Shown here piece by piece: positions 1 through 64,000 of a DNA stretch of 64,000 nt (the stretch's first letter is position 1; each line of letters opens with the position of its first letter). Position numbers and translations under genes: made by a program. Location of the stretch: assembly GCA_026003335.1 (NCBI GenBank), contig BPHB01000001.1, positions 1,947,001 through 2,011,000 on the forward strand, read 5' to 3'. The notes under the pieces were generated by a model, which was given only the letters and a program-made list of their open reading frames with translations, searched no databases and was not told the origin of the DNA. This stretch comes from Chitinophagales bacterium. Its GTDB lineage: Bacteria > Bacteroidota > Bacteroidia > Chitinophagales > CAIOSU01.

Positions 1-2972
1 TTCAGGTTGCGGTAAAAAGCCGACAGCGTAATGGCGGAGTTGGACGTTACCAGCTGCCGGAAGCCGAGCTGGTAATCAATAGTCTGTTCGGCTTTCAGAT
101 TAGGGTTATTGACAAAGCCTCCGATATTGCTTTCCAGGAAAAGCCAGTCAGTGGGTGAAGTTCTCAGCCCCGTAGGAGGTCGTTGACTGAGAATATCAAA
201 GTGCGCAAAGAAGGAAGCCTCGTCAGTAAGATTGAATGAAAACGCTATACGGGGCATAATGGTAATCTGAGGCTCATAGTCTTTAAAAGATTCATTAGGG
301 TCATAATTTTCATCTCCTATTTTGATGTTGGGGTCTACCAGGTAGGGAATTACCCGACTTTGTCCGGGTGCAAACAGCAGCTTGGGATTGGTGGTCTCTA
401 CGCCTTCGGCCGTATACCATGTATCTCCGTTACGATAACCCGTAGGGGTAGGATTGAGCTTGGATGGATTATCTACATACACAACGAAGTCATCGCCTAT
501 GTTGGCGGGTATGGAAACAGAAGGATCCAGTTTTCCACGCGCTTCACCCACCGTATATGCCCGATAGAGGGTATACGGGTCACGAAGCACTTTCTGGTTG
601 GCATCAAAGCGGTCAATACGCACCCCTATGTTGAAGAGAATGTCTTTGAAGTTGAATTTATCCTGGATATAGGCCGCCATATAGATGGGCCGATGTGAAC
701 CGATAGGACGGGTGTAGTTGCCTTCGGCATCCTTTTGTTTAAAAAAGTCTTCAAAGGAAGGCTCACTGGTAAGGCGGTTACCCTTATAGTCATATCCAAA
801 ATAACTGACATAGGAATTGCCGTTGTTGAGCAACTCGTCAGCGCTGAACATGTCCAGTGAAAAGAAATCGGGAGGTAAGGCATCTATATTGACCCACGAA
901 CGGTTGGTGGGGTCTCCGAAAAGTTTCTTTCGGAGATTACGGTCAAAAGTGCTTTGCTGGCTGGCGCTATAGGGGCGATCATAGAGGATCGTATCATTTT
1001 CGCTGAACACGGGACGATTGGGGTCATCCCAGGCATAGATTTCCCCATCAATCAGTAGCTTCGGATTGCTGCGGTCCAGACCTACTATATGCTTGTTGGC
1101 CAGTTGCCGCATGAGTTCCCACAAGCCTATAGAGCCGATAGAATATCCTCTTAGGATGAGCTGTTCAAATTCAAAGCCGAATTCCAATGCGTGTTTGCTG
1201 CGTGCAGCTGAACCCGGCTTCAGTATATCTACGGAAGCCTGCAGGCTTATACGATACTGCTGCTGATCACCCGGCTCGGAGTTGCCCGGGTTATTGATGC
1301 CATAGCCATTATATTGCCGACCGGTATTGAACCATATTCCATGCGGCACCCGCGGGCGATCACCATTGCGAAGCGCATTGTTCAGAATAATCTGGTCCAG
1401 ATTGGTTATGGAAGGGGCAATCCATTGGCCATTAACAAAACTACCCTCGGCAAGTTGATAAAGTCGCGAGGTAAAAGCCGTGCCAGTAGGATTTACATCA
1501 GCGGGAGTGAAAACCACAAGGGCGCTGCTGTCACCGGTTTGCAGATGACCCTGAAGCCCGGTAAGCGAATCGCGACCGAAGGCGTAAGTAGGCACCCGTG
1601 TGATGTCAAACTTTCCGATGTATCCGTAATCAAAAAGCCGGTCGCCATGGTCGTCATCCATGTACTGATTATATACGCGGGTAAAATCAAACTGCAGGGA
1701 GTAGTATGCATTCTGAAAAGCACTTTTTCTTTCCTCTCCATCCTGCCCTCCGGATCTCTGGCCAAAGCGCTGCAAAAAACGGCCATATACACGCCAGGTA
1801 TTTTCTTGCACCATCGGGTTGTTGATGTAGTTAAACATCGTGTAGCGATCCACCCAGTCATGCCGTCTGACGTAATCATAGCTCCCCCCGAAAGTCAGGT
1901 TGATATTATCGGTCAGGGAAAAGTCCAGTTTGCCCGAAGCCGAATAGTTATTCTCCACCACGTTAGGTTTGGTTTTCACTTTTTCAATATCCTCAGCCGT
2001 AGCGGTTTCGGTGGTTACGATGAACTTACTTGGGTCAGCCGGGGAAGGCACAAGTGGGTTTTCCTCAAAGTATTTCAGTCTGTCTTTTTTAGCCACATAG
2101 ACTCCTAAGGCCGATGGGCTTGCATCTTCCTGGCGGAGATATTCACCGGCAACGTAAAAACCCAGGAGGGTGCGTTCCTTATCCGTACCTTTTCCGATTT
2201 TAATAACCGGACCGGTGAGCTCAAGGCTACCAAGGGTGTAGCCATAGGCGTCCATGCCCTGAGAGGTTGCCACTTCCACTCCTCCGTTGAACTGCCTTGA
2301 GGGGCCACGGGTAGTGATGGTAACCACACCACCTGTGGCATCGCCATATTTGGCAGGCATGCCACCGGTTATTACGGTGAGTTCTTCAATACCCTGAGCC
2401 GGAAGCTTGGAGCTTCCCCTGACCCGAATACCGTCAATGTACACCTCCGTACCATCTGAACGCGCTCCCTTGATGTTGAGGGATGAGCCCTCATCAGCCT
2501 GATATACTCCAGCGCTCAATGAGGCTATGGAATTTATGTCTTTAGTGGGCAGCTTTTGAATTTCTTCCTTAGAGATGGTGCTCTTGGTAGAATTATTTTC
2601 CTTGTCAATCAGCGGCACTTTGTACTCAATGACTTCCACTACCCCCAATACTTTTTCCTCCGGCTTAATGGATACATCCAGTTCAGTGATTTTATCACCT
2701 GAAACGACTACGCCTTGGGTTAGAGAGGTGGCATAGCCAATGTAAGAAACCCGAATATCGTACTTGCCGGGAGCCAAGGGCTTGATAGTGTAGTAGCCGT
2801 CAAAATCTGTGGTGGCACCGGTGATTAACTTGCCTTGCTGTTCAGCGGCTACGTTGGCAAAGGGTACTCCTTCGCCTTTTTCATCTGTTATCCTGCCGGT
2901 TATTTCTCCGGTTTGCGCCCAAAGCGCGGCCAATTGAAAAAATATTAGCGCTGCGACAATAACTTTTCGCAT
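1..2972 (-). CDS. TonB-dependent outer-membrane receptor (SusC/CarboxypepD_reg type), 3' end outside window
   Basis: About 990 residues are readable from the ATG at 2972; the C-terminal barrel runs off the left edge. The protein starts with a signal peptide (MRKVIVAALIFFQLAALWAQ). A carboxypeptidase-regulatory-like beta-sandwich follows (about residues 22-105), with the usual GEITGRITDEKGEGVPFANV and GKYDIRVSYIGYAT stretches. Next is a plug domain (about 120-230) with KSTISKEEIQKLPT, an IRVRGSSKLP segment and GGMPAKYGDATGGVV. The rest is aromatic-rich beta-barrel. The family imports large ligands across the outer membrane using TonB energy. No SusD-like partner is visible on the readable side, so the ligand cannot be named. 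Family assignment is firm; substrate is unknown. Confidence 0.93.
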   Translation of the reverse strand, partial: MRKVIVAALIFFQLAALWAQTGEITGRITDEKGEGVPFANVAAEQQGKLITGATTDFDGYYTIKPLAPGKYDIRVSYIGYATSLTQGVVVSGDKITELDVSIKPEEKVLGVVEVIEYKVPLIDKENNSTKSTISKEEIQKLPTKDINSIASLSAGVYQADEGSSLNIKGARSDGTEVYIDGIRVRGSSKLPAQGIEELTVITGGMPAKYGDATGGVVTITTRGPSRQFNGGVEVATSQGMDAYGYTLGSLELTGPVIKIGKGTDKERTLLGFYVAGEYLRQEDASPSALGVYVAKKDRLKYFEENPLVPSPADPSKFIVTTETATAEDIEKVKTKPNVVENNYSASGKLDFSLTDNINLTFGGSYDYVRRHDWVDRYTMFNYINNPMVQENTWRVYGRFLQRFGQRSGGQDGEERKSAFQNAYYSLQFDFTRVYNQYMDDDHGDRLFDYGYIGKFDITRVPTYAFGRDSLTGLQGHLQTGDSSALVVFTPADVNPTGTAFTSRLYQLAEGSFVNGQWIAPSITNLDQIILNNALRNGDRPRVPHGIWFNTGRQYNGYGINNPGNSEPGDQQQYRISLQASVDILKPGSAARSKHALEFGFEFEQLILRGYSIGSIGLWELMRQLANKHIVGLDRSNPKLLIDGEIYAWDDPNRPVFSENDTILYDRPYSASQQSTFDRNLRKKLFGDPTNRSWVNIDALPPDFFSLDMFSADELLNNGNSYVSYFGYDYKGNRLTSEPSFEDFFKQKDAEGNYTRPIGSHRPIYMAAYIQDKFNFKDILFNIGVRIDRFDANQKVLRDPYTLYRAYTVGEARGKLDPSVSIPANIGDDFVVYVDNPSKLNPTPTGYRNGDTWYTAEGVETTNPKLLFAPGQSRVIPYLVDPNIKIGDENYDPNESFKDYEPQITIMPRIAFSFNLTDEASFFAHFDILSQRPPTGLRTSPTDWLFLESNIGGFVNNPNLKAEQTIDYQLGFRQLVTSNSAITLSAFYRNL

Positions 2973-3005
2973 AACCAGTTGTTAATCTTAGTTAAAAGAA
3001 GCGGG

Positions 3006-3013
3006 TAAAGATA
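3006..3013 (-). promoter_or_regulatory. possible -7 element of the TonB receptor gene
   Basis: On the minus strand this reads TATCTTTA, seven of eight matches to the Bacteroidetes -7 consensus TAnnTTTG. It lies 33 bases upstream of the receptor ATG, which would give a leader of roughly 30 bases. No clear -33 TTTG was found, so this is a weak call. Confidence 0.3.
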
Positions 3014-3149
3014 ATTATTTTCCGAAGGCATGTTATGCCGTAGTTAAAAATTTACAGTACCAAGACATTTTACTATTGCTGTAGCGAGAAGTCATTGCGG
3101 GAAGTTTTTAAAGTCAAAGTGGAAAGCTTTTGAGGGTATTTTCTTTTCG

Positions 3150-4091
3150 TTACTTCTGCAGGGCAGGAAGGAGTTTTTGAATTTTGGCTGCCAGCACTTC
3201 AGCAATTTTTCGGAATGATTCCTGTGTAAGCCCGGCTATATGCGGAGTAAGTAAGATGCGCTGCTCTGCGACAAGGTCATCAAACCAGGCTTTCTGTTGC
3301 GCATCCAGGGTATTCAGATTTTCATTCTCCAGCACGTCTAGAGCTGCAGCCACTACTTTCCCTTCACGAACAGCACGTATGAGATCAGAGGTTTTAATAT
3401 GTTGACCTCGGGCGGTATTGATTACCCAGATATTTTTCTTAAACCGTGTAAAAAAAGCATAATCCGCCAGATAACGGGTTTCTTCACTCAGCGGTAGATG
3501 CAGACTCAGCACATCGGCATTCAAAAAAATCTCTTCAGGGCTGCTCTCTTTGATGTAGTTATCTGAAAATCCGCTTTTATATTTATCATAAGCCAGTACG
3601 GTAACCCCGAAGCCATTCAGCCTGCGAGCAAAGGCACTGCCTGTATGTCCATACCCGTATATGCCAATGACTTTGCCTCCCAGCTCAGTGCCCCGGTTCT
3701 TTTCCCTCTGCCAGATGGCCCGCTTGACTTCCGCATGTGCGGAATGGATGTTGCGCATCAGCGCAATAAGAGCACCCACGGCATATTCAGCCACCGCATC
3801 GCAGTTGCCCTCAGGTGAGTTGATGCAGACGATACCCTTCTGGCGGGCATACTCCTGGTCAATAATTTCCATACCTGAGCCCATGCGGGCTATAAACCTC
3901 AGCCTCACCGCTTTGTCTATCAGCACCCTGTCTGCCCGCGATTTACTATTAATAATTAACCCCTCATACTGATGAACTATTTCCAGAATATCCGACTGGT
4001 TGCTTTCGGGAAGATAGTCTAAATCACAACCGCATCCCCGGAGGGAATCAAAAAAAATGGGATGGATTTTATCGGTTATTAGAATCTTCAT
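3150..4091 (-). CDS. D-isomer-specific 2-hydroxyacid dehydrogenase (phosphoglycerate dehydrogenase-like)
   Basis: A 313-residue NAD-dependent dehydrogenase of the SerA/LdhA superfamily. The Rossmann motif reads GIYGYGHTGSAFARRL (GxGxxG), the catalytic Arg sits in NTARGQ, the Glu probably in DVLENE, and the catalytic His in LTPHIAGLT. There is no C-terminal ACT domain, so it is a short form rather than a full SerA. I place the start at the ATG at 4091 (MKILITDKIHP); five more codons could be read from a TTG at 4106. It lies 31 bases downstream of rsmA on the same strand and may be cotranscribed. The substrate could be 3-phosphoglycerate, glyoxylate or hydroxypyruvate; the sequence does not decide. 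Confidence 0.88.
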   Translation of the reverse strand: MKILITDKIHPIFFDSLRGCGCDLDYLPESNQSDILEIVHQYEGLIINSKSRADRVLIDKAVRLRFIARMGSGMEIIDQEYARQKGIVCINSPEGNCDAVAEYAVGALIALMRNIHSAHAEVKRAIWQREKNRGTELGGKVIGIYGYGHTGSAFARRLNGFGVTVLAYDKYKSGFSDNYIKESSPEEIFLNADVLSLHLPLSEETRYLADYAFFTRFKKNIWVINTARGQHIKTSDLIRAVREGKVVAAALDVLENENLNTLDAQQKAWFDDLVAEQRILLTPHIAGLTQESFRKIAEVLAAKIQKLLPALQK

Positions 4092-4122
4092 TGCCTCTGC
4101 CGGCAAAGTTGCGGAGTTGACT

Positions 4123-4929
4123 TTAAACTTTTCTTTGGTTAATCATATCAGCAATCTGAATAAATTGCTGCAGCGAAAGTTGCTCGGGCCGCTGCCGGAA
4201 CAAACTATCTTCCAGCTCTTCAGGAGATAATAACTGCTGCAGACTGTTGCGCAGCATCTTTCTTCTTTGGTTGAAGGCCGTTTTCACCACGGTTGCCAGC
4301 ATCTGCTCGTCCCATGCGGCCTCAGTATTTTCATGATGCGTCAGTTTTATCACAGCCGAATGTACCTTAGGCGGAGGAGAAAAAGCTCCGGGTTTTAGTT
4401 CAAAGAGATATTCCCTTTTATACCAGGCAGAGAGCAATACACTGATGATGCCGTACTCTCTGTTGCCGGGATTTGCCACCACGCGTTTGGCTACTTCACG
4501 CTGAAACATACCGACCACTGTTTGTACCTGTGTGTGGCAGGCAACCACCCGGAACAAAATCTGCGAAGAAATATTATAGGGGAAGTTTCCGATGATGGCT
4601 ATTGTACCCGGAAAGGTTTCAGATAAATTCAGTTTCAGAAAATCTGCTGTCAGCACATGGAGGGTGGGCATGCTTTGTTTCAGCATACGGGCAAGATCAG
4701 AATCAATTTCCACAGCATGGAACCTGTCACCAAATTGCTTTAGCAGCATACCCGTGAGGATACCCCGTCCAGGACCTATCTCCACGATATAGTCAGAGGA
4801 GGCTTCTTTCAGCTCTGCAACAATTTTTTTGGCCAGCCTATGGTCAGTCAAAAAATGCTGACCCAAACGTTTCTTCGGCCGGGGGTGCAAGGCACTGTCC
4901 TTGGGTTTTATGTAATTTTGACCGTTCAT
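4123..4929 (-). CDS. rsmA: 16S rRNA (adenine1518-N6/adenine1519-N6)-dimethyltransferase
   Basis: A 268-residue protein of the KsgA/Dim1 family, which dimethylates two adjacent adenosines in helix 45 of 16S rRNA during small-subunit assembly. Visible motifs are the N-terminal KKRLGQHFL, the SAM-binding VEIGPGRGILT, the acidic AVEIDSDLA, and the catalytic NFPYNISSQILF (motif IV). The C-terminal helical domain contains FNQRRKMLRNSL. Length is normal for the family. It starts at an ATG at 4929, divergent from the aminopeptidase gene that begins at 5004. Confidence 0.97.
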   Translation of the reverse strand: MNGQNYIKPKDSALHPRPKKRLGQHFLTDHRLAKKIVAELKEASSDYIVEIGPGRGILTGMLLKQFGDRFHAVEIDSDLARMLKQSMPTLHVLTADFLKLNLSETFPGTIAIIGNFPYNISSQILFRVVACHTQVQTVVGMFQREVAKRVVANPGNREYGIISVLLSAWYKREYLFELKPGAFSPPPKVHSAVIKLTHHENTEAAWDEQMLATVVKTAFNQRRKMLRNSLQQLLSPEELEDSLFRQRPEQLSLQQFIQIADMINQRKV

Positions 4930-5003
4930 GTACTAGGCAGAACTATGTGTTTACACCCTCTCCCTTTGTAATAATTTAAAATGAACCAACTAAATTAAGA
5001 TTC

Positions 5004-6449
5004 ATGTCCACAGTCCGCTTACGTTTTATTAATAAAATTCCCACCGCAGGCAATAGCCTCTTTCTTGTAAGTCATATAAATCAACTGAAGGAGACGGAGT
5101 TTAAAAAGGAAGAAATCCGACAGGTGCAACATGCCCTTGAACGCAGGCATCCCATCACATGGTTTAAAGATGGTCCGCACGTTCGCATCGTTGCATTTGA
5201 GGAAGGCAAACCCGAAAGCTGGCAAACCGATGAAGCCTGGAGAAAACATGCGGCCAAAGCATCTTCCAGTTGTGAAGAACAGGGGGTAGCTTCCCTCACG
5301 GTGCGCAATCTTACCGGTGACCCGCATGTGGTTACGCTGGTTGCTGAAGGATTACTGCTGTCCTGCTATCGTTTTTTAAAATATCGCACCGGAAGCGCAT
5401 ATAGGCCTAACACGTTGAAAGAAATACGCCTCCTGAAAGACGAAGCGGACGAAAAAGCTATCCATGAAACAGAGCTCATAGCCACTGCCACTCTCAAGGC
5501 CCGGGATTTGGTGAATGAGCCGCTCTCCTATCTGACGGCCGAGCAACTCAGCCGTGAAATACGGGCAATGGGCAAAGAAGCAGGCTTTAAGGTGCAGGTT
5601 TTTAACAAAGCTCAGATAAAAAAACTGAAAATGGGAGGATTACTGGCTGTCAATCAGGGTAGTCCTAATCCCCCCACCTTCAATATTCTGGAATGGAAAC
5701 CCCCGCGCCCCCGTAACAAACAACCCTATGTTTTGGTTGGAAAAGGGGTGGTGTTTGATACGGGAGGGCTGAGCCTCAAACCTACTCCGGGTTCCATGGA
5801 CATGATGAAATGCGATATGGCAGGAGCAGCAGCAGTGGCATGCGCCATCTACGCTGTTGCTAGAGCCAGGCTGCCGGTTCATGTAGTCGGGCTGATTCCC
5901 GCTACCGAAAACCGGCCCGGAGGCAACGCTTATGCCCCAGGTGATGTACTGACTATGCATAACGGTACTACCGTGGAGGTATTGAATACGGATGCCGAAG
6001 GAAGACTTATTCTTGCGGATGCCCTGAGCTATGCGCGCAGATACCGCCCGCAGCTGGTGATTGATCTGGCCACCCTTACAGGGGCAGCTGCCCGCGCCAT
6101 CGGACCAGAGGGCATTGTATTCATGGGCACTGCATCAGAGGCTGTGAAAAAAGCCCTTTCAGAAAGCGGCTACCGAGTGTATGAGCGCCTCGTAGAATTT
6201 CCGCTATGGGATGAATATGAAAACTACCTTAAGTCTGACATCGCAGATATAAAAAACATCGGAGGTCCGAATGCCGGAGCTATCACAGCCGGCATGTTCC
6301 TGAAAAAGTTTACGGATTATCCCTGGCTGCATCTGGACATAGCAGGACCGGCTTTTCTGGATAAACCCGATGGCTACCGCCCTAAAAACGGCAGCGGAGT
6401 GGGCGTGCGTCTGCTTTTTGATTTTCTGAAAAATCATGTCACGCGGTGA
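5004..6449 (+). CDS. M17 family leucyl aminopeptidase
   Basis: A 481-residue cytosolic metallo-aminopeptidase. The C-terminal catalytic domain has the two-metal ligands in GKGVVFDTGGLSLKP (Lys and Asp), KCDMAGAAAV (Asp) and the diagnostic NTDAEGRLILADAL. TLTGAAARAIG and NGSGVGVRLLFDFL close the domain. The N-terminal 170 residues form the more variable family domain. It likely releases N-terminal amino acids from peptides. The stop overlaps the GTG start of pdxA in a GTGA arrangement, so the two are translationally coupled. I leave the gene symbol blank because M17 paralogues are hard to tell apart. Confidence 0.94.
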   Translation: MSTVRLRFINKIPTAGNSLFLVSHINQLKETEFKKEEIRQVQHALERRHPITWFKDGPHVRIVAFEEGKPESWQTDEAWRKHAAKASSSCEEQGVASLTVRNLTGDPHVVTLVAEGLLLSCYRFLKYRTGSAYRPNTLKEIRLLKDEADEKAIHETELIATATLKARDLVNEPLSYLTAEQLSREIRAMGKEAGFKVQVFNKAQIKKLKMGGLLAVNQGSPNPPTFNILEWKPPRPRNKQPYVLVGKGVVFDTGGLSLKPTPGSMDMMKCDMAGAAAVACAIYAVARARLPVHVVGLIPATENRPGGNAYAPGDVLTMHNGTTVEVLNTDAEGRLILADALSYARRYRPQLVIDLATLTGAAARAIGPEGIVFMGTASEAVKKALSESGYRVYERLVEFPLWDEYENYLKSDIADIKNIGGPNAGAITAGMFLKKFTDYPWLHLDIAGPAFLDKPDGYRPKNGSGVGVRLLFDFLKNHVTR

Positions 6450-7501
6450 GCGGCAGAAAGGTAAAGGTGGGTATTACCATTGGTGATTTCAATGGCATTG
6501 GCCCGGAGATTATCATGAAAACTTTTAACGAGCCGATGATGTACAACTGGTGTACCCCGGTGCTCTATGGCTCCTCCCGAATTCTCCATTATCACAAACA
6601 GTTCCTGCATCTGGATAAATTTTATTATGAAAGCATTACCGACCTGAGCCAGATTAACCCCAAAACGCTGAACGTGGTAGAATGCTGGCAGGAGGAGGTG
6701 ATCATTAATCTGGGACAACCTTCTCAAAAAGCCGGGGAATGTGCACTGCTGGCTCTGGATGAAGCGCTGAAGGACTTACTCGCAAAAAAGATAGATGCTC
6801 TGGTTACCGCACCGGTAAACAAAAGCCTAATTAAACCCAAAGGAAAAGAGTTTACCGGTCATACCTCTTACATTACCCAGCGCTGTGGACTGAGCGAATC
6901 GGTCATGCTTCTGATCAGCGAAGAACTCAGAGTAGGGCTGGTCACTGAGCATATTGCCCTGAAAGAAGTTGCAGGTCAATTAAGTGTTAAAAAGATAGTA
7001 GCCAAACTGGAAATCCTGCATCAAAGCCTCCATAAGGACTTCGGCATCATGAAACCCCGCATAGCGGTGTTGAGCCTGAATCCTCATAGCGGAGAAGGTG
7101 GCTTGACGGGCACAGAAGAAAAAGAAATCATTTTACCTGCAATTCAGAAAGCTCAGGAAAGCGGTATTCTCGCCTGGGGACCTTACCCCGCAGATGGCCT
7201 ATTTGCAACAGGCGCATACAAAAAATTTGATGTGCTGCTGGCCATGTATCACGACCAAGGTCTTGTTCCTTTTAAATTTGTCGCCTTTGAACATGGAGTA
7301 AACTTCACTGCAGGATTACCGGTAATACGCACTTCTCCTGATCATGGCACTGCATATGACCTTGCGGGGAAAAACAAAGCTAATCCATCTTCTTTCCGCG
7401 AAGCAGTGCTGGTTGCCGCAGATATTTTCCGCCATCGGACCGATTATGAGGTGTATGCAGCCAACCCCCTAAAAGCGAAACAACTGGAACAGGAAGAATA
7501 G
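6446..7501 (+). CDS. pdxA: 4-hydroxythreonine-4-phosphate dehydrogenase
   Basis: A 351-residue enzyme of vitamin B6 synthesis. It oxidises 4-phosphohydroxy-L-threonine with NAD, leading to the amino-ketone that PdxJ condenses. Family hallmarks are the N-terminal VGITIGDFNGIGPEII, APVNKSLI, FTGHTSYI, and three metal-ligand histidines in VTEHIAL, YHDQGLVPFK and SPDHGTAYDLAG. The start is a GTG at 6446 overlapping the aminopeptidase stop; the nearby ATG at 6436 is out of frame. The gene ends 21 bases from the convergent outer-membrane protein gene. Confidence 0.96.
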   Translation: MSGRKVKVGITIGDFNGIGPEIIMKTFNEPMMYNWCTPVLYGSSRILHYHKQFLHLDKFYYESITDLSQINPKTLNVVECWQEEVIINLGQPSQKAGECALLALDEALKDLLAKKIDALVTAPVNKSLIKPKGKEFTGHTSYITQRCGLSESVMLLISEELRVGLVTEHIALKEVAGQLSVKKIVAKLEILHQSLHKDFGIMKPRIAVLSLNPHSGEGGLTGTEEKEIILPAIQKAQESGILAWGPYPADGLFATGAYKKFDVLLAMYHDQGLVPFKFVAFEHGVNFTAGLPVIRTSPDHGTAYDLAGKNKANPSSFREAVLVAADIFRHRTDYEVYAANPLKAKQLEQEE

Positions 7502-7522
7502 CCTGATGTAAATCCAATAATG

Positions 7523-8989
7523 TTAAAACCGGAAACCTGCGGTGAGCAAGACTTGGTTGGAAATGACTTTATCCCGGGCTGCAACATCATTCACAAACAA
7601 TATCTCTTCGGTAGTCGTTTTTCTTACATAAGCCCAGTCAAAGAAGAACCGCTTAAACCGTAAACCCGCTCCGAAAGAGTAATAGCGGGAAGCTCCCACT
7701 TCATTCCATGAAAACGAAGCGCCTTTTAATGGACTGCTGTAATAAGCCACTCCACCACGAAGCCTGAATATTCCATAGGCAAGCTCCAGACCTGAACGCA
7801 ATACATGCGAACAGCCATATGACCGTTCTATTTGCGCATTAAGTATATTCTCTACATCTCCATATCCGTCTTCAAAAATATAGCGAGACCGTCTATGGTC
7901 TAACCATTCATAATCCAGGGAGAAAAACCCATATTGATTAAACAGAAAACCCAAACTACCTGTTACCCGCATAGGGGTAACCAGATTGTACTCAAATTCC
8001 CCGATGGGAGATTCTTCGTAATAAGGCGTGCTGACCAGATCAAACTTTGCCGTCACATCACTCCAGAAAGTACGGGACATTCCATAAAAGGTCGGAGTGT
8101 GCAACGATGCTCCAAACCTGAACCAGTTAACCGGGGCATAAATAAGTCCCGTTTTAAAATGAACCCCCACACCGCTCACATCCAGATTTTGATGAAGGCT
8201 GAAATGGTCAAAATAGTAATCAGATGTATCCGTGGCTTCCTGGAAGTTATAGCGCTCGCGATAGTTCAAAAAAGGAATGCCCAGCAACGCTCCGAAAAAC
8301 ACCTTATCATTATAATTGGCTCCGAAGGTGAAAGACAATTCACTGGATGAACCGGATGTTCCCAGCGTAATCCGCTGATCCACGTTCTTGCCATCCGTTA
8401 CGGCAGTATAGCGGGTACTGTCGGTAGCCAGAGGGTCTAGCAAATACGCCTGATAAGCCAGCGAAGGTTCAAATCCATAGCTCCCGCTGTAACTGATGTT
8501 ATCTGCCCGCGTACCCTCAAGGGCATCCTTGTATCCTTTCAGTAAAGAGTTGTATGTGGACGGACTCCGGTAAAAGCGATCAGAGTAATAGCTGTCTAGA
8601 CGATTATAGCTGATACCGAAGTTCATTCCCTTCAGCGCAGTTTGAGAAGGTCTTTTTCGAAATGAGGCGATGACTACGCCTGTATTGGACAGGTAGGCAT
8701 TGGCTCTTCGGTCAGTGTTTCTAAAGCCTTCATAAGTGGACGTGGTTTTTATATGTTCAAAACCGGTAGTTAATGTAAGTTCAATTCTGCGGAACAAGCC
8801 CAGAGCTGCGGGGTTGGTAATCATACCGGTTTGGTCAGCTCCTATAGCCCCAAAAGCCCCTGAAACTCCCATGCCGCGTGCGGTGCCGCCAAAGCTGGAT
8901 TGCGAAAACAGCTCAGCTTCTTCCGGAGTTTGTGCCTCAGCACACATTACACCAACGAGCCCAAGGATGAATACTATTAGCTTTTTCAT
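7523..8989 (-). CDS. OmpP1/FadL-type outer-membrane protein
   Basis: A 488-residue predicted beta-barrel. It has a signal peptide (MKKLIVFILGLVGVMCAEAQ). Next comes the FadL/TodX-like N-terminal motif SSFGGTARGMGVSGAFGAIGAD, with ITNPAALGLF, then alternating aromatic strands ending in a terminal Phe (LLTAGFRF). Proteins of this group are channels for hydrophobic compounds; many Bacteroidetes paralogues have no assigned substrate. It lies 27 bases downstream of the tyrosine-rich protein gene on the same strand and is probably cotranscribed with it. That makes a physical link between the two cell-envelope proteins conceivable. Confidence 0.85.
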   Translation of the reverse strand: MKKLIVFILGLVGVMCAEAQTPEEAELFSQSSFGGTARGMGVSGAFGAIGADQTGMITNPAALGLFRRIELTLTTGFEHIKTTSTYEGFRNTDRRANAYLSNTGVVIASFRKRPSQTALKGMNFGISYNRLDSYYSDRFYRSPSTYNSLLKGYKDALEGTRADNISYSGSYGFEPSLAYQAYLLDPLATDSTRYTAVTDGKNVDQRITLGTSGSSSELSFTFGANYNDKVFFGALLGIPFLNYRERYNFQEATDTSDYYFDHFSLHQNLDVSGVGVHFKTGLIYAPVNWFRFGASLHTPTFYGMSRTFWSDVTAKFDLVSTPYYEESPIGEFEYNLVTPMRVTGSLGFLFNQYGFFSLDYEWLDHRRSRYIFEDGYGDVENILNAQIERSYGCSHVLRSGLELAYGIFRLRGGVAYYSSPLKGASFSWNEVGASRYYSFGAGLRFKRFFFDWAYVRKTTTEEILFVNDVAARDKVISNQVLLTAGFRF

Positions 8990-9016
8990 AAAAATATTTT
9001 TTAACCTCTATAGAAA

Positions 9017-10450
9017 CTAATTTTCCCTTCCCTTGACTCCGGATATGCGCCAATCACCAACAGAGGAAGCTGCCTTTACCTTCTGATAGTTTGCAGGAAT
9101 TAGTTGTGATGCAGCCCGCTTTCTATCAGGCTCAGGCACCGAAGGGGGAGGCGCATAACTATCTCCGCGACCTGCTGGTGCAGAGGGTGACGGACTAAAA
9201 TTTCTTTTAGGTTGTGCATTCCCTGGGGTACTGTTTTGCCAGGAACCTGCTTTTCTGTTGTTGGGTTGATAGTGTGCAGGCGGTGCTTCGCGATTGGTTT
9301 TGGGTTGAAATTTATCCCGTCCAGAAGGTGCGGGGCTGCTGTTTTTCTGACCGGGTGCACCCATTTGCGGTTTTGCATCCTGTCCTTTTTGATAAGATGG
9401 ATAATTACCCATGCGGTTGTTGTCTTCCAACTTAGGTGCGGGTTTGGCCGGAGGCGCATCCCGATTATAGCTGGGCGCATCGTGTTGGGGCACTGACTGT
9501 TGTGCACCTGGTGCTTCCCGCTTTACTGGTTTTTCCGTTTTTTGCTTCGGAACAATGGGCTTAGCCTCCGGTGGAGCCCCTGTATTGTTCAGAGGCTGTT
9601 GACTTCTTGTTTTTGGCTCCACAGGCTTGGATTGAAATGCTTCCCGCCCGGGTTGCACACTTTTTATCTCATTTTTATCTATTTTATCTATTTGCGGCTC
9701 GCCCAAAATGCCGGATGTTTTCTTCACACCTTCTGCCGGCCCTCCATCTGCTTTTTGATTGATCTCTCGGCCGGATGAGGTGCCAGTGGTTTTATACTGA
9801 GGTCCGTAATAATAGCCTCTTCCTCCGTAGGAGCTGGAATATCCGTAATCATAATAATACCTGTCGTAATAACCATGGTAATAACCATCATAATAGCCAT
9901 GATAGTAGCCGCTCCAGTAACCTCCATAGGCATACCACGGGCGATGCCATGGATGATGATGCCAGTACCATACATCCCAATACCAGGGCCGATGTACGTA
10001 GTAATAGTAAGGATAACCCCACCCCCACGAAACAGAGAAGGACCATCCGTACCAGTCATCATAAAAACCGGTATAACAGGGGCTGTAGTAACCGAATCCA
10101 TAGTAAGGGGAATAATACCTTTTCAGCCGGCAACTGTAGGAGAAATCATCATAGTAATCACCGTAATAATAGTTATTGGTAATGTAGGTGTTGCCTACAG
10201 CATCTGCATTGGATTCGCTGTCACTGTCATAATAGCTGTCATAGTCTTCATAGTCATACTCATCGGTGTAATAATTTTCCTTTTCAGATGATGCTATTTC
10301 TGCCTTTTTGATTGCTTGCTGCTGGGATTTCAGGGTATCTTCATTTTCCTGTTTCCCCCGCTGATAATACACATCATCATATTGCTGGGCATGCACAAGC
10401 CCGCTGCCATAAGCAAGCAAAAAGGCTATCAGAAGCAATCTTCTTTTCAT
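9017..10450 (-). CDS. secreted tyrosine/tryptophan/histidine-rich protein with Pro/Lys-rich disordered tail
   Basis: A 477-residue protein of unknown function. A signal peptide (MKRRLLLIAFLLAYGSGLVHA) precedes an acidic, Tyr-rich stretch (about 22-85). A core extremely rich in Tyr, Trp, Gly and His follows (about 86-215), including a tandem GYYHGYYDGYYHGYYDRYY run and WYWHHHPWHRPWY. The remaining ~260 residues are rich in Pro, Gln, Lys, Asn and Ser and look disordered. They hold a scattered R-E/D-A-P/F motif (GREAF, KREAP, NRDAP, NREAP). Composition alone suggests an exported structural, adhesive or metal-binding protein; no catalytic domain is recognisable. It is upstream of and likely cotranscribed with the FadL-like protein. 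The reading frame is clean across 1.4 kb, so it is a real gene and not a repeat artefact. Confidence 0.8.
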   Translation of the reverse strand: MKRRLLLIAFLLAYGSGLVHAQQYDDVYYQRGKQENEDTLKSQQQAIKKAEIASSEKENYYTDEYDYEDYDSYYDSDSESNADAVGNTYITNNYYYGDYYDDFSYSCRLKRYYSPYYGFGYYSPCYTGFYDDWYGWSFSVSWGWGYPYYYYVHRPWYWDVWYWHHHPWHRPWYAYGGYWSGYYHGYYDGYYHGYYDRYYYDYGYSSSYGGRGYYYGPQYKTTGTSSGREINQKADGGPAEGVKKTSGILGEPQIDKIDKNEIKSVQPGREAFQSKPVEPKTRSQQPLNNTGAPPEAKPIVPKQKTEKPVKREAPGAQQSVPQHDAPSYNRDAPPAKPAPKLEDNNRMGNYPSYQKGQDAKPQMGAPGQKNSSPAPSGRDKFQPKTNREAPPAHYQPNNRKAGSWQNSTPGNAQPKRNFSPSPSAPAGRGDSYAPPPSVPEPDRKRAASQLIPANYQKVKAASSVGDWRISGVKGREN

Positions 10451-10519
10451 AGGTAAGAATTTTGAACGTTAGACTTGAGGCAACCGCACATGTTTAAAAG
10501 TTAGGAATTTATTCTTTTC

Positions 10520-10527
10520 TATTTTTG
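10520..10527 (+). promoter_or_regulatory. -7 promoter element of proS
   Basis: TATTTTTG is an exact match to the Bacteroidetes -7 consensus TAnnTTTG, 45 bases upstream of the proS ATG. Its position includes the in-frame TTG at 10525, so that upstream codon would lie in the promoter rather than the message. This supports the ATG at 10573 as the start. A -33 TTTG is not clear. Confidence 0.5.
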
Positions 10528-10572
10528 CCCCTTCTCACGCTTTACTTTTCAAATAGCATACCAGAAAAATAC

Positions 10573-12048
10573 ATGAGCAAGGAAATTACCCCCCGCAATC
10601 AGGATTACAGCCAGTGGTATAACGACCTTGTCAGAAAAGGTGGGTTGGCAGAACACTCTGCGGTAAGAGGTTGTATGGTAATCAAACCCTACGGTTTTGC
10701 CATCTGGGAAAAGATGAAGGACATACTGGACAAAATGTTCAAGGAAACCGGTCATTCCAATGCCTATTTCCCCTTGTTTATACCCAAAAGCTTTTTAAGC
10801 CGGGAAGCAGCCCATGTGGAAGGATTTGCCAAGGAGTGTGCTGTTGTCACGCATTACCGCCTGAAGAACGACCCTGCCGGAAAAGGCATTGTGGTTGATC
10901 CTGAAGCCCGACTGGAAGAAGAACTGATTGTCAGACCTACATCGGAAACCATTATCTGGAACACCTACAAAAACTGGATACAGTCCTATCGCGATTTACC
11001 TCTCCTGATAAACCAATGGGCTAACGTAGTACGGTGGGAAATGCGTACCCGCCTGTTTCTGCGCACCGCTGAATTTCTCTGGCAGGAGGGTCACACCGCG
11101 CATGCCACTAAGGAGGAGGCCATCGCTGAAGCAGAAAAAATTCTGGACGTATATACCGCATTTGCTGAACAATATATGGCTTTGCCGGTGCTGAAAGGAC
11201 TCAAAAGCCCCAGCGAAAGATTTGCAGGCGCAGTAGAAACCTACTGCATAGAAGGACTCATGCAGGACGGCAAAGCCTTGCAGGCTGGTACATCGCACTT
11301 TTTGGGACAAAACTTTGCCAAAGCATTTGATGTAGTGTTTACCAACAAAGCAGGACGACAGGAATACGTATGGGCTACCTCATGGGGGGTATCTACGCGC
11401 CTTATCGGAGCGTTGCTGATGGCACATTCTGATGATGAAGGATTGATACTCCCTCCCCGCCTGGCTCCGCTGCAGGTAGTTATCATCCCTGTTTATAAAT
11501 CTGCCGAGCAGCTTGCGGCAGTTTCTGAAAAAGCTCTCCAGATTAAAAATCAACTGAAAGCACAGGGTATTGAAGTAAAATTTGATGACGATGATGCACA
11601 CACCCCTGGATGGAAATTTGCCGAGTACGAAATGAAAGGGGTGCCTGTGCGTATTGCCATCGGTCCGCGTGACCTGCAAAACGGTACCGCAGAGGTAGCC
11701 AGACGGGATACTCGTGGCAAACAAATTATTTCTATGGATGACTTAACCGAGCATGTGCGCAACCTGCTGGAAGATATCCAGCGTAATATGTTCCAAAAAG
11801 CGTTGGCCTTCCGGGAAGAGCATACCACGCGTGTGGAGAGCTATGAGGAGTTTAAAGCAGTGCTGGAATCAAAAGGAGGATTTGTTCTCGCTCACTGGGA
11901 TGGCTCCCCTGAAACAGAAGCCAAAATCAAAGAAGAAACCAAGGCTACCATTCGCTGCATACCAATGGATGGGGCAAAAGAATCAGGCAAGTGCATCATC
12001 TCCGGCAGGCCCTCCCGGCAACGGGTAGCCTTCGCTATAGCTTACTGA
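10573..12048 (+). CDS. proS: prolyl-tRNA synthetase, archaeal/eukaryote type
   Basis: A 491-residue class II aminoacyl-tRNA synthetase charging tRNA-Pro. It is the short form without the bacterial editing insertion. Class II motifs are visible: RPTSETIIW, motif 2 around [20 protein letters not shown] with [10 protein letters not shown], and motif 3 around [14 protein letters not shown]. An anticodon-binding domain begins near [10 protein letters not shown]. The C-terminal domain ends in a conserved Tyr (RVAFAIAY), typical of this ProRS type. Start chosen at ATG 10573 ([16 protein letters not shown]); the open frame extends upstream to a TTG that overlaps the promoter. Confidence 0.97.
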
Positions 12049-12069
12049 TTATTGCTATACGCATATACC

Positions 12070-12088
12070 ACTCTCCATGCAGGAGAGT
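12070..12088. terminator. stem-loop between convergent proS and PhoD-type genes
   Basis: A perfect 7-bp inverted repeat, ACTCTCC / GGAGAGT, with a 5-base loop sits midway between two convergent stop codons. There is no strong T-tract on either side. It could act as a bidirectional terminator or as a 3'-end stabiliser; the assignment rests on position and symmetry only. Confidence 0.45.
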
Positions 12089-12097
12089 ATTTCCGAT

Positions 12098-13885
12098 TCA
12101 TGGAATAATTTCCAGCTTTCCCTCAGCCACTGAAATATTCTTTTCATCCGTAACCCGGTAAAAATAAAGGCCTCCTGTCAGGTTGCTGGTAGCAATTTCC
12201 GAACGGTTTGCCACATATTGCCTTATGACTTCTTTACCGGTCATGTCGGTAAGGATACACAGATAACGGCCTGGCGCAGCTTCAATGAAAAGTTTCCCGG
12301 AAGTCGGATTAGGATATATTTTAAAATAGGGTGCACCGTGCGATGCCGGTGCGGACGTCACTGTGGCTTCCTGGTAAAAAAAAGTATGCCCGACCACTTC
12401 CGTACCTGAAGCATCTACCGCGCTCAGGCGCACTGAATCTTTGCCAAATACCTCCACTTTACCATAAGTGTTGTTGAAATTCTGATTTCCTAATCCACTG
12501 CCGCCCTTGTTCCACACCCAGTAACCCAGAAAATTGCTGAATGTCACGGCATCCTCACTGTTGGCCTTTTTCAGATTGGCCGAAAGCAGTTCAGGAATGC
12601 CGGAGTTGGTGCCATCATCCAGCGCTGCTGTATGGGCATCTCCGCTAATTATAAAGACATTTTTTATGTTGTTGTTGCGAATATGTTGAATCAAAGCATC
12701 CTGGTCAGAAGGGAATCCCACCCAGCTATCAGACATAATGCCCGCTCCTATAAGACCTGTTGAGAGCTGAATACCCCCGACTTCAATACCCAGAATAGGG
12801 CTTACCCCTTTCCCGATTTTTAATAAAGAATCCATCACAGCTTTATATCCTTTATTAAAGACAACGCTTGAGATGATGAACTTCCAGTCGGCCGTAGAAT
12901 TTTTCAGGCCATTGAACAGCCAGTCTCTCTGAACTGATCCCAGAATCGTATGACCGGGAGGCTCCTGAATCACCCATTGTCCGCCCACCTCCTTTATAGC
13001 TTCATGCTGGGAGGTACGGGCACTGCGAAGGTCTAAGACAAAAAACTCACAGTTGCCCATGCGATAGCTATGAAAAATCCCTTCTGTGCTATCTATAAGC
13101 GGATAGCCCGGAAAAAATTCCTGGTAACCGCGGATGCAATTCAGCCGTGCCTGATGTGGTTGCGAAACAGATTTGGGCTCCCCGAACCGCCCCCCGATCG
13201 GATTAATTTCAAAAATATTGGCATGGTCACGGCCGCTGTTGTCATTCAGGTAATCATGGTCATCATATACATAATCCATAGCCAGGGACTGATATAAAAA
13301 CGAACTGTTGGTACTGGCATAGCGCTCCTTGTAAATAGCTGCAATTTTGCTGTAGTCAGACGCCCATGACTTGGGAGGATTGGATAAATATAAATCATTG
13401 CTTCCGGTAGCGCGATCCGGATAACCCCAGTCTCCTGTAGGCGTGAATACATAGGCATCTTCGCTCAGCATCTGTTTGAAAAGGGCACTATCAGTATCCA
13501 TTAACTCATACAGGCAAGATCCGAACAGGAATTTGTAATGTCCGGCTGATCCCTCTGACGGGAATGTTTTAAACGTGGCAACATTACCGGAAGGCATGCC
13601 GTTCAGCACAACCCGCACGTAGTAGCGTGTGTCAGGCTGAAGACCGTTTACATCTATGATGTTGGATGAATCGCGGGATGCAATAGTTTGGCTGCTTACT
13701 GTTTTCTCCACTGTAAGAAAGCTAGCCTCGGCTGAAAACTGCAGATCCAGATTTGTTGCCTCCTGGGTACGCACAAACACCCGCACGGAAGAAGAAGTAA
13801 CCCCGCCTACTATTGGCCCATGGGTTACCTGGCTCCATGCAAAAAAACCACTTAAAACACTCAGTAAACCAAGAATGGGTTTCAT
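12098..13885 (-). CDS. PhoD-like alkaline phosphatase family protein with T9SS type A sorting domain
   Basis: A 595-residue secreted protein. The signal peptide (MKPILGLLSVLSGFFAWSQ) is followed by a fibronectin-like N-terminal domain typical of PhoD (about 20-110). The metallophosphatase core runs from about 115 to 470, with FGSCLYEL, a metal-site TGDWGYPD, VYDDHDYLND, VLDLRSAR and SGDAHTAALDDG. The last ~80 residues carry the T9SS C-terminal sorting domain, starting at YFKIYPNPTSGKLFIEA and ending GLYFYRVTD. PhoD enzymes are calcium/iron phosphomono- or diesterases acting outside the cell. Type A CTD cargo is normally released or anchored at the surface after CTD removal. The metal-site loop differs from the textbook GD-x-IY pattern, so activity should be tested. 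Confidence 0.88.
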   Translation of the reverse strand: MKPILGLLSVLSGFFAWSQVTHGPIVGGVTSSSVRVFVRTQEATNLDLQFSAEASFLTVEKTVSSQTIASRDSSNIIDVNGLQPDTRYYVRVVLNGMPSGNVATFKTFPSEGSAGHYKFLFGSCLYELMDTDSALFKQMLSEDAYVFTPTGDWGYPDRATGSNDLYLSNPPKSWASDYSKIAAIYKERYASTNSSFLYQSLAMDYVYDDHDYLNDNSGRDHANIFEINPIGGRFGEPKSVSQPHQARLNCIRGYQEFFPGYPLIDSTEGIFHSYRMGNCEFFVLDLRSARTSQHEAIKEVGGQWVIQEPPGHTILGSVQRDWLFNGLKNSTADWKFIISSVVFNKGYKAVMDSLLKIGKGVSPILGIEVGGIQLSTGLIGAGIMSDSWVGFPSDQDALIQHIRNNNIKNVFIISGDAHTAALDDGTNSGIPELLSANLKKANSEDAVTFSNFLGYWVWNKGGSGLGNQNFNNTYGKVEVFGKDSVRLSAVDASGTEVVGHTFFYQEATVTSAPASHGAPYFKIYPNPTSGKLFIEAAPGRYLCILTDMTGKEVIRQYVANRSEIATSNLTGGLYFYRVTDEKNISVAEGKLEIIP

Positions 13886-13963
13886 GATAACGCTTTTTAA
13901 TTAAGGTATTTGTTCATGATATTCTGAAAGCCCCCTAACCTGGCTGCCCGTAAATCAACCTGG

Positions 13964-14554
13964 TTATTTGGTTGTTTTTTCACCTAAAGCGGTAAGGGCG
14001 CTGTCAATGGGTTCCCATAACTCAATCTTGTTGCCCTCTTCATCAAGGATGTGCACAAACTTACCATATTCGTAAGTTACAATGCTGTCCACGATTGTGA
14101 CGCCTTTTCCCTTTAGTTTTTTGACCAACGCCTCTATGTTCTTTACGCGATAGTTAATCATAAATTCTTTTTGAGATGGTGCAAAGTATGCACTGCCCTT
14201 TTCAAACGGGCTCCATTGCAGATAATTGACTTCTTCGGGCTTGTGCGCATTTCTGAATTCAAAGGTTGAGCCCCATTGATTGACTTCAAGTCCCAGATTT
14301 TCGGCATACCATTTTTTGAGCCTTTCGGGGTCGTCTGAAAAGAAGAAGATGCCTCCCACCCCCGTCACTTTCGGGGTAGTGTCTTCAGGTGGTATTGTTT
14401 TTTCGGATTGTTTTTCCTGGTCATCCATAGGATTAGTTTGACGACTTAGCTGACTGCAGCCTGCCTGCAAGATAAGGACAACCACCACAACTACCATAAC
14501 AAGACTAATTCCTGATATAGGGGCAGTCATTCCGTAATCAGGAGGTTTATCCAT
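13964..14554 (-). CDS. VOC (glyoxalase/bleomycin-resistance) family protein with N-terminal membrane segment
   Basis: A 196-residue protein. About residues 15-33 form a very hydrophobic segment with a run of six valines ending LILQAGCSQ, which could be a membrane anchor or an imperfect lipoprotein signal. A charged linker leads to a single VOC domain (about 62-185), beginning GVGGIFFFSDDPERLKKWY and ending FVHILDEEGNKIELWEP, with the expected Glu near the end. The substrate is unknown. An alternative start at ATG 14428 would drop the hydrophobic segment and leave a plain cytosolic VOC protein. It lies 38 bases after the S74 surface protein gene on the same strand. Confidence 0.75.
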   Translation of the reverse strand: MDKPPDYGMTAPISGISLVMVVVVVVLILQAGCSQLSRQTNPMDDQEKQSEKTIPPEDTTPKVTGVGGIFFFSDDPERLKKWYAENLGLEVNQWGSTFEFRNAHKPEEVNYLQWSPFEKGSAYFAPSQKEFMINYRVKNIEALVKKLKGKGVTIVDSIVTYEYGKFVHILDEEGNKIELWEPIDSALTALGEKTTK

Positions 14555-14592
14555 ACTTATGTACTATGAGCAGATTTATTTCTGAACCGGGA

Positions 14593-16890
14593 TCAGTCTT
14601 TCATGCCCAAGTCACCGGTTGTTTTTCCCTCGGGGAGCTTTTTAAGTTCTCTTTTAATTTTTTCTACTTCCTTCTTGAGCTCAGCGAGTTCCGCCTGGGT
14701 TTTGTTATGGGCATTTTTTTCTTCTTCCAACAACCGTTGCTGTTCCTGAATTGCTTTGGTTAGCACAACTGTAAGGCGGGCATAATCCATAGCCCAGGAG
14801 TCACGTGTCTCATCTTCAGGCCGGCTAACTATTTCGGGGAATAACTTGTACACATCCTGGGCGATAAAACCCATATCCCTGTTATCGGAGATCTGACCTG
14901 TGCCCTCCAGTTTGCCTCTGCTGTCATGATGATATTTTTCCCACCGATAATAAATCGGTTTCAGCTGCATTACTTTATTCAAAACCGTGCCTATGTCTTC
15001 ACGCTCTTTTTTAAAGCGTCCGTCGGAGTAAACCTGCCAGGCATTGGCCAGGCCTTGTCCGTTGGTGCTGTTTTCATTAGGTAGTGTGAGCCGATTTGAA
15101 GGGGTAGCAACCCCGAGCCCTACGTAACCCAGGGCGCTGGTGATGGTGAAATAAGGTACTGTGGCAAAAGCAGCGTCATTGGTGGTTCCGGGGCTAATAG
15201 CAAAACTGGATGTGTTGTATTGGAATCCTATAGACCAAACCGTTGAAGAGGAGCCTCTTGCCAGATTAATGTACTGCCCATTGCTGGTAGCAGGCTTGGT
15301 AATAGCCAGTGCCCCATTATAGGATTTGTTTGCAGTTGTGCCATTGGGTGAAATAGAAAGCATGGGGCCATTAGAGCTACTGGGGCTTTCCATTTCAAAA
15401 TCAAAAAGACCGGAAAAGCTGTTCAGTCCACCGCCAGAGGTGTAGGTGCCGATGGAGAAGCGGTCAAGGTTGGAAGACGAGGAATTATGGTCATCGCCAA
15501 CACCCAGACGCAATTCACTTTGATTAGATCCGCTGTTATATCGGGCAAGGAAGATGAGGTCGTCATTATCACTGTCCAGACCACTGAAGACAGGGCCTCC
15601 GGAGAAGTAAAGCACATTGCCGTAGTTGCTACCTCCGGGATTTACGGTATTGATAAGCCCGATACGCACATCGCCTGCAACCTGCAGGGTATTCACCGGA
15701 TTGTAGGTGCCAATGCCCACTGATTTATTACCCCTGACAGTGAGCACATTACTGCCTTCCAGCTCCACGTTGAATACAGCCTCAGACCCGTTTTCTTCCA
15801 GAGTGATTTCATGATCTTTATTGGTTTGAAGTTTCATGTGATTGGCAGAAAACAGCAGTAAATCAGTTCCGCTGTTTTGTACATAATAATTGTTTCCGGA
15901 CAACAGCAGCTTCCCGGTTGTGCGGATATCTCCGGAAACATCCAGTTTAAAAGAAGGAGCACTGTTACCGATGCCCACTTTATCGGTTAATGATGTTGCA
16001 TACATGCTGCCGGTGCCGGCACCGCTCCAGTCCTGATCATCTACATTGAATGTGCCGCTTCCTCCTCCGTTACTCAGACTCCAGTTCACGTCAGTGCCTG
16101 ATTTTGTAATGGCGAGGGTTTGCAATTCATTCGTGGAGCTGGCATCTCCGTCATTGATGCTGAATGTAGTTTGGTTACCTCTGGAGATCTGAATGGTTAC
16201 ATTTGAGCCCGTAGAAAAAGAGCTGAGGGTTTGCAACTCATTGGTAGAATCCTTATCAAAATCGTTGGGATCAGTTGGAATAGTAGCTGTAAGCGTTGTG
16301 CAGGGATCCACGAGCACGAGCTGTTGGTTGGTGATATTATAAAACAGCGAGGTATTACATTCATTGGATGGATCCGCATCAGCATCATTCACGGCATCCC
16401 CATCCCACACATCATTTCCCAGCGTTCGGGTGGAAACGTTTCCGTTGAGGTCAACAACCAGTACAAGCGTCTGTGTGCTGCTGGGAAGGCCTGCAAAGCG
16501 CAGGCTGCCCTGCGTATGGAGTTTGGCCGTAGGGTTTGCGACACCGATCCCTACGTTGCCGGAAACGGCCGAGTACATGTTGTTGCCGGAGATTGTCCAG
16601 TCGCCATCATTTTTCAGATTAGGGAAAAACTGCCATGTATTTCCATTCCAGTAATAGAAAAGGCTGTCATCCGTATTATACACCATCATACCGATTTCAG
16701 CACCACCCGGGTTGATGGCATTTCTTTCCCCGGTGGTCATTCTTGGTATCAGAAAGCCCTTCTCTCTGGAAGCCAGTTCCAGTATGGCTTTGGGATTGGG
16801 GGTTAAGGTTCCGATACCTACATTTTCCTGGGCGCTTCCTGCCAGACTGATCAGGAGGATGAAAACCGGGGCAAGGAATGTCTTATTCAT
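14593..16890 (-). CDS. secreted surface protein with C-terminal S74 intramolecular chaperone domain
   Basis: A 765-residue protein. The signal peptide (MNKTFLAPVFILLISLAGSAQ) is followed by NVGIGTLTPNPKAILELAS, common at the N-terminus of Bacteroidetes tail-fibre-like proteins. A long Ser/Asn/Gly-rich beta-repeat region follows. From about residue 620 the sequence matches the endosialidase-type chaperone (peptidase S74), with the dyad motif YSDGRFKKER (Ser622, Lys627) and MGFIAQDVYKLFPEIV. A terminal coiled coil (about 710-752) would support trimer formation. In phage fibres this domain drives trimerisation and then cleaves itself off before the Ser. Here it sits 18 bases after the PorE-like gene. 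No phage genes surround it, so a cell-surface fibre or adhesin is more likely. Confidence 0.85.
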   Translation of the reverse strand: MNKTFLAPVFILLISLAGSAQENVGIGTLTPNPKAILELASREKGFLIPRMTTGERNAINPGGAEIGMMVYNTDDSLFYYWNGNTWQFFPNLKNDGDWTISGNNMYSAVSGNVGIGVANPTAKLHTQGSLRFAGLPSSTQTLVLVVDLNGNVSTRTLGNDVWDGDAVNDADADPSNECNTSLFYNITNQQLVLVDPCTTLTATIPTDPNDFDKDSTNELQTLSSFSTGSNVTIQISRGNQTTFSINDGDASSTNELQTLAITKSGTDVNWSLSNGGGSGTFNVDDQDWSGAGTGSMYATSLTDKVGIGNSAPSFKLDVSGDIRTTGKLLLSGNNYYVQNSGTDLLLFSANHMKLQTNKDHEITLEENGSEAVFNVELEGSNVLTVRGNKSVGIGTYNPVNTLQVAGDVRIGLINTVNPGGSNYGNVLYFSGGPVFSGLDSDNDDLIFLARYNSGSNQSELRLGVGDDHNSSSSNLDRFSIGTYTSGGGLNSFSGLFDFEMESPSSSNGPMLSISPNGTTANKSYNGALAITKPATSNGQYINLARGSSSTVWSIGFQYNTSSFAISPGTTNDAAFATVPYFTITSALGYVGLGVATPSNRLTLPNENSTNGQGLANAWQVYSDGRFKKEREDIGTVLNKVMQLKPIYYRWEKYHHDSRGKLEGTGQISDNRDMGFIAQDVYKLFPEIVSRPEDETRDSWAMDYARLTVVLTKAIQEQQRLLEEEKNAHNKTQAELAELKKEVEKIKRELKKLPEGKTTGDLGMKD

Positions 16891-16908
16891 GTTGAAAGTA
16901 TTTATTAA

Positions 16909-18921
16909 TCAATATAAAATCTGCTCTCCGCTTCGGCTCAGTTCACCAATGATTTTAAATTCAGTGCGTCTGTTTTTCTTCCGTCCTTCGGGATTATCCG
17001 TTCCGTCAGGAAAACTGTTGGGTGCAAGGGGAGCATCTTCTCCAAATCCCTTGGGAATAAGCCTGGATTTTTCTATGCCTAAAGAAATAAGATAATCCAC
17101 ACAGTTCTCTGCTCGTTGTTGCGATAGCTGCATATTGTATTTCGCATCCCCTACACTATCGGTATGTGAGCGAATTTCCACGATCAATCTGGGGTTTTCT
17201 ATCAGCAATTCATACAGGGATTTTAATGTCTTTCTGGCCTCTTCATTAAGATCCGCCTTGTTGGGCTCGTAGTAAATGTTCTCCAGCTGATATACTTTAC
17301 TTTTTTCAATAGGCATGAGAATAAACTCCTTGAAAAATTCCGGTTCCGTTATACTGTCCAGGTTGATAACAAGCGTTTCAGGGAAATAGCCCTTTTTCTG
17401 GACTTTAATCGCATAGACGTTGTCCGATTGCAGCTCAAAGACAAATTGATTTTCAGCGGGCAAAACTTTTTCTTCTTTTTTCAGATAGGTCTCTTTTATC
17501 ACATTAAACAATTCAACTCTGCATCCCGCAAGAGGCTGCAGCAGGGAATCATCCTGTTCTGATATTTTTCCCCGCAGGGTTACCTTTCCGGATTCGGCAT
17601 CCAGGGCAACAAAAATGTCATCACAGCAGGTAGGGCTTCTCAGGCCAACGATACCCGGGCGATTTGAGACAAAGAAGTATGATCGGGGTGTCTCCCCGAG
17701 GGTAAAATAAAAATCGTCTGCACTGGAATTCAGCGGATAACCCAGATTAACAGGGTTAGTCCATCCTGCTTTCATTCCCGAGGAGGAGAAGATATCTAAT
17801 CCCCCCATGCCGGGGTGTCCGTCTGAGCTGAAATATAATCTTCCCCTGTAGTAAAAGGGTGTTACCTCATTGTCAATGGTGTTAATTGCCTGACCGAGGT
17901 TGGTAGGAGTCGTAGCAGTGCCGTCAAATTTTACCTCGGTATACCACAAATCCATACCTCCCCGTCCGCCCGGCATATCAGATGCAAAATAGACAATGTC
18001 CGTAGTGGAATCGCCAAAGGCCACGGCAGGGTGAGTATAGGTATATTTATTATCCGTCTGCCAACTCAGTTTAACCGGTGCTGTCCAGGCGCTGTCAGCC
18101 CAGTTGAGCATGACTATCCAGCAGCGTATATTAGCTTCACCCTTGTCTATGCATTGCGTGAAATACATCCTTTTTCCATCGGGAGAGAAAGAACAGTTTC
18201 CACTATGAAACTGCTCGGAATTTATCGGAGGGGGAAGCGGCTTCCCTTTACCGTAATTGTCGGGATTTTTAGTTGAGACGTAAAGTCGAGACAAGGGAGG
18301 AACATCAGAACCTTGACTATTGGGCTGGAAGGAGGAATAATACAGTTTTCCGTCAAAAAAGGCCGGGCTATATTCGCTGTAGGGACTGTTAATTACACCA
18401 GAGTCAAGATGCGCTACAGTAAATTTACCCGGCTTCTCCATCTGGCTGATAGCAAAATCACATGCTGCAATTTCACGTCTGGCGCGACTGGCATAGTCTC
18501 CCGTGGCACGCAGGGTAAACTTTGCAAAGGCATATCTGGCAGCCTGATAATCCCCCAGCATCTTTAGCATTGTGGCATACCGGTAGTATGTCAACGGGAA
18601 AGCCTGCTCGGCACCTTCCTGAATGACACGGTCATAATACCGGGCTGCTGCTGCGTAGTCCCGCGCCTTGGCATAACACTCTGCGATCTGATACAGGGCA
18701 TAGTGATGCTCTTTTCTTTCATTTAACAAAGTTTGATATACGTCTATTGCTTCATAGTAATTACCTGCTTTCTGCAAAGCGTCCGCATATTTCTGCCTGA
18801 TTTTAAATGGCAGCTCAGATTTAACGGGAAGAGAATCGGCAAGAGTGGGGCAACTCTTCACCCCCAAAGGGGCGAGCATAACAAAAAGAATAACCCATAA
18901 TATGTGTATCCCGCAATACAT
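16909..18921 (-). CDS. PorE-like OmpA-family protein: TPR, WD40-like propeller, CRD, OmpA
   Basis: A 670-residue envelope protein with four parts. TPR-like helices lie at about 38-150 (YADALQKAGNYYEAIDVY, ECYAKARDYAAAARYY). PD40/WD40-like propeller blades lie at about 175-430 (FSPDGKRMYFTQ, DIVYFASDMPGGRGGMDLW, YFSSDGHPGMGGLDIFSSS). A carboxypeptidase-regulatory-like fold lies at about 445-530, and an OmpA peptidoglycan-binding domain at about 550-660 (EIRSHTDSVGDAKYNMQLS, SQQRAENCVDYL). This order is the one described for PorE, which anchors the T9SS translocon to peptidoglycan. It starts 7 bases after the SprF gene, forming a unit with it and the type-B cargo upstream. It may be a dedicated paralogue rather than the core PorE. 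Confidence 0.87.
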   Translation of the reverse strand: MYCGIHILWVILFVMLAPLGVKSCPTLADSLPVKSELPFKIRQKYADALQKAGNYYEAIDVYQTLLNERKEHHYALYQIAECYAKARDYAAAARYYDRVIQEGAEQAFPLTYYRYATMLKMLGDYQAARYAFAKFTLRATGDYASRARREIAACDFAISQMEKPGKFTVAHLDSGVINSPYSEYSPAFFDGKLYYSSFQPNSQGSDVPPLSRLYVSTKNPDNYGKGKPLPPPINSEQFHSGNCSFSPDGKRMYFTQCIDKGEANIRCWIVMLNWADSAWTAPVKLSWQTDNKYTYTHPAVAFGDSTTDIVYFASDMPGGRGGMDLWYTEVKFDGTATTPTNLGQAINTIDNEVTPFYYRGRLYFSSDGHPGMGGLDIFSSSGMKAGWTNPVNLGYPLNSSADDFYFTLGETPRSYFFVSNRPGIVGLRSPTCCDDIFVALDAESGKVTLRGKISEQDDSLLQPLAGCRVELFNVIKETYLKKEEKVLPAENQFVFELQSDNVYAIKVQKKGYFPETLVINLDSITEPEFFKEFILMPIEKSKVYQLENIYYEPNKADLNEEARKTLKSLYELLIENPRLIVEIRSHTDSVGDAKYNMQLSQQRAENCVDYLISLGIEKSRLIPKGFGEDAPLAPNSFPDGTDNPEGRKKNRRTEFKIIGELSRSGEQILY

Positions 18922-18928
18922 CAGCGAT

Positions 18929-19951
18929 TTAAAATCTTGGACAATACATTGAAGGTTTTACATCTGGAACAGGAATATATTTACCCACATAGAGTAAGGA
19001 AAGCTCAAATCCACCTCGTGTAGTATTAAGCTCTGAAACAGTAAAATCATAACTGGCGGCCAGCTTGAAGCCCTTTATTTCCAGTTGCACATAGGGGATG
19101 CCTGCATCGTTCACCCGGTAATATCCACCAAAGGTCAAGCCCATATCGCGCCCGAAAGGTATTGCAAAAGCTAACCCTGCGAACAGTTCCTCCGTCTTGG
19201 ACTGCCGCATATACAGGAAAAAAGGGTGAATTTGCAGATGCCGGGCTACAGAAAACTCTGCATCCGCATGCAAGGCATGACGTACAGGTATGCTGGCATT
19301 TTCGTTGGTGAGAGAAACCTTTGGTTGGGTTAGATGCAGAGCGGCATAGCCGGCTCCCAATTGCACCTTGTTGCCAAAGGCGGAATGCCAGTCAAAGCCG
19401 GCATGCAGGTCAAAGCCCCCGTCACTTCCTCTGAGACTACCCTTATCTGCACTGGTGATAAACGTTCCCTCCTGTAATACAATATCTTCATATAGGTGCA
19501 CCCGGCTCAGGTCAAGAGACTTCTGCAAATATCCGCCTTGCAAACCCAGTGAGATGAAGTGTGTTTTGCTTTTCCCTATAACCTTATGGAAGGCTAATGA
19601 AACTACCCCGGAAAAAGTCTTTAACCTTCCCCCGGCAGAGCGGTCTGTGATTATATTCACTCCCACTCCAAGGATATCTTTCGTTTTAAAACGCACCGGC
19701 ACATCACCATAAAATGTCGGGGTGGAAAACGTACTTTGAGACACGGACAAACCAAGCCACTGGTTGCGGTAATTCACGCCCAGCCGAAATGTGCCGTTCA
19801 CTTTTCCTGTAAGTGCCGGGTTCAGGCTGAGCGGTACATTCAGGTATTGCGAATAATGCATATCCTGTGCCGTAGCAAAACAGGTCCATAGCAGCAGAAA
19901 AGCCCATCGGCTCATCGCAAGAAATCTGTATATAGTTTTTCGCCTGCCCAT
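18929..19951 (-). CDS. PorP/SprF family type IX secretion membrane protein
   Basis: A 340-residue outer-membrane barrel. After a signal peptide (MSRWAFLLLWTCFATAQ) comes the family signature DMHYSQYLNVPLSLNPALTG, with GVNYRNQW, then beta strands such as ILGVGVNIITDRSAG. The chosen start is the ATG at 19951 (MGRRKTIYRFLAMSRW), four bases after the cargo stop. An ATG at 19915 would begin directly at the signal peptide, and longer frames upstream overlap the cargo gene. Family members are needed to export or attach particular T9SS cargo, as SprF is for SprB. Position between a type-B cargo and a PorE-like gene suggests that role here. Confidence 0.92.
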   Translation of the reverse strand: MGRRKTIYRFLAMSRWAFLLLWTCFATAQDMHYSQYLNVPLSLNPALTGKVNGTFRLGVNYRNQWLGLSVSQSTFSTPTFYGDVPVRFKTKDILGVGVNIITDRSAGGRLKTFSGVVSLAFHKVIGKSKTHFISLGLQGGYLQKSLDLSRVHLYEDIVLQEGTFITSADKGSLRGSDGGFDLHAGFDWHSAFGNKVQLGAGYAALHLTQPKVSLTNENASIPVRHALHADAEFSVARHLQIHPFFLYMRQSKTEELFAGLAFAIPFGRDMGLTFGGYYRVNDAGIPYVQLEIKGFKLAASYDFTVSELNTTRGGFELSLLYVGKYIPVPDVKPSMYCPRF

Positions 19952-19955
19952 AGAT

Positions 19956-22202
19956 TTACCGGATAAGTATAAAGCCCCCGCTTTCGGTTTTTCGTGTGCC
20001 GCCCGGGAGATGCAACACAGCCTGATATACATAAGTATCCATCGGCTGCGGCTCACCCTTGTAAGTGCCATCCCATCCCTGCATGGGATCGGAGGGATCA
20101 ATAGTGCCGTCAAACAGCATAACTCCCCAGCGGTTAAAAATTTTTAAGTCCACCTGACCTACAGTAACACTGGTCACCGGGCGAAAACGTCTGTTATTTG
20201 CCTGCGCCCCTTCCGGAAGGAAAGCATCCGGAAAACGATAGAGCTCCACATCTACCTGAACAAGCAGGGTATCAGACGCAGTACATCCCTGCATATCCGT
20301 AACCTGAATGGTGTAAACCGTTGATGACTCAGGATTAGCGGTTGTAACTGGATTAAACGGATCCTCCACTGAGCCCGATGGCGACCATTGGTATTGATAA
20401 GGCGGGGTGCCACCACGTACATCAGCCACCCCGATGTCTGCCGCAAAACCTCGGTAGATGGTATCATTATTTCCTGCTGTTACAATAAGAGGGTCGGGCT
20501 GAGTTAACGCAATTTGTGCAATAGCCTCACAGCCATTGCTATCGGTAATAAGAACCTGATATGTACCGGGCGGCAGATTGCTGACCACCTGTGTGGTGTC
20601 CGCAGCGGGAGTGTCCCACCGAAAGGAATAGGGTGGTGTGCCTCCCGTAGCGCTGGCTGATACTCTTCCGTTATCAGCCCGATAGCAGGAAGCATTTATA
20701 CCTACCGCAGAGGCAACAAGGAGATTGGGCTCTCCCACCGGAATCACCATGCTGCGGCTGCATCCACAGGAGTCAGTGACCGTTAGCCCATAGTTGCCGG
20801 CAGAAAGGCCCAACAGACAAGTCCCCGTGCCCGGGAGAGACCACGCATAGGAAAATGGTGGGCAATCACCGGTTACCGAAACGCAGATTTGACCGTCCAG
20901 TGCCCCTTTACAGGAAGCATCTTGCACCTCCGGAGTTATTTCAATAGGATTCGGCTGGCTTACACGAAAATGATACACGCTGGGGCAGGCAAAGAAATCT
21001 GTTATGGAAAGGGTATAAGAACCAGCCGTCAGGCCATTGATGCATGGGGCGGAAGAGCCGGTGCCCGACCATTGATAATGAAAAGGAGGAGTGCCCGTGA
21101 GAGGCGGGAAACCCACACAGATTGAACCATCGGCACTTCCGTAGCAGGATGCATCCGTGATAGCTGTGCGGGAGGAGTCCAAGGCCGGTCCGGGAAGCAT
21201 CAAGGCGAAAGGTGTATAACTGAAATCATCCCAGTCGGGAATAGTTAAGGTATTCAAGCCAGTCAGCGAATCCTGATTAGCGAGGGCGATAAGGGTTTTT
21301 TCCCATCGCGGGCTGCCCTGCCAGTGCGCTATCTGCGTCCACGAGCCGTCAAGGTTAATATCGTAAAAGAAGGTGATATCGGCAGCACCCATGCCGGAAT
21401 CTCTGGTGATGTGGTGAAAATAAAGCGTATTGATGCTGCAGATATCGGGCTGGCGGTTGGCAAGGCTATAGTTTTCAACATCCGCATTGATGTTGGCCAG
21501 CCTGGCACCGAACACTTGATAAAGCGTATCGGCAGGTTTAATCATAACAGGCCGAAAACGCATGGGACCTGCTGATGAACCCAGGGGAAAGATGTATCCC
21601 ACCGTATCGTTCATTGCCCTGCTGAGTTTGCCCCCTGGAGCACTGCTAACAAAACCAGTGGTTCGGCTGATGGCATCCGGCCGTACACTAGTGACAAGCA
21701 AGGTATGCTGTGCGGTATGCAACTCCTGATCATTCAAAGCTAAAGAATCCAGAACCTCCGCATCCACAGCAAGCGACTTCACTCCGTTGCCGGATAACAC
21801 CAGCTTGCTGAATGCAGTAACCTCACTCCCATTGATTACCTGCGCGGAATCATACAAATGCACAGTGCTCTGTGCCGGGATAAAAATACCATTATTGGTC
21901 CAGTTGCCCTTTATCCGAAAAACAGCATTACCTATGCCGGCCAAGGTATCGTAGTTAATCACATCCCCTTCAACATGCAGGGTACTGGCGTTAGCGAAAT
22001 AACCCGCATTGGACAGAGAACCCTCCCGCACAATGAAAACTGCACCCGGAGACAGTCCCATCACCGCATCAGGGCTTACTGAAAAAATAACCGGAGCGGT
22101 TTGAGCCGAAGCGAAAGGGGAAACAGCAATCAGCAGGACGAAAACCAATGCAGTTTTAATAAAAAGCCCCGAGCCGTAAATATTTGTTTTCGCCAGTTTC
22201 AT
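19956..22202 (-). CDS. SprB-repeat surface protein with T9SS type B (gliding-type) C-terminal domain
   Basis: A 748-residue secreted protein. The signal peptide (about 1-34, ending SPFASAQ) is followed by a ~300-residue beta-rich region of unknown type. At least three SprB-type repeats follow (about 350-580), each with a DASC/NASC start, a PPF/PPY-Y/F-x-W motif and GxYxLxITD (DASCYGSADG, DASCKGALDG, NASCYRADNG). A fourth related Ig-like unit ends near 650. The last ~95 residues are the type B sorting domain (FPDAFLPEG, LKIFNRWGVMLFDG, GWDGTYKGEPQPMDTYVY). Such proteins are exported by T9SS and held on the cell surface, with SprB-like members serving motility or adhesion. It heads an operon with SprF and PorE-like genes. 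Confidence 0.92.
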   Translation of the reverse strand: MKLAKTNIYGSGLFIKTALVFVLLIAVSPFASAQTAPVIFSVSPDAVMGLSPGAVFIVREGSLSNAGYFANASTLHVEGDVINYDTLAGIGNAVFRIKGNWTNNGIFIPAQSTVHLYDSAQVINGSEVTAFSKLVLSGNGVKSLAVDAEVLDSLALNDQELHTAQHTLLVTSVRPDAISRTTGFVSSAPGGKLSRAMNDTVGYIFPLGSSAGPMRFRPVMIKPADTLYQVFGARLANINADVENYSLANRQPDICSINTLYFHHITRDSGMGAADITFFYDINLDGSWTQIAHWQGSPRWEKTLIALANQDSLTGLNTLTIPDWDDFSYTPFALMLPGPALDSSRTAITDASCYGSADGSICVGFPPLTGTPPFHYQWSGTGSSAPCINGLTAGSYTLSITDFFACPSVYHFRVSQPNPIEITPEVQDASCKGALDGQICVSVTGDCPPFSYAWSLPGTGTCLLGLSAGNYGLTVTDSCGCSRSMVIPVGEPNLLVASAVGINASCYRADNGRVSASATGGTPPYSFRWDTPAADTTQVVSNLPPGTYQVLITDSNGCEAIAQIALTQPDPLIVTAGNNDTIYRGFAADIGVADVRGGTPPYQYQWSPSGSVEDPFNPVTTANPESSTVYTIQVTDMQGCTASDTLLVQVDVELYRFPDAFLPEGAQANNRRFRPVTSVTVGQVDLKIFNRWGVMLFDGTIDPSDPMQGWDGTYKGEPQPMDTYVYQAVLHLPGGTRKTESGGFILIR

Positions 22203-22748
22203 TCAAAAAAAGTGGTGCTGTCATCTGTTTTGCCCGCATGAAAAACCCCATCATAAATGGAAAAGCAGCAGGCTAAATTAGGAAATGGCCTCGTGTTTTT
22301 CAATCTGAGCAGAGCTCCTGTATGAGCTTCTGCCACCTGAATTCAAAATGCCTTAACTAAGCCTCCTGTATTATTTTTTTTGTCCATCTCTTATTCAGGT
22401 CAGAAATAAATCGCTGCAGAACAGTGTAACAAGAACTTTTGGGGTGACGGGTGAGACTCTTGGTAAAATGCATTGCATCTGTTGACATGGACGAATGTAA
22501 AAATCATAAACCCTCTGCCTGCAACAGACACCCCGATAGAAAGCCTTCAGCCCAATCTGCACTTTTAAGAACACAGCCATACTATGACCGGAATAGGTAC
22601 GCTCCGGTTGCCACAAAAATACTTTTCAAGGCTAGCAGTATCCGCAGGCAAGGGACAGTAAATAACTAGTTCATGTTGAGATAACATTTTTCCGTATGTG
22701 ATCATTTGTCGCGGATGCATAAGTTTTTATCTTGTTCATAGCTGTGCT
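22203..22748. other. 546-bp region between divergent genes with no recognised feature
   Basis: This gap separates the cargo gene from the HTTM pair. Short open frames occur on both strands, but none has a recognisable domain, signal peptide or convincing start. I found no exact TAnnTTTG element and no obvious terminator. It must hold the promoters for both flanking units, but I cannot place them. Confidence 0.5.
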
Positions 22749-23318
22749 ATGCGTGGCTCCATGATGACGCAACAAATCAAGAGAATTCTGTTGATGGTTT
22801 TGATTCCTCTTCATATTGCAGCCATCAGCTGGTCAGCGCTGCAACCCGTTTTATCTCCCTTTCTGCAACGACAATCGGGTCTCCTACCTGAAGCCGTTGA
22901 AGCATGGCTGAGTACTTACCTGGTTTTTACGGGCACCCGGCAGCGTTGGGACCTATTTACTTCTCTTCCTGATATCCATGGCTGTGAAGTATACATTGAA
23001 GCCGAAGACACCTATGGTAACAACCTCCTGTTTGATCCCTTGTTGCCTGGCCTGCAGAAATTTGATGATCATCAGCTGCGTTACTTCAATTTTTATCTCA
23101 GACTGGCATTCGGGATGGAGGCATGGGCTGAGCCGTATATGCAACGGGTGATGCACAAAATCAGCAGCAGCGGAACTCCTTTGCGTCAGGCACACCTAGT
23201 AATCATCCTGAAAAGAACACGCTTCCTGCGCGATATCAGAAAAGATAAGGTATTGTATTATGTGCAGCCTCGTAAACTGGGGCCCTATCGGCTGCATGCA
23301 GGCAAACCGGCAACATGA
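22749..23318 (+). CDS. small single-pass membrane protein paired with an HTTM protein
   Basis: About 189 residues from the ATG at 22749; ATGs at 22761 and 22764 or a GTG at 22698 are alternatives. One N-terminal transmembrane helix (IKRILLMVLIPLHIAAISWSA) precedes a soluble domain. That domain contains YLVFTGTRQRWDLFTSLPD and a beta-rich part (GCEVYIEAEDTYGNNLLFD), then a basic C-terminus. The frame overlaps the HTTM gene by four bases (ATGA), so the products are made together. The TGTRQRWDLF stretch resembles segments that accompany HTTM membrane proteins in other genomes. No catalytic motif is visible and the function is unknown. Confidence 0.72.
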   Translation: MRGSMMTQQIKRILLMVLIPLHIAAISWSALQPVLSPFLQRQSGLLPEAVEAWLSTYLVFTGTRQRWDLFTSLPDIHGCEVYIEAEDTYGNNLLFDPLLPGLQKFDDHQLRYFNFYLRLAFGMEAWAEPYMQRVMHKISSSGTPLRQAHLVIILKRTRFLRDIRKDKVLYYVQPRKLGPYRLHAGKPAT

Positions 23319-24217
23319 TGCGGATGATAAAAAGCTATGCCGCCCTGCTTTTTGCACCAGCGGATGCCCGCGTTTACGCAGCGTTCAGGATGGCCTTTTC
23401 CCTGACGGTTTTGCTCAACCTGTTGGATTTATTTCAGCACCGCAAAGGTCTCTTTCATGAAGGCGGCTTGATTGCGTTTGATTTTGTCCGGTCTCTTTGT
23501 GCGGGCGCACCCTACTGGTCAGTATTTTATTGGGTTGAAGGTAGCACCGGCATAGATGTATTGTTTATGCTCACCTGCACAGCGGCATGGGCGCTTTTTT
23601 TCGGGCTGTTCACCCGGCTGGCACTGCTGATTGTTTACGTATGGCAGGTTTCATACCTGAACACGCTCTTTCCGGTTTTAAGCGGCTGGGATTCGGTGCT
23701 TACGCTATGTGCCTTTATTTTGTTGATATCGCCATCGGCAGAGGCTTGGAGTTTGGATGGTCAAATAAAGAAAATACTTTTCCGGAGAGCGCCCGCTTCT
23801 TCGGTTCCGGTGTATGGCCTTTTGCTGCTTCGCTACCAGCTTTGCCTGATATACTTTACTACTGCCCTGCTGAAAATGTATAACCCATGGTGGCGCAGCG
23901 GAGAGTTTTTTGCATACTACCTCCTCTCCGTTTATTCAAGGTTTGCACAGCCCTGGATAGCTGAAAATCTGTGGCTTTCCGTTCTGCTTACCTACAGCAC
24001 GCTGGTTGTTGAATTTGCACTGCCATTGTTGCTGTTATTCAAGAAAACGCGTCCATTCGCATTTATAGCAGGTATAGGTATGCATGTGGCCATTCTAATT
24101 ACATCGCGGCTTTCCATTTTTTCCTTTATCATGATTGCTCTTTACATACCGTGGCTTAAGAGCATGTCATTCACCGGCAATTTGTTGAAAATGCCATCCG
24201 CAAAACCCACGTGTTAA
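23315..24217 (+). CDS. HTTM domain membrane protein (vitamin K gamma-carboxylase-like membrane domain)
   Basis: A 300-residue polytopic protein with about seven hydrophobic segments. The pattern matches the HTTM domain related to the membrane part of vitamin K-dependent gamma-glutamyl carboxylase: RVYAAFRMAFSLTVLLNLLD near the start, WDSVLTLCAFILLISPSA, RYQLCLIYFTTALLKMYNPWWRSGE and a late GMHVAILITSRLSIFSF. The conserved GWDS and K-x-x-xxWWxxGE elements are present. The extracytoplasmic substrate domain is not fused here; the overlapping upstream gene may supply it. Bacterial HTTM proteins lack an established biochemical role, so I make no activity claim. Confidence 0.8.
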   Translation: MMRMIKSYAALLFAPADARVYAAFRMAFSLTVLLNLLDLFQHRKGLFHEGGLIAFDFVRSLCAGAPYWSVFYWVEGSTGIDVLFMLTCTAAWALFFGLFTRLALLIVYVWQVSYLNTLFPVLSGWDSVLTLCAFILLISPSAEAWSLDGQIKKILFRRAPASSVPVYGLLLLRYQLCLIYFTTALLKMYNPWWRSGEFFAYYLLSVYSRFAQPWIAENLWLSVLLTYSTLVVEFALPLLLLFKKTRPFAFIAGIGMHVAILITSRLSIFSFIMIALYIPWLKSMSFTGNLLKMPSAKPTC

Positions 24218-24299
24218 CCGGGGAATGAAGATATTTGCCTGGCAAAGGCTCAGCCTGTTTTTGGGCGGAATATTATCCGAAATTTGCTGTAATCTATCC

Positions 24300-25625
24300 A
24301 TGTTTGCCGTTGTTGATACAGAAACTACAGGTGGCAATCCCGTGAAAGACAGGTTAATGGAAATTGCTATCCTCCTGCATGACGGGGAAAAGGTGGTAGA
24401 GGAGTTTTCCACTTTGGTAAATCCGGGAGTACCTATTTCTCCCTTTATCGTTTCCCTAACCGGTATCACCGATGAGATGGTTGCGCAGGCCCCCACCTTT
24501 GCTGACATTGCCGACACAGTGAAGCGAATGACCGAAAAAAGCATTTTTGTTGCCCACAATGCCCGGTTTGACTATGCTATTCTGCGCAGGGAGTTCAAAC
24601 GACTAAACGAGCGGTTTCAGCGTAAACAGCTCTGCACGGTGCATCTGAGCCAGGTCCTGCTGCCTGGAAAAAAATCATACAGCCTTGGCAAGTTATGTCG
24701 TGAAATGGGTATTCCTGTGCAAAAAAGACATCGAGCCCTCGGGGATGCCAAGGCTACTGTAAGTTTATTTGAGCTGCTGCTCAGAACCGGCCGTGATTAC
24801 ATCCTGCGCAGCGTGTTCTCCGATGAACTGGAAGGTGCCGACCTGCCCACTCACCTCCCCCTTGAAACGGTAGATGACCTGCCAGAAGAAACCGGAGTAT
24901 ATTACCTGCTGGATAATCACCTGCAGGTACTCTATATCGGGCGTGCCCGGAATATCCGCAAACGTGTGATAGAACAAATCACCAAGGAGCTGGTAAATGA
25001 ATATGAATCTCTAAAAGACCACATTTATGACGTGCATTATGAGCTCACAGGAAGCGAGCTGGTAGCCCAGTTGCTGGAGCTGGAGGAAATCAGACGCCTG
25101 ACCCCCCGTTTCAACTTTACCAGAAGAAAGAAAGAATATCGTTATGGAATTTATGAGAGAACGGATGCAAAGGGTTTTATGAGCCTACATATTGAGCGGC
25201 TCAACAGCCAGGAAGCGGCCGTTGTAGAAACGGTTTCCTACAGTGCGGCTGCCCGCCTGCTGCGAAAACTGGCAGCCGATTATTTGCTTGATCCCTGCCT
25301 CTGTGGGCTTGCAAAAAGCAACGGCATACCCATGCTGTCTCCTGAGGTCTACAACAAACGGGTAAGTCAGGCTCTGCGCAAGTATCGTTTTGACCATCCT
25401 AATTTTTTTATTCTCAGCGAAGGCCGTTCGCACCATGATCAGTCTGTCATATGGGTAGAAAATAATATCTACCGCGGCTTCGGATATATTGAGCCGGAAA
25501 ATATTGAAAATGATCTTCAGTCATTAAAAGATTGCGTGAAGCCTTACCCCTCCTCTCCGGAAGCCATTCGCATCATACGTAACTGGATGAGAAAAAGAAG
25601 CAGGGATGAACTGATCCGTTACTAG
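24300..25625 (+). CDS. DnaQ-type 3'-5' exonuclease fused to GIY-YIG endonuclease domain
   Basis: A 441-residue nuclease of the type often annotated DNA polymerase III epsilon/UvrC-like. The exonuclease domain (about 1-165) has ExoI in VVDTETTGG, ExoII around VAHNARFDYAILRREF, and ExoIII in HRALGDAKAT, with the DEDDh His. After a linker comes a GIY-YIG domain (about 195-285): TGVYYLLD, VLYIGRARNIRKRV, ELTGSELVAQLLELEEIRRL. The C-terminal ~130 residues are unassigned. It is probably a stand-alone repair or processing nuclease like Cho. The ATG at 24300 begins at the usual family N-terminus (MFAVVDTETTGG); an ATG at 24225 would add 25 residues that do not fit the family. Confidence 0.88.
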   Translation: MFAVVDTETTGGNPVKDRLMEIAILLHDGEKVVEEFSTLVNPGVPISPFIVSLTGITDEMVAQAPTFADIADTVKRMTEKSIFVAHNARFDYAILRREFKRLNERFQRKQLCTVHLSQVLLPGKKSYSLGKLCREMGIPVQKRHRALGDAKATVSLFELLLRTGRDYILRSVFSDELEGADLPTHLPLETVDDLPEETGVYYLLDNHLQVLYIGRARNIRKRVIEQITKELVNEYESLKDHIYDVHYELTGSELVAQLLELEEIRRLTPRFNFTRRKKEYRYGIYERTDAKGFMSLHIERLNSQEAAVVETVSYSAAARLLRKLAADYLLDPCLCGLAKSNGIPMLSPEVYNKRVSQALRKYRFDHPNFFILSEGRSHHDQSVIWVENNIYRGFGYIEPENIENDLQSLKDCVKPYPSSPEAIRIIRNWMRKRSRDELIRY

Positions 25626-25664
25626 TATTCGGGCAACCTGTCTTCACTCTGATGGCATCCGGCA

Positions 25665-26669
25665 TCAGAAAAACAACGGATGGAAGATGACCTTGCCTCG
25701 CATGTTAAATTCCACAGCCGGAGCAGGCAGCTTAATCAGATTCAGCAGGTGCAGTAAAGCCTTCACTCCGGGTCTGCGGGTTTTAATGCGGGTGAAATCC
25801 ACATCCAGCGACAAGTAAAATTGTGCATACCGTTGCACATCACTTCGGTCAATCCTGTTTTCGGGCAGACATGCGCAGTAGGATAGCGACTGTGGTTGGG
25901 CACACCAACGGTTGGCAAAGCCTCCCAGCAAACCCTCTGCTCCGTAGCCTACTGCGATATTCAGCCACCGGGGAAAATGTCTTTTTCTCTTCATGAACGC
26001 ATGGATATTCAAAGAAGCCCAAACAGTAAGTGCATTATAATCTTTGACCACTGTCTCCGGAAATGAATTACCAAAAAGGTAGTTCGTTCTGCTGCGCAGA
26101 TTATGCGGATAGGATTGCGGAAAGCTGGACATCTTCAGGGTTATACGTTGCTCTTTCCAGGCCAGCTCCTGGGCAGCCATCAGCAACACCCCTCCTGCAT
26201 TGGCCAGCACATCCCAGCCTGAAAAGCCCCATTTAGCAGAAAACCCATCCAATATTTCAATGGATGACAACAGCACCAGAGCAGACAAGCTGCCCCCGAC
26301 AAGAGCGGTATGCTGCTTTACCCCGGACCACCGATACAAACCGGTTATCCAACGACTCATAAAATAGCCGGCATAGGCATGGCCGGCTTTATCCATACCA
26401 AGCCATTCACGGCCATCATTAAAAAAGTGAAAAGAGGAGCGGGACGCATCGCGATACCAGAAATAGCTCAAGCCCCCGAGCGCCCCTCCGTAAGTTGCCA
26501 GCATGCCACCGGTGACACCCCAAAACCGGCTATGGCTGAAGGAAGGTGCAAAATCTCTAACTCGCAAAGAATCCTCTTTGGAGCAAAGAGACTTTGCAAC
26601 ACACAGTATCATCACAAGGCAACCCGCACGGCTCCTTAAAGTGGAGGATGCATACTGCAAAAGCCCCAT
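25665..26669 (-). CDS. DUF2279 family predicted outer-membrane/periplasmic protein
   Basis: A 334-residue protein. An N-terminal hydrophobic segment (GCLVMILCVAKSLC) may be a signal peptide. The DUF2279 core (about 40-190) has YFWYRDASRSSFHFFNDG, WLGMDKAGHAYAGYFMSRW, and DGFSAKWGFSGWDVLANAGG with nearby conserved His and Asp. The C-terminal part has LFGNSFPETVVKDYNALTVW and WLNIAVGYGAEGLLGG. Its function is unknown. The conserved His/Asp positions could bind metal, but that is only a guess. The gene is convergent with the nuclease gene and lies beyond the mutase gene without evident cotranscription. Confidence 0.8.
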   Translation of the reverse strand: MGLLQYASSTLRSRAGCLVMILCVAKSLCSKEDSLRVRDFAPSFSHSRFWGVTGGMLATYGGALGGLSYFWYRDASRSSFHFFNDGREWLGMDKAGHAYAGYFMSRWITGLYRWSGVKQHTALVGGSLSALVLLSSIEILDGFSAKWGFSGWDVLANAGGVLLMAAQELAWKEQRITLKMSSFPQSYPHNLRSRTNYLFGNSFPETVVKDYNALTVWASLNIHAFMKRKRHFPRWLNIAVGYGAEGLLGGFANRWCAQPQSLSYCACLPENRIDRSDVQRYAQFYLSLDVDFTRIKTRRPGVKALLHLLNLIKLPAPAVEFNMRGKVIFHPLFF

Positions 26670-26735
26670 GCAGGAAAATTAATCAAATACCTTATTGTAT
26701 TGCCTGTGTGAAAGAGGTGCTGTGCAGAAAAGGAA

Positions 26736-28136
26736 TCAGCTCAGCAAGGTATTGCTAGCTTCTTTGAGCAGTTCCTTTACTCTTTTTTTGGTAGGGGCTT
26801 CTGCATAAACCCGCAGCACGGGCTCTGTGCCCGATGCGCGAATCATAACGGTTTCCTCTTCGCCCAAATAAAACTTAAAACCATCTATGTCCTCAACCCG
26901 GGTAATCTTACTGCTGCCCAGAGCAGTATATTTACCGTTTTTACAATTGGTGATGATTTTGTTTTTCAATTCATCGCTGAGGTGCAGGTCATTACGGTCA
27001 TATGCAAAAGGACCCACCACCTGATACACTTCTTTGATGAGCTGAGTCAGCGACTTGCCGGTTTTAGACACCATTTCCAGAATAACAAGGCCATCCCAGA
27101 CTCCATCCCGCTCCGGGATGTGCCCTTTTACGGCAATGCCCCCCGATTCTTCACCGCCCACAAGGACATCTTCCTTGTTCATGATCTCACAGATATACTT
27201 AAAGCCGATTTTGGTGGTCTGATGAGGCAGATTATATGCCGCACACATTTTTTTCACTTTGTTGGAAACAGAAAAAGCGGTGACCACCTTACCGCTCATA
27301 CCCCGGTATTTATGCAAATAATGTATGAGCAACAGGATAAGATGATGCGCATCAATGAAATTGCCCTTCTCATCAAACATACCCAGCCTGTCGGCATCTC
27401 CATCGGTAGCCAGACCGGCATCAATATCGCTTGACTTACGAATGAGGGATGCCAGTTCCTGGAGGTTTTTCTCAAGGGGCTCGGGAGCCTGCCCCTTAAA
27501 GGAAGGATTGTTGTCACAATGCAACAGAATGGCATCCGGTAATATTTTTCTAACAATATTCTGTCCGGCACCGTACATGGCATCATACGCTACTGTTATC
27601 CCTGAGCAGGTGATTGCCTGCAAGTCAAAATTCTTGCGGATGTGCTCGGCATAGAGCTCCTCCAGGTTGACATATTCTATCATGTTTTTTTTGATAAACT
27701 CCTGTACCGTACCCTCGACCGGAGCTGTTTTTTCGGGAATGAGGGCTTCTATTTCAGCTATGGTGGAAGCCGAAGCAGGTCCCCCGAAGCTGCCCTTGAT
27801 TTTATAGCCATTATAGGAGGGCGGGTTGTGGCTGGCGGTGATGATTATACCGAGGTCAGCGTGCAATGCTTTGGTACCAAAAGACACCATAGGGGTAGAA
27901 ACAAAGCTGTCAGCCAACTTGACACGAATGTTGTTGCGACACATTACCAGGGCAACCGTTTCCGCAAACATCTGCCCCCCGAAGCGGGTGTCATAACCCA
28001 CCACTACGGAAGGATTCATATTTTTTTCTTTTACCCAGCGTGCTGTGGCTTCAGCCACGCGGGTGACATTGTCTACGGTAAAATCTTTGGCAATGATGGC
28101 GCGCCAGCCATCCGTTCCAAATTTTATGGGAGTCAT
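26736..28136 (-). CDS. phosphoglucomutase/phosphomannomutase family protein
   Basis: A 466-residue alpha-D-phosphohexomutase, which moves phosphate between C1 and C6 of hexose phosphates through a phosphoserine. All four active-site elements are visible: FGTDGWRAI at the start, the phosphoserine loop ITASHNPPSYNGYK, the Mg-binding DGDADRLG, the sugar-binding GGEESGGI, and the phosphate-binding RASGTEPVLRVY. The family splits into PGM, PMM and GlmM types that cannot be separated by eye here. It is divergent from pcm, with an exact -7 element 23 bases upstream of its ATG. Confidence 0.93.
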   Translation of the reverse strand: MTPIKFGTDGWRAIIAKDFTVDNVTRVAEATARWVKEKNMNPSVVVGYDTRFGGQMFAETVALVMCRNNIRVKLADSFVSTPMVSFGTKALHADLGIIITASHNPPSYNGYKIKGSFGGPASASTIAEIEALIPEKTAPVEGTVQEFIKKNMIEYVNLEELYAEHIRKNFDLQAITCSGITVAYDAMYGAGQNIVRKILPDAILLHCDNNPSFKGQAPEPLEKNLQELASLIRKSSDIDAGLATDGDADRLGMFDEKGNFIDAHHLILLLIHYLHKYRGMSGKVVTAFSVSNKVKKMCAAYNLPHQTTKIGFKYICEIMNKEDVLVGGEESGGIAVKGHIPERDGVWDGLVILEMVSKTGKSLTQLIKEVYQVVGPFAYDRNDLHLSDELKNKIITNCKNGKYTALGSSKITRVEDIDGFKFYLGEEETVMIRASGTEPVLRVYAEAPTKKRVKELLKEASNTLLS

Positions 28137-28158
28137 TTCGTCTTAAATTTTAGGCAGG

Positions 28159-28166
28159 CAAAAATA
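28159..28166 (-). promoter_or_regulatory. -7 promoter element of the hexose-phosphate mutase gene
   Basis: The minus strand reads TATTTTTG, an exact TAnnTTTG match 23 bases upstream of the mutase ATG at 28136. Together with the plus-strand element at 28218 it makes a compact divergent promoter region. No matching -33 element was found at the usual distance. Confidence 0.45.
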
Positions 28167-28198
28167 AGCATATTGTGAAGCCGGCAGAATTCTGCCTA

Positions 28199-28225
28199 TT
28201 GCAAATGTATTTCGCATTACTTTTG
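28199..28225 (+). promoter_or_regulatory. promoter of pcm (TTG and TAnnTTTG)
   Basis: TACTTTTG at 28218-28225 is an exact -7 match. A TTG at 28199-28201 lies 16 bases upstream of it, a little short for the usual -33 spacing. The -7 element is 23 bases before the TTG codon at 28249, which fits that unusual start codon for pcm. Confidence 0.45.
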
Positions 28226-28248
28226 GAGATAAAGAAAAAGAAGCGACT

Positions 28249-28911
28249 TTGTACAGATTTAACCTTGACGACAACTACCGGCACAAAGGGCTCAGAAAAA
28301 AGCTGGTAGAATTGCTGAAAAGCAAAGGCATTACCAATGAGTCCGTTCTGGAAGCCATTGGACAGGTGCCCCGCCATTTTTTCTTTGAAACAGCCTTTAC
28401 CGAACACGCCTATGAAGATAAGGCCTTTCAGATCGGGGAGGGGCAGACCATTTCCCAGCCTTTCACGGTGGCATATCAAACACAACTGCTGGAAATAGCC
28501 CGAAGAGAAAAGGTACTGGAAGTAGGAACCGGCTCTGGCTACCAGGCCGCTGTGCTGGCATATCTGGGAGCTCGTGTGTTTACCATTGAACGGCATAAAA
28601 AGCTGTATGAGCGGGCACGGGCGTTGCTGGAAGCTATGCATGTGCACCACGTAAGACACTTCTATGGTGACGGCTTTGAAGGCTTGCCGGCTTACGCCCC
28701 TTTTGATAAAATCTTAATCACGGCTGCCGTACCCGAGTTTCCGGCCAGGCTGATGGAGCAACTTAAAATTGGCGGCTACCTGGTTATGCCTTTCGGCACC
28801 GGAGATGTGCAGAAGATGCAGCGCCTGACAAAAATTGACGACAACAAATTTGAAAAGGAAGAGTTTGATGATTTTAAGTTCGTTCCCATGTTGAAGGGTA
28901 AGGTCTACTAA
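28249..28911 (+). CDS. pcm: protein-L-isoaspartate O-methyltransferase
   Basis: A 220-residue repair enzyme that methylates L-isoaspartyl residues in damaged proteins using SAM. It has HKGLRKKLVELLKSKGI at the start, VPRHFFFE, IGEGQTISQPFTVAYQTQLL, the SAM motif VLEVGTGSGYQAAVLAYLG, and ITAAVPEFPARL. The start appears to be a TTG at 28249, as no in-frame ATG exists upstream of the family's conserved N-terminus. The length matches the family. The stop is 22 bases before the ABC permease ATG. Confidence 0.94.
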   Translation: MYRFNLDDNYRHKGLRKKLVELLKSKGITNESVLEAIGQVPRHFFFETAFTEHAYEDKAFQIGEGQTISQPFTVAYQTQLLEIARREKVLEVGTGSGYQAAVLAYLGARVFTIERHKKLYERARALLEAMHVHHVRHFYGDGFEGLPAYAPFDKILITAAVPEFPARLMEQLKIGGYLVMPFGTGDVQKMQRLTKIDDNKFEKEEFDDFKFVPMLKGKVY

Positions 28912-28933
28912 ATCATCACGCGTTGTACCCCGC

Positions 28934-30163
28934 ATGAATTGGTTGCTTAATGTACAGCTTGCCTTCAGGGCTATCCGTGGTAACATTCTAAGAGCCTCGC
29001 TGACTATCGCTATCATCGCTATAGGCATCATGGCACTGGTGGGCATTCTCACCGCAATTGAAAGCATTAAATCTTCCATTGTAATCAATCTTTCCTCCAT
29101 GGGAGCAAATACGTTTACCATACGCACCAAAGGTTTGTTTGCCCGCGGAGGACGCTCCGGTGAAGTAAAAGATCACCTGCCCGTCACCTATGAACAGGCC
29201 ATAACTTTCAAAGAAAGGTATCGCCACAATGCTCTCGTTTCGGTAAACACCCGGGCTTCCAGCACCGCGCAGGTAAAATTTGGCCAAAAGAAAACCAATC
29301 CCAACGTTACGGTAATGGGCGTGGACGAAAACTATCTTATCGTATCATCCTATAAACTAAAGTCCGGAAGAAATTTTTCGCGCTTTGAACTTCAGACAGG
29401 CTTCAATGTATGTATTTTAGGAAGTGGCGTAGTTAAACATTTGTTTGATGCCAAGGACACTATTGAAAACAAAGAGGTTTCCCTCGGGAATGTGCGCTAT
29501 AAGGTGATCGGTATTCTGGAAGAAAAAGGCGCCAGCATGGTGGGGAGCGACAACGTAGTGCTGGTCACCGTGCAGAATGCGCGCAAAGTGTTTCCAGCTT
29601 CAGTAAATAAATATGCCGTAAGTGTGGCTGTGGATGATCCGGAAGCACTGGAGCCTGCTATTGACGAGGCCCGAGGCCTTTTTCGCAATATCCGCAGGTT
29701 GTCGCCTGCCGAGGAAGATGATTTTGACATCAGCCGCAGCGATAAGCTGGCAACCACGGTTATTGATAACTTGCGATATGTAACCATGGCGGCTACCGTT
29801 ATCGGCATTGTTACGCTTATAGCCGCTGGTATAGGATTAATGAATATTATGCTTGTTGCGGTGGCTGAGCGCACCCGTGAGATTGGCATCAGCAAAGCCA
29901 TCGGAGCCACCAACCGCATCATTAAAGCGCAGTTCCTCACAGAGTCAGTCGTAATTTGTCAGCTAGGTGGCATCTTCGGTATCATACTGGGAGTAATTGC
30001 CGGAAATCTGGTTTCTTTATTTTTAAAAGGAACCTTTATTGTACCATGGTTATGGGTAAGCGGTGGCTTTGCTTTTTGTTTCCTAGTAGGTTTGGCAGCC
30101 GGACTTTATCCTGCGGTGAAAGCCTCACGCTTAGATCCCATAGAAGCCCTGCGCTATGAATAA
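28934..30163 (+). CDS. MacB/FtsX-type ABC transporter permease
   Basis: A 409-residue permease of the MacB family. One N-terminal transmembrane helix (ASLTIAIIAIGIMALVGILTA) is followed by a periplasmic domain of ~240 residues (MacB_PCD type, with ITFKERYRHNALVSVN and VTVMGVDENY). Three C-terminal helices carry the FtsX core, with ERTREIGISKAIGAT and GLYPAVKASRLDPIEALRYE. Such permeases pair with a MacB/LolD-type ATPase to move lipoproteins, peptides or drugs or to transmit mechanical signals. No ATPase gene lies in the window, so the partner must be encoded elsewhere. Confidence 0.92.
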   Translation: MNWLLNVQLAFRAIRGNILRASLTIAIIAIGIMALVGILTAIESIKSSIVINLSSMGANTFTIRTKGLFARGGRSGEVKDHLPVTYEQAITFKERYRHNALVSVNTRASSTAQVKFGQKKTNPNVTVMGVDENYLIVSSYKLKSGRNFSRFELQTGFNVCILGSGVVKHLFDAKDTIENKEVSLGNVRYKVIGILEEKGASMVGSDNVVLVTVQNARKVFPASVNKYAVSVAVDDPEALEPAIDEARGLFRNIRRLSPAEEDDFDISRSDKLATTVIDNLRYVTMAATVIGIVTLIAAGIGLMNIMLVAVAERTREIGISKAIGATNRIIKAQFLTESVVICQLGGIFGIILGVIAGNLVSLFLKGTFIVPWLWVSGGFAFCFLVGLAAGLYPAVKASRLDPIEALRYE

Positions 30164-30217
30164 CCTTTTGTAAAATTGCATCCGCCATTATTTGATACGA
30201 TTTTAAGCACTCCTCAT

Positions 30218-31135
30218 ATGAACACAAAAACGTACCTGCTACTCCTGGCACTTTTCTCCACCATCCTGACATTTGCACAGAATAACACATCTGTTCCGGA
30301 ACCAATACAGGTGGAAGATATCGTAAAAACCATCAGCCGTGGCAATCAGCCCGGTTTAAAGGTGCTTCTTTATCAAACCGAGAAAAAGGACGCTGAGTCG
30401 CAATGGGATGCTCTGCTCAGAAAAAAAGCCAAGGCAAAAACCGAAAACGCACAGAATGAGATTATAGCCCGCGGCATCACCCTCAAAGAGGTAAGCAACC
30501 GCCCTTTGAATATTTATGCAGTATTTAATCCTTATGCGGACTATGTGGAGATGTATGTTTTCTTTGAAACAGATAGTGTATTTCTCACGAAAACCGTAAA
30601 TGAAACGGAATACCTTTCAGCACGAAAGTTTGTTAGGGATTTCGCTGTACAAACCTACCGTGAAGCAGTGTCCGATCAGATAAAAACAGAGGAAAAAAAT
30701 CTCAGCTCGCTGGAGAAAGAATTAAAAAAACTGCAGAAAGAAAATGACTGTCTTCATGAACAAATCAACAAAGAGAAACGCAATGTTGACAATAACAACG
30801 AAAAAATAAGCATGCTCAAACTGGATCAGCAAAGAGTGCGGCAGCTGATACAAACTCAGAAAACAGAACTTGACCAGCTCCGGGATGCCAGCACTTCTGA
30901 AGAAGTGATTAAGGCAGAAGAAAAAAAGCTCAAAGCACTGGAGAAAGAGCTTACCCGGCTGGAAAAGGATGAAGACCAGCTACGCCGCAACAATGCAAAA
31001 AATGAAACCGTCATCCGGCATTATGAACGTGACCTTGCCGACAATGCATCCGCTACAGAACGGAAAAGACAAGAAATCAACGCCCAAAAAATGTTATTGA
31101 CCAATCTGCGCAACATGTTGAAAGCCATTCAATAG
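30218..31135 (+). CDS. secreted coiled-coil protein of unknown function
   Basis: A 305-residue protein. The signal peptide begins at the chosen ATG (MNTKTYLLLLALFSTILTFAQ); 14 more codons could be read upstream from a weaker start. A globular part (about 22-150) contains GLKVLLYQTEKKDAESQWDAL and NPYADYVEMYVFFETDSVF. From about 155 to 300 the sequence is heptad-rich and highly charged (SSLEKELKKLQKEND, LKALEKELTRLEKDEDQLRR), a long coiled coil. I do not recognise the family. It is 54 bases downstream of the ABC permease and could be a periplasmic partner or scaffold. It ends immediately next to the convergent DUF6913-like gene. Confidence 0.75.
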   Translation: MNTKTYLLLLALFSTILTFAQNNTSVPEPIQVEDIVKTISRGNQPGLKVLLYQTEKKDAESQWDALLRKKAKAKTENAQNEIIARGITLKEVSNRPLNIYAVFNPYADYVEMYVFFETDSVFLTKTVNETEYLSARKFVRDFAVQTYREAVSDQIKTEEKNLSSLEKELKKLQKENDCLHEQINKEKRNVDNNNEKISMLKLDQQRVRQLIQTQKTELDQLRDASTSEEVIKAEEKKLKALEKELTRLEKDEDQLRRNNAKNETVIRHYERDLADNASATERKRQEINAQKMLLTNLRNMLKAIQ

Positions 31136-31696
31136 CTAAACTCCAGCGGGTTCGTGCTGCCGGGGCCTTATGATACGCAGGTAGTGGTCAATTTGGGCAA
31201 TCAGATGCTGAATGTCTTTGGTGGTGCCCGTTTCTATCATCAGATCGTAGCAATCTGATTTATCGGCCTCATAACGGCCTACGCGAAAGGTAGCGCGGGA
31301 AAGCGCAGCCATATACTCCAGGGGCAGGCATTCTTCCGTACAGAGACTTATCAGTATGTCAACCCGGCTTTCCATAATCTCGCTTGCCAGCGGGTGTTTG
31401 GGTATAAAAAGCCAGCTGATGTTTTTCCGGGTCATATAGGGAAAAGGCAGTGATGTTGTTCCCTTGCGTTCCTGGTTCAGATAGGCAAACAGGCGAACAT
31501 GCTTGTCTTCAGAGCGCAACTTTTGAAAAAAGTTCTTTACCGGCTGAACATGTTCGGGCTGGGAGGCATCAAACAATATGATAATAGAGTCGGCATCCGT
31601 ATAACCAGAGGTGCGGTGAGGCACAGGATGCTTCTTTAATTTCCTTTTCAGAACATATCGGTGCAGTTTACGTCTTAATCCTTTGAATAGCATCAT
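31136..31696 (-). CDS. DUF6913-like protein, translationally coupled to accA
   Basis: A 186-residue cytosolic protein with a basic N-terminus ([19 protein letters not shown]). An alpha/beta fold follows with [42 protein letters not shown] and [18 protein letters not shown]. These stretches resemble the Bacteroidetes DUF6913 family as I remember it; a profile search would settle the name. Its ATG overlaps the accA stop (ATGA), so it is made together with the carboxyltransferase. Function is unknown. A role near fatty-acid synthesis is inferred from coupling alone. Confidence 0.7.
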
Positions 31697-32679
31697 GCCG
31701 GAGGAGATTTCTGTTTGCGGCCCGATGAGGCCTCCGCAAACACACCCATAGCAGAAAATTTCGCAATGCGCCTGGCGATTCTCTCATCGGCCGGAATTTT
31801 CTTTAAGGCAGCCAGCTGTCGCGTAAGATATTTTTTAACATTCCTCGCCATCAGCTCCGGATCATGATGCGCTCCGCCAAGGGGCTCTTTGATGATATCA
31901 TCAATAAGGCCGGCTTTGAGCATATGATCAGCCGTGAGCTTAAGTGCTTCGGCAGCGTCTTCCTTATGTTCCCAGCTACGCCACAGAATAGAAGAACACG
32001 ACTCAGGTGATATAACCGAATACCATGTATTTTCCAGCATAGCCACCTTGTCGCCAATGCCAATACCCAGGGCGCCACCGGAAGCCCCCTCACCTATGAT
32101 AACACAAACTATCGGTACGCGCAGCCGCATCATTTCGTAAATGTTCCGGGCAATGGCTTCTGCCTGTCCCCGCTCTTCGGCTTCCAGGCCCGGGTAGGCT
32201 CCGGGCGTATCAATGAAGCTAATAACCGGCCGGTTGAATTTTTCAGCCAGCTTCATCAGACGCAATGCCTTGCGATAACCTTCCGGATTTGCCATACCAA
32301 AATTGCGATATTGCCGCATCTTGGTATTGATCCCTTTCTGGTGGCCGATAAACATGACTTTCTGCCCGTCTATATCTCCAAAGCCTCCTACAATAGCTTT
32401 ATCGTCCGCAAAATGACGGTCGCCATGCAACTCAATAAACTTCCGGCTGATTTTTTCAATATAAAATAACGTGTACGGACGGTCAGGGTGGCGTGAAATC
32501 TGCACTCGTTGCCAGCCGGTGAGGTTGCGATAAATTTTTCTTTTCTGCAGCCGGATTTGTTCTTCCAGCTCTTTTATCATCCCCACCAGCGCATCGGTAT
32601 CTTCTCCGGCTTTGCTTTTCAGATTTTCCAGTTGCTCCTGCAGCTCAGCTATGGGCTTTTCAAAGTCCAGATAGGTCAT
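31693..32679 (-). CDS. accA: acetyl-CoA carboxylase, carboxyltransferase subunit alpha
   Basis: A 328-residue subunit that, with AccD, transfers carboxyl from biotin to acetyl-CoA to make malonyl-CoA for fatty acids. Recognisable parts are the N-terminal [20 protein letters not shown] and [15 protein letters not shown]. The carboxyltransferase core holds [56 protein letters not shown] and [12 protein letters not shown]. The ATG at 32679 is the family start; an open frame running 33 codons further upstream crosses a terminator and is not plausible. It lies downstream of the tRNA-Asp terminator and overlaps the DUF6913-like gene by four bases. Confidence 0.96.
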
Positions 32680-32725
32680 ACAAAAACATCTTAACCAGCA
32701 CTCAAAGGTAAGCAGTCGGTTTGGA

Positions 32726-32760
32726 AACAAAAAAACCCCGGTACGCTTGCCATACCGGGG
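32726..32760 (-). terminator. rho-independent terminator of tRNA-Asp
   Basis: Read on the minus strand, a perfect 8-bp stem (CCCCGGTA / TACCGGGG, 9-base loop) is followed at once by a T-rich tract interrupted once by a G. It is 25 bases past the 3' end of tRNA-Asp and 47 bases before the accA ATG. It would separate tRNA from accA transcription and is the clearest intrinsic terminator in the window. Confidence 0.85.
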
Positions 32761-32784
32761 CTGGATTACACATCCCAAGGGTTG

Positions 32785-32858
32785 CGGACCGGACGGGACT
32801 CGAACCCGCGACCTCTGCCGTGACAGGGCAGCATTCTAACCAACTGAACTACCGGTCC
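32785..32858 (-). tRNA. tRNA-Asp (GTC anticodon)
   Basis: The minus strand folds as a tRNA of 74 nt without CCA. The acceptor stem is GGACCGG / CCGGTCC with discriminator G. The D-loop reads AGTTGGTTA. The anticodon stem is CTGCC / GGCAG around the loop CTGTCAC, giving anticodon GTC. The T-arm reads GCGGG-TTCGAGT-CCCGT. The tRNA explains a spurious short open frame on the opposite strand. Confidence 0.97.
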
Positions 32859-32878
32859 TCAACTACTCAAAGCGAGGG

Positions 32879-32886
32879 CAAATATA
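32879..32886 (-). promoter_or_regulatory. -7 promoter element of tRNA-Asp
   Basis: TATATTTG on the minus strand is an exact TAnnTTTG match located 20 bases upstream of the mature tRNA 5' end, a suitable distance for a short precursor leader. No -33 element is clear. Confidence 0.5.
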
Positions 32887-33096
32887 CTTCGTTTTTTTTC
32901 TCTTTTTATAAATACAACCACCCAGTTGTATCCTTTAAAGCATATACCATTGCCCTTCCTCATACATCTGGCATTAGCTGTAAAGTTTGATGAAAATCCA
33001 CCTGATTTATGGTATCCTGTCAGAAGGATTTCGGTCAGCAGGTATTTTTTCCCGCCAAGCTTTATTTGCACATGATTACACTTCCATAAATTCTTT

Positions 33097-33133
33097 TTGG
33101 AAACTTTCAGACATGTTGGAAACTTTCAGACAT
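33097..33133. repeat. perfect 18-bp tandem direct repeat upstream of ArsR-type regulator
   Basis: TTGGAAACTTTCAGACAT occurs at 33097-33114 and again at 33116-33133, identical and 19 bases apart. It lies 97 bases before the regulator ATG within a 371-bp gene-free stretch (32859-33229) that otherwise shows only the tRNA promoter. Identity over all 18 bases and the two-turn spacing suggest a paired protein-binding site, possibly for the adjacent regulator. A simple duplication is the alternative. Confidence 0.7.
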
Positions 33134-33229
33134 ACAAAAAAATGAAAGGATGTTCAGGAAGTTCAAATATGAGTAGTATTTTTACCCTAAGTCAAATTAC
33201 CTATACTTTGAGTTTAAATTTTTTACTCT

Positions 33230-33535
33230 ATGAGCTATCTGAACAAAACCCAAAATGATCTCCTCCGGAACATGAAAATGAAAATCCGGGCGCTCAATCA
33301 TCCACTCCGTCAGAAGATGCTGGTTCTGATTAAGAAGCACAAAAACCGGATGAATGTTACGGATATTTACGTCAGACTAAGAATTGAGCAATCGGTAGCA
33401 TCGCAGCATTTGGCGATATTGCGTCATGCCGGTTTGGTGAGCACCAAACGGGAGGGAAAGACCATCTGGTACAGCGTAAATGAAGAGGCGATCCAGAAAC
33501 TACTAAAGGTGTGCGAGCAAGCTCAGAGCACCTGA
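33230..33535 (+). CDS. ArsR-family winged-helix transcriptional regulator
   Basis: A 101-residue regulator. The wHTH core runs from about 15 to 90: IRALNHPLRQKMLVLIKKH, VTDIYVRLRIEQSVASQHLAILR (recognition helix SVASQHLAIL), then the wing GLVSTKREGKTIWYSVNEEA. The ELCVCDL-type metal-binding motif of ArsR/SmtB is missing and only one Cys is present near the end. It is therefore probably a non-metal-sensing member such as the SdpR or biofilm-repressor types. A tandem repeat lies upstream and the amine-utilisation operon ends convergently 32 bases downstream. Control of either is an inference. Confidence 0.88.
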   Translation: MSYLNKTQNDLLRNMKMKIRALNHPLRQKMLVLIKKHKNRMNVTDIYVRLRIEQSVASQHLAILRHAGLVSTKREGKTIWYSVNEEAIQKLLKVCEQAQST

Positions 33536-33566
33536 GCACACCTACAAAGGGTTATGTTTCATTTGT

Positions 33567-34724
33567 TCACAGTGCTTCCTGATAGAGCCTCCTGAAGTCT
33601 TGCCGTGTTACAGGGCGCGGATTATTGGGGTGGCAGAAATCTGCAATAGCAAGATCAGCAAGGGTATCCAGGTGCTCTTCTTTTACTCCTACATCTCTTA
33701 GCCGAGGGGGTATGCCTATTTTGCGGTTCAAGGCTACCAGAAACTCTATTACTGCTTCACCGCTTTCATCTTTCAGATTCATTGCCTGCGCAATGCGCTT
33801 AAATTTCACTTCCATGCCCGGATATTGCAGGTTGTATCGCATACCATAGGGTAGATGCACCGCATTAGCCAGACCATGGTGCGTATCTAAAAGAGCTGAA
33901 AGCGGATGTGCCAGTGAATGCACCACACCCAGCCCTTTCTGGAAAGCAATGGCACCCATCATGGAAGCAAGCATCATATACGCTCTTGCTTCAGGGGTAG
34001 GGTTGTTTACCGCAATATCCAGCCAGTGGGCAATCAAATGTATGCCTTCAAGCGCAACACCTTCACAGATGGGGTGAAAATTTTTTGCCAGATAGGCTTC
34101 CATGTTATGCGTTAAGGCATCCATACCCGTAGCAGCGGTGATGGCCGGAGGCAGCTCATAGGTAAGTTCCGGGTCGGCAAACACCTGTGCAGCCATCAGG
34201 CGGGGTGAAAATAAAATGCGCTTCTTTCGGGTATCATCTTCCGCAATGATAGCGCTGCGACCCACTTCGCTGCCCGTGCCGGCCGTTGTGGGTATCGTGA
34301 CAAAATGCGGAATAACTCCAGTTATGTATTTATCTCCTCCGATTAAATCATCATAATCCCACAGGTCGCGTTCATGGTAGGCATGCAGTGCTATGGCGCG
34401 TGCTACATCCAACGCTGCACCGCCTCCTATGCCCACGATGCTGTCGCATTCCACAGCACGAAACAGGTCCCCTCCTCTTAATACATCTGACTTAACCGGA
34501 TTTTTATGTATATCGGAAAACACTACCGGCTGAAGCCCTTCCTCCTTTAGATGCCTGATAATTTTTTTGAAAAATTCCAGCTCTGCAACCGTGGAATCGG
34601 TAACTACAAGAGGTTCCCGCAACCGATGGGACTTCAAATGTGTGGGCAGTTCACGAACCACACCTGTCCCGAACCGAATCGGAGCAGGAAAACTGAAACT
34701 ATAAGCCTGTTGCGTTGAATACAT
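33567..34724 (-). CDS. iron-containing (group III) alcohol dehydrogenase
   Basis: A 385-residue NAD(P)-dependent dehydrogenase. The dinucleotide site is in IVGIGGGAALDVARAIAL. The metal ligands follow the family spacing: Asp and His in TGMDALTHNMEAY (four apart), then two His fourteen apart in HSLAHPLSALLDTHHG. TIPTTAGTGSEVGRSAII is also typical. It is the last gene of the operon with NhaC, a GS-like ligase and an ethanolamine permease. That suggests oxidation of an alcohol group carried by the imported amine, such as gamma-glutamyl-ethanolamide. Broad-range alcohol or aldehyde conversion is the conservative alternative. A possible internal promoter lies in the 43-base gap upstream. Confidence 0.9.
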   Translation of the reverse strand: MYSTQQAYSFSFPAPIRFGTGVVRELPTHLKSHRLREPLVVTDSTVAELEFFKKIIRHLKEEGLQPVVFSDIHKNPVKSDVLRGGDLFRAVECDSIVGIGGGAALDVARAIALHAYHERDLWDYDDLIGGDKYITGVIPHFVTIPTTAGTGSEVGRSAIIAEDDTRKKRILFSPRLMAAQVFADPELTYELPPAITAATGMDALTHNMEAYLAKNFHPICEGVALEGIHLIAHWLDIAVNNPTPEARAYMMLASMMGAIAFQKGLGVVHSLAHPLSALLDTHHGLANAVHLPYGMRYNLQYPGMEVKFKRIAQAMNLKDESGEAVIEFLVALNRKIGIPPRLRDVGVKEEHLDTLADLAIADFCHPNNPRPVTRQDFRRLYQEAL

Positions 34725-34742
34725 ATGCTTTCAAGTGAGCAG

Positions 34743-34750
34743 CAAAGATA
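34743..34750 (-). promoter_or_regulatory. possible internal -7 element before the iron alcohol dehydrogenase
   Basis: TATCTTTG on the minus strand is an exact TAnnTTTG match, 19 bases upstream of the dehydrogenase ATG and inside the short gap after nhaC. It could give separate expression of the dehydrogenase. Chance occurrence is possible. Confidence 0.35.
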
Positions 34751-34767
34751 ATGGTTGCCTTTGGTGA

Positions 34768-36228
34768 TTAATTTTGCTTTTGGCTATTATCGTTTTTCAA
34801 CCTTACTATGCGGATATTCAGGTATCCAAACAACATGGTCATCACCGGACTGAGAAGGTTGAAGAAAGCATACAGGAAATAATCCCCTGTAGCCACGCCC
34901 AATACTCCGGAATGATAAGCTCCGCAAGTGTTCCAGGGCACCAATGCAGAGGTAACTGTTCCGCTGTCTTCCAGGGTTCGGCTCAGCACCCGGGGGTCCA
35001 AGCCACGTTTTTTATATTCTTCGCGAAACATGCGTCCTGGCACCACAATAGCCAGATATTGATCAGAGGCAGTCAGGTTAAATACTATACAGGATAACGC
35101 TGTGGTAGAAATCAATGCTCCTTCACTTCGGGACATGCCCAACAGGGTGGATGTGATGGTGCGCAGCATCCCAGTCACTTCCATTACACCGCCAAAGGTC
35201 ATTGCGCATACAATGAGCCACACCGTATCCAACATGCCGGCCATGCCGCCAGAAGTAAGCAGGTCATTTACCATTTCATTATCAGTTTGAATTTGAATGG
35301 TGCGAGTCATAGCTTCAGTAACAGCGCGGTAAGCTGCTTTCCACGGGTCATCGCTGATGCCGGAAATAACCGGAAGCAAGTGTGGCTGAAAGAGGATAGC
35401 CGCAACAGCACCCAGCAAGGTACCGGCAAGTAAGGCTGGAATAGCCGGAACCCGCATGGCTATCATGCCCACCACCAGAAGCGGAACGACAAACAACCAT
35501 CCCGAAATGTTGAACTTGGAGGCTATGGCTGCCTGTAAAGTATGAATACCTTCCACCTGTCCTGAAACATTTGAAAACAGGCCTATACCCAGATACAGCA
35601 ACAAGGCTACCGAAAGGCTGGGTAGGGTGGTTAGCGTCATATATTTGACGTGTGTAATCAGGTCAGTCCCCGCCATGGCAGAAGCCAGATTGGTTGTATC
35701 GCTGAGGGGTGACATCTTATCGCCAAAATAAGCTCCGCTGATAATTGCTCCGGCTATGATACCTTCCTGTATGCCCAGGGCTTTGCCTATGCCAAGCAGA
35801 GCAATACCTACTGTGGCTGCTGTGCTCCAGCTGCTGCCGGTAGCCAAAGACACTATGCTGCAAATAATGCAGGCAGCAAACAGGAAAATGCCCGGATTGA
35901 GTATGTTCAATCCATAATAAATCATGGCAGGTACGATGCCGCTGAGCATCCATGTTCCGGCCAGCGAGCCGATTAACAACAAAATGAGTATTGCCCCCAT
36001 GGCATTGGAAATACCTGATACAATACCATCCAGAATGGTTTGCCAGGAGTACCCCAGCTTCATGGCAATAGCACCGGCCACTGCTGCACTTAGCAACAAA
36101 GCCATTTGATTGGCTCCACCTAAGGCATCATCTCCATAGATAAAAACCACATTAACCACCAGCAGGACAAGCAAAAAAATTATCGGAATCAGCGAGAGTA
36201 ATAAGGAAGGTCTGGACGGAGTGCGCAC
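34768..36228 (-). CDS. nhaC: NhaC-type Na+/H+ antiporter
   Basis: A 486-residue membrane protein with about eleven hydrophobic segments. The family core is clear: CSIVSLATGSSWSTAATVGIAL, IISGAYFGDKMSPLSDTTNLA and a late SGTVTSALVPWNTCGAYHSG. NhaC exchanges sodium for protons; some relatives move malate/lactate or other ions. The start is a GTG nine bases after the GS-like gene's stop, with no ATG nearby that fits. Being in the amine operon, it may balance sodium brought in with the substrate or handle pH stress; that is inferred. Confidence 0.92.
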   Translation of the reverse strand: MRTPSRPSLLLSLIPIIFLLVLLVVNVVFIYGDDALGGANQMALLLSAAVAGAIAMKLGYSWQTILDGIVSGISNAMGAILILLLIGSLAGTWMLSGIVPAMIYYGLNILNPGIFLFAACIICSIVSLATGSSWSTAATVGIALLGIGKALGIQEGIIAGAIISGAYFGDKMSPLSDTTNLASAMAGTDLITHVKYMTLTTLPSLSVALLLYLGIGLFSNVSGQVEGIHTLQAAIASKFNISGWLFVVPLLVVGMIAMRVPAIPALLAGTLLGAVAAILFQPHLLPVISGISDDPWKAAYRAVTEAMTRTIQIQTDNEMVNDLLTSGGMAGMLDTVWLIVCAMTFGGVMEVTGMLRTITSTLLGMSRSEGALISTTALSCIVFNLTASDQYLAIVVPGRMFREEYKKRGLDPRVLSRTLEDSGTVTSALVPWNTCGAYHSGVLGVATGDYFLYAFFNLLSPVMTMLFGYLNIRIVRLKNDNSQKQN

Positions 36229-36237
36229 CGTTTCGGT

Positions 36238-37605
36238 CTAAATGATTTCAAAATAGCGCTTCAGCTCCCAGTCGGTCACTGCTTTGGCAAACTGTAGCCA
36301 TTCCCACTCGCGCGTTTGGGTAAAGTGTTCAACAAACTGTTCTCCCAGCAGTTCTTTGGCTAGATCAGAAGCCTGCATGATGCGCGTAGCCTCACGAAGA
36401 CCAGAGGGCAATACACCGAATTTCAGGTCGCGGTAGCCGTTGCCTATGGTTTGCGGTTGCGTAAGTTTAAGGTTTTTTCTGATGCCATAGAGACCGGAAG
36501 CCAGGCAGCCGGCCATTGCCAGATAAGGATTTACATCAGAGCCTACCACGCGGGTTTCCAGCCGCGCTGCATTTTTACTGCCGGTTAATACCCTCAGTGC
36601 CGTTGTACGATTATCCATGCCCCAGGTAAGTGTAGTCGGAGCCCACGCTCCTTCCACGAGGCGCTTATAGCTGTTTACCGTAGGAGCATACAAGGGAAGA
36701 ATGTGGGGCATACAATACAATTGCCCTGCAATATAACTTTTCATCAGGGCGCTCATCTTATGCGTATCAGAATCGTCATAGAATAAATTTTTCTTTCCCT
36801 CCCACAGGCTTTGATGAACATGTCCGCTACAGCCTGGCAAAGATTCATTCCATTTAGCCATGAAGCTGGGCATAACCTGGTGGCGATAACCTATCTCTTT
36901 TACTGCTGATTTGAACAATGTTGCACGGTCGGCTGCTTCCAGCACATCGGCATACATAATAGCTGCTTCATATACACCAGGCCCCGTTTCGGTATGCAAC
37001 CCCTCAAGGGGAACGTTAAACTTTTTCAAATCATCAAACAATGCGTTAAAAAAATCAGCCTTCAGAGAGCTACGCAAAATGGAATAGCCAAACATGCCGG
37101 GAGTCATAGGGGTTGGGCGGACGTAATTTTTGGCAGCCCAACTGTCGGGTGTTTCCGCAAAGTTGAACCACTCAAATTCCTGAGAAAAAACCGGTGAGAA
37201 ACCGGCTTTAATTGCCTGTTGCCGAATTCTTTTCAACAGGTTGCGCGGGCATACCGGTGAAGGCTCCCCTTGATCATTTACAAAGTCCGCAAGAAAAAAG
37301 GGTATGTCGTTATCCCAAGGCACACGTCTGAAGGAGGCAAGATCAATCCGCGCATGTGCATCCGGATATCCTGTATGCCAGCCCGTGTATCTTATATTAT
37401 CATAGGCGACATCAGCCGAATCCCAGCCAAAAACTACATCGCAAAAGCCAAAACCTTTCTCCAGAATGGAAAAAAATTTTTCCCGATGGATTACTTTTCC
37501 TCGGAGTATGCCGTCAATATCGGTAATTGCCAGTTTTACCTTACCTGCAGGAAAATTTTTCACATAGTGCAGGGCAGCATTGCTTCCGGTACTGCTTTTA
37601 GCCAT
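36238..37605 (-). CDS. glutamine synthetase-like gamma-glutamyl-amine ligase
   Basis: A 455-residue ATP-dependent ligase of the glutamine synthetase fold. Active-site segments visible are FSQEFEWFNF, TETGPGVYEAAIMYADVLEAA, GCSGHVHQSLW, YAPTVNSYKRLVEGAWAPT, WGMDNRTTALRVL and ARLETRVVGSDVNPYLAMAG. The FDGSS element that forms the ammonium pocket in true GlnA is not present; the region reads VVFGWDSADVAYD. This points to an amine other than ammonia as acceptor, as in PuuA, GlnA4 or IpuC-type enzymes. It overlaps the ethanolamine permease gene by eight bases, making gamma-glutamyl-ethanolamide the first product to test. Polyamines or other amines remain possible. Confidence 0.86.
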   Translation of the reverse strand: MAKSSTGSNAALHYVKNFPAGKVKLAITDIDGILRGKVIHREKFFSILEKGFGFCDVVFGWDSADVAYDNIRYTGWHTGYPDAHARIDLASFRRVPWDNDIPFFLADFVNDQGEPSPVCPRNLLKRIRQQAIKAGFSPVFSQEFEWFNFAETPDSWAAKNYVRPTPMTPGMFGYSILRSSLKADFFNALFDDLKKFNVPLEGLHTETGPGVYEAAIMYADVLEAADRATLFKSAVKEIGYRHQVMPSFMAKWNESLPGCSGHVHQSLWEGKKNLFYDDSDTHKMSALMKSYIAGQLYCMPHILPLYAPTVNSYKRLVEGAWAPTTLTWGMDNRTTALRVLTGSKNAARLETRVVGSDVNPYLAMAGCLASGLYGIRKNLKLTQPQTIGNGYRDLKFGVLPSGLREATRIMQASDLAKELLGEQFVEHFTQTREWEWLQFAKAVTDWELKRYFEII

Positions 37606-38953
37606 GAGGATGTTTTTTATTCAGAGAAGGCTCCACAAAGAAATAAAATCCGATGAAAGAAAGCAGCATTATTCCAAAATACACGGCCGCAAGGCGAAGG
37701 TTAAAGACAGTCATTGCTATGAGGGAAAACGCGCTGATAACCAAAGCTACTGCCGGAAACCACGGATACAAAGGCACCTTGAAAGGCCTTTCCATATCGG
37801 GTTCGTTTTTTCTTAATACAAACAGTGCTATCATGGAAATGACATACAACGTCAATGCGCCAAAGCAGGCTATGGTTATGATTTCACCGGTTTTTCCGGT
37901 AAGGAGTGCAACAATACCCAGGCTCATATTAAACAACAAGGCATTGGCCGGAGTGTGAAAACGCGGGTGTACCTTTCCTAAAGTCACCGGTGCATAACCG
38001 TATCTACCGAATTCAAATGTGGTGCGTCCGGCAGCAAGAATAATTCCATGAAACGAAGCTACCAGCCCGAACAGGCCAATGGTGATAAGCAGATGATACA
38101 GCAGGTGATCTTCGCCTACTACTCTGGCCAGCGCCAACGGGAGGGGCGAATCGGAAGTGATGATCTGGCCGTCCGCCCCTGTCTGCGGGGTACCCGTGGG
38201 ATACACTACTGCTTCCCAGCCAGCTACGCCAACCGAAGCAGTAAAAGTGAGGATACACAGAACAACCAATGTAGCAATAGCCGAACCGAATCCTAATAGC
38301 ACATTGCGCTGCGGGTCAACGGTTTCTTCTGCCACATTTGCCACACCCTCAATGGCCAGAAAAAACCAGATGGCAAAAGGTATTGCCGCAAATACACCAC
38401 GAAAACCATTAGGGAAAGCATTGCGCTGCAAATTTTCCCACTCTAAATGCGGTAAGGTAACTTCGGCAAACAGCAGTAATTCACCAACAGCAAGCACCGT
38501 AATGAGTAGTTCAAAGGTAGCAGCAGCTTTTACCCCGTAAATATTCAGAGCAGTAAAAAGCAGGTAAGCGGCAATGGCAATGGCAAGAATAGGAATCTGC
38601 GGAAAGAAAATATGAAAATAGGCGCCTATGGCAAAGGCAATAGCTGGAGGAGCGAAGATAAACTCTATGTTTTGCGCCATTCCCCCAATGAAACCCCAAC
38701 GGGGGCCCAATGCGCGCGTAGCATAATCAAAGGCGCCTCCGGCTTTCGGAATAGCACATGCCAGCTCGGTGTAACCAAAGGTAAAGGTGACATACATGAT
38801 AATAATGAATGCTGTGGCTATGGCCAGTCCCAAGGTTCCTCCCTCAGCGAGGCCAAGATTCCACCCGAAATAGTCACCGGAAATCACATACCCCACACCC
38901 AGTCCCCACAGTATCAGAGGCCCCAGGGTGCGTTTCAATTGTGGTTGCGTCAT
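37598..38953 (-). CDS. eat: ethanolamine permease (APC superfamily)
   Basis: A 451-residue amino-acid/polyamine/organocation transporter with twelve predicted helices. The N-terminus LGPLILWGLGVGYVISGDYF and GWNLGLAEGGTLGL is the hallmark of the ethanolamine permease subgroup. Other family marks are FTFGYTELACAIPKAGGAFDYA, FFLAIEGVANVAEETVDPQR and FHGIILAAGRTTFEFGRYG. It heads a four-gene operon with a GS-like ligase, NhaC and an iron alcohol dehydrogenase. Substrate naming rests on family resemblance; a related amino alcohol is possible. A weak -7-like TTAATTTG lies just upstream at 38965-38972. Confidence 0.85.
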   Translation of the reverse strand: MTQPQLKRTLGPLILWGLGVGYVISGDYFGWNLGLAEGGTLGLAIATAFIIIMYVTFTFGYTELACAIPKAGGAFDYATRALGPRWGFIGGMAQNIEFIFAPPAIAFAIGAYFHIFFPQIPILAIAIAAYLLFTALNIYGVKAAATFELLITVLAVGELLLFAEVTLPHLEWENLQRNAFPNGFRGVFAAIPFAIWFFLAIEGVANVAEETVDPQRNVLLGFGSAIATLVVLCILTFTASVGVAGWEAVVYPTGTPQTGADGQIITSDSPLPLALARVVGEDHLLYHLLITIGLFGLVASFHGIILAAGRTTFEFGRYGYAPVTLGKVHPRFHTPANALLFNMSLGIVALLTGKTGEIITIACFGALTLYVISMIALFVLRKNEPDMERPFKVPLYPWFPAVALVISAFSLIAMTVFNLRLAAVYFGIMLLSFIGFYFFVEPSLNKKHPHG

Positions 38954-39116
38954 AGTGTGACCTCCAAATTAATAAAACCTTTCATCTGCAGAAGCAACTG
39001 CCCGCATCTTCCATGGCCGGTGACACTCAGCATGCTACAAACGGCTAAGCCTGAGATGTGGCTAAAACAAGGCTGCAAAAAATGTCCGCCCTTAAAAACA
39101 TTCTATTAAATTTGAT

Positions 39117-39124
39117 TTTAAGCA
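39117..39124 (+). promoter_or_regulatory. -7 element upstream of the DUF2237 gene
   Basis: TAAATTTG is an exact match to TAnnTTTG, 15 bases before the ATG at 39140. The leader would be very short. No -33 element was recognised. Confidence 0.4.
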
Positions 39125-39139
39125 AACTCTATATTCCAT

Positions 39140-39514
39140 ATGGCATTAAATGTATTTGGTGAGCCGCTGATACCCTGCAGTAAGCGACCGCTCACCGGTT
39201 TTTATCGTGATGGCTGCTGCAACACAGGAGAAGACGATATCGGAGTGCATACAGTATGCGTTGTGGTAACGGCCGAATTTTTGGAGTTCTCTAAAAGCAG
39301 AGGTAACGACCTCAGCACCCCGCGTCCGGAGTATATGTTTCCCGGCCTGCAGCCCGGTGATCGCTGGTGCATTTGTGCAGCCCGATGGGTAGAAGCATGG
39401 AAAGCGAGCAAGGCTCCGAAAGTAATTCTGGAAGCTACCCATGAACGCACCCTGGATTATGTCAGTCTGGAGGAGCTGGTGAAGTTTGCTGCCAGAGAAA
39501 TCAAAAGTGAATAA
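39140..39514 (+). CDS. DUF2237 family protein
   Basis: A 124-residue cytosolic protein of the DUF2237 family. It matches throughout: NVFGEPLIPCSKRPLTGFYRDG, CCNTGEDDIGVHTVC, TAEFLEFSKSRGNDLSTPRPE, GLQPGDRWCICAARWVEA and ILEATHERTLDYVSLEELV. Several conserved Cys and His suggest a possible metal or redox role, but no function is established. It is divergent from the ethanolamine permease gene and convergent with the nitronate monooxygenase-like gene, five bases away. Confidence 0.88.
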   Translation: MALNVFGEPLIPCSKRPLTGFYRDGCCNTGEDDIGVHTVCVVVTAEFLEFSKSRGNDLSTPRPEYMFPGLQPGDRWCICAARWVEAWKASKAPKVILEATHERTLDYVSLEELVKFAAREIKSE

Positions 39515-39519
39515 ATTCC

Positions 39520-40467
39520 CTAGAGAGGCATGGCGCACAGTGCATCTCTTACTGCTACAAATTCATCCCAGATTTCTTTCAGAATTTGCGCTGCAGGCTT
39601 AAGGTCATGAATCATTGCAGATACCTGCCCGGCTTCCAATTCGCCCTCATCCAGATTACCTTCAAACATGCCGGCTTTGGCACGGGCTCTTCCCAGCAGG
39701 CGAGCGAGCTCTTCTTTTGATGCACCACGCGACTCGGCTTCCTCCACCTGCTGATAAAATTTGTTTTTAATAAGTCGCACGGGGACTAGCTTTTTCATCA
39801 CCAGCATCGTGTCGCCCTCACCGGCTTCAATGATTTTATTTTTGAAGTTGCTATGTGCTGATGATTCCACACTTGCAGCAAAGCGTGTTCCGACCTGCAC
39901 CCCCTCAGCTCCGAGAGCAAAGGCTGCCAGCATAGCCCGGCCTGAACCTATGCCCCCGGCAGCTATCAACGGCAGCTTCACGGCATCACGCACCATCGGC
40001 ACCAGGCATAGAGTTGTGGTTTCCTCACGCCCGTTGTGGCCTCCGGCTTCAAAACCTTCGGCTACTATGGCATCTACGCCAATCTGTTCGCATTTACGGG
40101 CAAAACGCACACTGGATACCACATGCACCACCTTGATGCCCCAGCTTTTTAACAGAGGCGTCCACGTGGCCGGGTTGCCGGCTGAAGTAAACACTATTTT
40201 CACACCCTCCTCTCTGATGATTTCCATGTGCTGGTCAATAGCCGGATATAATAACGGTACATTGACCGCAAACGGCTTGTCGGTAGCCGCCTTACATTTA
40301 CGAATATGGGTGCGCAGAATATCCGGATACATGGAGCCTGAGCCTATGATACCCAGACCTCCGGCATTGCTTACCGCTGAGGCCAGTTCCCACCCCGAAC
40401 ACCAGATCATGCCGGCCTGAATGATGGGATATTTTATGCCAAACAGTTCCGTAATCCGGTTGTTCAT
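39520..40467 (-). CDS. nitronate monooxygenase-like flavoprotein
   Basis: A 315-residue FMN-dependent TIM-barrel enzyme of the nitronate monooxygenase/FabK superfamily. Marks are YPIIQAGMIWCSG at the start, SAGNPATWTPLL, the catalytic-region EGFEAGGHNGRE, PLIAAGGIGSGRAMLAAFALGAEGVQVGTRF and a final alpha-helical segment. Members oxidise alkyl nitronates or, as FabK, reduce enoyl-ACP; the AGGHNGRE motif is shared, so the call stays at family level. It overlaps the upstream nucleotidyltransferase gene by four bases. Confidence 0.87.
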   Translation of the reverse strand: MNNRITELFGIKYPIIQAGMIWCSGWELASAVSNAGGLGIIGSGSMYPDILRTHIRKCKAATDKPFAVNVPLLYPAIDQHMEIIREEGVKIVFTSAGNPATWTPLLKSWGIKVVHVVSSVRFARKCEQIGVDAIVAEGFEAGGHNGREETTTLCLVPMVRDAVKLPLIAAGGIGSGRAMLAAFALGAEGVQVGTRFAASVESSAHSNFKNKIIEAGEGDTMLVMKKLVPVRLIKNKFYQQVEEAESRGASKEELARLLGRARAKAGMFEGNLDEGELEAGQVSAMIHDLKPAAQILKEIWDEFVAVRDALCAMPL

Positions 40468-41474
40468 GAATGATTTTTCTCTCCGCTGAAATCAATCTCC
40501 GTATTGTCGCCAATATGTAGCGATTGCCTGAAGCCGGTAATGGATGTATCGCTGCCTATAATGGAGTCAGTAAGAATCACATGGTTGAGGTTGGCGAAGT
40601 CGCCAATGATAGAGTTACTCAGTATAGAGTGCCGGATCTGTGCATTCTCCCCGATGGTGACGTTGGGGCCAATGATAGAGTTGATCAGTTTCGTTCCGGA
40701 AGCGATATGCACCGGTTGCATAAGAATAGAATCCTGCAGCATACCTTCGGGCGGAGTGAACTCGGTGCCTTTCAGCAGCTTGGTATTGGTTTGCAGCAAA
40801 ATATCTGCTTTCCCGCAATCATACCAGTCATCCACGCGAAAACTGTCAAATTCAACTCCTTTGCGCAGCATCATCATGATAGCATCGGTAAGGTTAATTT
40901 CTTCACCCTCCCGGATACCTTGGGTAATAAGCTGATCCAGACACTCAAAAAGAAGGCGTGACTCCTTTATTTTATACACTCCTACCAGCGCCATGTTGGA
41001 CTTTGGAAACCTGGGTTTCTCTATCAGTGCAACGATTTTGCCGTTCTGGTCAAACTCCACCACTCCGAAATCGCGCGGGTCATCTACCTTTTTTACCCCC
41101 AGGGTTGAGCGGGGTGACTTAAGCACTTCAGCCAGGTCGGTTTTTACGATGGTATCGCCCAGTACAATTAACACTTCCTCATCCGGTTTCACGAATTCGC
41201 GGGCCGTCCATATTGCATGACCTACACCCAACCGATCAGACTGAACCGCATAGGAAGCCTTTACATGTGGATAGCGATTTTCCACATGTTGCTTTATCTT
41301 CTCACCCAGATAGCCTATTACAAAAACAAATTCATTCAGATTCAAGTCGAGGAGCTGGTCCATGATAAAATCCAGAATGCGTTTACCTGCAACGGGGATG
41401 AGAGCTTTGGGCTGCGTATAGGTTAAAGGACGAAGCTTGGTGCCGGCACCGGCTACCGGAATGATCACTTTCAT
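40464..41474 (-). CDS. sugar-1-phosphate nucleotidyltransferase with C-terminal left-handed beta-helix
   Basis: A 336-residue enzyme. The N-terminal nucleotidyltransferase domain (about 1-235) has IIPVAGAGTKLRPLT, PKALIPVAGKRILDFI, VLGDTIVKTDL and ALIEKPRFPKS. From about 245 a hexapeptide-type beta-helix follows (IASGTKLINSIIGPNVTIGE, SILSNSIIGDFANLNHVIL). It would activate a hexose-1-phosphate with NTP for surface polysaccharide or nucleotide-sugar synthesis. The variant GAGTKLRP lacks the common GxGTRL spelling but keeps the fold pattern. Substrate is undetermined. It is translationally coupled to the downstream flavoprotein gene. Confidence 0.9.
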   Translation of the reverse strand: MKVIIPVAGAGTKLRPLTYTQPKALIPVAGKRILDFIMDQLLDLNLNEFVFVIGYLGEKIKQHVENRYPHVKASYAVQSDRLGVGHAIWTAREFVKPDEEVLIVLGDTIVKTDLAEVLKSPRSTLGVKKVDDPRDFGVVEFDQNGKIVALIEKPRFPKSNMALVGVYKIKESRLLFECLDQLITQGIREGEEINLTDAIMMMLRKGVEFDSFRVDDWYDCGKADILLQTNTKLLKGTEFTPPEGMLQDSILMQPVHIASGTKLINSIIGPNVTIGENAQIRHSILSNSIIGDFANLNHVILTDSIIGSDTSITGFRQSLHIGDNTEIDFSGEKNHS

Positions 41475-41549
41475 AACTGACAGGGCGAAGATATGAAAAC
41501 TATCCGGGTCGGCAAGCTAAACATGCCGACTTAAAGCATATTCTTTCCC

Positions 41550-42281
41550 TTAGAGAATAAGTTCTTTCAACCAGTAGCCTGTAGCATAAGCCACAGCTGC
41601 TGCAAGCGCGCCCAGTACTACTGTTTCCAATATCCCTTTGATACGGCTTGTATGGTTGACGTAAGACTTCAGGTAACCTATTATGAGAAATGCAATGAGC
41701 GTAAGCAGAGCAGCTTCAGTAAACTTGTCCCCGTGATTTACACCAGCCATATATTCTACCACATACACAATCAGAGGGATAAAGCCCACTAAAAGGAATG
41801 ATAAAAACGTGATTGCTCCCACCATAAAAGGATTTTTACTGGGAGGAATCATTTCCAGCTCATACTTCATCATGGTTTCCACCCAACGATCTTTGTCGGC
41901 AGTGATGACCTGCACTACCTGTTCCAGCAAGGTCCCTTCAAAACCCTTATCGCGGAATATCTGTCTTATCTCCTCTATTTCTTTTTCTTTCATGTTTTCA
42001 ATTTCCCAATATTCTATCTGCTTGTGTTTTTCATAATTATCCCGTTCTGACTTTTCGGACAGATAAGCCCCTACAGACATAGAAAACCCATCGGCAAACA
42101 GGTTAGCCAAACCGAGTATGATTACGATGCCTGGGTCTAAGCTGGCTCCGGTAGCACCGGCCACTACCGCAAAAGTGGTGACGCTGCCGTCAATGCCTCC
42201 ATAAACAAATTCTCTTAAGTATTCCTGAAAGCGACCTGATAGAGGTCCCTGCTTGTGCAGGCTGTTTTCGGTTTTTTTCAT
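41550..42281 (-). CDS. VIT1/CCC1 family iron/manganese transporter
   Basis: A 243-residue membrane protein with about five helices. The N-terminus has [22 protein letters not shown], and the second helix carries [20 protein letters not shown], the family's conserved Met/Gly region. A charged cytoplasmic segment (about 95-150, rich in Glu, with [17 protein letters not shown]) corresponds to the metal-binding domain of VIT1. In plants and yeast, relatives move Fe2+ or Mn2+ out of the cytosol in exchange for protons. Here it may export excess iron. It is divergent from the M61 protease gene. Confidence 0.9.
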
Positions 42282-42313
42282 CGGTTCGGTAAATCTGTAT
42301 TACTTTGCGGGGC

Positions 42314-44038
42314 ATGTATTACCTGCTTTCCTGCGAAAATCCGCATCTGCATCTTATCCGTATTCGTTTCACCTGCACACACACAGGGGATGCTCCTTTG
42401 CGCGTGCAGCTTCCGGCCTGGCGCCCGGGGCGCTACGAACTGGCCAATTTTGCTCAAAACGTAAAATCTTTTGCCGTATACAACTCAGCAGGACAACAAT
42501 TGTCTTTTGCTAAGATAACCAAGGATTGCTGGGAAATAAAAACCCGCCCCTCAGACAAAAAAGTAATCATTGACTATACCTATTATGCCAACGAACTCAA
42601 CGCAGGCTCCTCTTTTCTGGATGAAACACAACTTTACGTCAATCCGGTAAACTGTCTGCTCTATATTCCGGGCAGGGAAACCGAACCGTGCCATCTGCAC
42701 CTGGAGCTTCCCGGAAGCTACAAGGTAGCCACTGCTCTGCAGTCAAAAGGAAAACACCAGTTTGAAGCAATCAGCTATCATGAACTTGCAGACAGCCCCT
42801 TTATCGCCAGTCGTAACCTGCTCAGCGAACAATACACCTGCCATGGCACTCCTTTCAGGCTTTGGTTTCACGGAGAATGCCGCCCGGATTGGAAAAGACT
42901 GCTGCATCACTTTAAACTTTTTACAGAAACACACTTCCGCCTCTTTCATCACTTCCCCTTTCGGGCATATCAGTTTCTCTTTCAGATTTTACCGTTCCCT
43001 TTTTATCATGGCGTGGAGCATGCCGCTTCTACGGTCATTGCCCTGGGGCCTGGCTATGATCTGATGCAGGAGAAATATACAGACCTGCTGGGCATTAGCT
43101 CGCATGAGCTTTTTCATGCCTGGAATGTAAAAAGCATTCGCCCGGCCGAGATGATGCCTTATGATTACAGTCGTGAAAACTATAGCCGCCTCGGTTACGT
43201 GACCGAGGGTGCAACTACTTATTATGGCGATGTATTACTATTGCGGGCCGGGGTTTTTTCGCTGGGAAATTATCTGACCGAGCTGAATCAACTTCTTTCC
43301 CGCCACTTCAACAACCCCGGACGGCTCAATCTTTCCGTGGCTGATTCGTCCTTTGATACCTGGCTGGATGGATATAAAGCAGGTATTCCGGGCAGAAAAA
43401 GCTCTATCTATGTGGAAGGTGCCCTGTGCGCCTTTATGCTGGATATGCGCATACGCTCATACACACGCAACCGTAGGTCTTTGGATGATGTGATGCGTAT
43501 GCTCTATCAACGATTCGGCAAGCAACAGATAGGCTATACTGAAGCTGACTTTAAGGCAGCTGCTGAAGAGGCGGCCGCTAAAAATCTGGATGATTTCTTT
43601 AAAAAATACATCTGGGGAGTTCATCCTTTTAATGCTGAACTCAAACGATGTCTGCATTATCTGGGGCTGCAACTGGTGGTTGAGAAAAATCCCTTGTTCA
43701 CCGAGGGGGTGCTTGGACTTAAAACCACGGAAACAGCCGGCAAAGTCGTGGTATCGGCTGTCTATCCAGATTCACCTGCAGAGCGTGCCGGTGTTACTCC
43801 ACAGGATGAAATCATTGCAATGAACGGCATGCAGATGGAAGGGAATGCCCATGCATGGGCACAATATTTTGCTGCAAGCCAGCCCTTGCGCCTCCTGCTG
43901 GCTACCAACAAATGCATCCGTGAAGTGCAGGTGACACCCGGCAAACACGTTTATTACCCGGTTTACCGGGTAGTGCCGCAAAAGAAACCCACATCAGAAG
44001 CACGCATTAACTTTAAAGCCTGGAGTACCTGCCCATAA
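42314..44038 (+). CDS. M61 family metallopeptidase (glycyl aminopeptidase type) with PDZ domain
   Basis: A 574-residue protease. The N-terminal beta domain has [21 protein letters not shown]. The gluzincin active site is [15 protein letters not shown] (HELFH), with the third ligand Glu in [17 protein letters not shown] domain occupies about 460-550 ([22 protein letters not shown]). Relatives cleave N-terminal Gly or Ala from peptides. No signal peptide is visible, suggesting a cytosolic place. Start chosen at ATG 42314 ([15 protein letters not shown]); a TTG three codons earlier is weaker. It is five bases upstream of the exonuclease III gene. Confidence 0.92.
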
Positions 44039-44043
44039 CTTTT

Positions 44044-44814
44044 ATGAAACGCATCAAACTATTATCGTGGAATGTTAATGGACTGCGGGCAGTTATGAAA
44101 AAGGGATTCATGGAGTGGTTCCGGTCGCAAAATGCCGACATGGTTTGCTTACAGGAAACCAAACTCCAGAAAGACCAGGTTCCTCCCGAGCTGCAGCAGC
44201 CCGAAGGCTATTATGCCTATTTTGATTTTGCTGAACGCAAAGGGTACAGCGGAGTTGCTTTATTTACACGTGAGAAACCCCGCAATGTTGCCCACTCCAT
44301 TGGTAGCCGGTTTGAAGGAGAAGGACGTATCATCATAGCTGACTATCCGGAGTTTCTGCTCTATGATATTTATTTCCCTAACGGGCAGATGTCTGAAGAA
44401 CGCCTGCGCTATAAGCTGGAGTTTTATGATGCATTTTTAGAGCATTGTGAAAACCAGCGCAGACAGGGGAAGAGCATTGTCATTACCGGTGATATTAATA
44501 CCGCTCATAAAGAAATAGACCTCGCCCGCCCCAAGGCTAATGAAAAAACCTCAGGATTTCTTCCAGTGGAACGCGCCTGGATAGATAAACTGGTAGCCCA
44601 TGGCTATGTAGATACTTTTCGCCTCTTCAACCAGAGCCCCGGCCAATACACATACTGGGACCAGCGGTTCAATGCCCGCTCCAGGAATGTAGGCTGGCGC
44701 ATTGATTATTTTTTTGTCAGCGAAGACCTGGTGCCTCATGTCAAAGAGGCTTTTATCCAGGCTGAGGTGATGGGCTCTGACCACTGCCCTATAGGTTTGG
44801 TCCTGGAATTTTGA
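44044..44814 (+). CDS. exodeoxyribonuclease III (AP endonuclease, Xth type)
   Basis: A 256-residue Mg-dependent nuclease of base-excision repair. It cuts at abasic sites and removes 3' blocks. Motifs are [28 protein letters not shown] (catalytic Glu), [30 protein letters not shown] (Asp, Asn), WRIDYFFVS and the catalytic GSDHCPIGL. The length is normal for the family. It lies between the M61 protease and gpmA on the same strand, with a new promoter before gpmA. Confidence 0.95.
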
Positions 44815-44842
44815 TACCCCGGATACGAATTCCTTAAATTTG
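44809..44842 (+). promoter_or_regulatory. promoter of gpmA (TTTTG and TAAATTTG)
   Basis: TTTTG at 44809-44813 and TAAATTTG at 44835-44842 match both parts of the Bacteroidetes sigma-70-like promoter, separated by 21 bases. The -7 element is 31 bases before the gpmA ATG. The upstream box overlaps the end of the exonuclease gene. This is one of the two most complete promoters in the window. Confidence 0.6.
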
Positions 44843-44873
44843 CAGCTTTTATTGTTCCTTTCATTTTTTACGT

Positions 44874-45623
44874 ATGTATAAACTGGTCTTATTGCGTCAT
44901 GGCGAGAGCCTGTGGAATAAAGAAAACCGTTTCACCGGTTGGGTGGATATTGGGCTTTCCGAAAAAGGCATGGAAGAAGCTGCCGCGGCCGGTCGCCTGC
45001 TGAAAGCAGAAGGCTACGACTTTGACGTAGCTTATACCTCCGTGCTTAAACGCGCTATAAAAACGCTCTGGATTGTGCTGGAAGAAATGGACTTGATGTG
45101 GATTCCTGTACTCCGCTCATGGCGCCTTAATGAACGACACTACGGAGCTCTGCAAGGACTTAACAAAGCTGAAACTGCCGCCCGCTATGGTGAACAGCAG
45201 GTGTTCATCTGGAGAAGAAGTTATGATATTCCGCCTCCTGCTCTGGAGAAAAATGATCCGCTTTATCCGGGCAAAGACAAACGTTACCGCGAGCTTGCAG
45301 AAAATGAAATTCCCCTTACTGAATGCCTGAAAGATACTGTATCCCGGGTAGTACCTTACTGGCAACACACCATACTTCCGGATCTGAAAAAAGGGAAAAA
45401 AGTTCTTATTACCGCCCACGGCAACAGCCTACGTGCTTTAATTAAGCACCTTGACCAAATTTCCGATGCAGAAATCGTTGGAATAAATATTCCCACGGGC
45501 ATTCCGCTGGTGTATGAACTGGATTCGCAATGCAACCCGCTAAAGAGCTACTACCTGGGTGATCCGGAAGCCATCAGGAAAGCTATTGAGGGGGTTGCTG
45601 CACAGGGGAAAGCCTCAAAATAG
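44874..45623 (+). CDS. gpmA: 2,3-bisphosphoglycerate-dependent phosphoglycerate mutase
   Basis: A 249-residue glycolytic enzyme interconverting 3- and 2-phosphoglycerate through a phosphohistidine. The phosphorylated His is in [18 protein letters not shown]. Other marks are [26 protein letters not shown], the Tyr/Arg loop [12 protein letters not shown] and the second catalytic His in [15 protein letters not shown]. Length and motifs match the dPGM family throughout. The phosphatase gene follows three bases later, so the two are likely cotranscribed. Confidence 0.96.
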
Positions 45624-45626
45624 TTT

Positions 45627-46310
45627 ATGGCCAAACATTGGGTTATCGGTGATGTACATGGCTGCTGCAAAACCCTGCGTGCCCTTATTGAAGAAAAATT
45701 AATTCCCGGCAGGGAAGACAAACTGATTTTCGTGGGCGATTACATAGATCGCGGACCTGACAGCAAGGGCGTTATCACTTACCTGATGGAGTTGCAGCTT
45801 TTGGGATATTCCATCATCCTGCTGAAAGGCAATCACGAAGACATGATGCTGCGGGCAGCTGAAGACAAATCGGCCCGTAACAACTGGTTTTACAACGGAG
45901 GCATGCCTACCTTGAACAGTTTTGGCGTACGTGATGTGCAGGAGATCCCCTCGCATTTTATGGAATTCTTGCTTAACCTGGATTATTACTACCTGACAGA
46001 ACAATTCGTAGTGGTACATGCCGGGCTGAACTTCAACCTGGATGACCCTTTCAGCGATAAAGAAGCCATGCTCTGGATTCGCAACCAAAAGGTTGTGCCC
46101 GAAAAAATCGGCAACCGGAAATTAATTCACGGCCATACGCCCATCATGCTTGATAAGCTGGTGGAATCCGTAGAAAGCAATGCCCCGAATATTGATCTGG
46201 ATAATGGCTGTGTATATGTGGGCACCCCGGGGTTGGGCAACCTCTGCGCCTTAGAGCTATCATCCATGCGGCTGGAAGTGCAACCCAACAAAGATATTAT
46301 CTGGCCTTGA
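45627..46310 (+). CDS. metallophosphoesterase, PrpA/bacteriophage-lambda-phosphatase type
   Basis: A 227-residue two-metal phosphatase of the PPP-like group. The ligands are in VIGDVHGCCKTL, FVGDYIDRGPDSKGV, LKGNHEDMM and the late histidines in VVVHAGLNF and IHGHTPIML. Such enzymes act as Ser/Thr or Tyr protein phosphatases or as diadenosine tetraphosphatase. The short length fits PrpA/lambda phosphatase better than ApaH. It is three bases downstream of gpmA. Confidence 0.9.
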   Translation: MAKHWVIGDVHGCCKTLRALIEEKLIPGREDKLIFVGDYIDRGPDSKGVITYLMELQLLGYSIILLKGNHEDMMLRAAEDKSARNNWFYNGGMPTLNSFGVRDVQEIPSHFMEFLLNLDYYYLTEQFVVVHAGLNFNLDDPFSDKEAMLWIRNQKVVPEKIGNRKLIHGHTPIMLDKLVESVESNAPNIDLDNGCVYVGTPGLGNLCALELSSMRLEVQPNKDIIWP

Positions 46311-46331
46311 TGGGTTTTCCGGGATTTCAGA

Positions 46332-47243
46332 TTAAAGCACCTCATAGCCAGTGGAGGATGCAATCTTGCGAACCCACTTGTATCCCAGCACCACCTCATG
46401 GCTGCCACTGCTCACTGTGCGCAGATTGGAAGTTGTGATGTCGTAAGCATACCCTATCTCTATCATTTTTTTAATCAGCACTCCGGCAAAAAGCGCTGCA
46501 GCATCACCGGTGCGATAGGTTGCTCCGAGCCATACCATGTGGTTGTACCAGGCTCGCAGGGTAATATCTCCCTCCACCGGAGCAGCCTTTACAGCCTTAA
46601 TCAGGAAAGAGGGTTCCAGTTCAAACTTCTTTGCCACAGTAAACCGATAGCCCGCAGCAAGAAAATAGTGCGGTATCTGGCGCAGGTCAGAAGGGTCGTT
46701 TTTGTTAATCTGGGGTACGGAAAATCCGGCATATAATCCTTTCCACCTGTAGTAAATGCCCAGACCAATATCGGGAGCAACTTTGCCATCCTGCACTTCA
46801 GCCACAGCCGCATCATTAACCTCCCGAATATGAATATCCTCATCCAGATCAAGAGCCACAATACCCAGCGATATACCTGCGGCAATCATGCTTTCCTTCT
46901 TCAGCCGGATGCCGTAGGAGAGGGCCACATTAAAACCGATATTTCTAAGAGCACCGGTTTTGTCATGGTATATATTTCCACCGATACCAAGGGGGAATTT
47001 TTTGAGTGACCCGCAACCCGAGAAAGTTTGCGTGTGCGGCTGACCCTGCAGACCAGCCCACTGATACCGGTATAAAAATTTAAAATCCGCTCCGTTCTTC
47101 ACGGAGGCTATAGCTGGGTTGTAGAAAAAATCATTGAATACATACTGAGTAAACAACGGCTTCTGCTGGGCACTGCTAACAAAAGATAGAATCATAAGCA
47201 GCGCTCCCGTGAGGACACAACAAAGAAGAAATTGCCGATGCAT
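46332..47243 (-). CDS. PorP/SprF family type IX secretion membrane protein (stand-alone)
   Basis: A 303-residue outer-membrane barrel. The signal peptide (about 1-26, ending SFVSSAQQ) precedes the signature PLFTQYVFNDFFYNPAIASVKN. Barrel strands follow, such as GIGGNIYHDKTGALRN and HYFLAAGYRF, with EIGYAYDITTSNLR near the end. Unlike the copy at 18929-19951, no cargo or PorE-like gene adjoins it. It may be the general PorP subunit or a partner for cargo encoded elsewhere. It is divergent from the exosortase pair. Confidence 0.9.
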   Translation of the reverse strand: MHRQFLLCCVLTGALLMILSFVSSAQQKPLFTQYVFNDFFYNPAIASVKNGADFKFLYRYQWAGLQGQPHTQTFSGCGSLKKFPLGIGGNIYHDKTGALRNIGFNVALSYGIRLKKESMIAAGISLGIVALDLDEDIHIREVNDAAVAEVQDGKVAPDIGLGIYYRWKGLYAGFSVPQINKNDPSDLRQIPHYFLAAGYRFTVAKKFELEPSFLIKAVKAAPVEGDITLRAWYNHMVWLGATYRTGDAAALFAGVLIKKMIEIGYAYDITTSNLRTVSSGSHEVVLGYKWVRKIASSTGYEVL

Positions 47244-47400
47244 AAACCCCGTCTTTTTTTCTCAATGCAGGAATTGGTGCTCAATATACAGAATTGATAT
47301 GAAATACAGCAACTGCCCGCATGTTTACTGAGAAAGAAGTATTTGTTATGAAACCGGTTTGTGAGTTTGAAATTCAGATATCGGTTTTTAACTTTAGAGC

Positions 47401-47595
47401 ATGATGCGCAAGTTTTCGCCCCTATTATTCTGGATTGTTGCGGCATGTGTATGGCTTCTGCCCTCTGGGGTTTATGCTCAGCCAGGACCCCCTCCACCGC
47501 CCACCAGTGTTCCGGTTGACCCGTTGGCATGGGTTCTGCTTACCGGAGGAGCTATTGCGCTATACAACCATCATAAATCTAAAAATAAAAAATAA
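47401..47595 (+). CDS. 64-residue putative exosortase substrate with C-terminal sorting signal
   Basis: A 64-residue protein. An N-terminal signal peptide (about 1-26: FSPLLFWIVAACVWLLP, ending GVYA) is followed by a Pro-rich spacer (QPGPPPPPTS). The C-terminus has a short PVDP motif (38-41), one hydrophobic helix (WVLLTGGAIALY) and a basic tail (HHKSKNKK). Motif, helix and positive tail together are the layout of sortase-like sorting signals. It resembles the short PID-type signals found with Bacteroidetes exosortases. After processing at both ends, almost nothing but the proline spacer would remain. It is 35 bases before the exosortase gene on the same strand. Confidence 0.72.
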   Translation: MMRKFSPLLFWIVAACVWLLPSGVYAQPGPPPPPTSVPVDPLAWVLLTGGAIALYNHHKSKNKK

Positions 47596-47630
47596 ACCCC
47601 TCTCATTCAGCTTACTTTATCACTTGGCAT

Positions 47631-48191
47631 ATGGCCAATGAAAAAACTACCACCACAAAAAAGCTGGGCAGCCTGTTTGTAAAACTCGTGCTGATCTGGC
47701 TTTCCTGGAAGGTGTTTATCTGGATTGCCGGAGAAGAGAGCACTCCTGTTGAAGACCGGATGTTTCCGGCATTCAGCGCTTACTGGGAACAGCTCAACGA
47801 CTGGTTACGGATTGTTATTCTTCACGCTGCTAACTGGCTGCTTCATATGCTGGGCTATGAAACCGTATTGGAGCATAATTATGTGCTTCGTGTGCTGGGG
47901 CATAGAGGTATTGCCCTGGGTAACTATTGTTTGGGGTTTCAACTTATGTATTATTTCATCATGTTGGTGATGATATCCGATCTTTCATGGCCTATTAAGG
48001 TTTTTGCATCAATAACAGGGGTGGTTCTAATACAGGTCATGAACATACTAAGGGTGGCCGGATTAAATCTTATAGATGTGCATTACAACCAATACATGGT
48101 GACACTGAGCCATGACTACATTTTCAATTTTCTCGTCTTCGGATTGTTACTGCTGTTTTATTACTGGCTGTTGAAAATGAGTTCCCGCTGA
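47631..48191 (+). CDS. exosortase/archaeosortase-family membrane protein
   Basis: A 186-residue protein with about five to six transmembrane segments. The three residues proposed as the family's catalytic centre are present in order: Cys100 in ALGNYCLGFQ, Arg141 in NILRVAGLN and His161 in TLSHDYIFNFLVF. Exosortases are membrane cysteine transpeptidase-like enzymes that cleave C-terminal sorting signals and may transfer the protein to a carrier. The short size fits Bacteroidetes types such as XrtF or XrtX; I cannot choose between them. Its neighbour upstream carries a matching signal. Confidence 0.88.
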   Translation: MANEKTTTTKKLGSLFVKLVLIWLSWKVFIWIAGEESTPVEDRMFPAFSAYWEQLNDWLRIVILHAANWLLHMLGYETVLEHNYVLRVLGHRGIALGNYCLGFQLMYYFIMLVMISDLSWPIKVFASITGVVLIQVMNILRVAGLNLIDVHYNQYMVTLSHDYIFNFLVFGLLLLFYYWLLKMSSR

Positions 48192-48198
48192 AGATGCC

Positions 48199-48726
48199 TT
48201 ACCGCGCTTCAGACAGAGAGGCCAGCAACTTATCCAGATCCCGAGGGCTGAGGTCTTTGCCAATCACAATTCCCTTATGATTAATCAGAAAGGAAGCGGG
48301 AATAGAAACCACCTGGAAGCTATCGGCCGCAGGTGACTTCCATCCCTGTAAATCGCAACCGTGCGCATCCCAGTAGAGGTGGTCGTCCTCAATAGCTTTC
48401 AGCCACTTGTTGCGGTCAGAATCCAGCGAAACACTGAAGAAAACAAGTCTCTCCGCGTTTTTGAACGGCACATCCCGATACTTGCTGTAGAGTTCCACCA
48501 GTTTCGGATTTTCTCTTCGGCAGGGAGCGCACCAGGAAGCCCAGAAATGCAAAAGCACCAGGTTACCCCGATAGGCAGAAAGGCTCAGAGTATCACCCGA
48601 AGCACTGGGGACATATAGATCAGGCGCTCTGTCACCAACCAGAATTTTATCTGTATGAAACCACTTGCAAGCCGACAAGCAGCCTATCAGACAGATAAGC
48701 AGCAGATTAAAATGCCTTGTTTTCAA
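48199..48726 (-). CDS. TlpA-like thioredoxin-fold lipoprotein
   Basis: About 175 residues. Reading from a TTG at 48726 gives an ideal lipoprotein signal (KTRHFNLLLICLIGCLSAC, lipobox LSAC). Longer starts (for example ATG 48786) would bury it behind 20 or more residues. The thioredoxin domain has GDRAPDLYVPSASGDTLSLS, the active site WASWCAPCRRE (CxxC) and the cis-Pro loop VVSIPASFLI. TlpA/ResA proteins reduce or shuffle disulphides in the periplasm. The start lies 20 bases inside the end of the upstream thioesterase gene. It is convergent with the exosortase gene. Confidence 0.86.
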   Translation of the reverse strand: MKTRHFNLLLICLIGCLSACKWFHTDKILVGDRAPDLYVPSASGDTLSLSAYRGNLVLLHFWASWCAPCRRENPKLVELYSKYRDVPFKNAERLVFFSVSLDSDRNKWLKAIEDDHLYWDAHGCDLQGWKSPAADSFQVVSIPASFLINHKGIVIGKDLSPRDLDKLLASLSEAR

Positions 48727-49138
48727 ATTCCGATATGATTTGTTTCCAAGCAGAAGGTATGGGAATGCTTTTTTGAGCAGCATAATCATAAGCAACCAGC
48801 ACGGTGTGCGCACGGGCTGCCGTAATGACCCCATTGCCCTGCATTTTAACTATTTCGTATTCCAGGTCAAAACTTTTGGTGCCGATACGGCTGCATCGGG
48901 TATACACCTGAATTTTATCATCAAACAACAGGGGCAGAAGAAAATCTACCGTGGCTTTGGCGAGTATAAAACCCGGTGAGCTGTGCATGCCCGTTTGTAA
49001 TACCTGCTTAAAGTATGCAATGCGGGCCGACTCAATATAAGTCAGATAACGGGCGTTGTTCACATGACCCATAGAGTCAATATCGGCAAAACGTATCTGT
49101 ATATCAGTACAATGACGGAAACCAGCGGGGTTGTTCAT
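48707..49138 (-). CDS. acyl-CoA thioesterase of the YbgC/4-hydroxybenzoyl-CoA thioesterase type
   Basis: A 143-residue hot-dog-fold protein. The catalytic segment IRFADIDSMGHVNNARYLTYIESAR has the conserved Asp and the GHVNNARY motif. ATVDFLLPLLFDD and a RCSRIGTKSFDLEYEI strand follow. It hydrolyses acyl-CoA esters; chain preference is unknown. The gene sits four bases after the trkA stop and overlaps the start of the TlpA-like lipoprotein gene. Confidence 0.9.
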   Translation of the reverse strand: MNNPAGFRHCTDIQIRFADIDSMGHVNNARYLTYIESARIAYFKQVLQTGMHSSPGFILAKATVDFLLPLLFDDKIQVYTRCSRIGTKSFDLEYEIVKMQGNGVITAARAHTVLVAYDYAAQKSIPIPSAWKQIISEFENKAF

Positions 49139-49142
49139 TTTT

Positions 49143-49829
49143 TTATTCTGATTCTTTTAAAAACTGCTGTACGTCTTTCTTTGCACCAAAAACCACCAAA
49201 ATATCTCCCTTTTCAATTATCGTTTCAGCATTGACCACGCCCAGCACCTGTTTGGTAGTTCGCGTCAGGCCGAGCAGATTGGTATGGGTGGCTTTGCGAA
49301 TGATGGTAATCACATTCAATCGGTACTGATTTTTAAGCTGAGCTTCCTGAATGGTTTTTCCGGCAAACTCATCGGCTGTAATTTCAGCAATAGTATAGTC
49401 ATCGGATATCTCAAAGGCATCAATTATCCTTTTGAAGGATAAGCGATATGCCAGGCGTTCGGCCGACTCCTTTTCCGGATTGACAATTTCTTCCACCCCG
49501 ATGGATTCCAGCACGATGCGATGCAGGGGCGAAATAGCTCGGCTGATAATACGCCTGGTGCGCATTTGTTTTAGCAGCGCTGTGGTCATCAGCGAGTCTC
49601 CCTCATTTTCACCGATACACACTATGGCAAGGTCAACATCTTTCAATGGGAGCGTATTCATGGAATTGGCTATAGTGGTGTCCAGGCATACTACGTAGGT
49701 AAGCTGGTCCTTCAACTCCTCCACCCTTTCCATACGTTGGTCAATACCAACAACCTCGTGACCCATCTGCTGCAGGTTAATGGCAAGGTTGGCACCAAAA
49801 TTTCCAAGTCCGAATACGGCTATTTTCAT
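49143..49829 (-). CDS. potassium uptake regulatory subunit, TrkA/KtrA type (RCK)
   Basis: A 228-residue cytosolic gating subunit. An RCK_N domain binds NAD(H) or ATP (MKIAVFGLGNFGANLAINL, with VVGIDQRMERVEEL). It is followed by an RCK_C domain (about 140-225). A single RCK pair, as here, fits KtrA rather than the duplicated TrkA. Start chosen at ATG 49829; a TTG at 49838 overlapping the transporter stop is possible. Together with the adjacent TrkH/KtrB-like gene it forms a complete potassium transporter. Confidence 0.93.
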   Translation of the reverse strand: MKIAVFGLGNFGANLAINLQQMGHEVVGIDQRMERVEELKDQLTYVVCLDTTIANSMNTLPLKDVDLAIVCIGENEGDSLMTTALLKQMRTRRIISRAISPLHRIVLESIGVEEIVNPEKESAERLAYRLSFKRIIDAFEISDDYTIAEITADEFAGKTIQEAQLKNQYRLNVITIIRKATHTNLLGLTRTTKQVLGVVNAETIIEKGDILVVFGAKKDVQQFLKESE

Positions 49830-49834
49830 TTTTT

Positions 49835-51616
49835 TCAATTCATCAGAATTAATTCTTCCGGATATGCATAGCTCTTATTCCTCGCCTGCATGAGTATGGT
49901 CGTTAGCAAAGTAAGTGCACCCACTCTCCCGATGAACATGGTCAACATAATTACATATTTTCCAGCAGTGCTTAACCCGGAAGTTATTCCAAGGCTCAGG
50001 CCTACGGTACTCATAGCGGAAACACTTTCAAAAAGGAGCTGCATAAACTGTTTATCTGTTTCAAACAGGCAGAGTAAAAATACGGATACTCCAGTCACCA
50101 GAAACGAGAGCACAATGATAGCGAAGCTGCGCCTGACGCTCAGGGCAGCAATTTCTCTCCGGTAAAACTCCGTGCGCGTGAACCCTCGCGCTGTACTGAT
50201 GATATTGAGCATGGCAACAGCAAACACGCTGGTTTTGATACCCCCTCCGGTAGAGCCTGGAGAGGCACCTATCCACATCAGCAGTAAGGTGAAAAGTAAG
50301 GAGGCCATAGTTAAGTCTGCATAGGAGATGGTGTTGAAGCCGGCCGTGCGGGCGGTAGCGGAAGCAAAAAAAGCTGAAACCAGGCGCGGAAAGAAGCCGG
50401 CATGTTTGGAAAGGGCACCACTATATTCAAAAAGAAGATAATACAAAGTTCCGCCGGTAAGAAGCAGCGCTGTGGTGCCAATGACAATAACTGAGTTCAT
50501 ATGCAATGCCCAGGGCTTTACATAAAGAGGCTTCGCTGCCATCCAATGGCGGAAAAAGGCAGCAACCAGATGCCTTAGATAGGAAATAAAATTAAAGACA
50601 ATGGAAAAGCCCAGTCCTCCGGCTATCACAAGCAGAGCCACCGTCAGATGGAGAGGATAGTTGTATTGCACCGTACTATCGGCAAGGCCTCCGCTTAACG
50701 TAGAAAAGCCCGCATTGCAGAAAGCAGAAACGGAATGAAAAACCGCGAAAAATAATTTTTGTTCAAATCCCTCAAAGTGGGCATTATCCAGTGTACACAA
50801 AATAATCGCTGCCCCCACCGCTTCAATGAACAGGGTGAGCGATACTACCTTTATGACAAACCGGCTGATATCACCCAGGCTCAGCGTATTAAGATAATCT
50901 TTTAGAACCAAGGCTTCCTGCACTGAGCTCTGACCTTTGAAAAACATCGCAAAGAAACTGGTGAAGGTCATTATCCCCAGTCCTCCCAGTTGAATGAGAA
51001 TAAGGATAAACAATTGTCCCAGCGGAGTGAAAGCGGTAGCTGTGTCTACCACAATAAGCCCTGTAACACAAACAGCGCTCACAGAAGTAAAAAGTGCATC
51101 GTGAAAACTGATTCCTGCTACTGTCGCCTTCGGCAACAGGAGCAGGAATGTTCCCGCCAAAATCAACAACAGAAAACTACCTACAAAAAGCACAGCGGGA
51201 TTAAATGGCATACCGCTTATGCGAGCGGCTATTTTGCCCAGCTCAACCAGAAAAAACACCGTGAGGGAAACGTAGACGAAGACAAGATGCTGGGCAATAA
51301 AACGAAACAGAAAGTGGGCATCTTCGCCACGACTGATCCATAGATATTTGGAAAGCACCAACAGGGCAAACAGCAACAGCAAGGCTATTTCAGCCATTGG
51401 AATTTTTCTTCTCAAAAAGGCGGCAGCTCCCGTACTGAACAACAGAATGACAGAAATTGCTGCTACCCACCCCCATAGAACTTCAGAAAATACACGAAAC
51501 GTGAGTTCCGAGAGGCGAAAGCCAATATGAAAGAGAAGGGTTAGCAATGCTCCCAATGCAGCTCCGGTTCTTAGCATGTCGGTAAGGAGCAGAAATTTTT
51601 TGATCAGTGTCTTCAA
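49835..51616 (-). CDS. TrkH/KtrB-type potassium transporter subunit
   Basis: A 593-residue membrane protein. The four pore loops each carry the selectivity Gly: SVSAVCVTGLIVVD, HSVSAFCNAGFSTL, ASATARTAGFNTIS and ESVSAMSTVGLSLG. Before the core lies an extra region of ~140 residues with about four hydrophobic segments, making the protein longer than typical KtrB. The first codon used here is a TTG; an ATG at 51577 (MLRTGAALG) is an alternative start. It conducts K+, probably with Na+ or H+ coupling, under control of the RCK protein encoded immediately downstream. Confidence 0.92.
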   Translation of the reverse strand: MKTLIKKFLLLTDMLRTGAALGALLTLLFHIGFRLSELTFRVFSEVLWGWVAAISVILLFSTGAAAFLRRKIPMAEIALLLLFALLVLSKYLWISRGEDAHFLFRFIAQHLVFVYVSLTVFFLVELGKIAARISGMPFNPAVLFVGSFLLLILAGTFLLLLPKATVAGISFHDALFTSVSAVCVTGLIVVDTATAFTPLGQLFILILIQLGGLGIMTFTSFFAMFFKGQSSVQEALVLKDYLNTLSLGDISRFVIKVVSLTLFIEAVGAAIILCTLDNAHFEGFEQKLFFAVFHSVSAFCNAGFSTLSGGLADSTVQYNYPLHLTVALLVIAGGLGFSIVFNFISYLRHLVAAFFRHWMAAKPLYVKPWALHMNSVIVIGTTALLLTGGTLYYLLFEYSGALSKHAGFFPRLVSAFFASATARTAGFNTISYADLTMASLLFTLLLMWIGASPGSTGGGIKTSVFAVAMLNIISTARGFTRTEFYRREIAALSVRRSFAIIVLSFLVTGVSVFLLCLFETDKQFMQLLFESVSAMSTVGLSLGITSGLSTAGKYVIMLTMFIGRVGALTLLTTILMQARNKSYAYPEELILMN

Positions 51617-51734
51617 AGGAGATCTTTAGTAAGATGTGAACCAACTCGGGGTTGCTAATATAGGCGGGAATGCCTTGTTTGCCAAGGTCATGCGCTGAGT
51701 GACCCGGGCTCCGCATGCCGGACGTTAGGCTGGA

Positions 51735-53039
51735 TCAAATCCTTTTTATATCGGCTCCTATGGCACGCAGGCGCTCATCTATATGCTGGTAGCCGCGGTC
51801 AATCTGATTGATGTTGGAAATAACAGATTTCCCTTCAGCCGATAGAGCGGCAATAAGCAACGATACTCCTGCACGAATGTCCGGAGATGACATATGAATT
51901 CCACGCAAAGGGTAGGCACGGTTAATACCTACTACAGCTGCACGGTGTGGGTCACAAAGTATTATCTGGGCACCCATTTCAATCAGTTTATCTACGAAAA
52001 ACAAGCGGCTTTCAAACATTTTCTGATGGATAAGCACGGTGCCTTTAGCCTGAGTAGCCACCACCAGTACGATGCTTAACAGGTCAGGAGTAAAGCCCGG
52101 CCAGGGTGCATCGGCAATTGTGAGAATGGAACCGTCAATAAACGGCTTTATTTCATAGGGTCGCTCTCCATAAACAACGAAGTCATCTCCTTTTAATTCA
52201 ATTTCAATACCAAGCTTACGAAACACATCCGGAATAAGCCCCAGATGCTGAGCATCTACATTTTTTATAGTCAGCGTGGAGCCGGTCATGGCAGCCAGCC
52301 CGATAAAGCTGCCCACCTCTATCATGTCTGACAACAGTCGGTGCTGGCATCCGCCCAGGCGTTCTACTCCGTGGATAGTGAGCAGGTTGGAGCCTACCCC
52401 TTCAATCCGGGCACCCATGCGATTGAGCATACGGCACAGCTGCTGAATATAGGGTTCACAGGCAGCATTGAAAATGGTTGTGGTGCCTTTGGCCAATACA
52501 GAAGCCATAATGATATTGGCCGTTCCGGTAACCGAGGCTTCATCCAGCAGCATATAAGTGCCTTTCAACTCATCGGCCTCTACTTCAAAAACATTAGCGC
52601 TGGCATCATAGGTAAAGCGACCCCCCAGCTTTTGAAATCCGATAAAATGTGTGTCCAGTCTCCTTCTGCCGATTTTATCTCCCCCGGGACGCGGTATCAC
52701 CGCTTTGCCGAATCTGGCCAACAAAGGACCCATAACCATGATGCTGCCGCGCAGGCTGGATGCTTTTTTCTTAAAGGAATCGGAAAGCAATTGGTCCGGG
52801 TCAATATTGTTGGCCTGGAAGGAATAGGTATGGGGTGCTCTTTTTTCTACCCTTACGCCCAGTTCCCGCAACACCTCAATGAGGGTATTTACATCGCGTA
52901 TATCCGGAACATTGGAGACGGTAACTTCTTCCTGTGTAAGCAGAACAGCTGAGATTATCTGCAAAGCTTCATTTTTTGCCCCCTGCGGAACCAGCTCCCC
53001 CGAGAGGCGGTTGCCTCCGACAACCTCAAAAGCGTCCAT
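51735..53039 (-). CDS. murA: UDP-N-acetylglucosamine 1-carboxyvinyltransferase, Cys-to-Asp active-site variant
   Basis: A 434-residue enzyme making UDP-GlcNAc-enolpyruvate, the first committed step of peptidoglycan synthesis. Family marks are GNRLSGELVPQGAKNEALQI near the start, FKKKASSLRGSIMVMGPLLA, GGCQHRLLSDMIEVGSFI, and the C-terminal SPDIRAGVSLLIAAL. The catalytic loop reads RPGGDKIGRRR: Asp121 stands where Escherichia coli has Cys115. That change is known to keep activity and to block fosfomycin attachment. It starts one base inside the stop of the DUF4290 gene, so translation is coupled. Confidence 0.96.
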   Translation of the reverse strand: MDAFEVVGGNRLSGELVPQGAKNEALQIISAVLLTQEEVTVSNVPDIRDVNTLIEVLRELGVRVEKRAPHTYSFQANNIDPDQLLSDSFKKKASSLRGSIMVMGPLLARFGKAVIPRPGGDKIGRRRLDTHFIGFQKLGGRFTYDASANVFEVEADELKGTYMLLDEASVTGTANIIMASVLAKGTTTIFNAACEPYIQQLCRMLNRMGARIEGVGSNLLTIHGVERLGGCQHRLLSDMIEVGSFIGLAAMTGSTLTIKNVDAQHLGLIPDVFRKLGIEIELKGDDFVVYGERPYEIKPFIDGSILTIADAPWPGFTPDLLSIVLVVATQAKGTVLIHQKMFESRLFFVDKLIEMGAQIILCDPHRAAVVGINRAYPLRGIHMSSPDIRAGVSLLIAALSAEGKSVISNINQIDRGYQHIDERLRAIGADIKRI

Positions 53040-53716
53040 CAGTCACGATTTTTTCTCCGATGGCGATTTTTGTTTGAACGGTGGCCCCCAGAGCTCCTGC
53101 GGCCGTGACGCTTGCTGCCGTTGCCCTCCTTATAGTTGTCTCTGCGTCCTTTGGTGGAGCGGGTAAGAGAATCCAGATTGCTGTCATCATCCAGCACCAG
53201 TTTGCCGTTGGAGAGAGTCAGTATATCCTGTTTAATGGTGGCATCATTGGCGTTGTCTTTGTTCCAGTTGCGATGCACCAGCTTCATATAATTGCCTATG
53301 CACTCGGTAAAGGCTTTTCTTTTCTCTTCATCTTCCATTTCCACGGCTTTTTCAATCAGGCGCTCTACATTCTTCCCATAGTGTTTAAATCTAATTTCGT
53401 TCTTTGGATAGCCGATGTGCATGGGCTTTTTGCGTATTACATCCAAATCAGGCTTGGGGTAAGGTGAATCTACATCCAGCTTACCTCCCGAAATAATGTA
53501 AATATGGTCCCACAGTTTGTGGCGAAATTCATCTACATTGCGCAAGCCGGGATTCATCTGCCCCATCAGCTCCACAATGGCATTGGCCAGTTTGTTTCTT
53601 TTCTCGCGGTCTTCAATAGATGCTACATATTCCACCATACTTTGTAGATGCCGGCCATATTCGCGGATAACCAAGGGGGAGCGCTGCGTGTTGTAATCAA
53701 AATGTAAATCTTTCAT
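53039..53716 (-). CDS. DUF4290 family protein
   Basis: A 225-residue cytosolic protein typical of Bacteroidetes. The DUF4290 part (about 1-175) has LHFDYNTQRSPLVIREYGRHLQ, LANAIVELMGQMNPGL, DEFRHKLWDHIYIIS and FTECIGNYMKLVHRNW. The C-terminal ~45 residues are strongly basic and disordered (RRDNYKEGNGSKRHGRRSS, RHRRKNRD), suggesting RNA or DNA contact. No function is known. It overlaps murA by one base (TGATG), hinting at a link to cell-wall synthesis or growth. Confidence 0.9.
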   Translation of the reverse strand: MKDLHFDYNTQRSPLVIREYGRHLQSMVEYVASIEDREKRNKLANAIVELMGQMNPGLRNVDEFRHKLWDHIYIISGGKLDVDSPYPKPDLDVIRKKPMHIGYPKNEIRFKHYGKNVERLIEKAVEMEDEEKRKAFTECIGNYMKLVHRNWNKDNANDATIKQDILTLSNGKLVLDDDSNLDSLTRSTKGRRDNYKEGNGSKRHGRRSSGGHRSNKNRHRRKNRD

Positions 53717-54116
53717 ATTTCAGGCAAATTGAAATTCGTGCTCCAAAAGTAAGAAAAGTTTTTATGCAGGCCGGAACTGCCATGACCACGCCACATTTTT
53801 TCCTGTTCACCGGAACACTTGCAGCAGCATTCGGTCCATAAAATGCAAAACACTGCAGACCTCAACGAAGCAAATTGCTAGCTTACTTTCTTTAAAGCCT
53901 GCACACTGTCAGTACCATAATTGCTGGTTCTTCAAAAGACGCACCCCGTGGCACCCGGGTGCTGGATGTTATCATTTTAAGATAGCCCTGGCCCTGTGAT
54001 GAAAGTATTAACCGTTACAGGATAGCTTTCCCGAAACACCCATCTGACCTAACATAGCCTTAATAGATCCTAAATTTCTGTTTAAAGTGTATTTTGCCGG
54101 GCAATTTAGACTGCTT
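53717..54116. other. 400-bp intergenic region between the DUF4290-murA unit and the phosphate porin
   Basis: The left end holds the -7 element of the DUF4290 gene. Near the right end a loose 11-bp-spaced pair CTAACAT / TTAATAG (54049-54066) resembles the stronger repeat before pstS. No gene, stem-loop or further promoter is convincing between them. Confidence 0.45.
53744..53751 (-). promoter_or_regulatory. -7 promoter element of the DUF4290-murA operon
   Basis: TACTTTTG on the minus strand is an exact match to TAnnTTTG, 28 bases upstream of the DUF4290 ATG. No -33 element was identified. Confidence 0.5.
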
Positions 54117-55433
54117 ATGGTAAAAAAACACCCCAAAAAGTCCCTTGCCGGCACGTTTCCCATAGTTTTTGCCTTCGTGCTACTGGCATCCTCTACCCTT
54201 CAGGCTCAGAAGATGGAAGTACAATGGAAAGAAGGGTTACGCTTCACGCACACCGGGGAGGATAACCGGCAATTTACCATCGGCATAGGAGGCAGGCTGC
54301 ATTACGATGCGGCTTTCATTTACATGGGCAATGCCATAGGCAATCAGATAGAAGACTCGGTGGGTAATATCCGCAACGGGACAGAAATCCGCAGGGCTCG
54401 CTTCTACTCTTCAGGCACTGTATACCGCCTGGTCGAATACAAGCTACAACTGGATTTTGCCGGAGGTAAAGTTGTTTTCAAGGACGCCTTTATTGCTTTT
54501 TGCGACAGAAATCACAGCATTCCGCTATGGAAAGTCTATGCCGGGCAGTTTAAGGAGCCCTTTCGTCTGGAATCACTCACCAGCAGCAACCATATGCTGT
54601 TCATGGAACGGGCAGTACCGGCGGATTATTCCCCCGACCGTAACACCGGCCTGATGCTTACCGGAGAGCTCCTGCCTTCAAAAGGCAACCGCAATAGCTA
54701 CGGACGCATGGGCTGGCAGGCAGCAGTCTTCCGCAATGCCGATGTATTCGGTAATGACGCAAATGCCGGTGAGCAATTTGTAGTCACTGCAAGATTAACC
54801 GGCCTGCCTGTAGATGATACTACCGCAAAAGGAACAAACATAGTGTTGCACCTAGGTGCAGCTTTCAGTTACCGCTATATTGCCGGTGACGAATATGATA
54901 TAGCCCATCACCCCGATGCACATCTGACAGAAAAATATCTTACTACCGGAACATTAGCTCAGGTGAACAGCGTGCGGCTGACTGGCGGTGAAATAGCCCT
55001 GCTGGCCGGAAGGTTCTCTTTTCAGGCAGAAGTTGTGCAGGCCTGTATTCAACAGATTGACCGTAGAGACCGCTACCGCTTTATTGCCTATTATGGACAG
55101 ACAGGTGTTTTTCTCACTCCGGATAAACACGGGTATAAAAGCTCTTACCAGGGGTTGGCAAGGGTAAAGCCGGCTGCCAACCTTGGGGAAAAATCAGGTG
55201 GCAGGCGTGGGGCCGGAGCGTGGGAAATTGCTCTCCGCTATGGAGAGAGTTATCTTGACAATCCGAACATTACAGGGGGAACCATACGAAACCTGACAGC
55301 CGGACTCAACTGGTATCTTAATCCGGTCACGCGGCTGATGATAAATTATGTTTATTGCCGCCTGGATTCCAAAATAATCAACGGAGAAAGTTTTGCCCAT
55401 GTGGTGCAAACCCGGTTGCAAGTGGACTTTTGA
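54117..55433 (+). CDS. OprP/OprO-type phosphate-selective porin
   Basis: A 438-residue outer-membrane barrel. The signal peptide (about 1-31, ending STLQAQ) is followed by KEGLRFTHTGEDNRQFTIGIGG. The OprP-like core has NGTEIRRARFYSSGTVYRLVEYKLQLDFAGGKV with FKDAFIAF, VYAGQFKEPFRLESLTSS and ERAVPADYSPDRNTGLML. A terminal Phe strand (TRLQVDF) closes it. The start is the ATG at 54117; a GTG ten codons earlier is less likely. Location directly before pstSCAB-phoU supports a role in phosphate or polyphosphate uptake. The spacing of 121 bases holds a separate promoter for pstS. Confidence 0.9.
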   Translation: MVKKHPKKSLAGTFPIVFAFVLLASSTLQAQKMEVQWKEGLRFTHTGEDNRQFTIGIGGRLHYDAAFIYMGNAIGNQIEDSVGNIRNGTEIRRARFYSSGTVYRLVEYKLQLDFAGGKVVFKDAFIAFCDRNHSIPLWKVYAGQFKEPFRLESLTSSNHMLFMERAVPADYSPDRNTGLMLTGELLPSKGNRNSYGRMGWQAAVFRNADVFGNDANAGEQFVVTARLTGLPVDDTTAKGTNIVLHLGAAFSYRYIAGDEYDIAHHPDAHLTEKYLTTGTLAQVNSVRLTGGEIALLAGRFSFQAEVVQACIQQIDRRDRYRFIAYYGQTGVFLTPDKHGYKSSYQGLARVKPAANLGEKSGGRRGAGAWEIALRYGESYLDNPNITGGTIRNLTAGLNWYLNPVTRLMINYVYCRLDSKIINGESFAHVVQTRLQVDF

Positions 55434-55495
55434 TAACCCTTCCATTATTTAATGAATGTTAATCAGGAAACCAGGAGGTGAACATCAGCCACTTA

Positions 55496-55514
55496 TTAAC
55501 ATTGGCTTAACATT
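55496..55514 (+). promoter_or_regulatory. Pho-box-like direct repeat (TTAACATT, 11-bp period)
   Basis: TTAACATT occurs at 55496-55503 and 55507-55514, exactly 11 bases apart, just upstream of the pstS -7 element. Both copies contain TTAACA, matching the TT(A/C/T)A(C/T)A units with 11-bp period bound by Bacillus PhoP. The spacing is also that of the E. coli Pho box. Binding by a PhoB/PhoP-type regulator is inferred; no phoB gene is in the window. Confidence 0.6.
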
Positions 55515-55530
55515 CGGATATTTACCTTTG
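55502..55530 (+). promoter_or_regulatory. promoter of the pst operon (TTG and TACCTTTG)
   Basis: TTG at 55502-55504 and TACCTTTG at 55523-55530 are separated by 18 bases, and the latter matches TAnnTTTG exactly. The -7 element lies 24 bases before the pstS ATG. The upstream box falls within the Pho-box-like repeat, the geometry expected of an activator-dependent promoter. Confidence 0.6.
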
Positions 55531-55554
55531 ACCATCATTTATAAATATCCACAC

Positions 55555-56523
55555 ATGGCTAAAGCAGCTAAGGTTTTTGGTATTATCGTGGCTGTCTTTT
55601 TTCTGGCTTCCTGCAGCAGCCCATCCGGCAATAAAGCCGATCAGCAAGGAACCGAACTTACCGGAGATATAAAAATTGATGGCTCCAGCACGGTGTATCC
55701 GCTCACAGAAGCAGTAGCCGAGGAGTTCAGGCAAGCCCATCCCCGTGTAAAGGTCACCATAGGCGTGTCAGGCACAGGGGGAGGCTTTAAAAAGTTTATC
55801 CGGGGTGAAACAGACATATCCAATGCATCCCGGCCTATCAAAGACATAGAAGCCCGACAGGCTGAAGAAAACAATATCCACTATCTGGAATTAAAAGTAG
55901 CCTACGATGGGCTGGCTGTAATTGCAAATCCACAAAATGACTGGGTGGATTACATCACGGTAGAAGAATTGAGAAGACTCTGGGAACCCGAGGCTCAGGG
56001 TAAAATCACACGATGGAACCAGATACGCCCCGAATGGCCTGATGAAGAGATTCACCTCTACGGCCCGGGAGTGGCTTCCGGCACATTTGACTACTTTACA
56101 GAAGCAATTATCGGTGAAGCCGGTAAAAGCAGAGGAGATTTTACCGCCAGTGAAGATGACAATGTGCTGGTGCAGGGCGTGGCGGGCGACAAATATGGAC
56201 TGGCTTTTTTTGGCCTGGCTTATTATGAAGAGAATATGGATAAGCTAAAGCTTGTTCCGGTAGATAATGGTCAGGGGCCGGTGAAGCCCTCAATGGAGAC
56301 AGTGCGTGCCGGCACTTATGCTCCTTTGTCGCGCCCGCTGCTGATATATGTCAATAACACTGGGCTCAGGCGTCCTGAAGTACAAGCCTTTCTCAACTTC
56401 TACCTGGATAAAGCGAATGAACTGGTTAAGGAAGTGGGGTATATACCCCTCCCTGAAGAGGAATATCAGCAAGAGCGTGAAAAACTGCAGAACTTCCTCA
56501 AACAGCTTTCAGCAATGCAATAA
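55555..56523 (+). CDS. pstS: phosphate ABC transporter substrate-binding lipoprotein
   Basis: A 322-residue phosphate-binding protein. It starts at ATG 55555 with a lipoprotein signal ([15 protein letters not shown], Cys20); the open frame extends upstream through the promoter and is not used. Family motifs are [59 protein letters not shown] and [16 protein letters not shown]. These Ser, Asp and Arg positions hold phosphate in PstS. It captures phosphate in the periplasm and hands it to PstCA. pstC follows after 27 bases, which include a 12-bp palindrome at 56523-56534. Confidence 0.95.
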
Positions 56524-56550
56524 TGGTTAACCATCTTACATTTTTCAGCC

Positions 56551-57429
56551 GTGAGGCACAGATATGAGTGGATCATTGAGCAGTTTCTACGAGTCAGCAC
56601 ATTCATTACAATACTGACCACCGTAGGTATTATTTATATTCTGTTTTCCGAGTCAGCCCCGTTTTTTATAAAAGTCTCCATTTGGGAGTTTTTGACTGAT
56701 ACCGAATGGACTCCCTTATTCACCGACAAGCATTTCGGTATTTTACCGCTTTTGAGCGGCACGCTGCTTGTCACACTCATAGCAGTGAGCGTGGCATTTC
56801 CTATCGGTCTCACGGTGGCCGTGTATTTGAATGAATATGCCTCCCGGTCTTTCCGTTCTGCCCTGAAGCCCCTGCTGGAAATTCTTGCGGCCATACCCAC
56901 GGTGGTATATGGCTTTTTCGCACTTACTATAGTGACTCCTTTTCTGCAAACGATATTTCCGGATTTAGCTGGTTTTAATGCTCTTTCTCCGGGTATCGTC
57001 ATGGGCATCATGATTATTCCTTTTATATCTTCACTGAGCGAAGATGCATTGTATGCCGTACCTTCTTCTTTGAGAGAGGCCGCCTACGGCATGGGTTCTA
57101 CCCGATTGCAAACGGCTTTCAGGGTTTTAATACCAGCCGCTTCGTCAGGCATATTTGCCTCGGTTATTCTCGCCTTGTCCCGCGCCATAGGAGAAACCAT
57201 GATTGTTGCTATCGCTGCCGGGCAACAACCCCGGCTGACATTCAATCCTATGGTGCCAATAGAAACCATTACCGCCTATATTGTGCAGGTAAGCTCCGGA
57301 GATGTACCGCATAATTCACTGGAATACAACACAATTTTTGCAGCAGGTCTGACCTTGTTTCTCTTTACTTTTATTCTGAACAATATCAGCTTCTGGATAA
57401 ACCGCCACTATCGTCAGCAATATGAATAG
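56551..57429 (+). CDS. pstC: phosphate ABC transporter permease PstC
   Basis: A 292-residue inner-membrane permease with six predicted helices. The ABC-permease coupling segment is seen in [20 protein letters not shown], plus [15 protein letters not shown] and [19 protein letters not shown], all typical of PstC. It starts at a GTG (56551); the ATG at 56523 is out of frame. The stop overlaps pstA by eight bases. PstC and PstA together form the phosphate channel driven by PstB. Confidence 0.95.
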
Positions 57430-58279
57430 GGAAAATCTCAGCAGGCTGTATGACAGGCTGTTTCAGTATTTCGGTATATTCTGTACGATTATCGGATTGA
57501 TGCTGCTGGCCATCTTCATCATCCAGATTCTGGTTACCGGCATTCCGCGCCTGAACCTGGAATTTCTTAGTGGGCTTCCGTCCCGCATTCCCGAACGGGC
57601 GGGCATTCTCACAGCATGGGCAGGTACTTTGTGGATATTTTTTCTTACCGCCCTCATTGCTGTTCCGCTGGGTATCACAGCAGCGATATGGCTGGAGGAG
57701 TACGCTCCTAAGGGCATGTGGTCTAATCTTTTGGAGATAAACATTGCGAATCTGGCTGGGGTGCCCTCCGTTATTTATGGCATTCTCGGGCTGGGGCTAT
57801 TTGTACAGATAATGCAACTGGGCCATAGCCTGCTGGCCGGAAGCCTCACTCTGGCGCTGCTTATTATGCCCATTATTATTGTTACTACACGAGAAGCACT
57901 AAAGGCCGTTCCACGCAGCCTCCGGGAAGCCTCCTATGCCCTTGGTGCAACGCAATGGCAGACTATATGGAACCAGGTGTTACCCGCTGCCTTCAGTAGT
58001 ATTATTACCGGCATCATTCTGGCTCTTGCCCGTGCGGTGGGGGAAACAGCCCCGCTCATCCTAGTGGGCGCACTGACCTATGTGCCGTTCGTTCCCAGAT
58101 CACCCATGGATGAGTTCACCGTACTGCCTTTGCAAATCTTTAACTGGGTTTCACGCCCCCAGCAAGGCTTTATCATTAATGCCGCTGCCGCTATTATTGT
58201 TCTGCTGGTTATTGTACTTTTACTGAACAGTATTGCAGTTTACCTGCGGCTACGGGCGCAAAAAAATATTCGGTGGTGA
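57422..58279 (+). CDS. pstA: phosphate ABC transporter permease PstA
   Basis: A 285-residue permease with six helices, the partner of PstC. Marks are [24 protein letters not shown] split over [32 protein letters not shown], and [20 protein letters not shown]. The frame overlaps pstC by eight bases at its start and shares one base with the pstB ATG at its end, indicating tight coupling. Confidence 0.95.
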
Positions 58280-59121
58280 TGAAATTTATAACTCAAAGGT
58301 CCGCGGTAAAACCCATGAATGATGCCCCTCAACCCGATCTGACAGAGAAAAACGGTGCCTCCGGGACGCCTAACAAACTGGAAACCCAAACGCTTTTTGT
58401 ATACTATGGCACTAAGCAGGTATTGCGTGATATCAACATTCAGGTGAAGGCCAATACGGTTACTGCACTTATCGGCCCCTCCGGCTGCGGGAAATCTACT
58501 TTTCTTCGGATGTTTAACCGCATGAATGATTACATTGACGGCTTCCGCAAAGCCGGCAATGTATATATTGACGGAAAAGATATTTACCAGCCAGACGTTC
58601 GCATTGAAGAATTGCGAAAGCGGGTAGGAATGGTATTTCAAAAACCTAATCCCTTTCCTAAATCTATCTACGAAAATGTGGCCTATGGGCTGCGTATTCA
58701 GGGCATAAACAAAAAGTCGGTTCTGGACTACAAAGTGGAAACTGCTCTCAAGCAGGCCGTCCTCTGGGATGAAGTAAAAGACGACCTGAAGAAATCAGCT
58801 CTTGCCCTGTCAGGCGGTCAGCAGCAGCGATTGTGCATAGCCCGCGCCCTGGCAGTGGAGCCCTCGGTCATTCTTATGGATGAGCCGGCTTCTGCTCTGG
58901 ATCCGGTGTCAACGGCCAAGATAGAAGACCTTATCTACGAACTGAAGTCGCGTTATACCATCCTTATTGTAACGCACAATATGCAACAAGCCGGCAGGGT
59001 AAGTGATAAAACAGGTTTCTTTTACATGGGTGAACTGGTAGAATTTGGCGATACAAAGCAGATTTTTACAGCACCCAAAAATAAAATAACCGAGAACTAT
59101 ATCAGCGGAAGGTTTGGTTAA
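58279..59121 (+). CDS. pstB: phosphate ABC transporter ATP-binding protein
   Basis: A 280-residue ATPase. It has Walker [11 protein letters not shown]-loop [22 protein letters not shown] signature [15 protein letters not shown], Walker [13 protein letters not shown] and the switch His in VTHNMQQA. The N-terminal ~36 residues before [11 protein letters not shown] are an unusual extension; an ATG at 58315 would remove twelve of them. The ATG at 58279 shares a base with the pstA stop (TGATG). It powers phosphate import. Confidence 0.96.
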
Positions 59122-59236
59122 ATTACGCTTAGACAGTATAACCGACCATCGTGTTTTTGTTTTAAACATCTGAAAAATCTAACTTCTTAGCAGGGATACC
59201 CCTCAGAATGCGTGTACTTAAAATACAAGATATCAT

Positions 59237-59893
59237 ATGACTCACCTGGAAGAAGAACTTGGTCGTCTGCGTAATTCAGTGATTGAGATGATGCTCCTGG
59301 CGCGTTCCCAGCTTGCAAAAGCCAAAGAGGCCTTTCTCCAGCATGACACCGGCCTGGCTCAGGAAATAATCCGGAAAGAAACCCGCATCAATGGGATGGA
59401 ACTCGCTATTGACCGCGATTGCGAAAACATTCTCGCCCTGTTTAATCCGGTTGCTACCGACCTGCGCTTCGTTGTGTCCATGCTTAAAATAAACTCCGAT
59501 ATTGAACGTATAGGCGATTATGCCGAAAGCATTGCCGACTATGTGATAGAAATGCCTGAGCCCTTTAAGCCTGAATTTTTGGATCGTCTCCACATCGGTG
59601 ATATGTTTGAAATTGCAGTGCGCATGGTTGAGCAGGTTACAGAGGGATATCGCAAGGGAGATACTCTACTTGTGAGAAAAGTATTCAATGAAGATCAGGG
59701 CTTAAATCGCATCAACCGGGCTGCCCCGGCTATCATCACCGAACTGATTCAACAGAATCTTGGCAACACCAGTCAACTGCTTTACCTTTTTTCCACCATA
59801 AAAAAACTGGAACGGGTGGGTGATCACGTAAAGAACATAGCCGAAGATATCATCTTCTATTTTGAAGCAGAGGTGCTGAAACACCGCAGGTAG
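59237..59893 (+). CDS. phoU: phosphate-specific transport regulator PhoU
   Basis: A 218-residue all-helical protein of two repeated three-helix bundles. Each repeat carries the metal-binding E/D-x-x-x-D pattern: RIGDYAESIADYVIE (first) and RVGDHVKNIAEDIIFYF (second). PhoU damps the PhoR/PhoB response and Pst activity when phosphate is plentiful. It is 115 bases downstream of pstB on the same strand. A small hairpin (GCAGGT / ACCTGC, 59886-59901) overlaps its stop codon but lacks a T-tract. Confidence 0.94.
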   Translation: MTHLEEELGRLRNSVIEMMLLARSQLAKAKEAFLQHDTGLAQEIIRKETRINGMELAIDRDCENILALFNPVATDLRFVVSMLKINSDIERIGDYAESIADYVIEMPEPFKPEFLDRLHIGDMFEIAVRMVEQVTEGYRKGDTLLVRKVFNEDQGLNRINRAAPAIITELIQQNLGNTSQLLYLFSTIKKLERVGDHVKNIAEDIIFYFEAEVLKHRR

Positions 59894-59901
59894 AAACCTG
59901 C
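59886..59901 (+). terminator. weak stem-loop at the end of phoU
   Basis: GCAGGT and ACCTGC form a 6-bp stem with a four-base loop over the phoU stop codon. A-rich rather than T-rich sequence follows, so intrinsic termination is doubtful; it may only stabilise the transcript end. The following ~300 bases (59894-60196) show no gene or other clear element. Confidence 0.3.
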
Positions 59902-60196
59902 ATCAAAAACATCTGTAAAGCCGATCTTCCATTCCCCTGCTTGTGCCAGGCCTGATGTATCTAAATCCAGGCTGGTTACAGGTTTTCAGCTTGTGTATAA
60001 GATTCCTGCAAGCCTCTGCTCTCTGTTATGATGTGTTTTTGTAAAATGTATGCAGTATGCCGTATTGCACTTCCCACTTCCACTAACCCCACCAGTAGTC
60101 CGGTAAAGGAAACTTTTTCCATGTTAACTAAGTTTAGTCATCGTGTTTTATCCATGTTTTGCGCAATTCTCTATTTAAACCCCAAACTTTAAACCT

Positions 60197-61081
60197 ATGG
60201 CTAATATCCTCATAACAGGAGCAACCGGACACCTCGGTAGTGCCACTATTGATTACTTAATCCGCAAAGGGTTTCCCCCGCATCAGTTGCGGGCCTTGGC
60301 GAGAAATGAAAATAAAGCTGCCGAACTTAAACGCAAAGGTGTTAGGCTAGTAATAGCCGACTACAATGACTACAATTCTCTGGTTTCAGCCTTTAAAGAG
60401 GCGGAAAAAGTATTTTTTATCTCAGCGAGCGACATTCCGCAGCGCACCCGTCAGCACGAAAACGTAGCGAAAGCTCTTAAAGAAGCAGGAGTAAAACATG
60501 TGGTGTACACCAGTTTTGTACGAAAAACCGAAGGCAGCTCTTCCCCAATAGCCGTGGTGGCCGAGGCACACTGGAAAACCGAACATTGGCTTAAAGAACT
60601 GGATATTCCGCATACGATTCTGAGAAACAATCTGTACATGGATTATATTCCTTTCTTTATCGGGGATAAAGTGTTGGAAACCGGAATGATTTACTTCCCG
60701 GCAGGCGAGGGTAAAGCTGCCGTTGCGCTGCGCAGCGAAATGGCCGAAGCAGCTGCTTCCATTCTGATGGCAGAAAAAACAGAAAAGCAAGTGTATAATT
60801 TTTCCAATGTAGTTTCCTATGCTATGACAGATGTAGCCTTGGCTATAGAAAAGGCTTCAGGCAAACCCATCCGATATGTGTCTCCCTCAATAGATGAATA
60901 CCGGAAGGCTTTGAAGGAAGCCCAGGTGCCTGAGCAGTATATTGAACTGAATATCGGTTTTGCCCATGCTATAGCTCAGGGAGAATTTGACACACCTGCC
61001 AATGACCTGGAAACACTGCTGGGCAGAAAGCCTGTCTCACTGGAAGAGTTTTACAAAACCCTGCTCAGCCAGAAAAAGTGA
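60197..61081 (+). CDS. NmrA-like SDR oxidoreductase (QorB type)
   Basis: A 294-residue atypical short-chain dehydrogenase. The NAD(P) motif is ILITGATGHLGSATIDYL (GxxGxxG), then IADYNDYNSLVSAFKEAEKVFFIS, HVVYTSFVRKTEG and HWKTEHWLKELDIPHTILRNN. The usual catalytic YxxxK is not evident, as in NmrA/QorB proteins. Relatives reduce quinones or sense redox state; the substrate here is unknown. The dioxygenase gene starts 64 bases downstream. Confidence 0.88.
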   Translation: MANILITGATGHLGSATIDYLIRKGFPPHQLRALARNENKAAELKRKGVRLVIADYNDYNSLVSAFKEAEKVFFISASDIPQRTRQHENVAKALKEAGVKHVVYTSFVRKTEGSSSPIAVVAEAHWKTEHWLKELDIPHTILRNNLYMDYIPFFIGDKVLETGMIYFPAGEGKAAVALRSEMAEAAASILMAEKTEKQVYNFSNVVSYAMTDVALAIEKASGKPIRYVSPSIDEYRKALKEAQVPEQYIELNIGFAHAIAQGEFDTPANDLETLLGRKPVSLEEFYKTLLSQKK

Positions 61082-61145
61082 ATTTGCCGCCAGGAAAAAT
61101 GAGGGAAGAATTTTTTTAAAGCACGCATTTTTATCTTCCATAGCT

Positions 61146-62009
61146 ATGACAGGGAGCTTACAGAAGCTATATGCGGTTACGCGGTCACTATCGCAACAAT
61201 CACGGCCAATGCCGGTCTTGTTCACTTCACATGGTAACCCGATGGACATTCCATTAAACCGGGAACAACGCCCGTTCTGGAATACACTTTATGCACTGGG
61301 CAGAACTCTGGAAAATCAATACGATATCAGGGCAGCACTGATTGTTTCTGCGCACTGGTGCACCCGTGGCAGTTACGTCCAAATCTCTGCCCAGCCCAGA
61401 CAGATTTTTGATTACTACGGATTTCCGGAGGAATACTATAAAGTATATTATTCAGCCCCTGGCGCTCCGGAAATCGCCTCTGAGGTGGTACGCCTTGCAC
61501 CTGCCGTTAAGCCCACTGCTGAATGGGGTCTGGATCATGGCGCCTGGCCTATGCTCATGCATCTTTTCCCGCAAGGAAACATCCCTGTATTTCAGCTGAG
61601 CATTCACTATGATGCTCTGCCTCATTATCATTACAACCTCGCATCACAGCTCAAGGAACTTCGTAATCGTGGTGTGTTGATTATTGGCAGCGGTGCACTG
61701 ATTCATAACTTGCCTCTGGCAATGCAAAAACTACGGAACAATGACCATACACCTTACGGGTGGGAACTGGACTATGATGACTGGATAAAAAAGCAAATCA
61801 TCCAGCGCAACGTGCACAATCTCATCCACTATGAAACCAGCCATGCGCTGGGTGAGCTCGCAGCCCCCACACCCGACCACTACCTCCCGCTGTTGTACAC
61901 TTTCGGGGTAATGGACAGCCAGGATGAAATAGCATTTTTCTATGAAGAAGCACCCTCCCTTCCGGCATTCAGTGAAAGAAGTTTTATAGCAAGTAAATTA
62001 TCACTCTGA
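61146..62009 (+). CDS. extradiol ring-cleavage (DODA-type) dioxygenase
   Basis: A 287-residue enzyme of the LigB/YgiD family. Candidate metal-binding histidines are in VLFTSHGNPMD, LIVSAHWCTRG and TPDHYLPLLYTFG; GLDHGAWPMLMHLFP and LSIHYDALPHYHYNL are also conserved. YgiD-type enzymes open catechol rings such as L-DOPA. The natural substrate is not indicated by context. ATG 61146 fits the family N-terminus; an ATG at 61209 and longer frames upstream are alternatives. Confidence 0.9.
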   Translation: MTGSLQKLYAVTRSLSQQSRPMPVLFTSHGNPMDIPLNREQRPFWNTLYALGRTLENQYDIRAALIVSAHWCTRGSYVQISAQPRQIFDYYGFPEEYYKVYYSAPGAPEIASEVVRLAPAVKPTAEWGLDHGAWPMLMHLFPQGNIPVFQLSIHYDALPHYHYNLASQLKELRNRGVLIIGSGALIHNLPLAMQKLRNNDHTPYGWELDYDDWIKKQIIQRNVHNLIHYETSHALGELAAPTPDHYLPLLYTFGVMDSQDEIAFFYEEAPSLPAFSERSFIASKLSL

Positions 62010-62050
62010 AAAACATTTGGATAACCGCATTATTTAACATTTTTCTTACT

Positions 62051-62761
62051 ATGCCATTAGAAGCCCAGCTTTTTCAGCAGCCCGCAGCCCGCTCTGCCGG
62101 TGACAAAATGAGAGTAGAAATCTGGAGTGATGTGGTTTGCCCGTTTTGCTACATTGGCAAACGCAATTTTGAGAAGGCGTTAAGCAGTTTTCCGCACAGA
62201 GATAAGATAGACATTGTGTGGAAAAGCTTTCAGCTGGACCCGCAGGCTGAAACGCGGCCTGATATCAGTGTGTATGCCTACCTGGCTCAGCGTAAAAACA
62301 TCAGCCTGGCCCAATCAAAGCAGCTGCATGAGCATGTAACCGGAATGGCCCGGAAGGCAGGGCTGGACTATCACCTGGATAAAGTCATTCCGGCAAATAC
62401 CCTTAAAGCACATCAGATGCTGCATTTTGCCCGCAAACAGGGCAAACAAAATGAAACGAAAGAAGCCCTGCTACGCGCCTATTTCACAGGAGGAAAAAAT
62501 ATAGACGACCTTTCAACTCTTCTGCAAATAGGTTCGGATTTAGGTCTTGATACATCAGCATTGCAAGATGCTTTACTTGGTAACACGTTGACAGATGAAG
62601 TAAATCAAGACATCTATGAGGCACGTCAGTTGGGCATTCAGGGTGTGCCTTACTTCCTGTTTAATGCACAATATGCTGTTTCGGGAGCTCAGCCCCCGGA
62701 AGTATTCAGTGCCACCCTGCAAAAAGCATTCAATGCATGGAAACAGCAAGGCACTGAATAA
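62051..62761 (+). CDS. DsbA family oxidoreductase, FrnE type
   Basis: A 236-residue cytosolic thioredoxin-fold protein with a helical insertion. The active site is in VEIWSDVVCPFCYIGKRNFE (CPFC), and the cis-Pro loop is GIQGVPYFLFN. FrnE-like proteins act as disulphide oxidoreductases or isomerases, sometimes linked to oxidative stress. The frame begins at ATG 62051, but most relatives start at the residue matching ATG 62108 (MRVEIWSDVV), so the first 19 residues are uncertain. The gene is 41 bases after the dioxygenase gene. Confidence 0.9.
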   Translation: MPLEAQLFQQPAARSAGDKMRVEIWSDVVCPFCYIGKRNFEKALSSFPHRDKIDIVWKSFQLDPQAETRPDISVYAYLAQRKNISLAQSKQLHEHVTGMARKAGLDYHLDKVIPANTLKAHQMLHFARKQGKQNETKEALLRAYFTGGKNIDDLSTLLQIGSDLGLDTSALQDALLGNTLTDEVNQDIYEARQLGIQGVPYFLFNAQYAVSGAQPPEVFSATLQKAFNAWKQQGTE

Positions 62762-62843
62762 CCCTACTTCCTTCAGCTGGCAATACCCGGATAACAGTAT
62801 TCCTCATTTCTGTAGGGAAGATTCCTAAATTTTGCTTCACGGG

Positions 62844-63818
62844 TCAGTTTTCTCGCTCAATTGTAAACTGAATAAGGCGGGCCAGGCTGTCACGTGCTTC
62901 GTTGGGGGGATACGTGTTCAATATCGCCATAGCCTCATCGCGAAAGACCTGCATTTTGCTTACAGCATAATCCAGTCCGCCTCGTTCTTTCACCATCCTG
63001 AGCACTGTAGCTACTTGTCTGGGGTCTTTGTTGTGATTTTTAAAAACGTTGATTATATACCGTTTTTCTGAAGAGGGGCAGTGATTCAAAGTATAAATGA
63101 GCGGCAGGGTCATCTTGCGCTCTTTAATATCAATGCCGCGCGGTTTGCCGATGTCTTCATCTCCATAATCAAAAAGATCGTCTTTAATCTGAAAAGCCAT
63201 ACCCACCTTTTCCCCGAACAAACGCATCTTTTCCACTTCTGCCGGCTCGCTGGTTACTGAAGCTGCACCACTGGCACAGGCTGAGGCAATCAGCGAAGCT
63301 GTTTTCTGCCTTATAATCTCATAATACACATCTTCCTCAATATCCAGCCTGCGTGCTTTTTCAATCTGCAGCAATTCCCCCTCACTCATTTCCTTCACAG
63401 CAGCAGACAATATGTTCAGCAAATCATAATGCCCGTGCTCCAGTGCAAGCAACAAGCCTCTTGACAACAGATAGTCTCCTACCAGTACCGCTATTTTGTT
63501 TTTCCAAAGAGCGTTTATAGAAAAAAAACCTCTGCGCATATGCGCATCATCCACCACGTCATCATGTACCAGCGTGGCTGTATGCAACAGCTCCACAAGG
63601 GAGGCCGCCACATATGTTTTTTCTGAAATATTCCCAATCAACCTGGCACTCAGCAAGACAAACATTGGACGCATCTGCTTGCCCTTTCGCTGAACGATAT
63701 AGTAGGTGATCCTATCCAGCAGCGGCACGCGGCTTTTCATAGCCTCCCTGAACCTGCGCTCAAAAACCTCCAGCTCTTTCTCAACCGGGGCCTTTATTTT
63801 ACTCAGTGACTCGGGCAC
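62844..63818 (-). CDS. polyprenyl (long-chain) diphosphate synthase
   Basis: A 324-residue trans-prenyltransferase. The first Asp-rich motif is LVHDDVVDDAHMRRG and the second is IKDDLFDYGDEDIGKPRG. KGKQMRPMFVLLSARL and GDYLLSRGLLLAL are also typical. Such enzymes elongate farnesyl or geranyl diphosphate to the octa- or heptaprenyl side chain of menaquinone. The small residues before the first motif suggest a long product, but the length is not certain. Translation begins at a GTG (63818), divergent from the hydrolase gene. Confidence 0.92.
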   Translation of the reverse strand: MPESLSKIKAPVEKELEVFERRFREAMKSRVPLLDRITYYIVQRKGKQMRPMFVLLSARLIGNISEKTYVAASLVELLHTATLVHDDVVDDAHMRRGFFSINALWKNKIAVLVGDYLLSRGLLLALEHGHYDLLNILSAAVKEMSEGELLQIEKARRLDIEEDVYYEIIRQKTASLIASACASGAASVTSEPAEVEKMRLFGEKVGMAFQIKDDLFDYGDEDIGKPRGIDIKERKMTLPLIYTLNHCPSSEKRYIINVFKNHNKDPRQVATVLRMVKERGGLDYAVSKMQVFRDEAMAILNTYPPNEARDSLARLIQFTIEREN

Positions 63819-63866
63819 TTATTTTTTTAAAAGTTTGCTGCAAGTTAAATATTTTTAATCCCTCTC

Positions 63867-64000
63867 ATGACAAAGGAAACCATTGGCATTGCTCTGCAGA
63901 AAAAAGAAAACATCTTTATTCCCGGCAAACACGGCAAACCCATTGTTGCCGACATCACCTGGCCGGTAAGCTCCGCTCCCCTGCCGGTTGTTATTTTCTG
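63867..64000 (+). CDS. probable alpha/beta hydrolase, 5' part only
   Basis: Only the first 44 residues are in the window (MTKETIGIALQKKENIFIPG then KHGKPIVADITWP and LPVVIF). This beginning, a modified polar N-terminus leading into a strand of the type PVVIF, is like the start of dienelactone-hydrolase-type alpha/beta hydrolases, where the oxyanion CHGF loop would follow. The catalytic residues lie beyond the edge, so the family is provisional. Confidence 0.55.
   Translation, partial: MTKETIGIALQKKENIFIPGKHGKPIVADITWPVSSAPLPVVIF

Follow-up and report, generated by a model that had tools for sequence, protein, structure and literature searches.

A probable cobalamin-independent route of ethanolamine catabolism via γ-glutamylation encoded by an operon of a Chitinophagales bacterium

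Ethanolamine derived from phosphatidylethanolamine, a common membrane lipid, is an abundant source of nitrogen and carbon, and genome surveys usually infer its utilization from eutBC. The question raised by the locus investigated here is what purpose is served, in a genome without EutB, by an operon in which a gene for an ethanolamine-type permease adjoins one for a glutamine-synthetase-like ligase. The operon lies within a window of 64,000 nucleotides (the whole stretch of DNA that was analysed) from a Chitinophagales bacterium. The sequence-only reading of the window proposed a γ-glutamyl-ethanolamine pathway; comparative evidence supported this interpretation, and the operon probably serves cobalamin-independent ethanolamine catabolism via γ-glutamylation.

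The four ORFs were all located on the − strand, spanned positions 33567–38953 and are given here from the first gene of the operon to the last:

37598..38953, − strand: APC-superfamily permease of the ethanolamine permease (Eat) type (AA_permease / TIGR00908)
36238..37605, − strand: glutamine-synthetase-like amine ligase, putative γ-glutamyl-ethanolamide synthetase (PF00120, Gln-synt_C only)
34768..36228, − strand: NhaC-type Na+/H+ antiporter with a GTG start (Na_H_antiporter / TIGR00931)
33567..34724, − strand: iron-containing alcohol dehydrogenase (Fe-ADH), putative γ-glutamyl-ethanolamide dehydrogenase (PF00465 + PF25137)

The permease and ligase genes overlapped by 8 bases, whilst gaps of 9 and 43 bases separated the ligase from NhaC and NhaC from the Fe-ADH, respectively. 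The order, strand and spacing previously reported were reproduced, and the four-gene operon was confirmed. Promoter and terminator scans returned counts close to the shuffled expectation.

The permease passed the curated ethanolamine-permease model TIGR00908 (436.2 bits, cut-off 381.75). It was 43–47 % identical to eutB-adjoining permeases of the same phylum (Bacteroidota), which also pass this model, in agreement with its initial description as ethanolamine-type. The APC permeases of isopropylamine-type ligase clusters were only ~25 % alike to it, over part of the length.

The ligase matched PF00120 (305.8 bits) and fell below the cut-offs of the GlnA model TIGR00653 (201.7 bits, cut-off 429.15), the PuuA-type model NF045547 (198.4 bits, cut-off 650) and the type III glutamine synthetase model TIGR03105. 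Alignment revealed that the metal-site Glu/His residues were kept, that Trp occupied the E327 flap position and that FDGSS, present in the GlnA of the same genome, had no counterpart in the ligase, as expected from the earlier claim that it lacks the FDGSS ammonium pocket. Loss of FDGSS and of the E327 flap Glu, with the metal site kept, is common to isopropylamide and ethanolamine ligases. Identity was 38–39 % to IpuC and about 33–36 % to known ethanolamine ligases. In a quick phylogenetic tree, which has some long branches and does not include Streptomyces GlnA4, the ligase belonged to a clade separate from the Csal_0679/Ruegeria ligases (supports 98 and 99), nearer to a proteobacterial group and IpuC, yet outside the IpuC clade. 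Direct orthology with a known ethanolamine ligase was rejected by the tree, and specificity is therefore not readable from orthology. A structural look-up gave Csal_0679 (5dm3, Z 43.5) as the best match, tied with plain glutamine synthetase chains, so that the substrate cannot be told from the fold either. Ligase orthologues of 58–63 % identity in other Bacteroidota were instead flanked by a HAD phosphatase and a 347-aa protein without a family assignment, and the ligase may therefore serve other amines in those bacteria.

The Fe-ADH possessed metal-ligand motifs and grouped with module-linked Fe-ADHs of Bacteroidota in one clade (support 98). The Ruegeria Fe-ADH was 36 % identical and fell into a separate clade, and direct orthology with it was not supported. 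Fe-ADHs of 44 % identity also occurred in genomes without a close ligase.

Neither an aldehyde dehydrogenase nor a γ-glutamyl hydrolase was encoded in the window, as the sequence-only reading had remarked. The genome search that it proposed for these steps identified an aldehyde dehydrogenase and a C26 hydrolase (PF07722) as an adjoining pair near C1:1810801-1813168, 167 kb from the operon:

C1:1810801-1812174, outside the window in the same genome: aldehyde dehydrogenase (PF00171)

This aldehyde dehydrogenase was 60–61 % identical to those borne in the operons of relatives, and the aldehyde dehydrogenase and C26 hydrolase shared 55 and 54 % identity, respectively, with their counterparts in one relative (L147), where the pair lies within the operon. 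Among relatives, the permease, ligase, Fe-ADH, C26 hydrolase and aldehyde dehydrogenase genes were found as a single operon, with fusions of hydrolase and aldehyde dehydrogenase in some.

The neighbourhoods of the 80 nearest ligase loci were compared, a sample biased to near kin because it was picked by similarity to the ligase. The permease was present at 64 of the 80 loci, the Fe-ADH followed the ligase on the same strand at 51, and both the hydrolase and the aldehyde dehydrogenase were downstream at 42; permease and ligase alone were adjacent at 14. The gene association exceeded chance, and the gene set, NhaC excepted, was conserved in relatives. The ligase was found in 12 of 61 relatives and the aldehyde dehydrogenase in exactly the same 12, often on different contigs, whilst the alcohol dehydrogenase occurred in 11 of these 12 and in one further, 78 %-complete genome, in counts that ignore shared ancestry. 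A profile search for EutB (PF06751) was negative in the genome itself and in 60 relatives, with a positive Escherichia coli control. In a sample of 296 genomes of the phylum, EutB was detected in eight genomes and in none of the six module carriers. Two of the three conditions that would have refuted the sequence-only reading, EutB in the genome and a gene set not conserved in relatives, therefore did not apply, NhaC being set aside in the second.

NhaC differed from the other three genes. It scored 417.5 bits against TIGR00931 (cut-off 370) and was the sole NhaC-family gene of the genome, but no NhaC was present at any of about 100 related ligase loci. Its place in this operon stands, whereas its membership of a conserved module does not, and it was rejected as a member of the pathway. 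We take it to be a lineage-specific addition that perhaps contributes to Na+/pH balance and plays no conserved role in the proposed route.

Substrate and individual reactions are predicted from these comparisons. The Eat-type permease would import ethanolamine, which the ligase, a putative γ-glutamyl-ethanolamide synthetase, would join to the γ-carboxyl of glutamate at the expense of ATP, trapping the ethanolamine and masking its amine. The Fe-ADH, as the candidate γ-glutamyl-ethanolamide dehydrogenase, would convert the free hydroxyl to give γ-glutamyl-aminoacetaldehyde, the aldehyde dehydrogenase encoded elsewhere would convert this to γ-glutamyl-glycine, and the C26 (PuuD-type) hydrolase would release glycine and regain glutamate. 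The proposed substrate is that of the Eut pathway, and the same permease family adjoins eutB in Bacteroidota; unlike the Eut pathway, the genome has no EutB, there would be no B12 requirement, and the products would be glycine and glutamate, not acetaldehyde and ammonia.

The Puu putrescine pathway of E. coli combines γ-glutamyl masking with an FAD amine oxidase, an aldehyde dehydrogenase and a C26-type hydrolase. Masking, aldehyde dehydrogenase and hydrolase are in common with the scheme proposed here, the C26 family includes PuuD, and the Puu set likewise comprises a ligase, an aldehyde dehydrogenase and a C26 hydrolase, all of which would fit catabolism of putrescine or another polyamine by γ-glutamylation, oxidation, aldehyde dehydrogenation and hydrolysis. 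We nevertheless consider a polyamine substrate highly improbable, as the ligase is far below the PuuA-type cut-off (198 versus 650 bits), the permease fits the ethanolamine model, and the conserved operon contains no amine oxidase and has in its place an Fe-ADH, for which a polyamine pathway has no need. Equally hard to credit is a ligase that acts in amine detoxification or storage beside incidental neighbours: ligase homologues do occur with the permease alone or without any pathway genes nearby, but in nearly all cases the relatives with only permease and ligase together hold the alcohol and aldehyde dehydrogenases elsewhere in the genome.

The same chemistry could also act on another primary amino alcohol, such as 3-amino-1-propanol (yielding β-alanine) or 2-amino-1-propanol. 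Alcohol and aldehyde dehydrogenases are compatible with any such substrate, and the ligase clade, distinct from that of the known ethanolamine ligases, lies closer to IpuC, the γ-glutamyl-isopropylamide synthetase, which acts on isopropylamine-type substrates and shares active-site changes with the ligase. IpuC, however, clusters with a P450, a ferredoxin and an unrelated APC permease, whereas neither P450 nor ferredoxin is present in the operon, and the permease both scores above the ethanolamine-permease cut-off and is similar to eutB-adjoining permeases. This alternative is therefore unlikely, if less so than the other two.

The claim that known ethanolamine utilization relies on EutBC did not hold, as EutBC-free utilization via γ-glutamylation has already been described in Chromohalobacter, Phaeobacter and Streptomyces (PMC10132767, PMC6529630, PMC9397018). 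The pathway of Chromohalobacter salexigens, Agrobacterium and Phaeobacter comprises ETAGA, GETADH, GAADDH, GGAH and the EtoX TRAP transporter (PMC10132767, PMC9397018), with families PF00120, PF00465 and PF00171 in Chromohalobacter (PMC9397018); genes of these three families were side by side in Ruegeria and Aminobacter operons. Since the same enzyme-family set was already described, the novelty of the locus is smaller than first implied. It shares with the Chromohalobacter/Phaeobacter pathway a PF00120 ligase distinct from glutamine synthetases, PF00465, PF00171 and the lack of EutBC. It differs in that neither a TRAP transporter nor a PF05013 amidohydrolase is present at the locus, their counterparts being the Eat-type APC permease and the C26 hydrolase (PF07722), in that the ligase is from another clade, and in that hydrolase and aldehyde dehydrogenase are encoded apart from the operon, or fused in some relatives. 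In Streptomyces coelicolor, the GlnA4 route leads through γ-glutamylation, a dehydrogenase, an aldehyde dehydrogenase and an amidohydrolase to glycine and glutamate, with a putative permease in some species (PMC6529630). Compared by description rather than by GlnA4 sequence, the order of steps is the same, γ-glutamylation coming first, whereas the alcohol step is assigned to an Fe-ADH here and to a predicted short-chain dehydrogenase there.

Literature searches, with most subscription papers outside their coverage, found no report of a γ-glutamyl ethanolamine pathway in Bacteroidota. What is new is the Bacteroidota form of a known pathway, with an Eat permease, a C26 hydrolase and a ligase outside the known ethanolamine-ligase clade. 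We regard it as quite possible, without leaning towards it, that this widespread form, its ligase drawn from another branch, came together separately from its proteobacterial and streptomycete counterparts, and γ-glutamyl masking of ethanolamine would therefore have arisen more than once. Current family models name parts of the module only as relatives of glutamine synthetase, 4-hydroxybutyrate dehydrogenase and succinic semialdehyde dehydrogenase. If the proposed function is correct, Bacteroidota such as Pedobacter, Chitinophaga and uncultured lineages from lakes and groundwater would possess a B12-free route of ethanolamine utilization that eutBC-based surveys have missed.

The four-gene layout proposed in the sequence-only reading was borne out exactly: the first two genes overlap by 8 bases, and the gaps after them are 9 and 43 bases long. 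In transcript order, with families assigned by family scan, the operon comprised:

37598-38953, - strand, permease of the amino acid permease family
36238-37605, - strand, ligase, with the glutamine synthetase catalytic domain alone
34768-36228, - strand, NhaC, above the NhaC cut-off
33567-34724, - strand, iron alcohol dehydrogenase (Fe-ADH)

The permease scored 436.2 bits against the ethanolamine-permease equivalog TIGR00908 (cut-off 381.75). A DUF2237 protein gene (39140-39514) was divergent from the permease gene, with ~190 bases between them, and did not recur next to the operons of relatives. The window (C1:1947001-2011000) belongs to a genome of 3.9 Mb rated 100 % complete. Ligases of its family-mates were identical to those in MAGs labelled Sphingobacteriales or Chitinophaga, and that of another genome of its order branched with Flavisolibacter; the host thus probably belongs to an uncultured lineage on the Chitinophaga side of the Bacteroidota.

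The most likely role of the ligase is that of an amine ligase and not of a glutamine synthetase. Its scores fell below half the cut-off for each of the type I GlnA, TIGR03105 and PuuA types. Alignment with the genome's own GlnA revealed that the metal-binding Glu and His and glutamate-site Arg residues were kept, that FDGSS was lacking and that the flap position (E327 in the Salmonella enzyme) was Trp; Trp or Phe occupies this position in the isopropylamide ligase IpuC and in the Ruegeria and Chromohalobacter ethanolamine ligases. The predicted structure (mean pLDDT 83) matched best Csal_0679 of Chromohalobacter salexigens (PDB 5dm3, Z 43.5), but ordinary glutamine synthetases came next, no more than 1 Z unit lower. 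The remaining PF00120 genes encoded a type I GlnA, a 367-residue protein with FDGSS and a 727-residue protein, the latter two having sizes like those of glutamine synthetase types II and III. Since these look like glutamine synthetases, the operon ligase is the genome's sole evident amine ligase. The 367-aa (L004:1108-2211) and 727-aa (L003:865-3048) genes lie side by side on a separate contig, C3.

Layouts were surveyed at the 80 nearest ligase loci in the GTDB genome collection. In the most frequent arrangement (31/80 loci), the permease, ligase and Fe-ADH were followed on the same strand by a hydrolase of C26 peptidase type and then an aldehyde dehydrogenase. NhaC, originally included in the set, was present at none of the 80 and is not part of the conserved module. 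In eight loci the hydrolase and aldehyde dehydrogenase were fused as a single gene:

L007:10548-12629, ~694-aa fusion, with residues 45-210 forming the hydrolase and 236-687 the dehydrogenase
L010, L027, L044, L050, L053, L067 and L069, fusions of the same type and approximate length

These fusions are good evidence that the two enzymes share one pathway. A locus labelled as a Beijerinckiaceae (Alphaproteobacteria) MAG, L073, carried the full Bacteroidota operon and branched inside the Bacteroidota ligases; it is probably a misbinned contig.

Both enzymes, described previously as absent from the window, were located elsewhere in the genome as an adjacent pair at a distance of ~167 kb from the operon. 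The aldehyde dehydrogenase of a relative, used as query, identified one at C1:1810816-1812183 (61 % identity), far exceeding every other aldehyde dehydrogenase in the genome; adjoining it on the same strand is the sole strong C26 hydrolase that the genome encodes. In the relative L147, counterparts of this pair (hydrolase 54 %, dehydrogenase 55 % identity) complete the operon.

Among 61 relatives, the ligase was found in 12 and the aldehyde dehydrogenase in exactly those 12, with the Fe-ADH in 11 of them and in one incomplete genome (Fisher p ~6e-13 and ~3e-10, respectively, shared ancestry being ignored); EutB was found in none of the 61. This co-occurrence is not a by-product of linkage, because the module genes are spread over different contigs in the window's own family. 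In a phylum sample of 296 genomes, close aldehyde dehydrogenase orthologues and Fe-ADH orthologues (at least 60 % identity) occurred in the same six genomes, each of which carried the ligase and lacked EutB; EutB was present in eight others.

The pathway cannot be predicted from the ligase by itself, since its orthologues elsewhere in the Bacteroidota have other partners; the permease, Fe-ADH and aldehyde dehydrogenase together do predict it. In this second setting, found in many Bacteroidota (L113:2857-3900, L110, L112 and L114-L123), the next gene after a ligase orthologue (58-64 % identity), at a spacing of -14 to 129 bases, encodes a conserved ~347-aa protein with the motifs IIAKLSYFGKFEHF, VDWNIGNF and RWDYDWFR. 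This protein had no Pfam or PDB match and by eye resembles the APH/choline-kinase fold. A HAD phosphatase was also present at L114, the locus checked.

Ethanolamine as substrate, and the reactions of the pathway, are inferred. In four Bacteroidota genomes with eutB, the directly adjoining permease scored over the cut-off of the same ethanolamine model and was 43-47 % identical to that of the window. A related Thermomicrobium permease, annotated eat, has a dehydrogenase and another glutamine-synthetase-like gene in its vicinity. The succession of an alcohol and an aldehyde dehydrogenase would suit an amine bearing a primary hydroxyl. On a Legionella lytica plasmid (L166:6929-11576), the ligase (46 %), an aldehyde dehydrogenase, an Fe-ADH and a gene annotated as GMP synthase, of glutamine-amidotransferase type, are consecutive, much the same enzyme kinds in a gammaproteobacterium. 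At L173:3163-6220, an aldehyde dehydrogenase (39 %) lies directly upstream of an Fe-ADH (44 %); this genome has no close orthologue of the ligase.

Conversion of ethanolamine to glycine and glutamate by a γ-glutamyl route has been described in three genera: in Streptomyces, where the first step, by GlnA4, is backed by enzyme evidence (PMC6529630), in Phaeobacter, from proteomics (PMC10132767), and in Chromohalobacter, with the families PF00120, PF00465, PF00171 and PF05013 (PMC9397018). Ruegeria and Aminobacter plasmids cluster a ligase, an aldehyde dehydrogenase, an Fe-ADH and an N-formylglutamate-type amidohydrolase. Compared with the described pathways, the window's system has another transporter and another hydrolase family, its ligase and Fe-ADH fall in other clades (in quick trees with some long branches) and its genes are split between places in the genome. 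From these routes and gene sets, the window's system would nevertheless represent the same kind of pathway, given the inferred substrate and reactions.

Follow-up and report, generated by a model that had tools for sequence, protein, structure and literature searches.

Sortase-like enzymes that act on tripartite C-terminal signals are believed to be transpeptidases that leave a new C-terminal moiety (PMC11980579). In the PEP-CTERM/EpsH system, a Cys/Arg/His integral-membrane transpeptidase-like enzyme is combined with a signal of this kind. In the XrtX/PID-CTERM system (NF046081, NF046080), a small PID-CTERM protein with a motif, a helix and a basic tail is encoded beside the exosortase. XrtF (TIGR04128) is a small exosortase of T9SS-bearing Bacteroidota and the only one of the named systems with a known phenotype (PMC10936215). 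In F. johnsoniae, deletion of xrtF or of its neighbour impairs colonisation, biofilm and zorbs, and T9SS mutants are likewise impaired. The F. johnsoniae study leaves the XrtF substrates to future work and expects them to be unlike PEP-CTERM proteins (PMC10936215). In the literature searched, no experiment or biochemistry on any PID-CTERM protein was found, nor was the term PID-CTERM, or XrtX in the exosortase sense. The portions of that literature that were consulted contain no description of the cargo–micro-gene pairing reported below or of a link between exosortases and the T9SS.

The window (the whole stretch of 64,000 nucleotides analysed, from a Chitinophagales genome) contains a locus that shares features with each of these systems. 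A micro-substrate gene for a 64-aa protein (47401..47595, + strand) lies 35 bp upstream of a gene for a 186-aa enzyme of the exosortase superfamily (47631..48191, + strand). Both reading frames and their spacing are exactly where the first-pass annotation had placed them. The translation of the micro-gene runs, in order, MMRKFSPLLFWIVAACVWLLPSGVYA, QPGPPPPPTSVPVD, P, LAWVLLTGGAIALY and NHHKSKNKK. It begins with a predicted Sec signal peptide (47401..47478, + strand), for which the cut is placed between VYA and Q, an A-Q junction that recurs in many relatives. If the protein is also cleaved next to PVD, the predicted leftover peptide is QPGPPPPPTSVPVD, with 14 residues (47479..47520, + strand). 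The sorting signal, PVDP-LAW followed by a hydrophobic helix (47512..47565, + strand), fits the pattern P[VIL]DPxxW, and the basic C-terminal tail NHHKSKNKK (47566..47592, + strand) has counterparts in the relatives, which also end in basic tails. The exosortase gene is followed on its 3' side by a convergent gene for a thioredoxin-like protein. A gene for a PorP/SprF-type T9SS membrane protein (46332-47243, - strand) diverges from the micro-gene and is a possible further link to the T9SS.

The NCBIfam and Pfam profiles give no match to the 64-aa ORF, and the PID-CTERM model NF046080 (cut-off 26 bits) gives none at E<=1. The micro-ORF is nevertheless found at E=8e-10 by an HMM built from 97 members, all from other genomes, in a search of the 609 window ORFs that are 30 aa or longer, with the runner-up at E=0.39. 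A PID-type profile search, as proposed in the first-pass annotation, fails with the curated model and succeeds with the HMM of foreign members. This independent profile confirms the earlier description of the small gene as a signal peptide, a proline spacer (here a Pro-rich stretch of 14 residues) and a PVDP-helix-basic tail, and it excludes a chance ORF. The PVD/PID-helix-basic tail is conserved among homologues, a point on which the earlier interpretation had been made to depend, and P38 and D40 are invariant in the alignment with relatives. The micro-protein fits the broad PID-CTERM class, in which a signal peptide and a short Pro-rich spacer are followed by P-[ILV]-D, a helix and a basic tail. 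Its motif is PVDP, not the PIDGG of the XrtX/PID-CTERM system, and PVD(P), not the PEP of the PEP-CTERM/EpsH system.

The window enzyme is a member of the exosortase/archaeosortase superfamily, as judged by its matches to TIGR04178 (39.3 bits, cut-off 23) and PF09721 (32.1 bits, cut-off 25.7). Cysteine-dependent cleavage is predicted. The predicted nucleophile Cys100 (codon 47928..47930, + strand), Arg141 (48051..48053, + strand) and His161 (48111..48113, + strand) are all present, as the first-pass annotation had read them, and are invariant across the alignment of 11 homologues. The enzyme falls below the curated cut-offs of the named families in which it was searched for. It scores 72.3 bits against XrtX (NF046081, cut-off 170), 60.2 bits against XrtY (NF046083, cut-off 160), its second-best and likewise sub-threshold named match, and 27.3 bits against XrtF (TIGR04128, cut-off 90). 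When 28 Bacteroidota exosortases are placed in a tree, the window enzyme clusters with those of its taxonomic family (support 89/90) and lies outside the group formed by XrtX and XrtF. At the locus itself, the XrtX-associated membrane protein (NF046082) is absent next to the enzyme, and so is the TIGR04127 partner of XrtF. Among curated systems, the locus belongs to the XrtX/XrtF–PID-CTERM kind, as a divergent member.

Across the phylum, an exosortase is present in 143 of 395 genomes and a PID_CTERM match at E<=0.01 in 73. The first-pass annotation had asked whether the small gene co-occurs with the enzyme, and it does: all 56 genomes with strong PID-CTERM matches carry an exosortase, as do 71 of all 73 PID-CTERM genomes, in counts that ignore kinship. 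The curated model misses the Flavobacterium type, and 72 of the 143 exosortase genomes have no match to it. Within the same order as the window genome, several other exosortases have a similar micro-gene directly upstream; the micro-proteins pass PID_CTERM and some of the enzymes pass XrtX. A single one of the PID frames listed is longer than 200 aa, and a genome can have as many as nine of them. With a heuristic assignment of the cleavage sites, the predicted leftover peptide, counted through PID, has a median length of 16 residues (quartiles 14-22), and an N-terminal Gln is assigned in 56 of 86 leftover peptides. The earlier estimate that only about a dozen residues would be left agrees with this median and with the 14 predicted in the window. 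In the dominant family, the leftover peptide very often reads QPGLPxAPxQAPID. At some loci the micro-gene stands at a recurrent housekeeping site without T9SS cargo, behind a fumarase/aspartase-like gene at L048 and L105 and behind metK at L051 and L062.

In Flavobacterium, a micro-protein of 68-95 aa is encoded at the ribE locus in 77 of 80 named Flavobacterium-type records, F. johnsoniae CI04 included. The micro-genes (L180-L259) lie about 40 bp beyond ribE (for example L227, 4165-4419) or behind a P450-like gene (L213, 4331-4588). Their motif is usually PID or PIN, and in a 41-member Flavobacterium alignment P58, I59 and D60 are at least 90% conserved while the remainder has diverged. The curated PID_CTERM model barely detects these proteins. 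The genome behind F. johnsoniae CI04 contains one strong match (E=3e-22), which is at the ribE locus behind an inserted P450-like gene (L268, 1501-1713, - strand; MKIKRIVFLVFFLVLNVWNIVAQQDPPSPPVGTPEPPLDMPINEDLPYLIIAGLILGTAVIYRNKIKKASV). XrtF and its TIGR04127 partner are present in the sampled Flavobacterium genomes other than CI04. The ribE-locus micro-protein is a candidate XrtF substrate.

A recurrent gene pair appears in the neighbourhoods of the 88 PID loci sampled, which come from 52 genomes and favour high-scoring matches. The micro-gene lies directly behind a same-strand gene for a T9SS type A cargo (TIGR04183) at 64 of the 88 sampled loci, with a gap of 100 bp or less in 59 of the 64. 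A test of 72 same-strand upstream products gave 64 matches to TIGR04183. At least one such pairing occurs in 36 of the 52 sampled genomes, from eight families, with the window's own family in addition. These counts are phylogenetically non-independent, and one family contributes 56 of the 88 loci, 50 of them paired. Ten such genomes contain only 22-122 T9SS-domain genes each. The window genome contains at least 150: scoring covered 150 of its 324 candidates, and every one of these is a match. The paired cargoes carry the domain of T9SS type A sorting (TIGR04183, PorU), whereas the micro-proteins are without a T9SS domain and carry a signal for an inner-membrane exosortase. The surroundings also differ from those of the PEP-CTERM/EpsH system, with micro-protein substrates and T9SS cargo in place of an exopolysaccharide cluster. 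In four of six relatives from the window's family, the micro-gene is 3' of a T9SS-domain gene; the window micro-gene adjoins the enzyme, not a cargo. Tandem micro-genes, or adjoining units of cargo and micro-gene, are seen in single genomes (L057; L080/L081; L056/L091), the adjacent repeated units being L080/L081 and L056/L091.

The N-terminal parts of the paired cargoes vary (Ice_binding, PKD, beta-helix, fn3/LTD and carboxypeptidase domains). Their C-terminal parts have a module in common, marked by an LxGNP(Y/F) motif and followed by the T9SS domain; examples are the upstream cargo genes at L290 (104-8194), L291 and L292. In 58 of the 63 paired cargoes, and in 0 of 36 unpaired T9SS cargoes, the motif GNP(Y/F) lies 300-430 residues before the C-terminal end, a count that is not blind because the motif was first spotted in the paired cargoes and the controls were fetched later. 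These 36 controls, none of which has a micro-gene, were drawn from the window genome and from nine others. In the cargo of the window genome and in three other cargoes of its family, an inserted PKD domain shifts the motif to 475-500. A Trp/SSPV motif, considered as a common mark of paired cargo, was rejected (9 of 47 paired cargoes and 1 of 34 controls); GNP(Y/F) separates the two groups far better. In several cargoes (for example L291 and L292), the Pfam scan reports nothing for the GNP module.

Across the phylum, tiny substrates of this kind prove to be the norm. A genome usually has several, and their genes usually come directly behind one class of T9SS cargo gene. Since the micro-genes pair with one cargo class, it is suggested that a peptide conjugate derived from the micro-protein acts in the display or anchoring of that cargo. 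A conjugate could also form while the pairing has another basis, with the micro-gene marking, regulating or being co-transcribed with the cargo, and the conjugate serving for example as a general envelope component. About a quarter of the sampled micro-genes are without a T9SS neighbour, being solitary or beside housekeeping genes (for example behind metK or fumC, or beside ribE), and Flavobacterium keeps its ribE micro-gene without cargo. In two relatives from the window's family, L027 (G004) and L028 (G003), the micro-gene is intact, but L027 has lost the cargo gene and L028 retains of it only a C-terminal T9SS remnant of 58 codons. Cargo is therefore not strictly required, which fits a conjugate without a display role. 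The confinement of the pairing to the GNP(Y/F) class argues against such a reading, and its spread over many families, together with the repeated units of cargo and micro-gene, exceeds what hitch-hiking would lead one to expect. An explanation of this type is unlikely, although it keeps an appreciable share of the probability.

The tight order of cargo and micro-gene, with its short gaps, would also suit a micro-protein that escorts the T9SS cargo as a chaperone at the inner membrane and is later removed by the exosortase, the freed peptide being waste. Held in the membrane, a Pro-rich stub would be placed at the exit point of Sec-exported cargo. The strong conservation of the leftover peptide in the dominant family is unlike waste, and an escort of this kind is judged improbable.

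In the window genome, the first-pass annotation had proposed a dedicated pair of one enzyme and one substrate, which might make a released signalling or tag peptide. The two genes adjoin and the predicted product is tiny, as such a pair would have it. The enzyme of the window is the sole TIGR04178 match, and thus the one exosortase, in the 3.9-Mb genome. The genome-wide search for the C-terminal motif that had been recommended, run as a profile search, finds two further micro-proteins elsewhere, at L030 (65 aa, ending in AQVLPPSTNVPLDPFSWILLAGGAVIAGKKMYDDRKKN) and L035 (57 aa, ending in AQAPPPSAVPLDPASWLLLAGGGVLVGKKIYDSANKKEL). The 97-member HMM scores these paralogues at 8e-8 and 3e-7. All three micro-proteins have P[VL]DPxxW in common; the wider pattern P[VIL]DPxxW occurs at five sites in the genome, three of which are the micro-protein tails and two of which are internal to longer proteins. 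The predicted leftover peptides have 14, 12 and 11 residues. The L030 micro-gene is solitary and flanked by housekeeping genes. The L035 micro-gene begins 46 bp after a gene whose 2,697-aa product combines beta-helix and PKD domains with a T9SS type A domain. With one exosortase and three P[VL]DPxxW micro-proteins in the genome, one enzyme therefore has at least three micro-substrates, and a single dedicated substrate is ruled out. Six relatives from the window's family have the micro-gene away from the exosortase, and the numbers of micro-proteins per genome elsewhere also speak against a dedicated pair. A free signal would not be expected to pair with cargo; a link to T9SS surface proteins has become the likelier option, and the original proposal as a whole retains little probability. 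It is very improbable that the micro-proteins stay uncleaved as ordinary small membrane proteins and that the exosortase has other targets: the literature searched yielded no cleavage data, but PID/PVD is the most conserved part of otherwise fast-changing proteins, genomes with strong PID matches always have an exosortase, and the motif-helix-basic build is that of sortase-like substrates (PMC11980579).

The preferred reading, held with slightly better than even confidence, is that the window encodes an exosortase that serves three micro-substrates, together with one of the three, and that the resulting conjugates partner GNP-module T9SS cargo. The impairment in colonisation, biofilm and zorbs that F. 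johnsoniae xrtF and T9SS mutants have in common (PMC10936215) counts in its favour. In the proposed mechanism, Sec would export the micro-proteins of 57-65 aa and signal peptidase would leave an N-terminal Gln. Anchored by its C-terminal helix, the peptide would stay in the inner membrane and present P-[VL]-D on the periplasmic side, where the exosortase (Cys100/Arg141/His161) would cleave next to PVD. By analogy with sortase-like enzymes, we infer that the exosortase turns the micro-protein into a short peptide conjugate. Acting as a transpeptidase, it would transfer the Pro-rich peptide of 11-14 residues to a lipid or glycan acceptor. The conjugate would then be a co-expressed partner in the display, anchoring or assembly of GNP(Y/F)-module T9SS cargo. 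In the window genome, the cargo partner would be the beta-helix/PKD protein encoded ahead of the L035 micro-gene.

The surprise is the class of micro-substrates and its link to T9SS cargo, not a single pair. In the literature searched, the substrates of Bacteroidota exosortases appear experimentally uncharacterised. Candidate substrates can now be named to the gene level: each is a micro-protein whose short core spans about 11-16 residues, and as a group they are statistically tied to one class of T9SS cargo. The pairing suggests that two protein-sorting systems, the exosortase and the T9SS, work together, and such cooperation becomes directly testable. A wider generalisation is tentative and falls somewhat short of even probability: many exosortases of the Bacteroidota may not have large surface proteins as their main targets but make short Pro-rich peptide conjugates from micro-proteins that are the genetic partners of GNP-class T9SS cargo, and the ribE micro-protein may be the missing XrtF substrate. 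If this is true, the exosortase and the T9SS would jointly build the cell surface, and the ribE micro-protein would lie behind the colonisation and biofilm defects of xrtF mutants.
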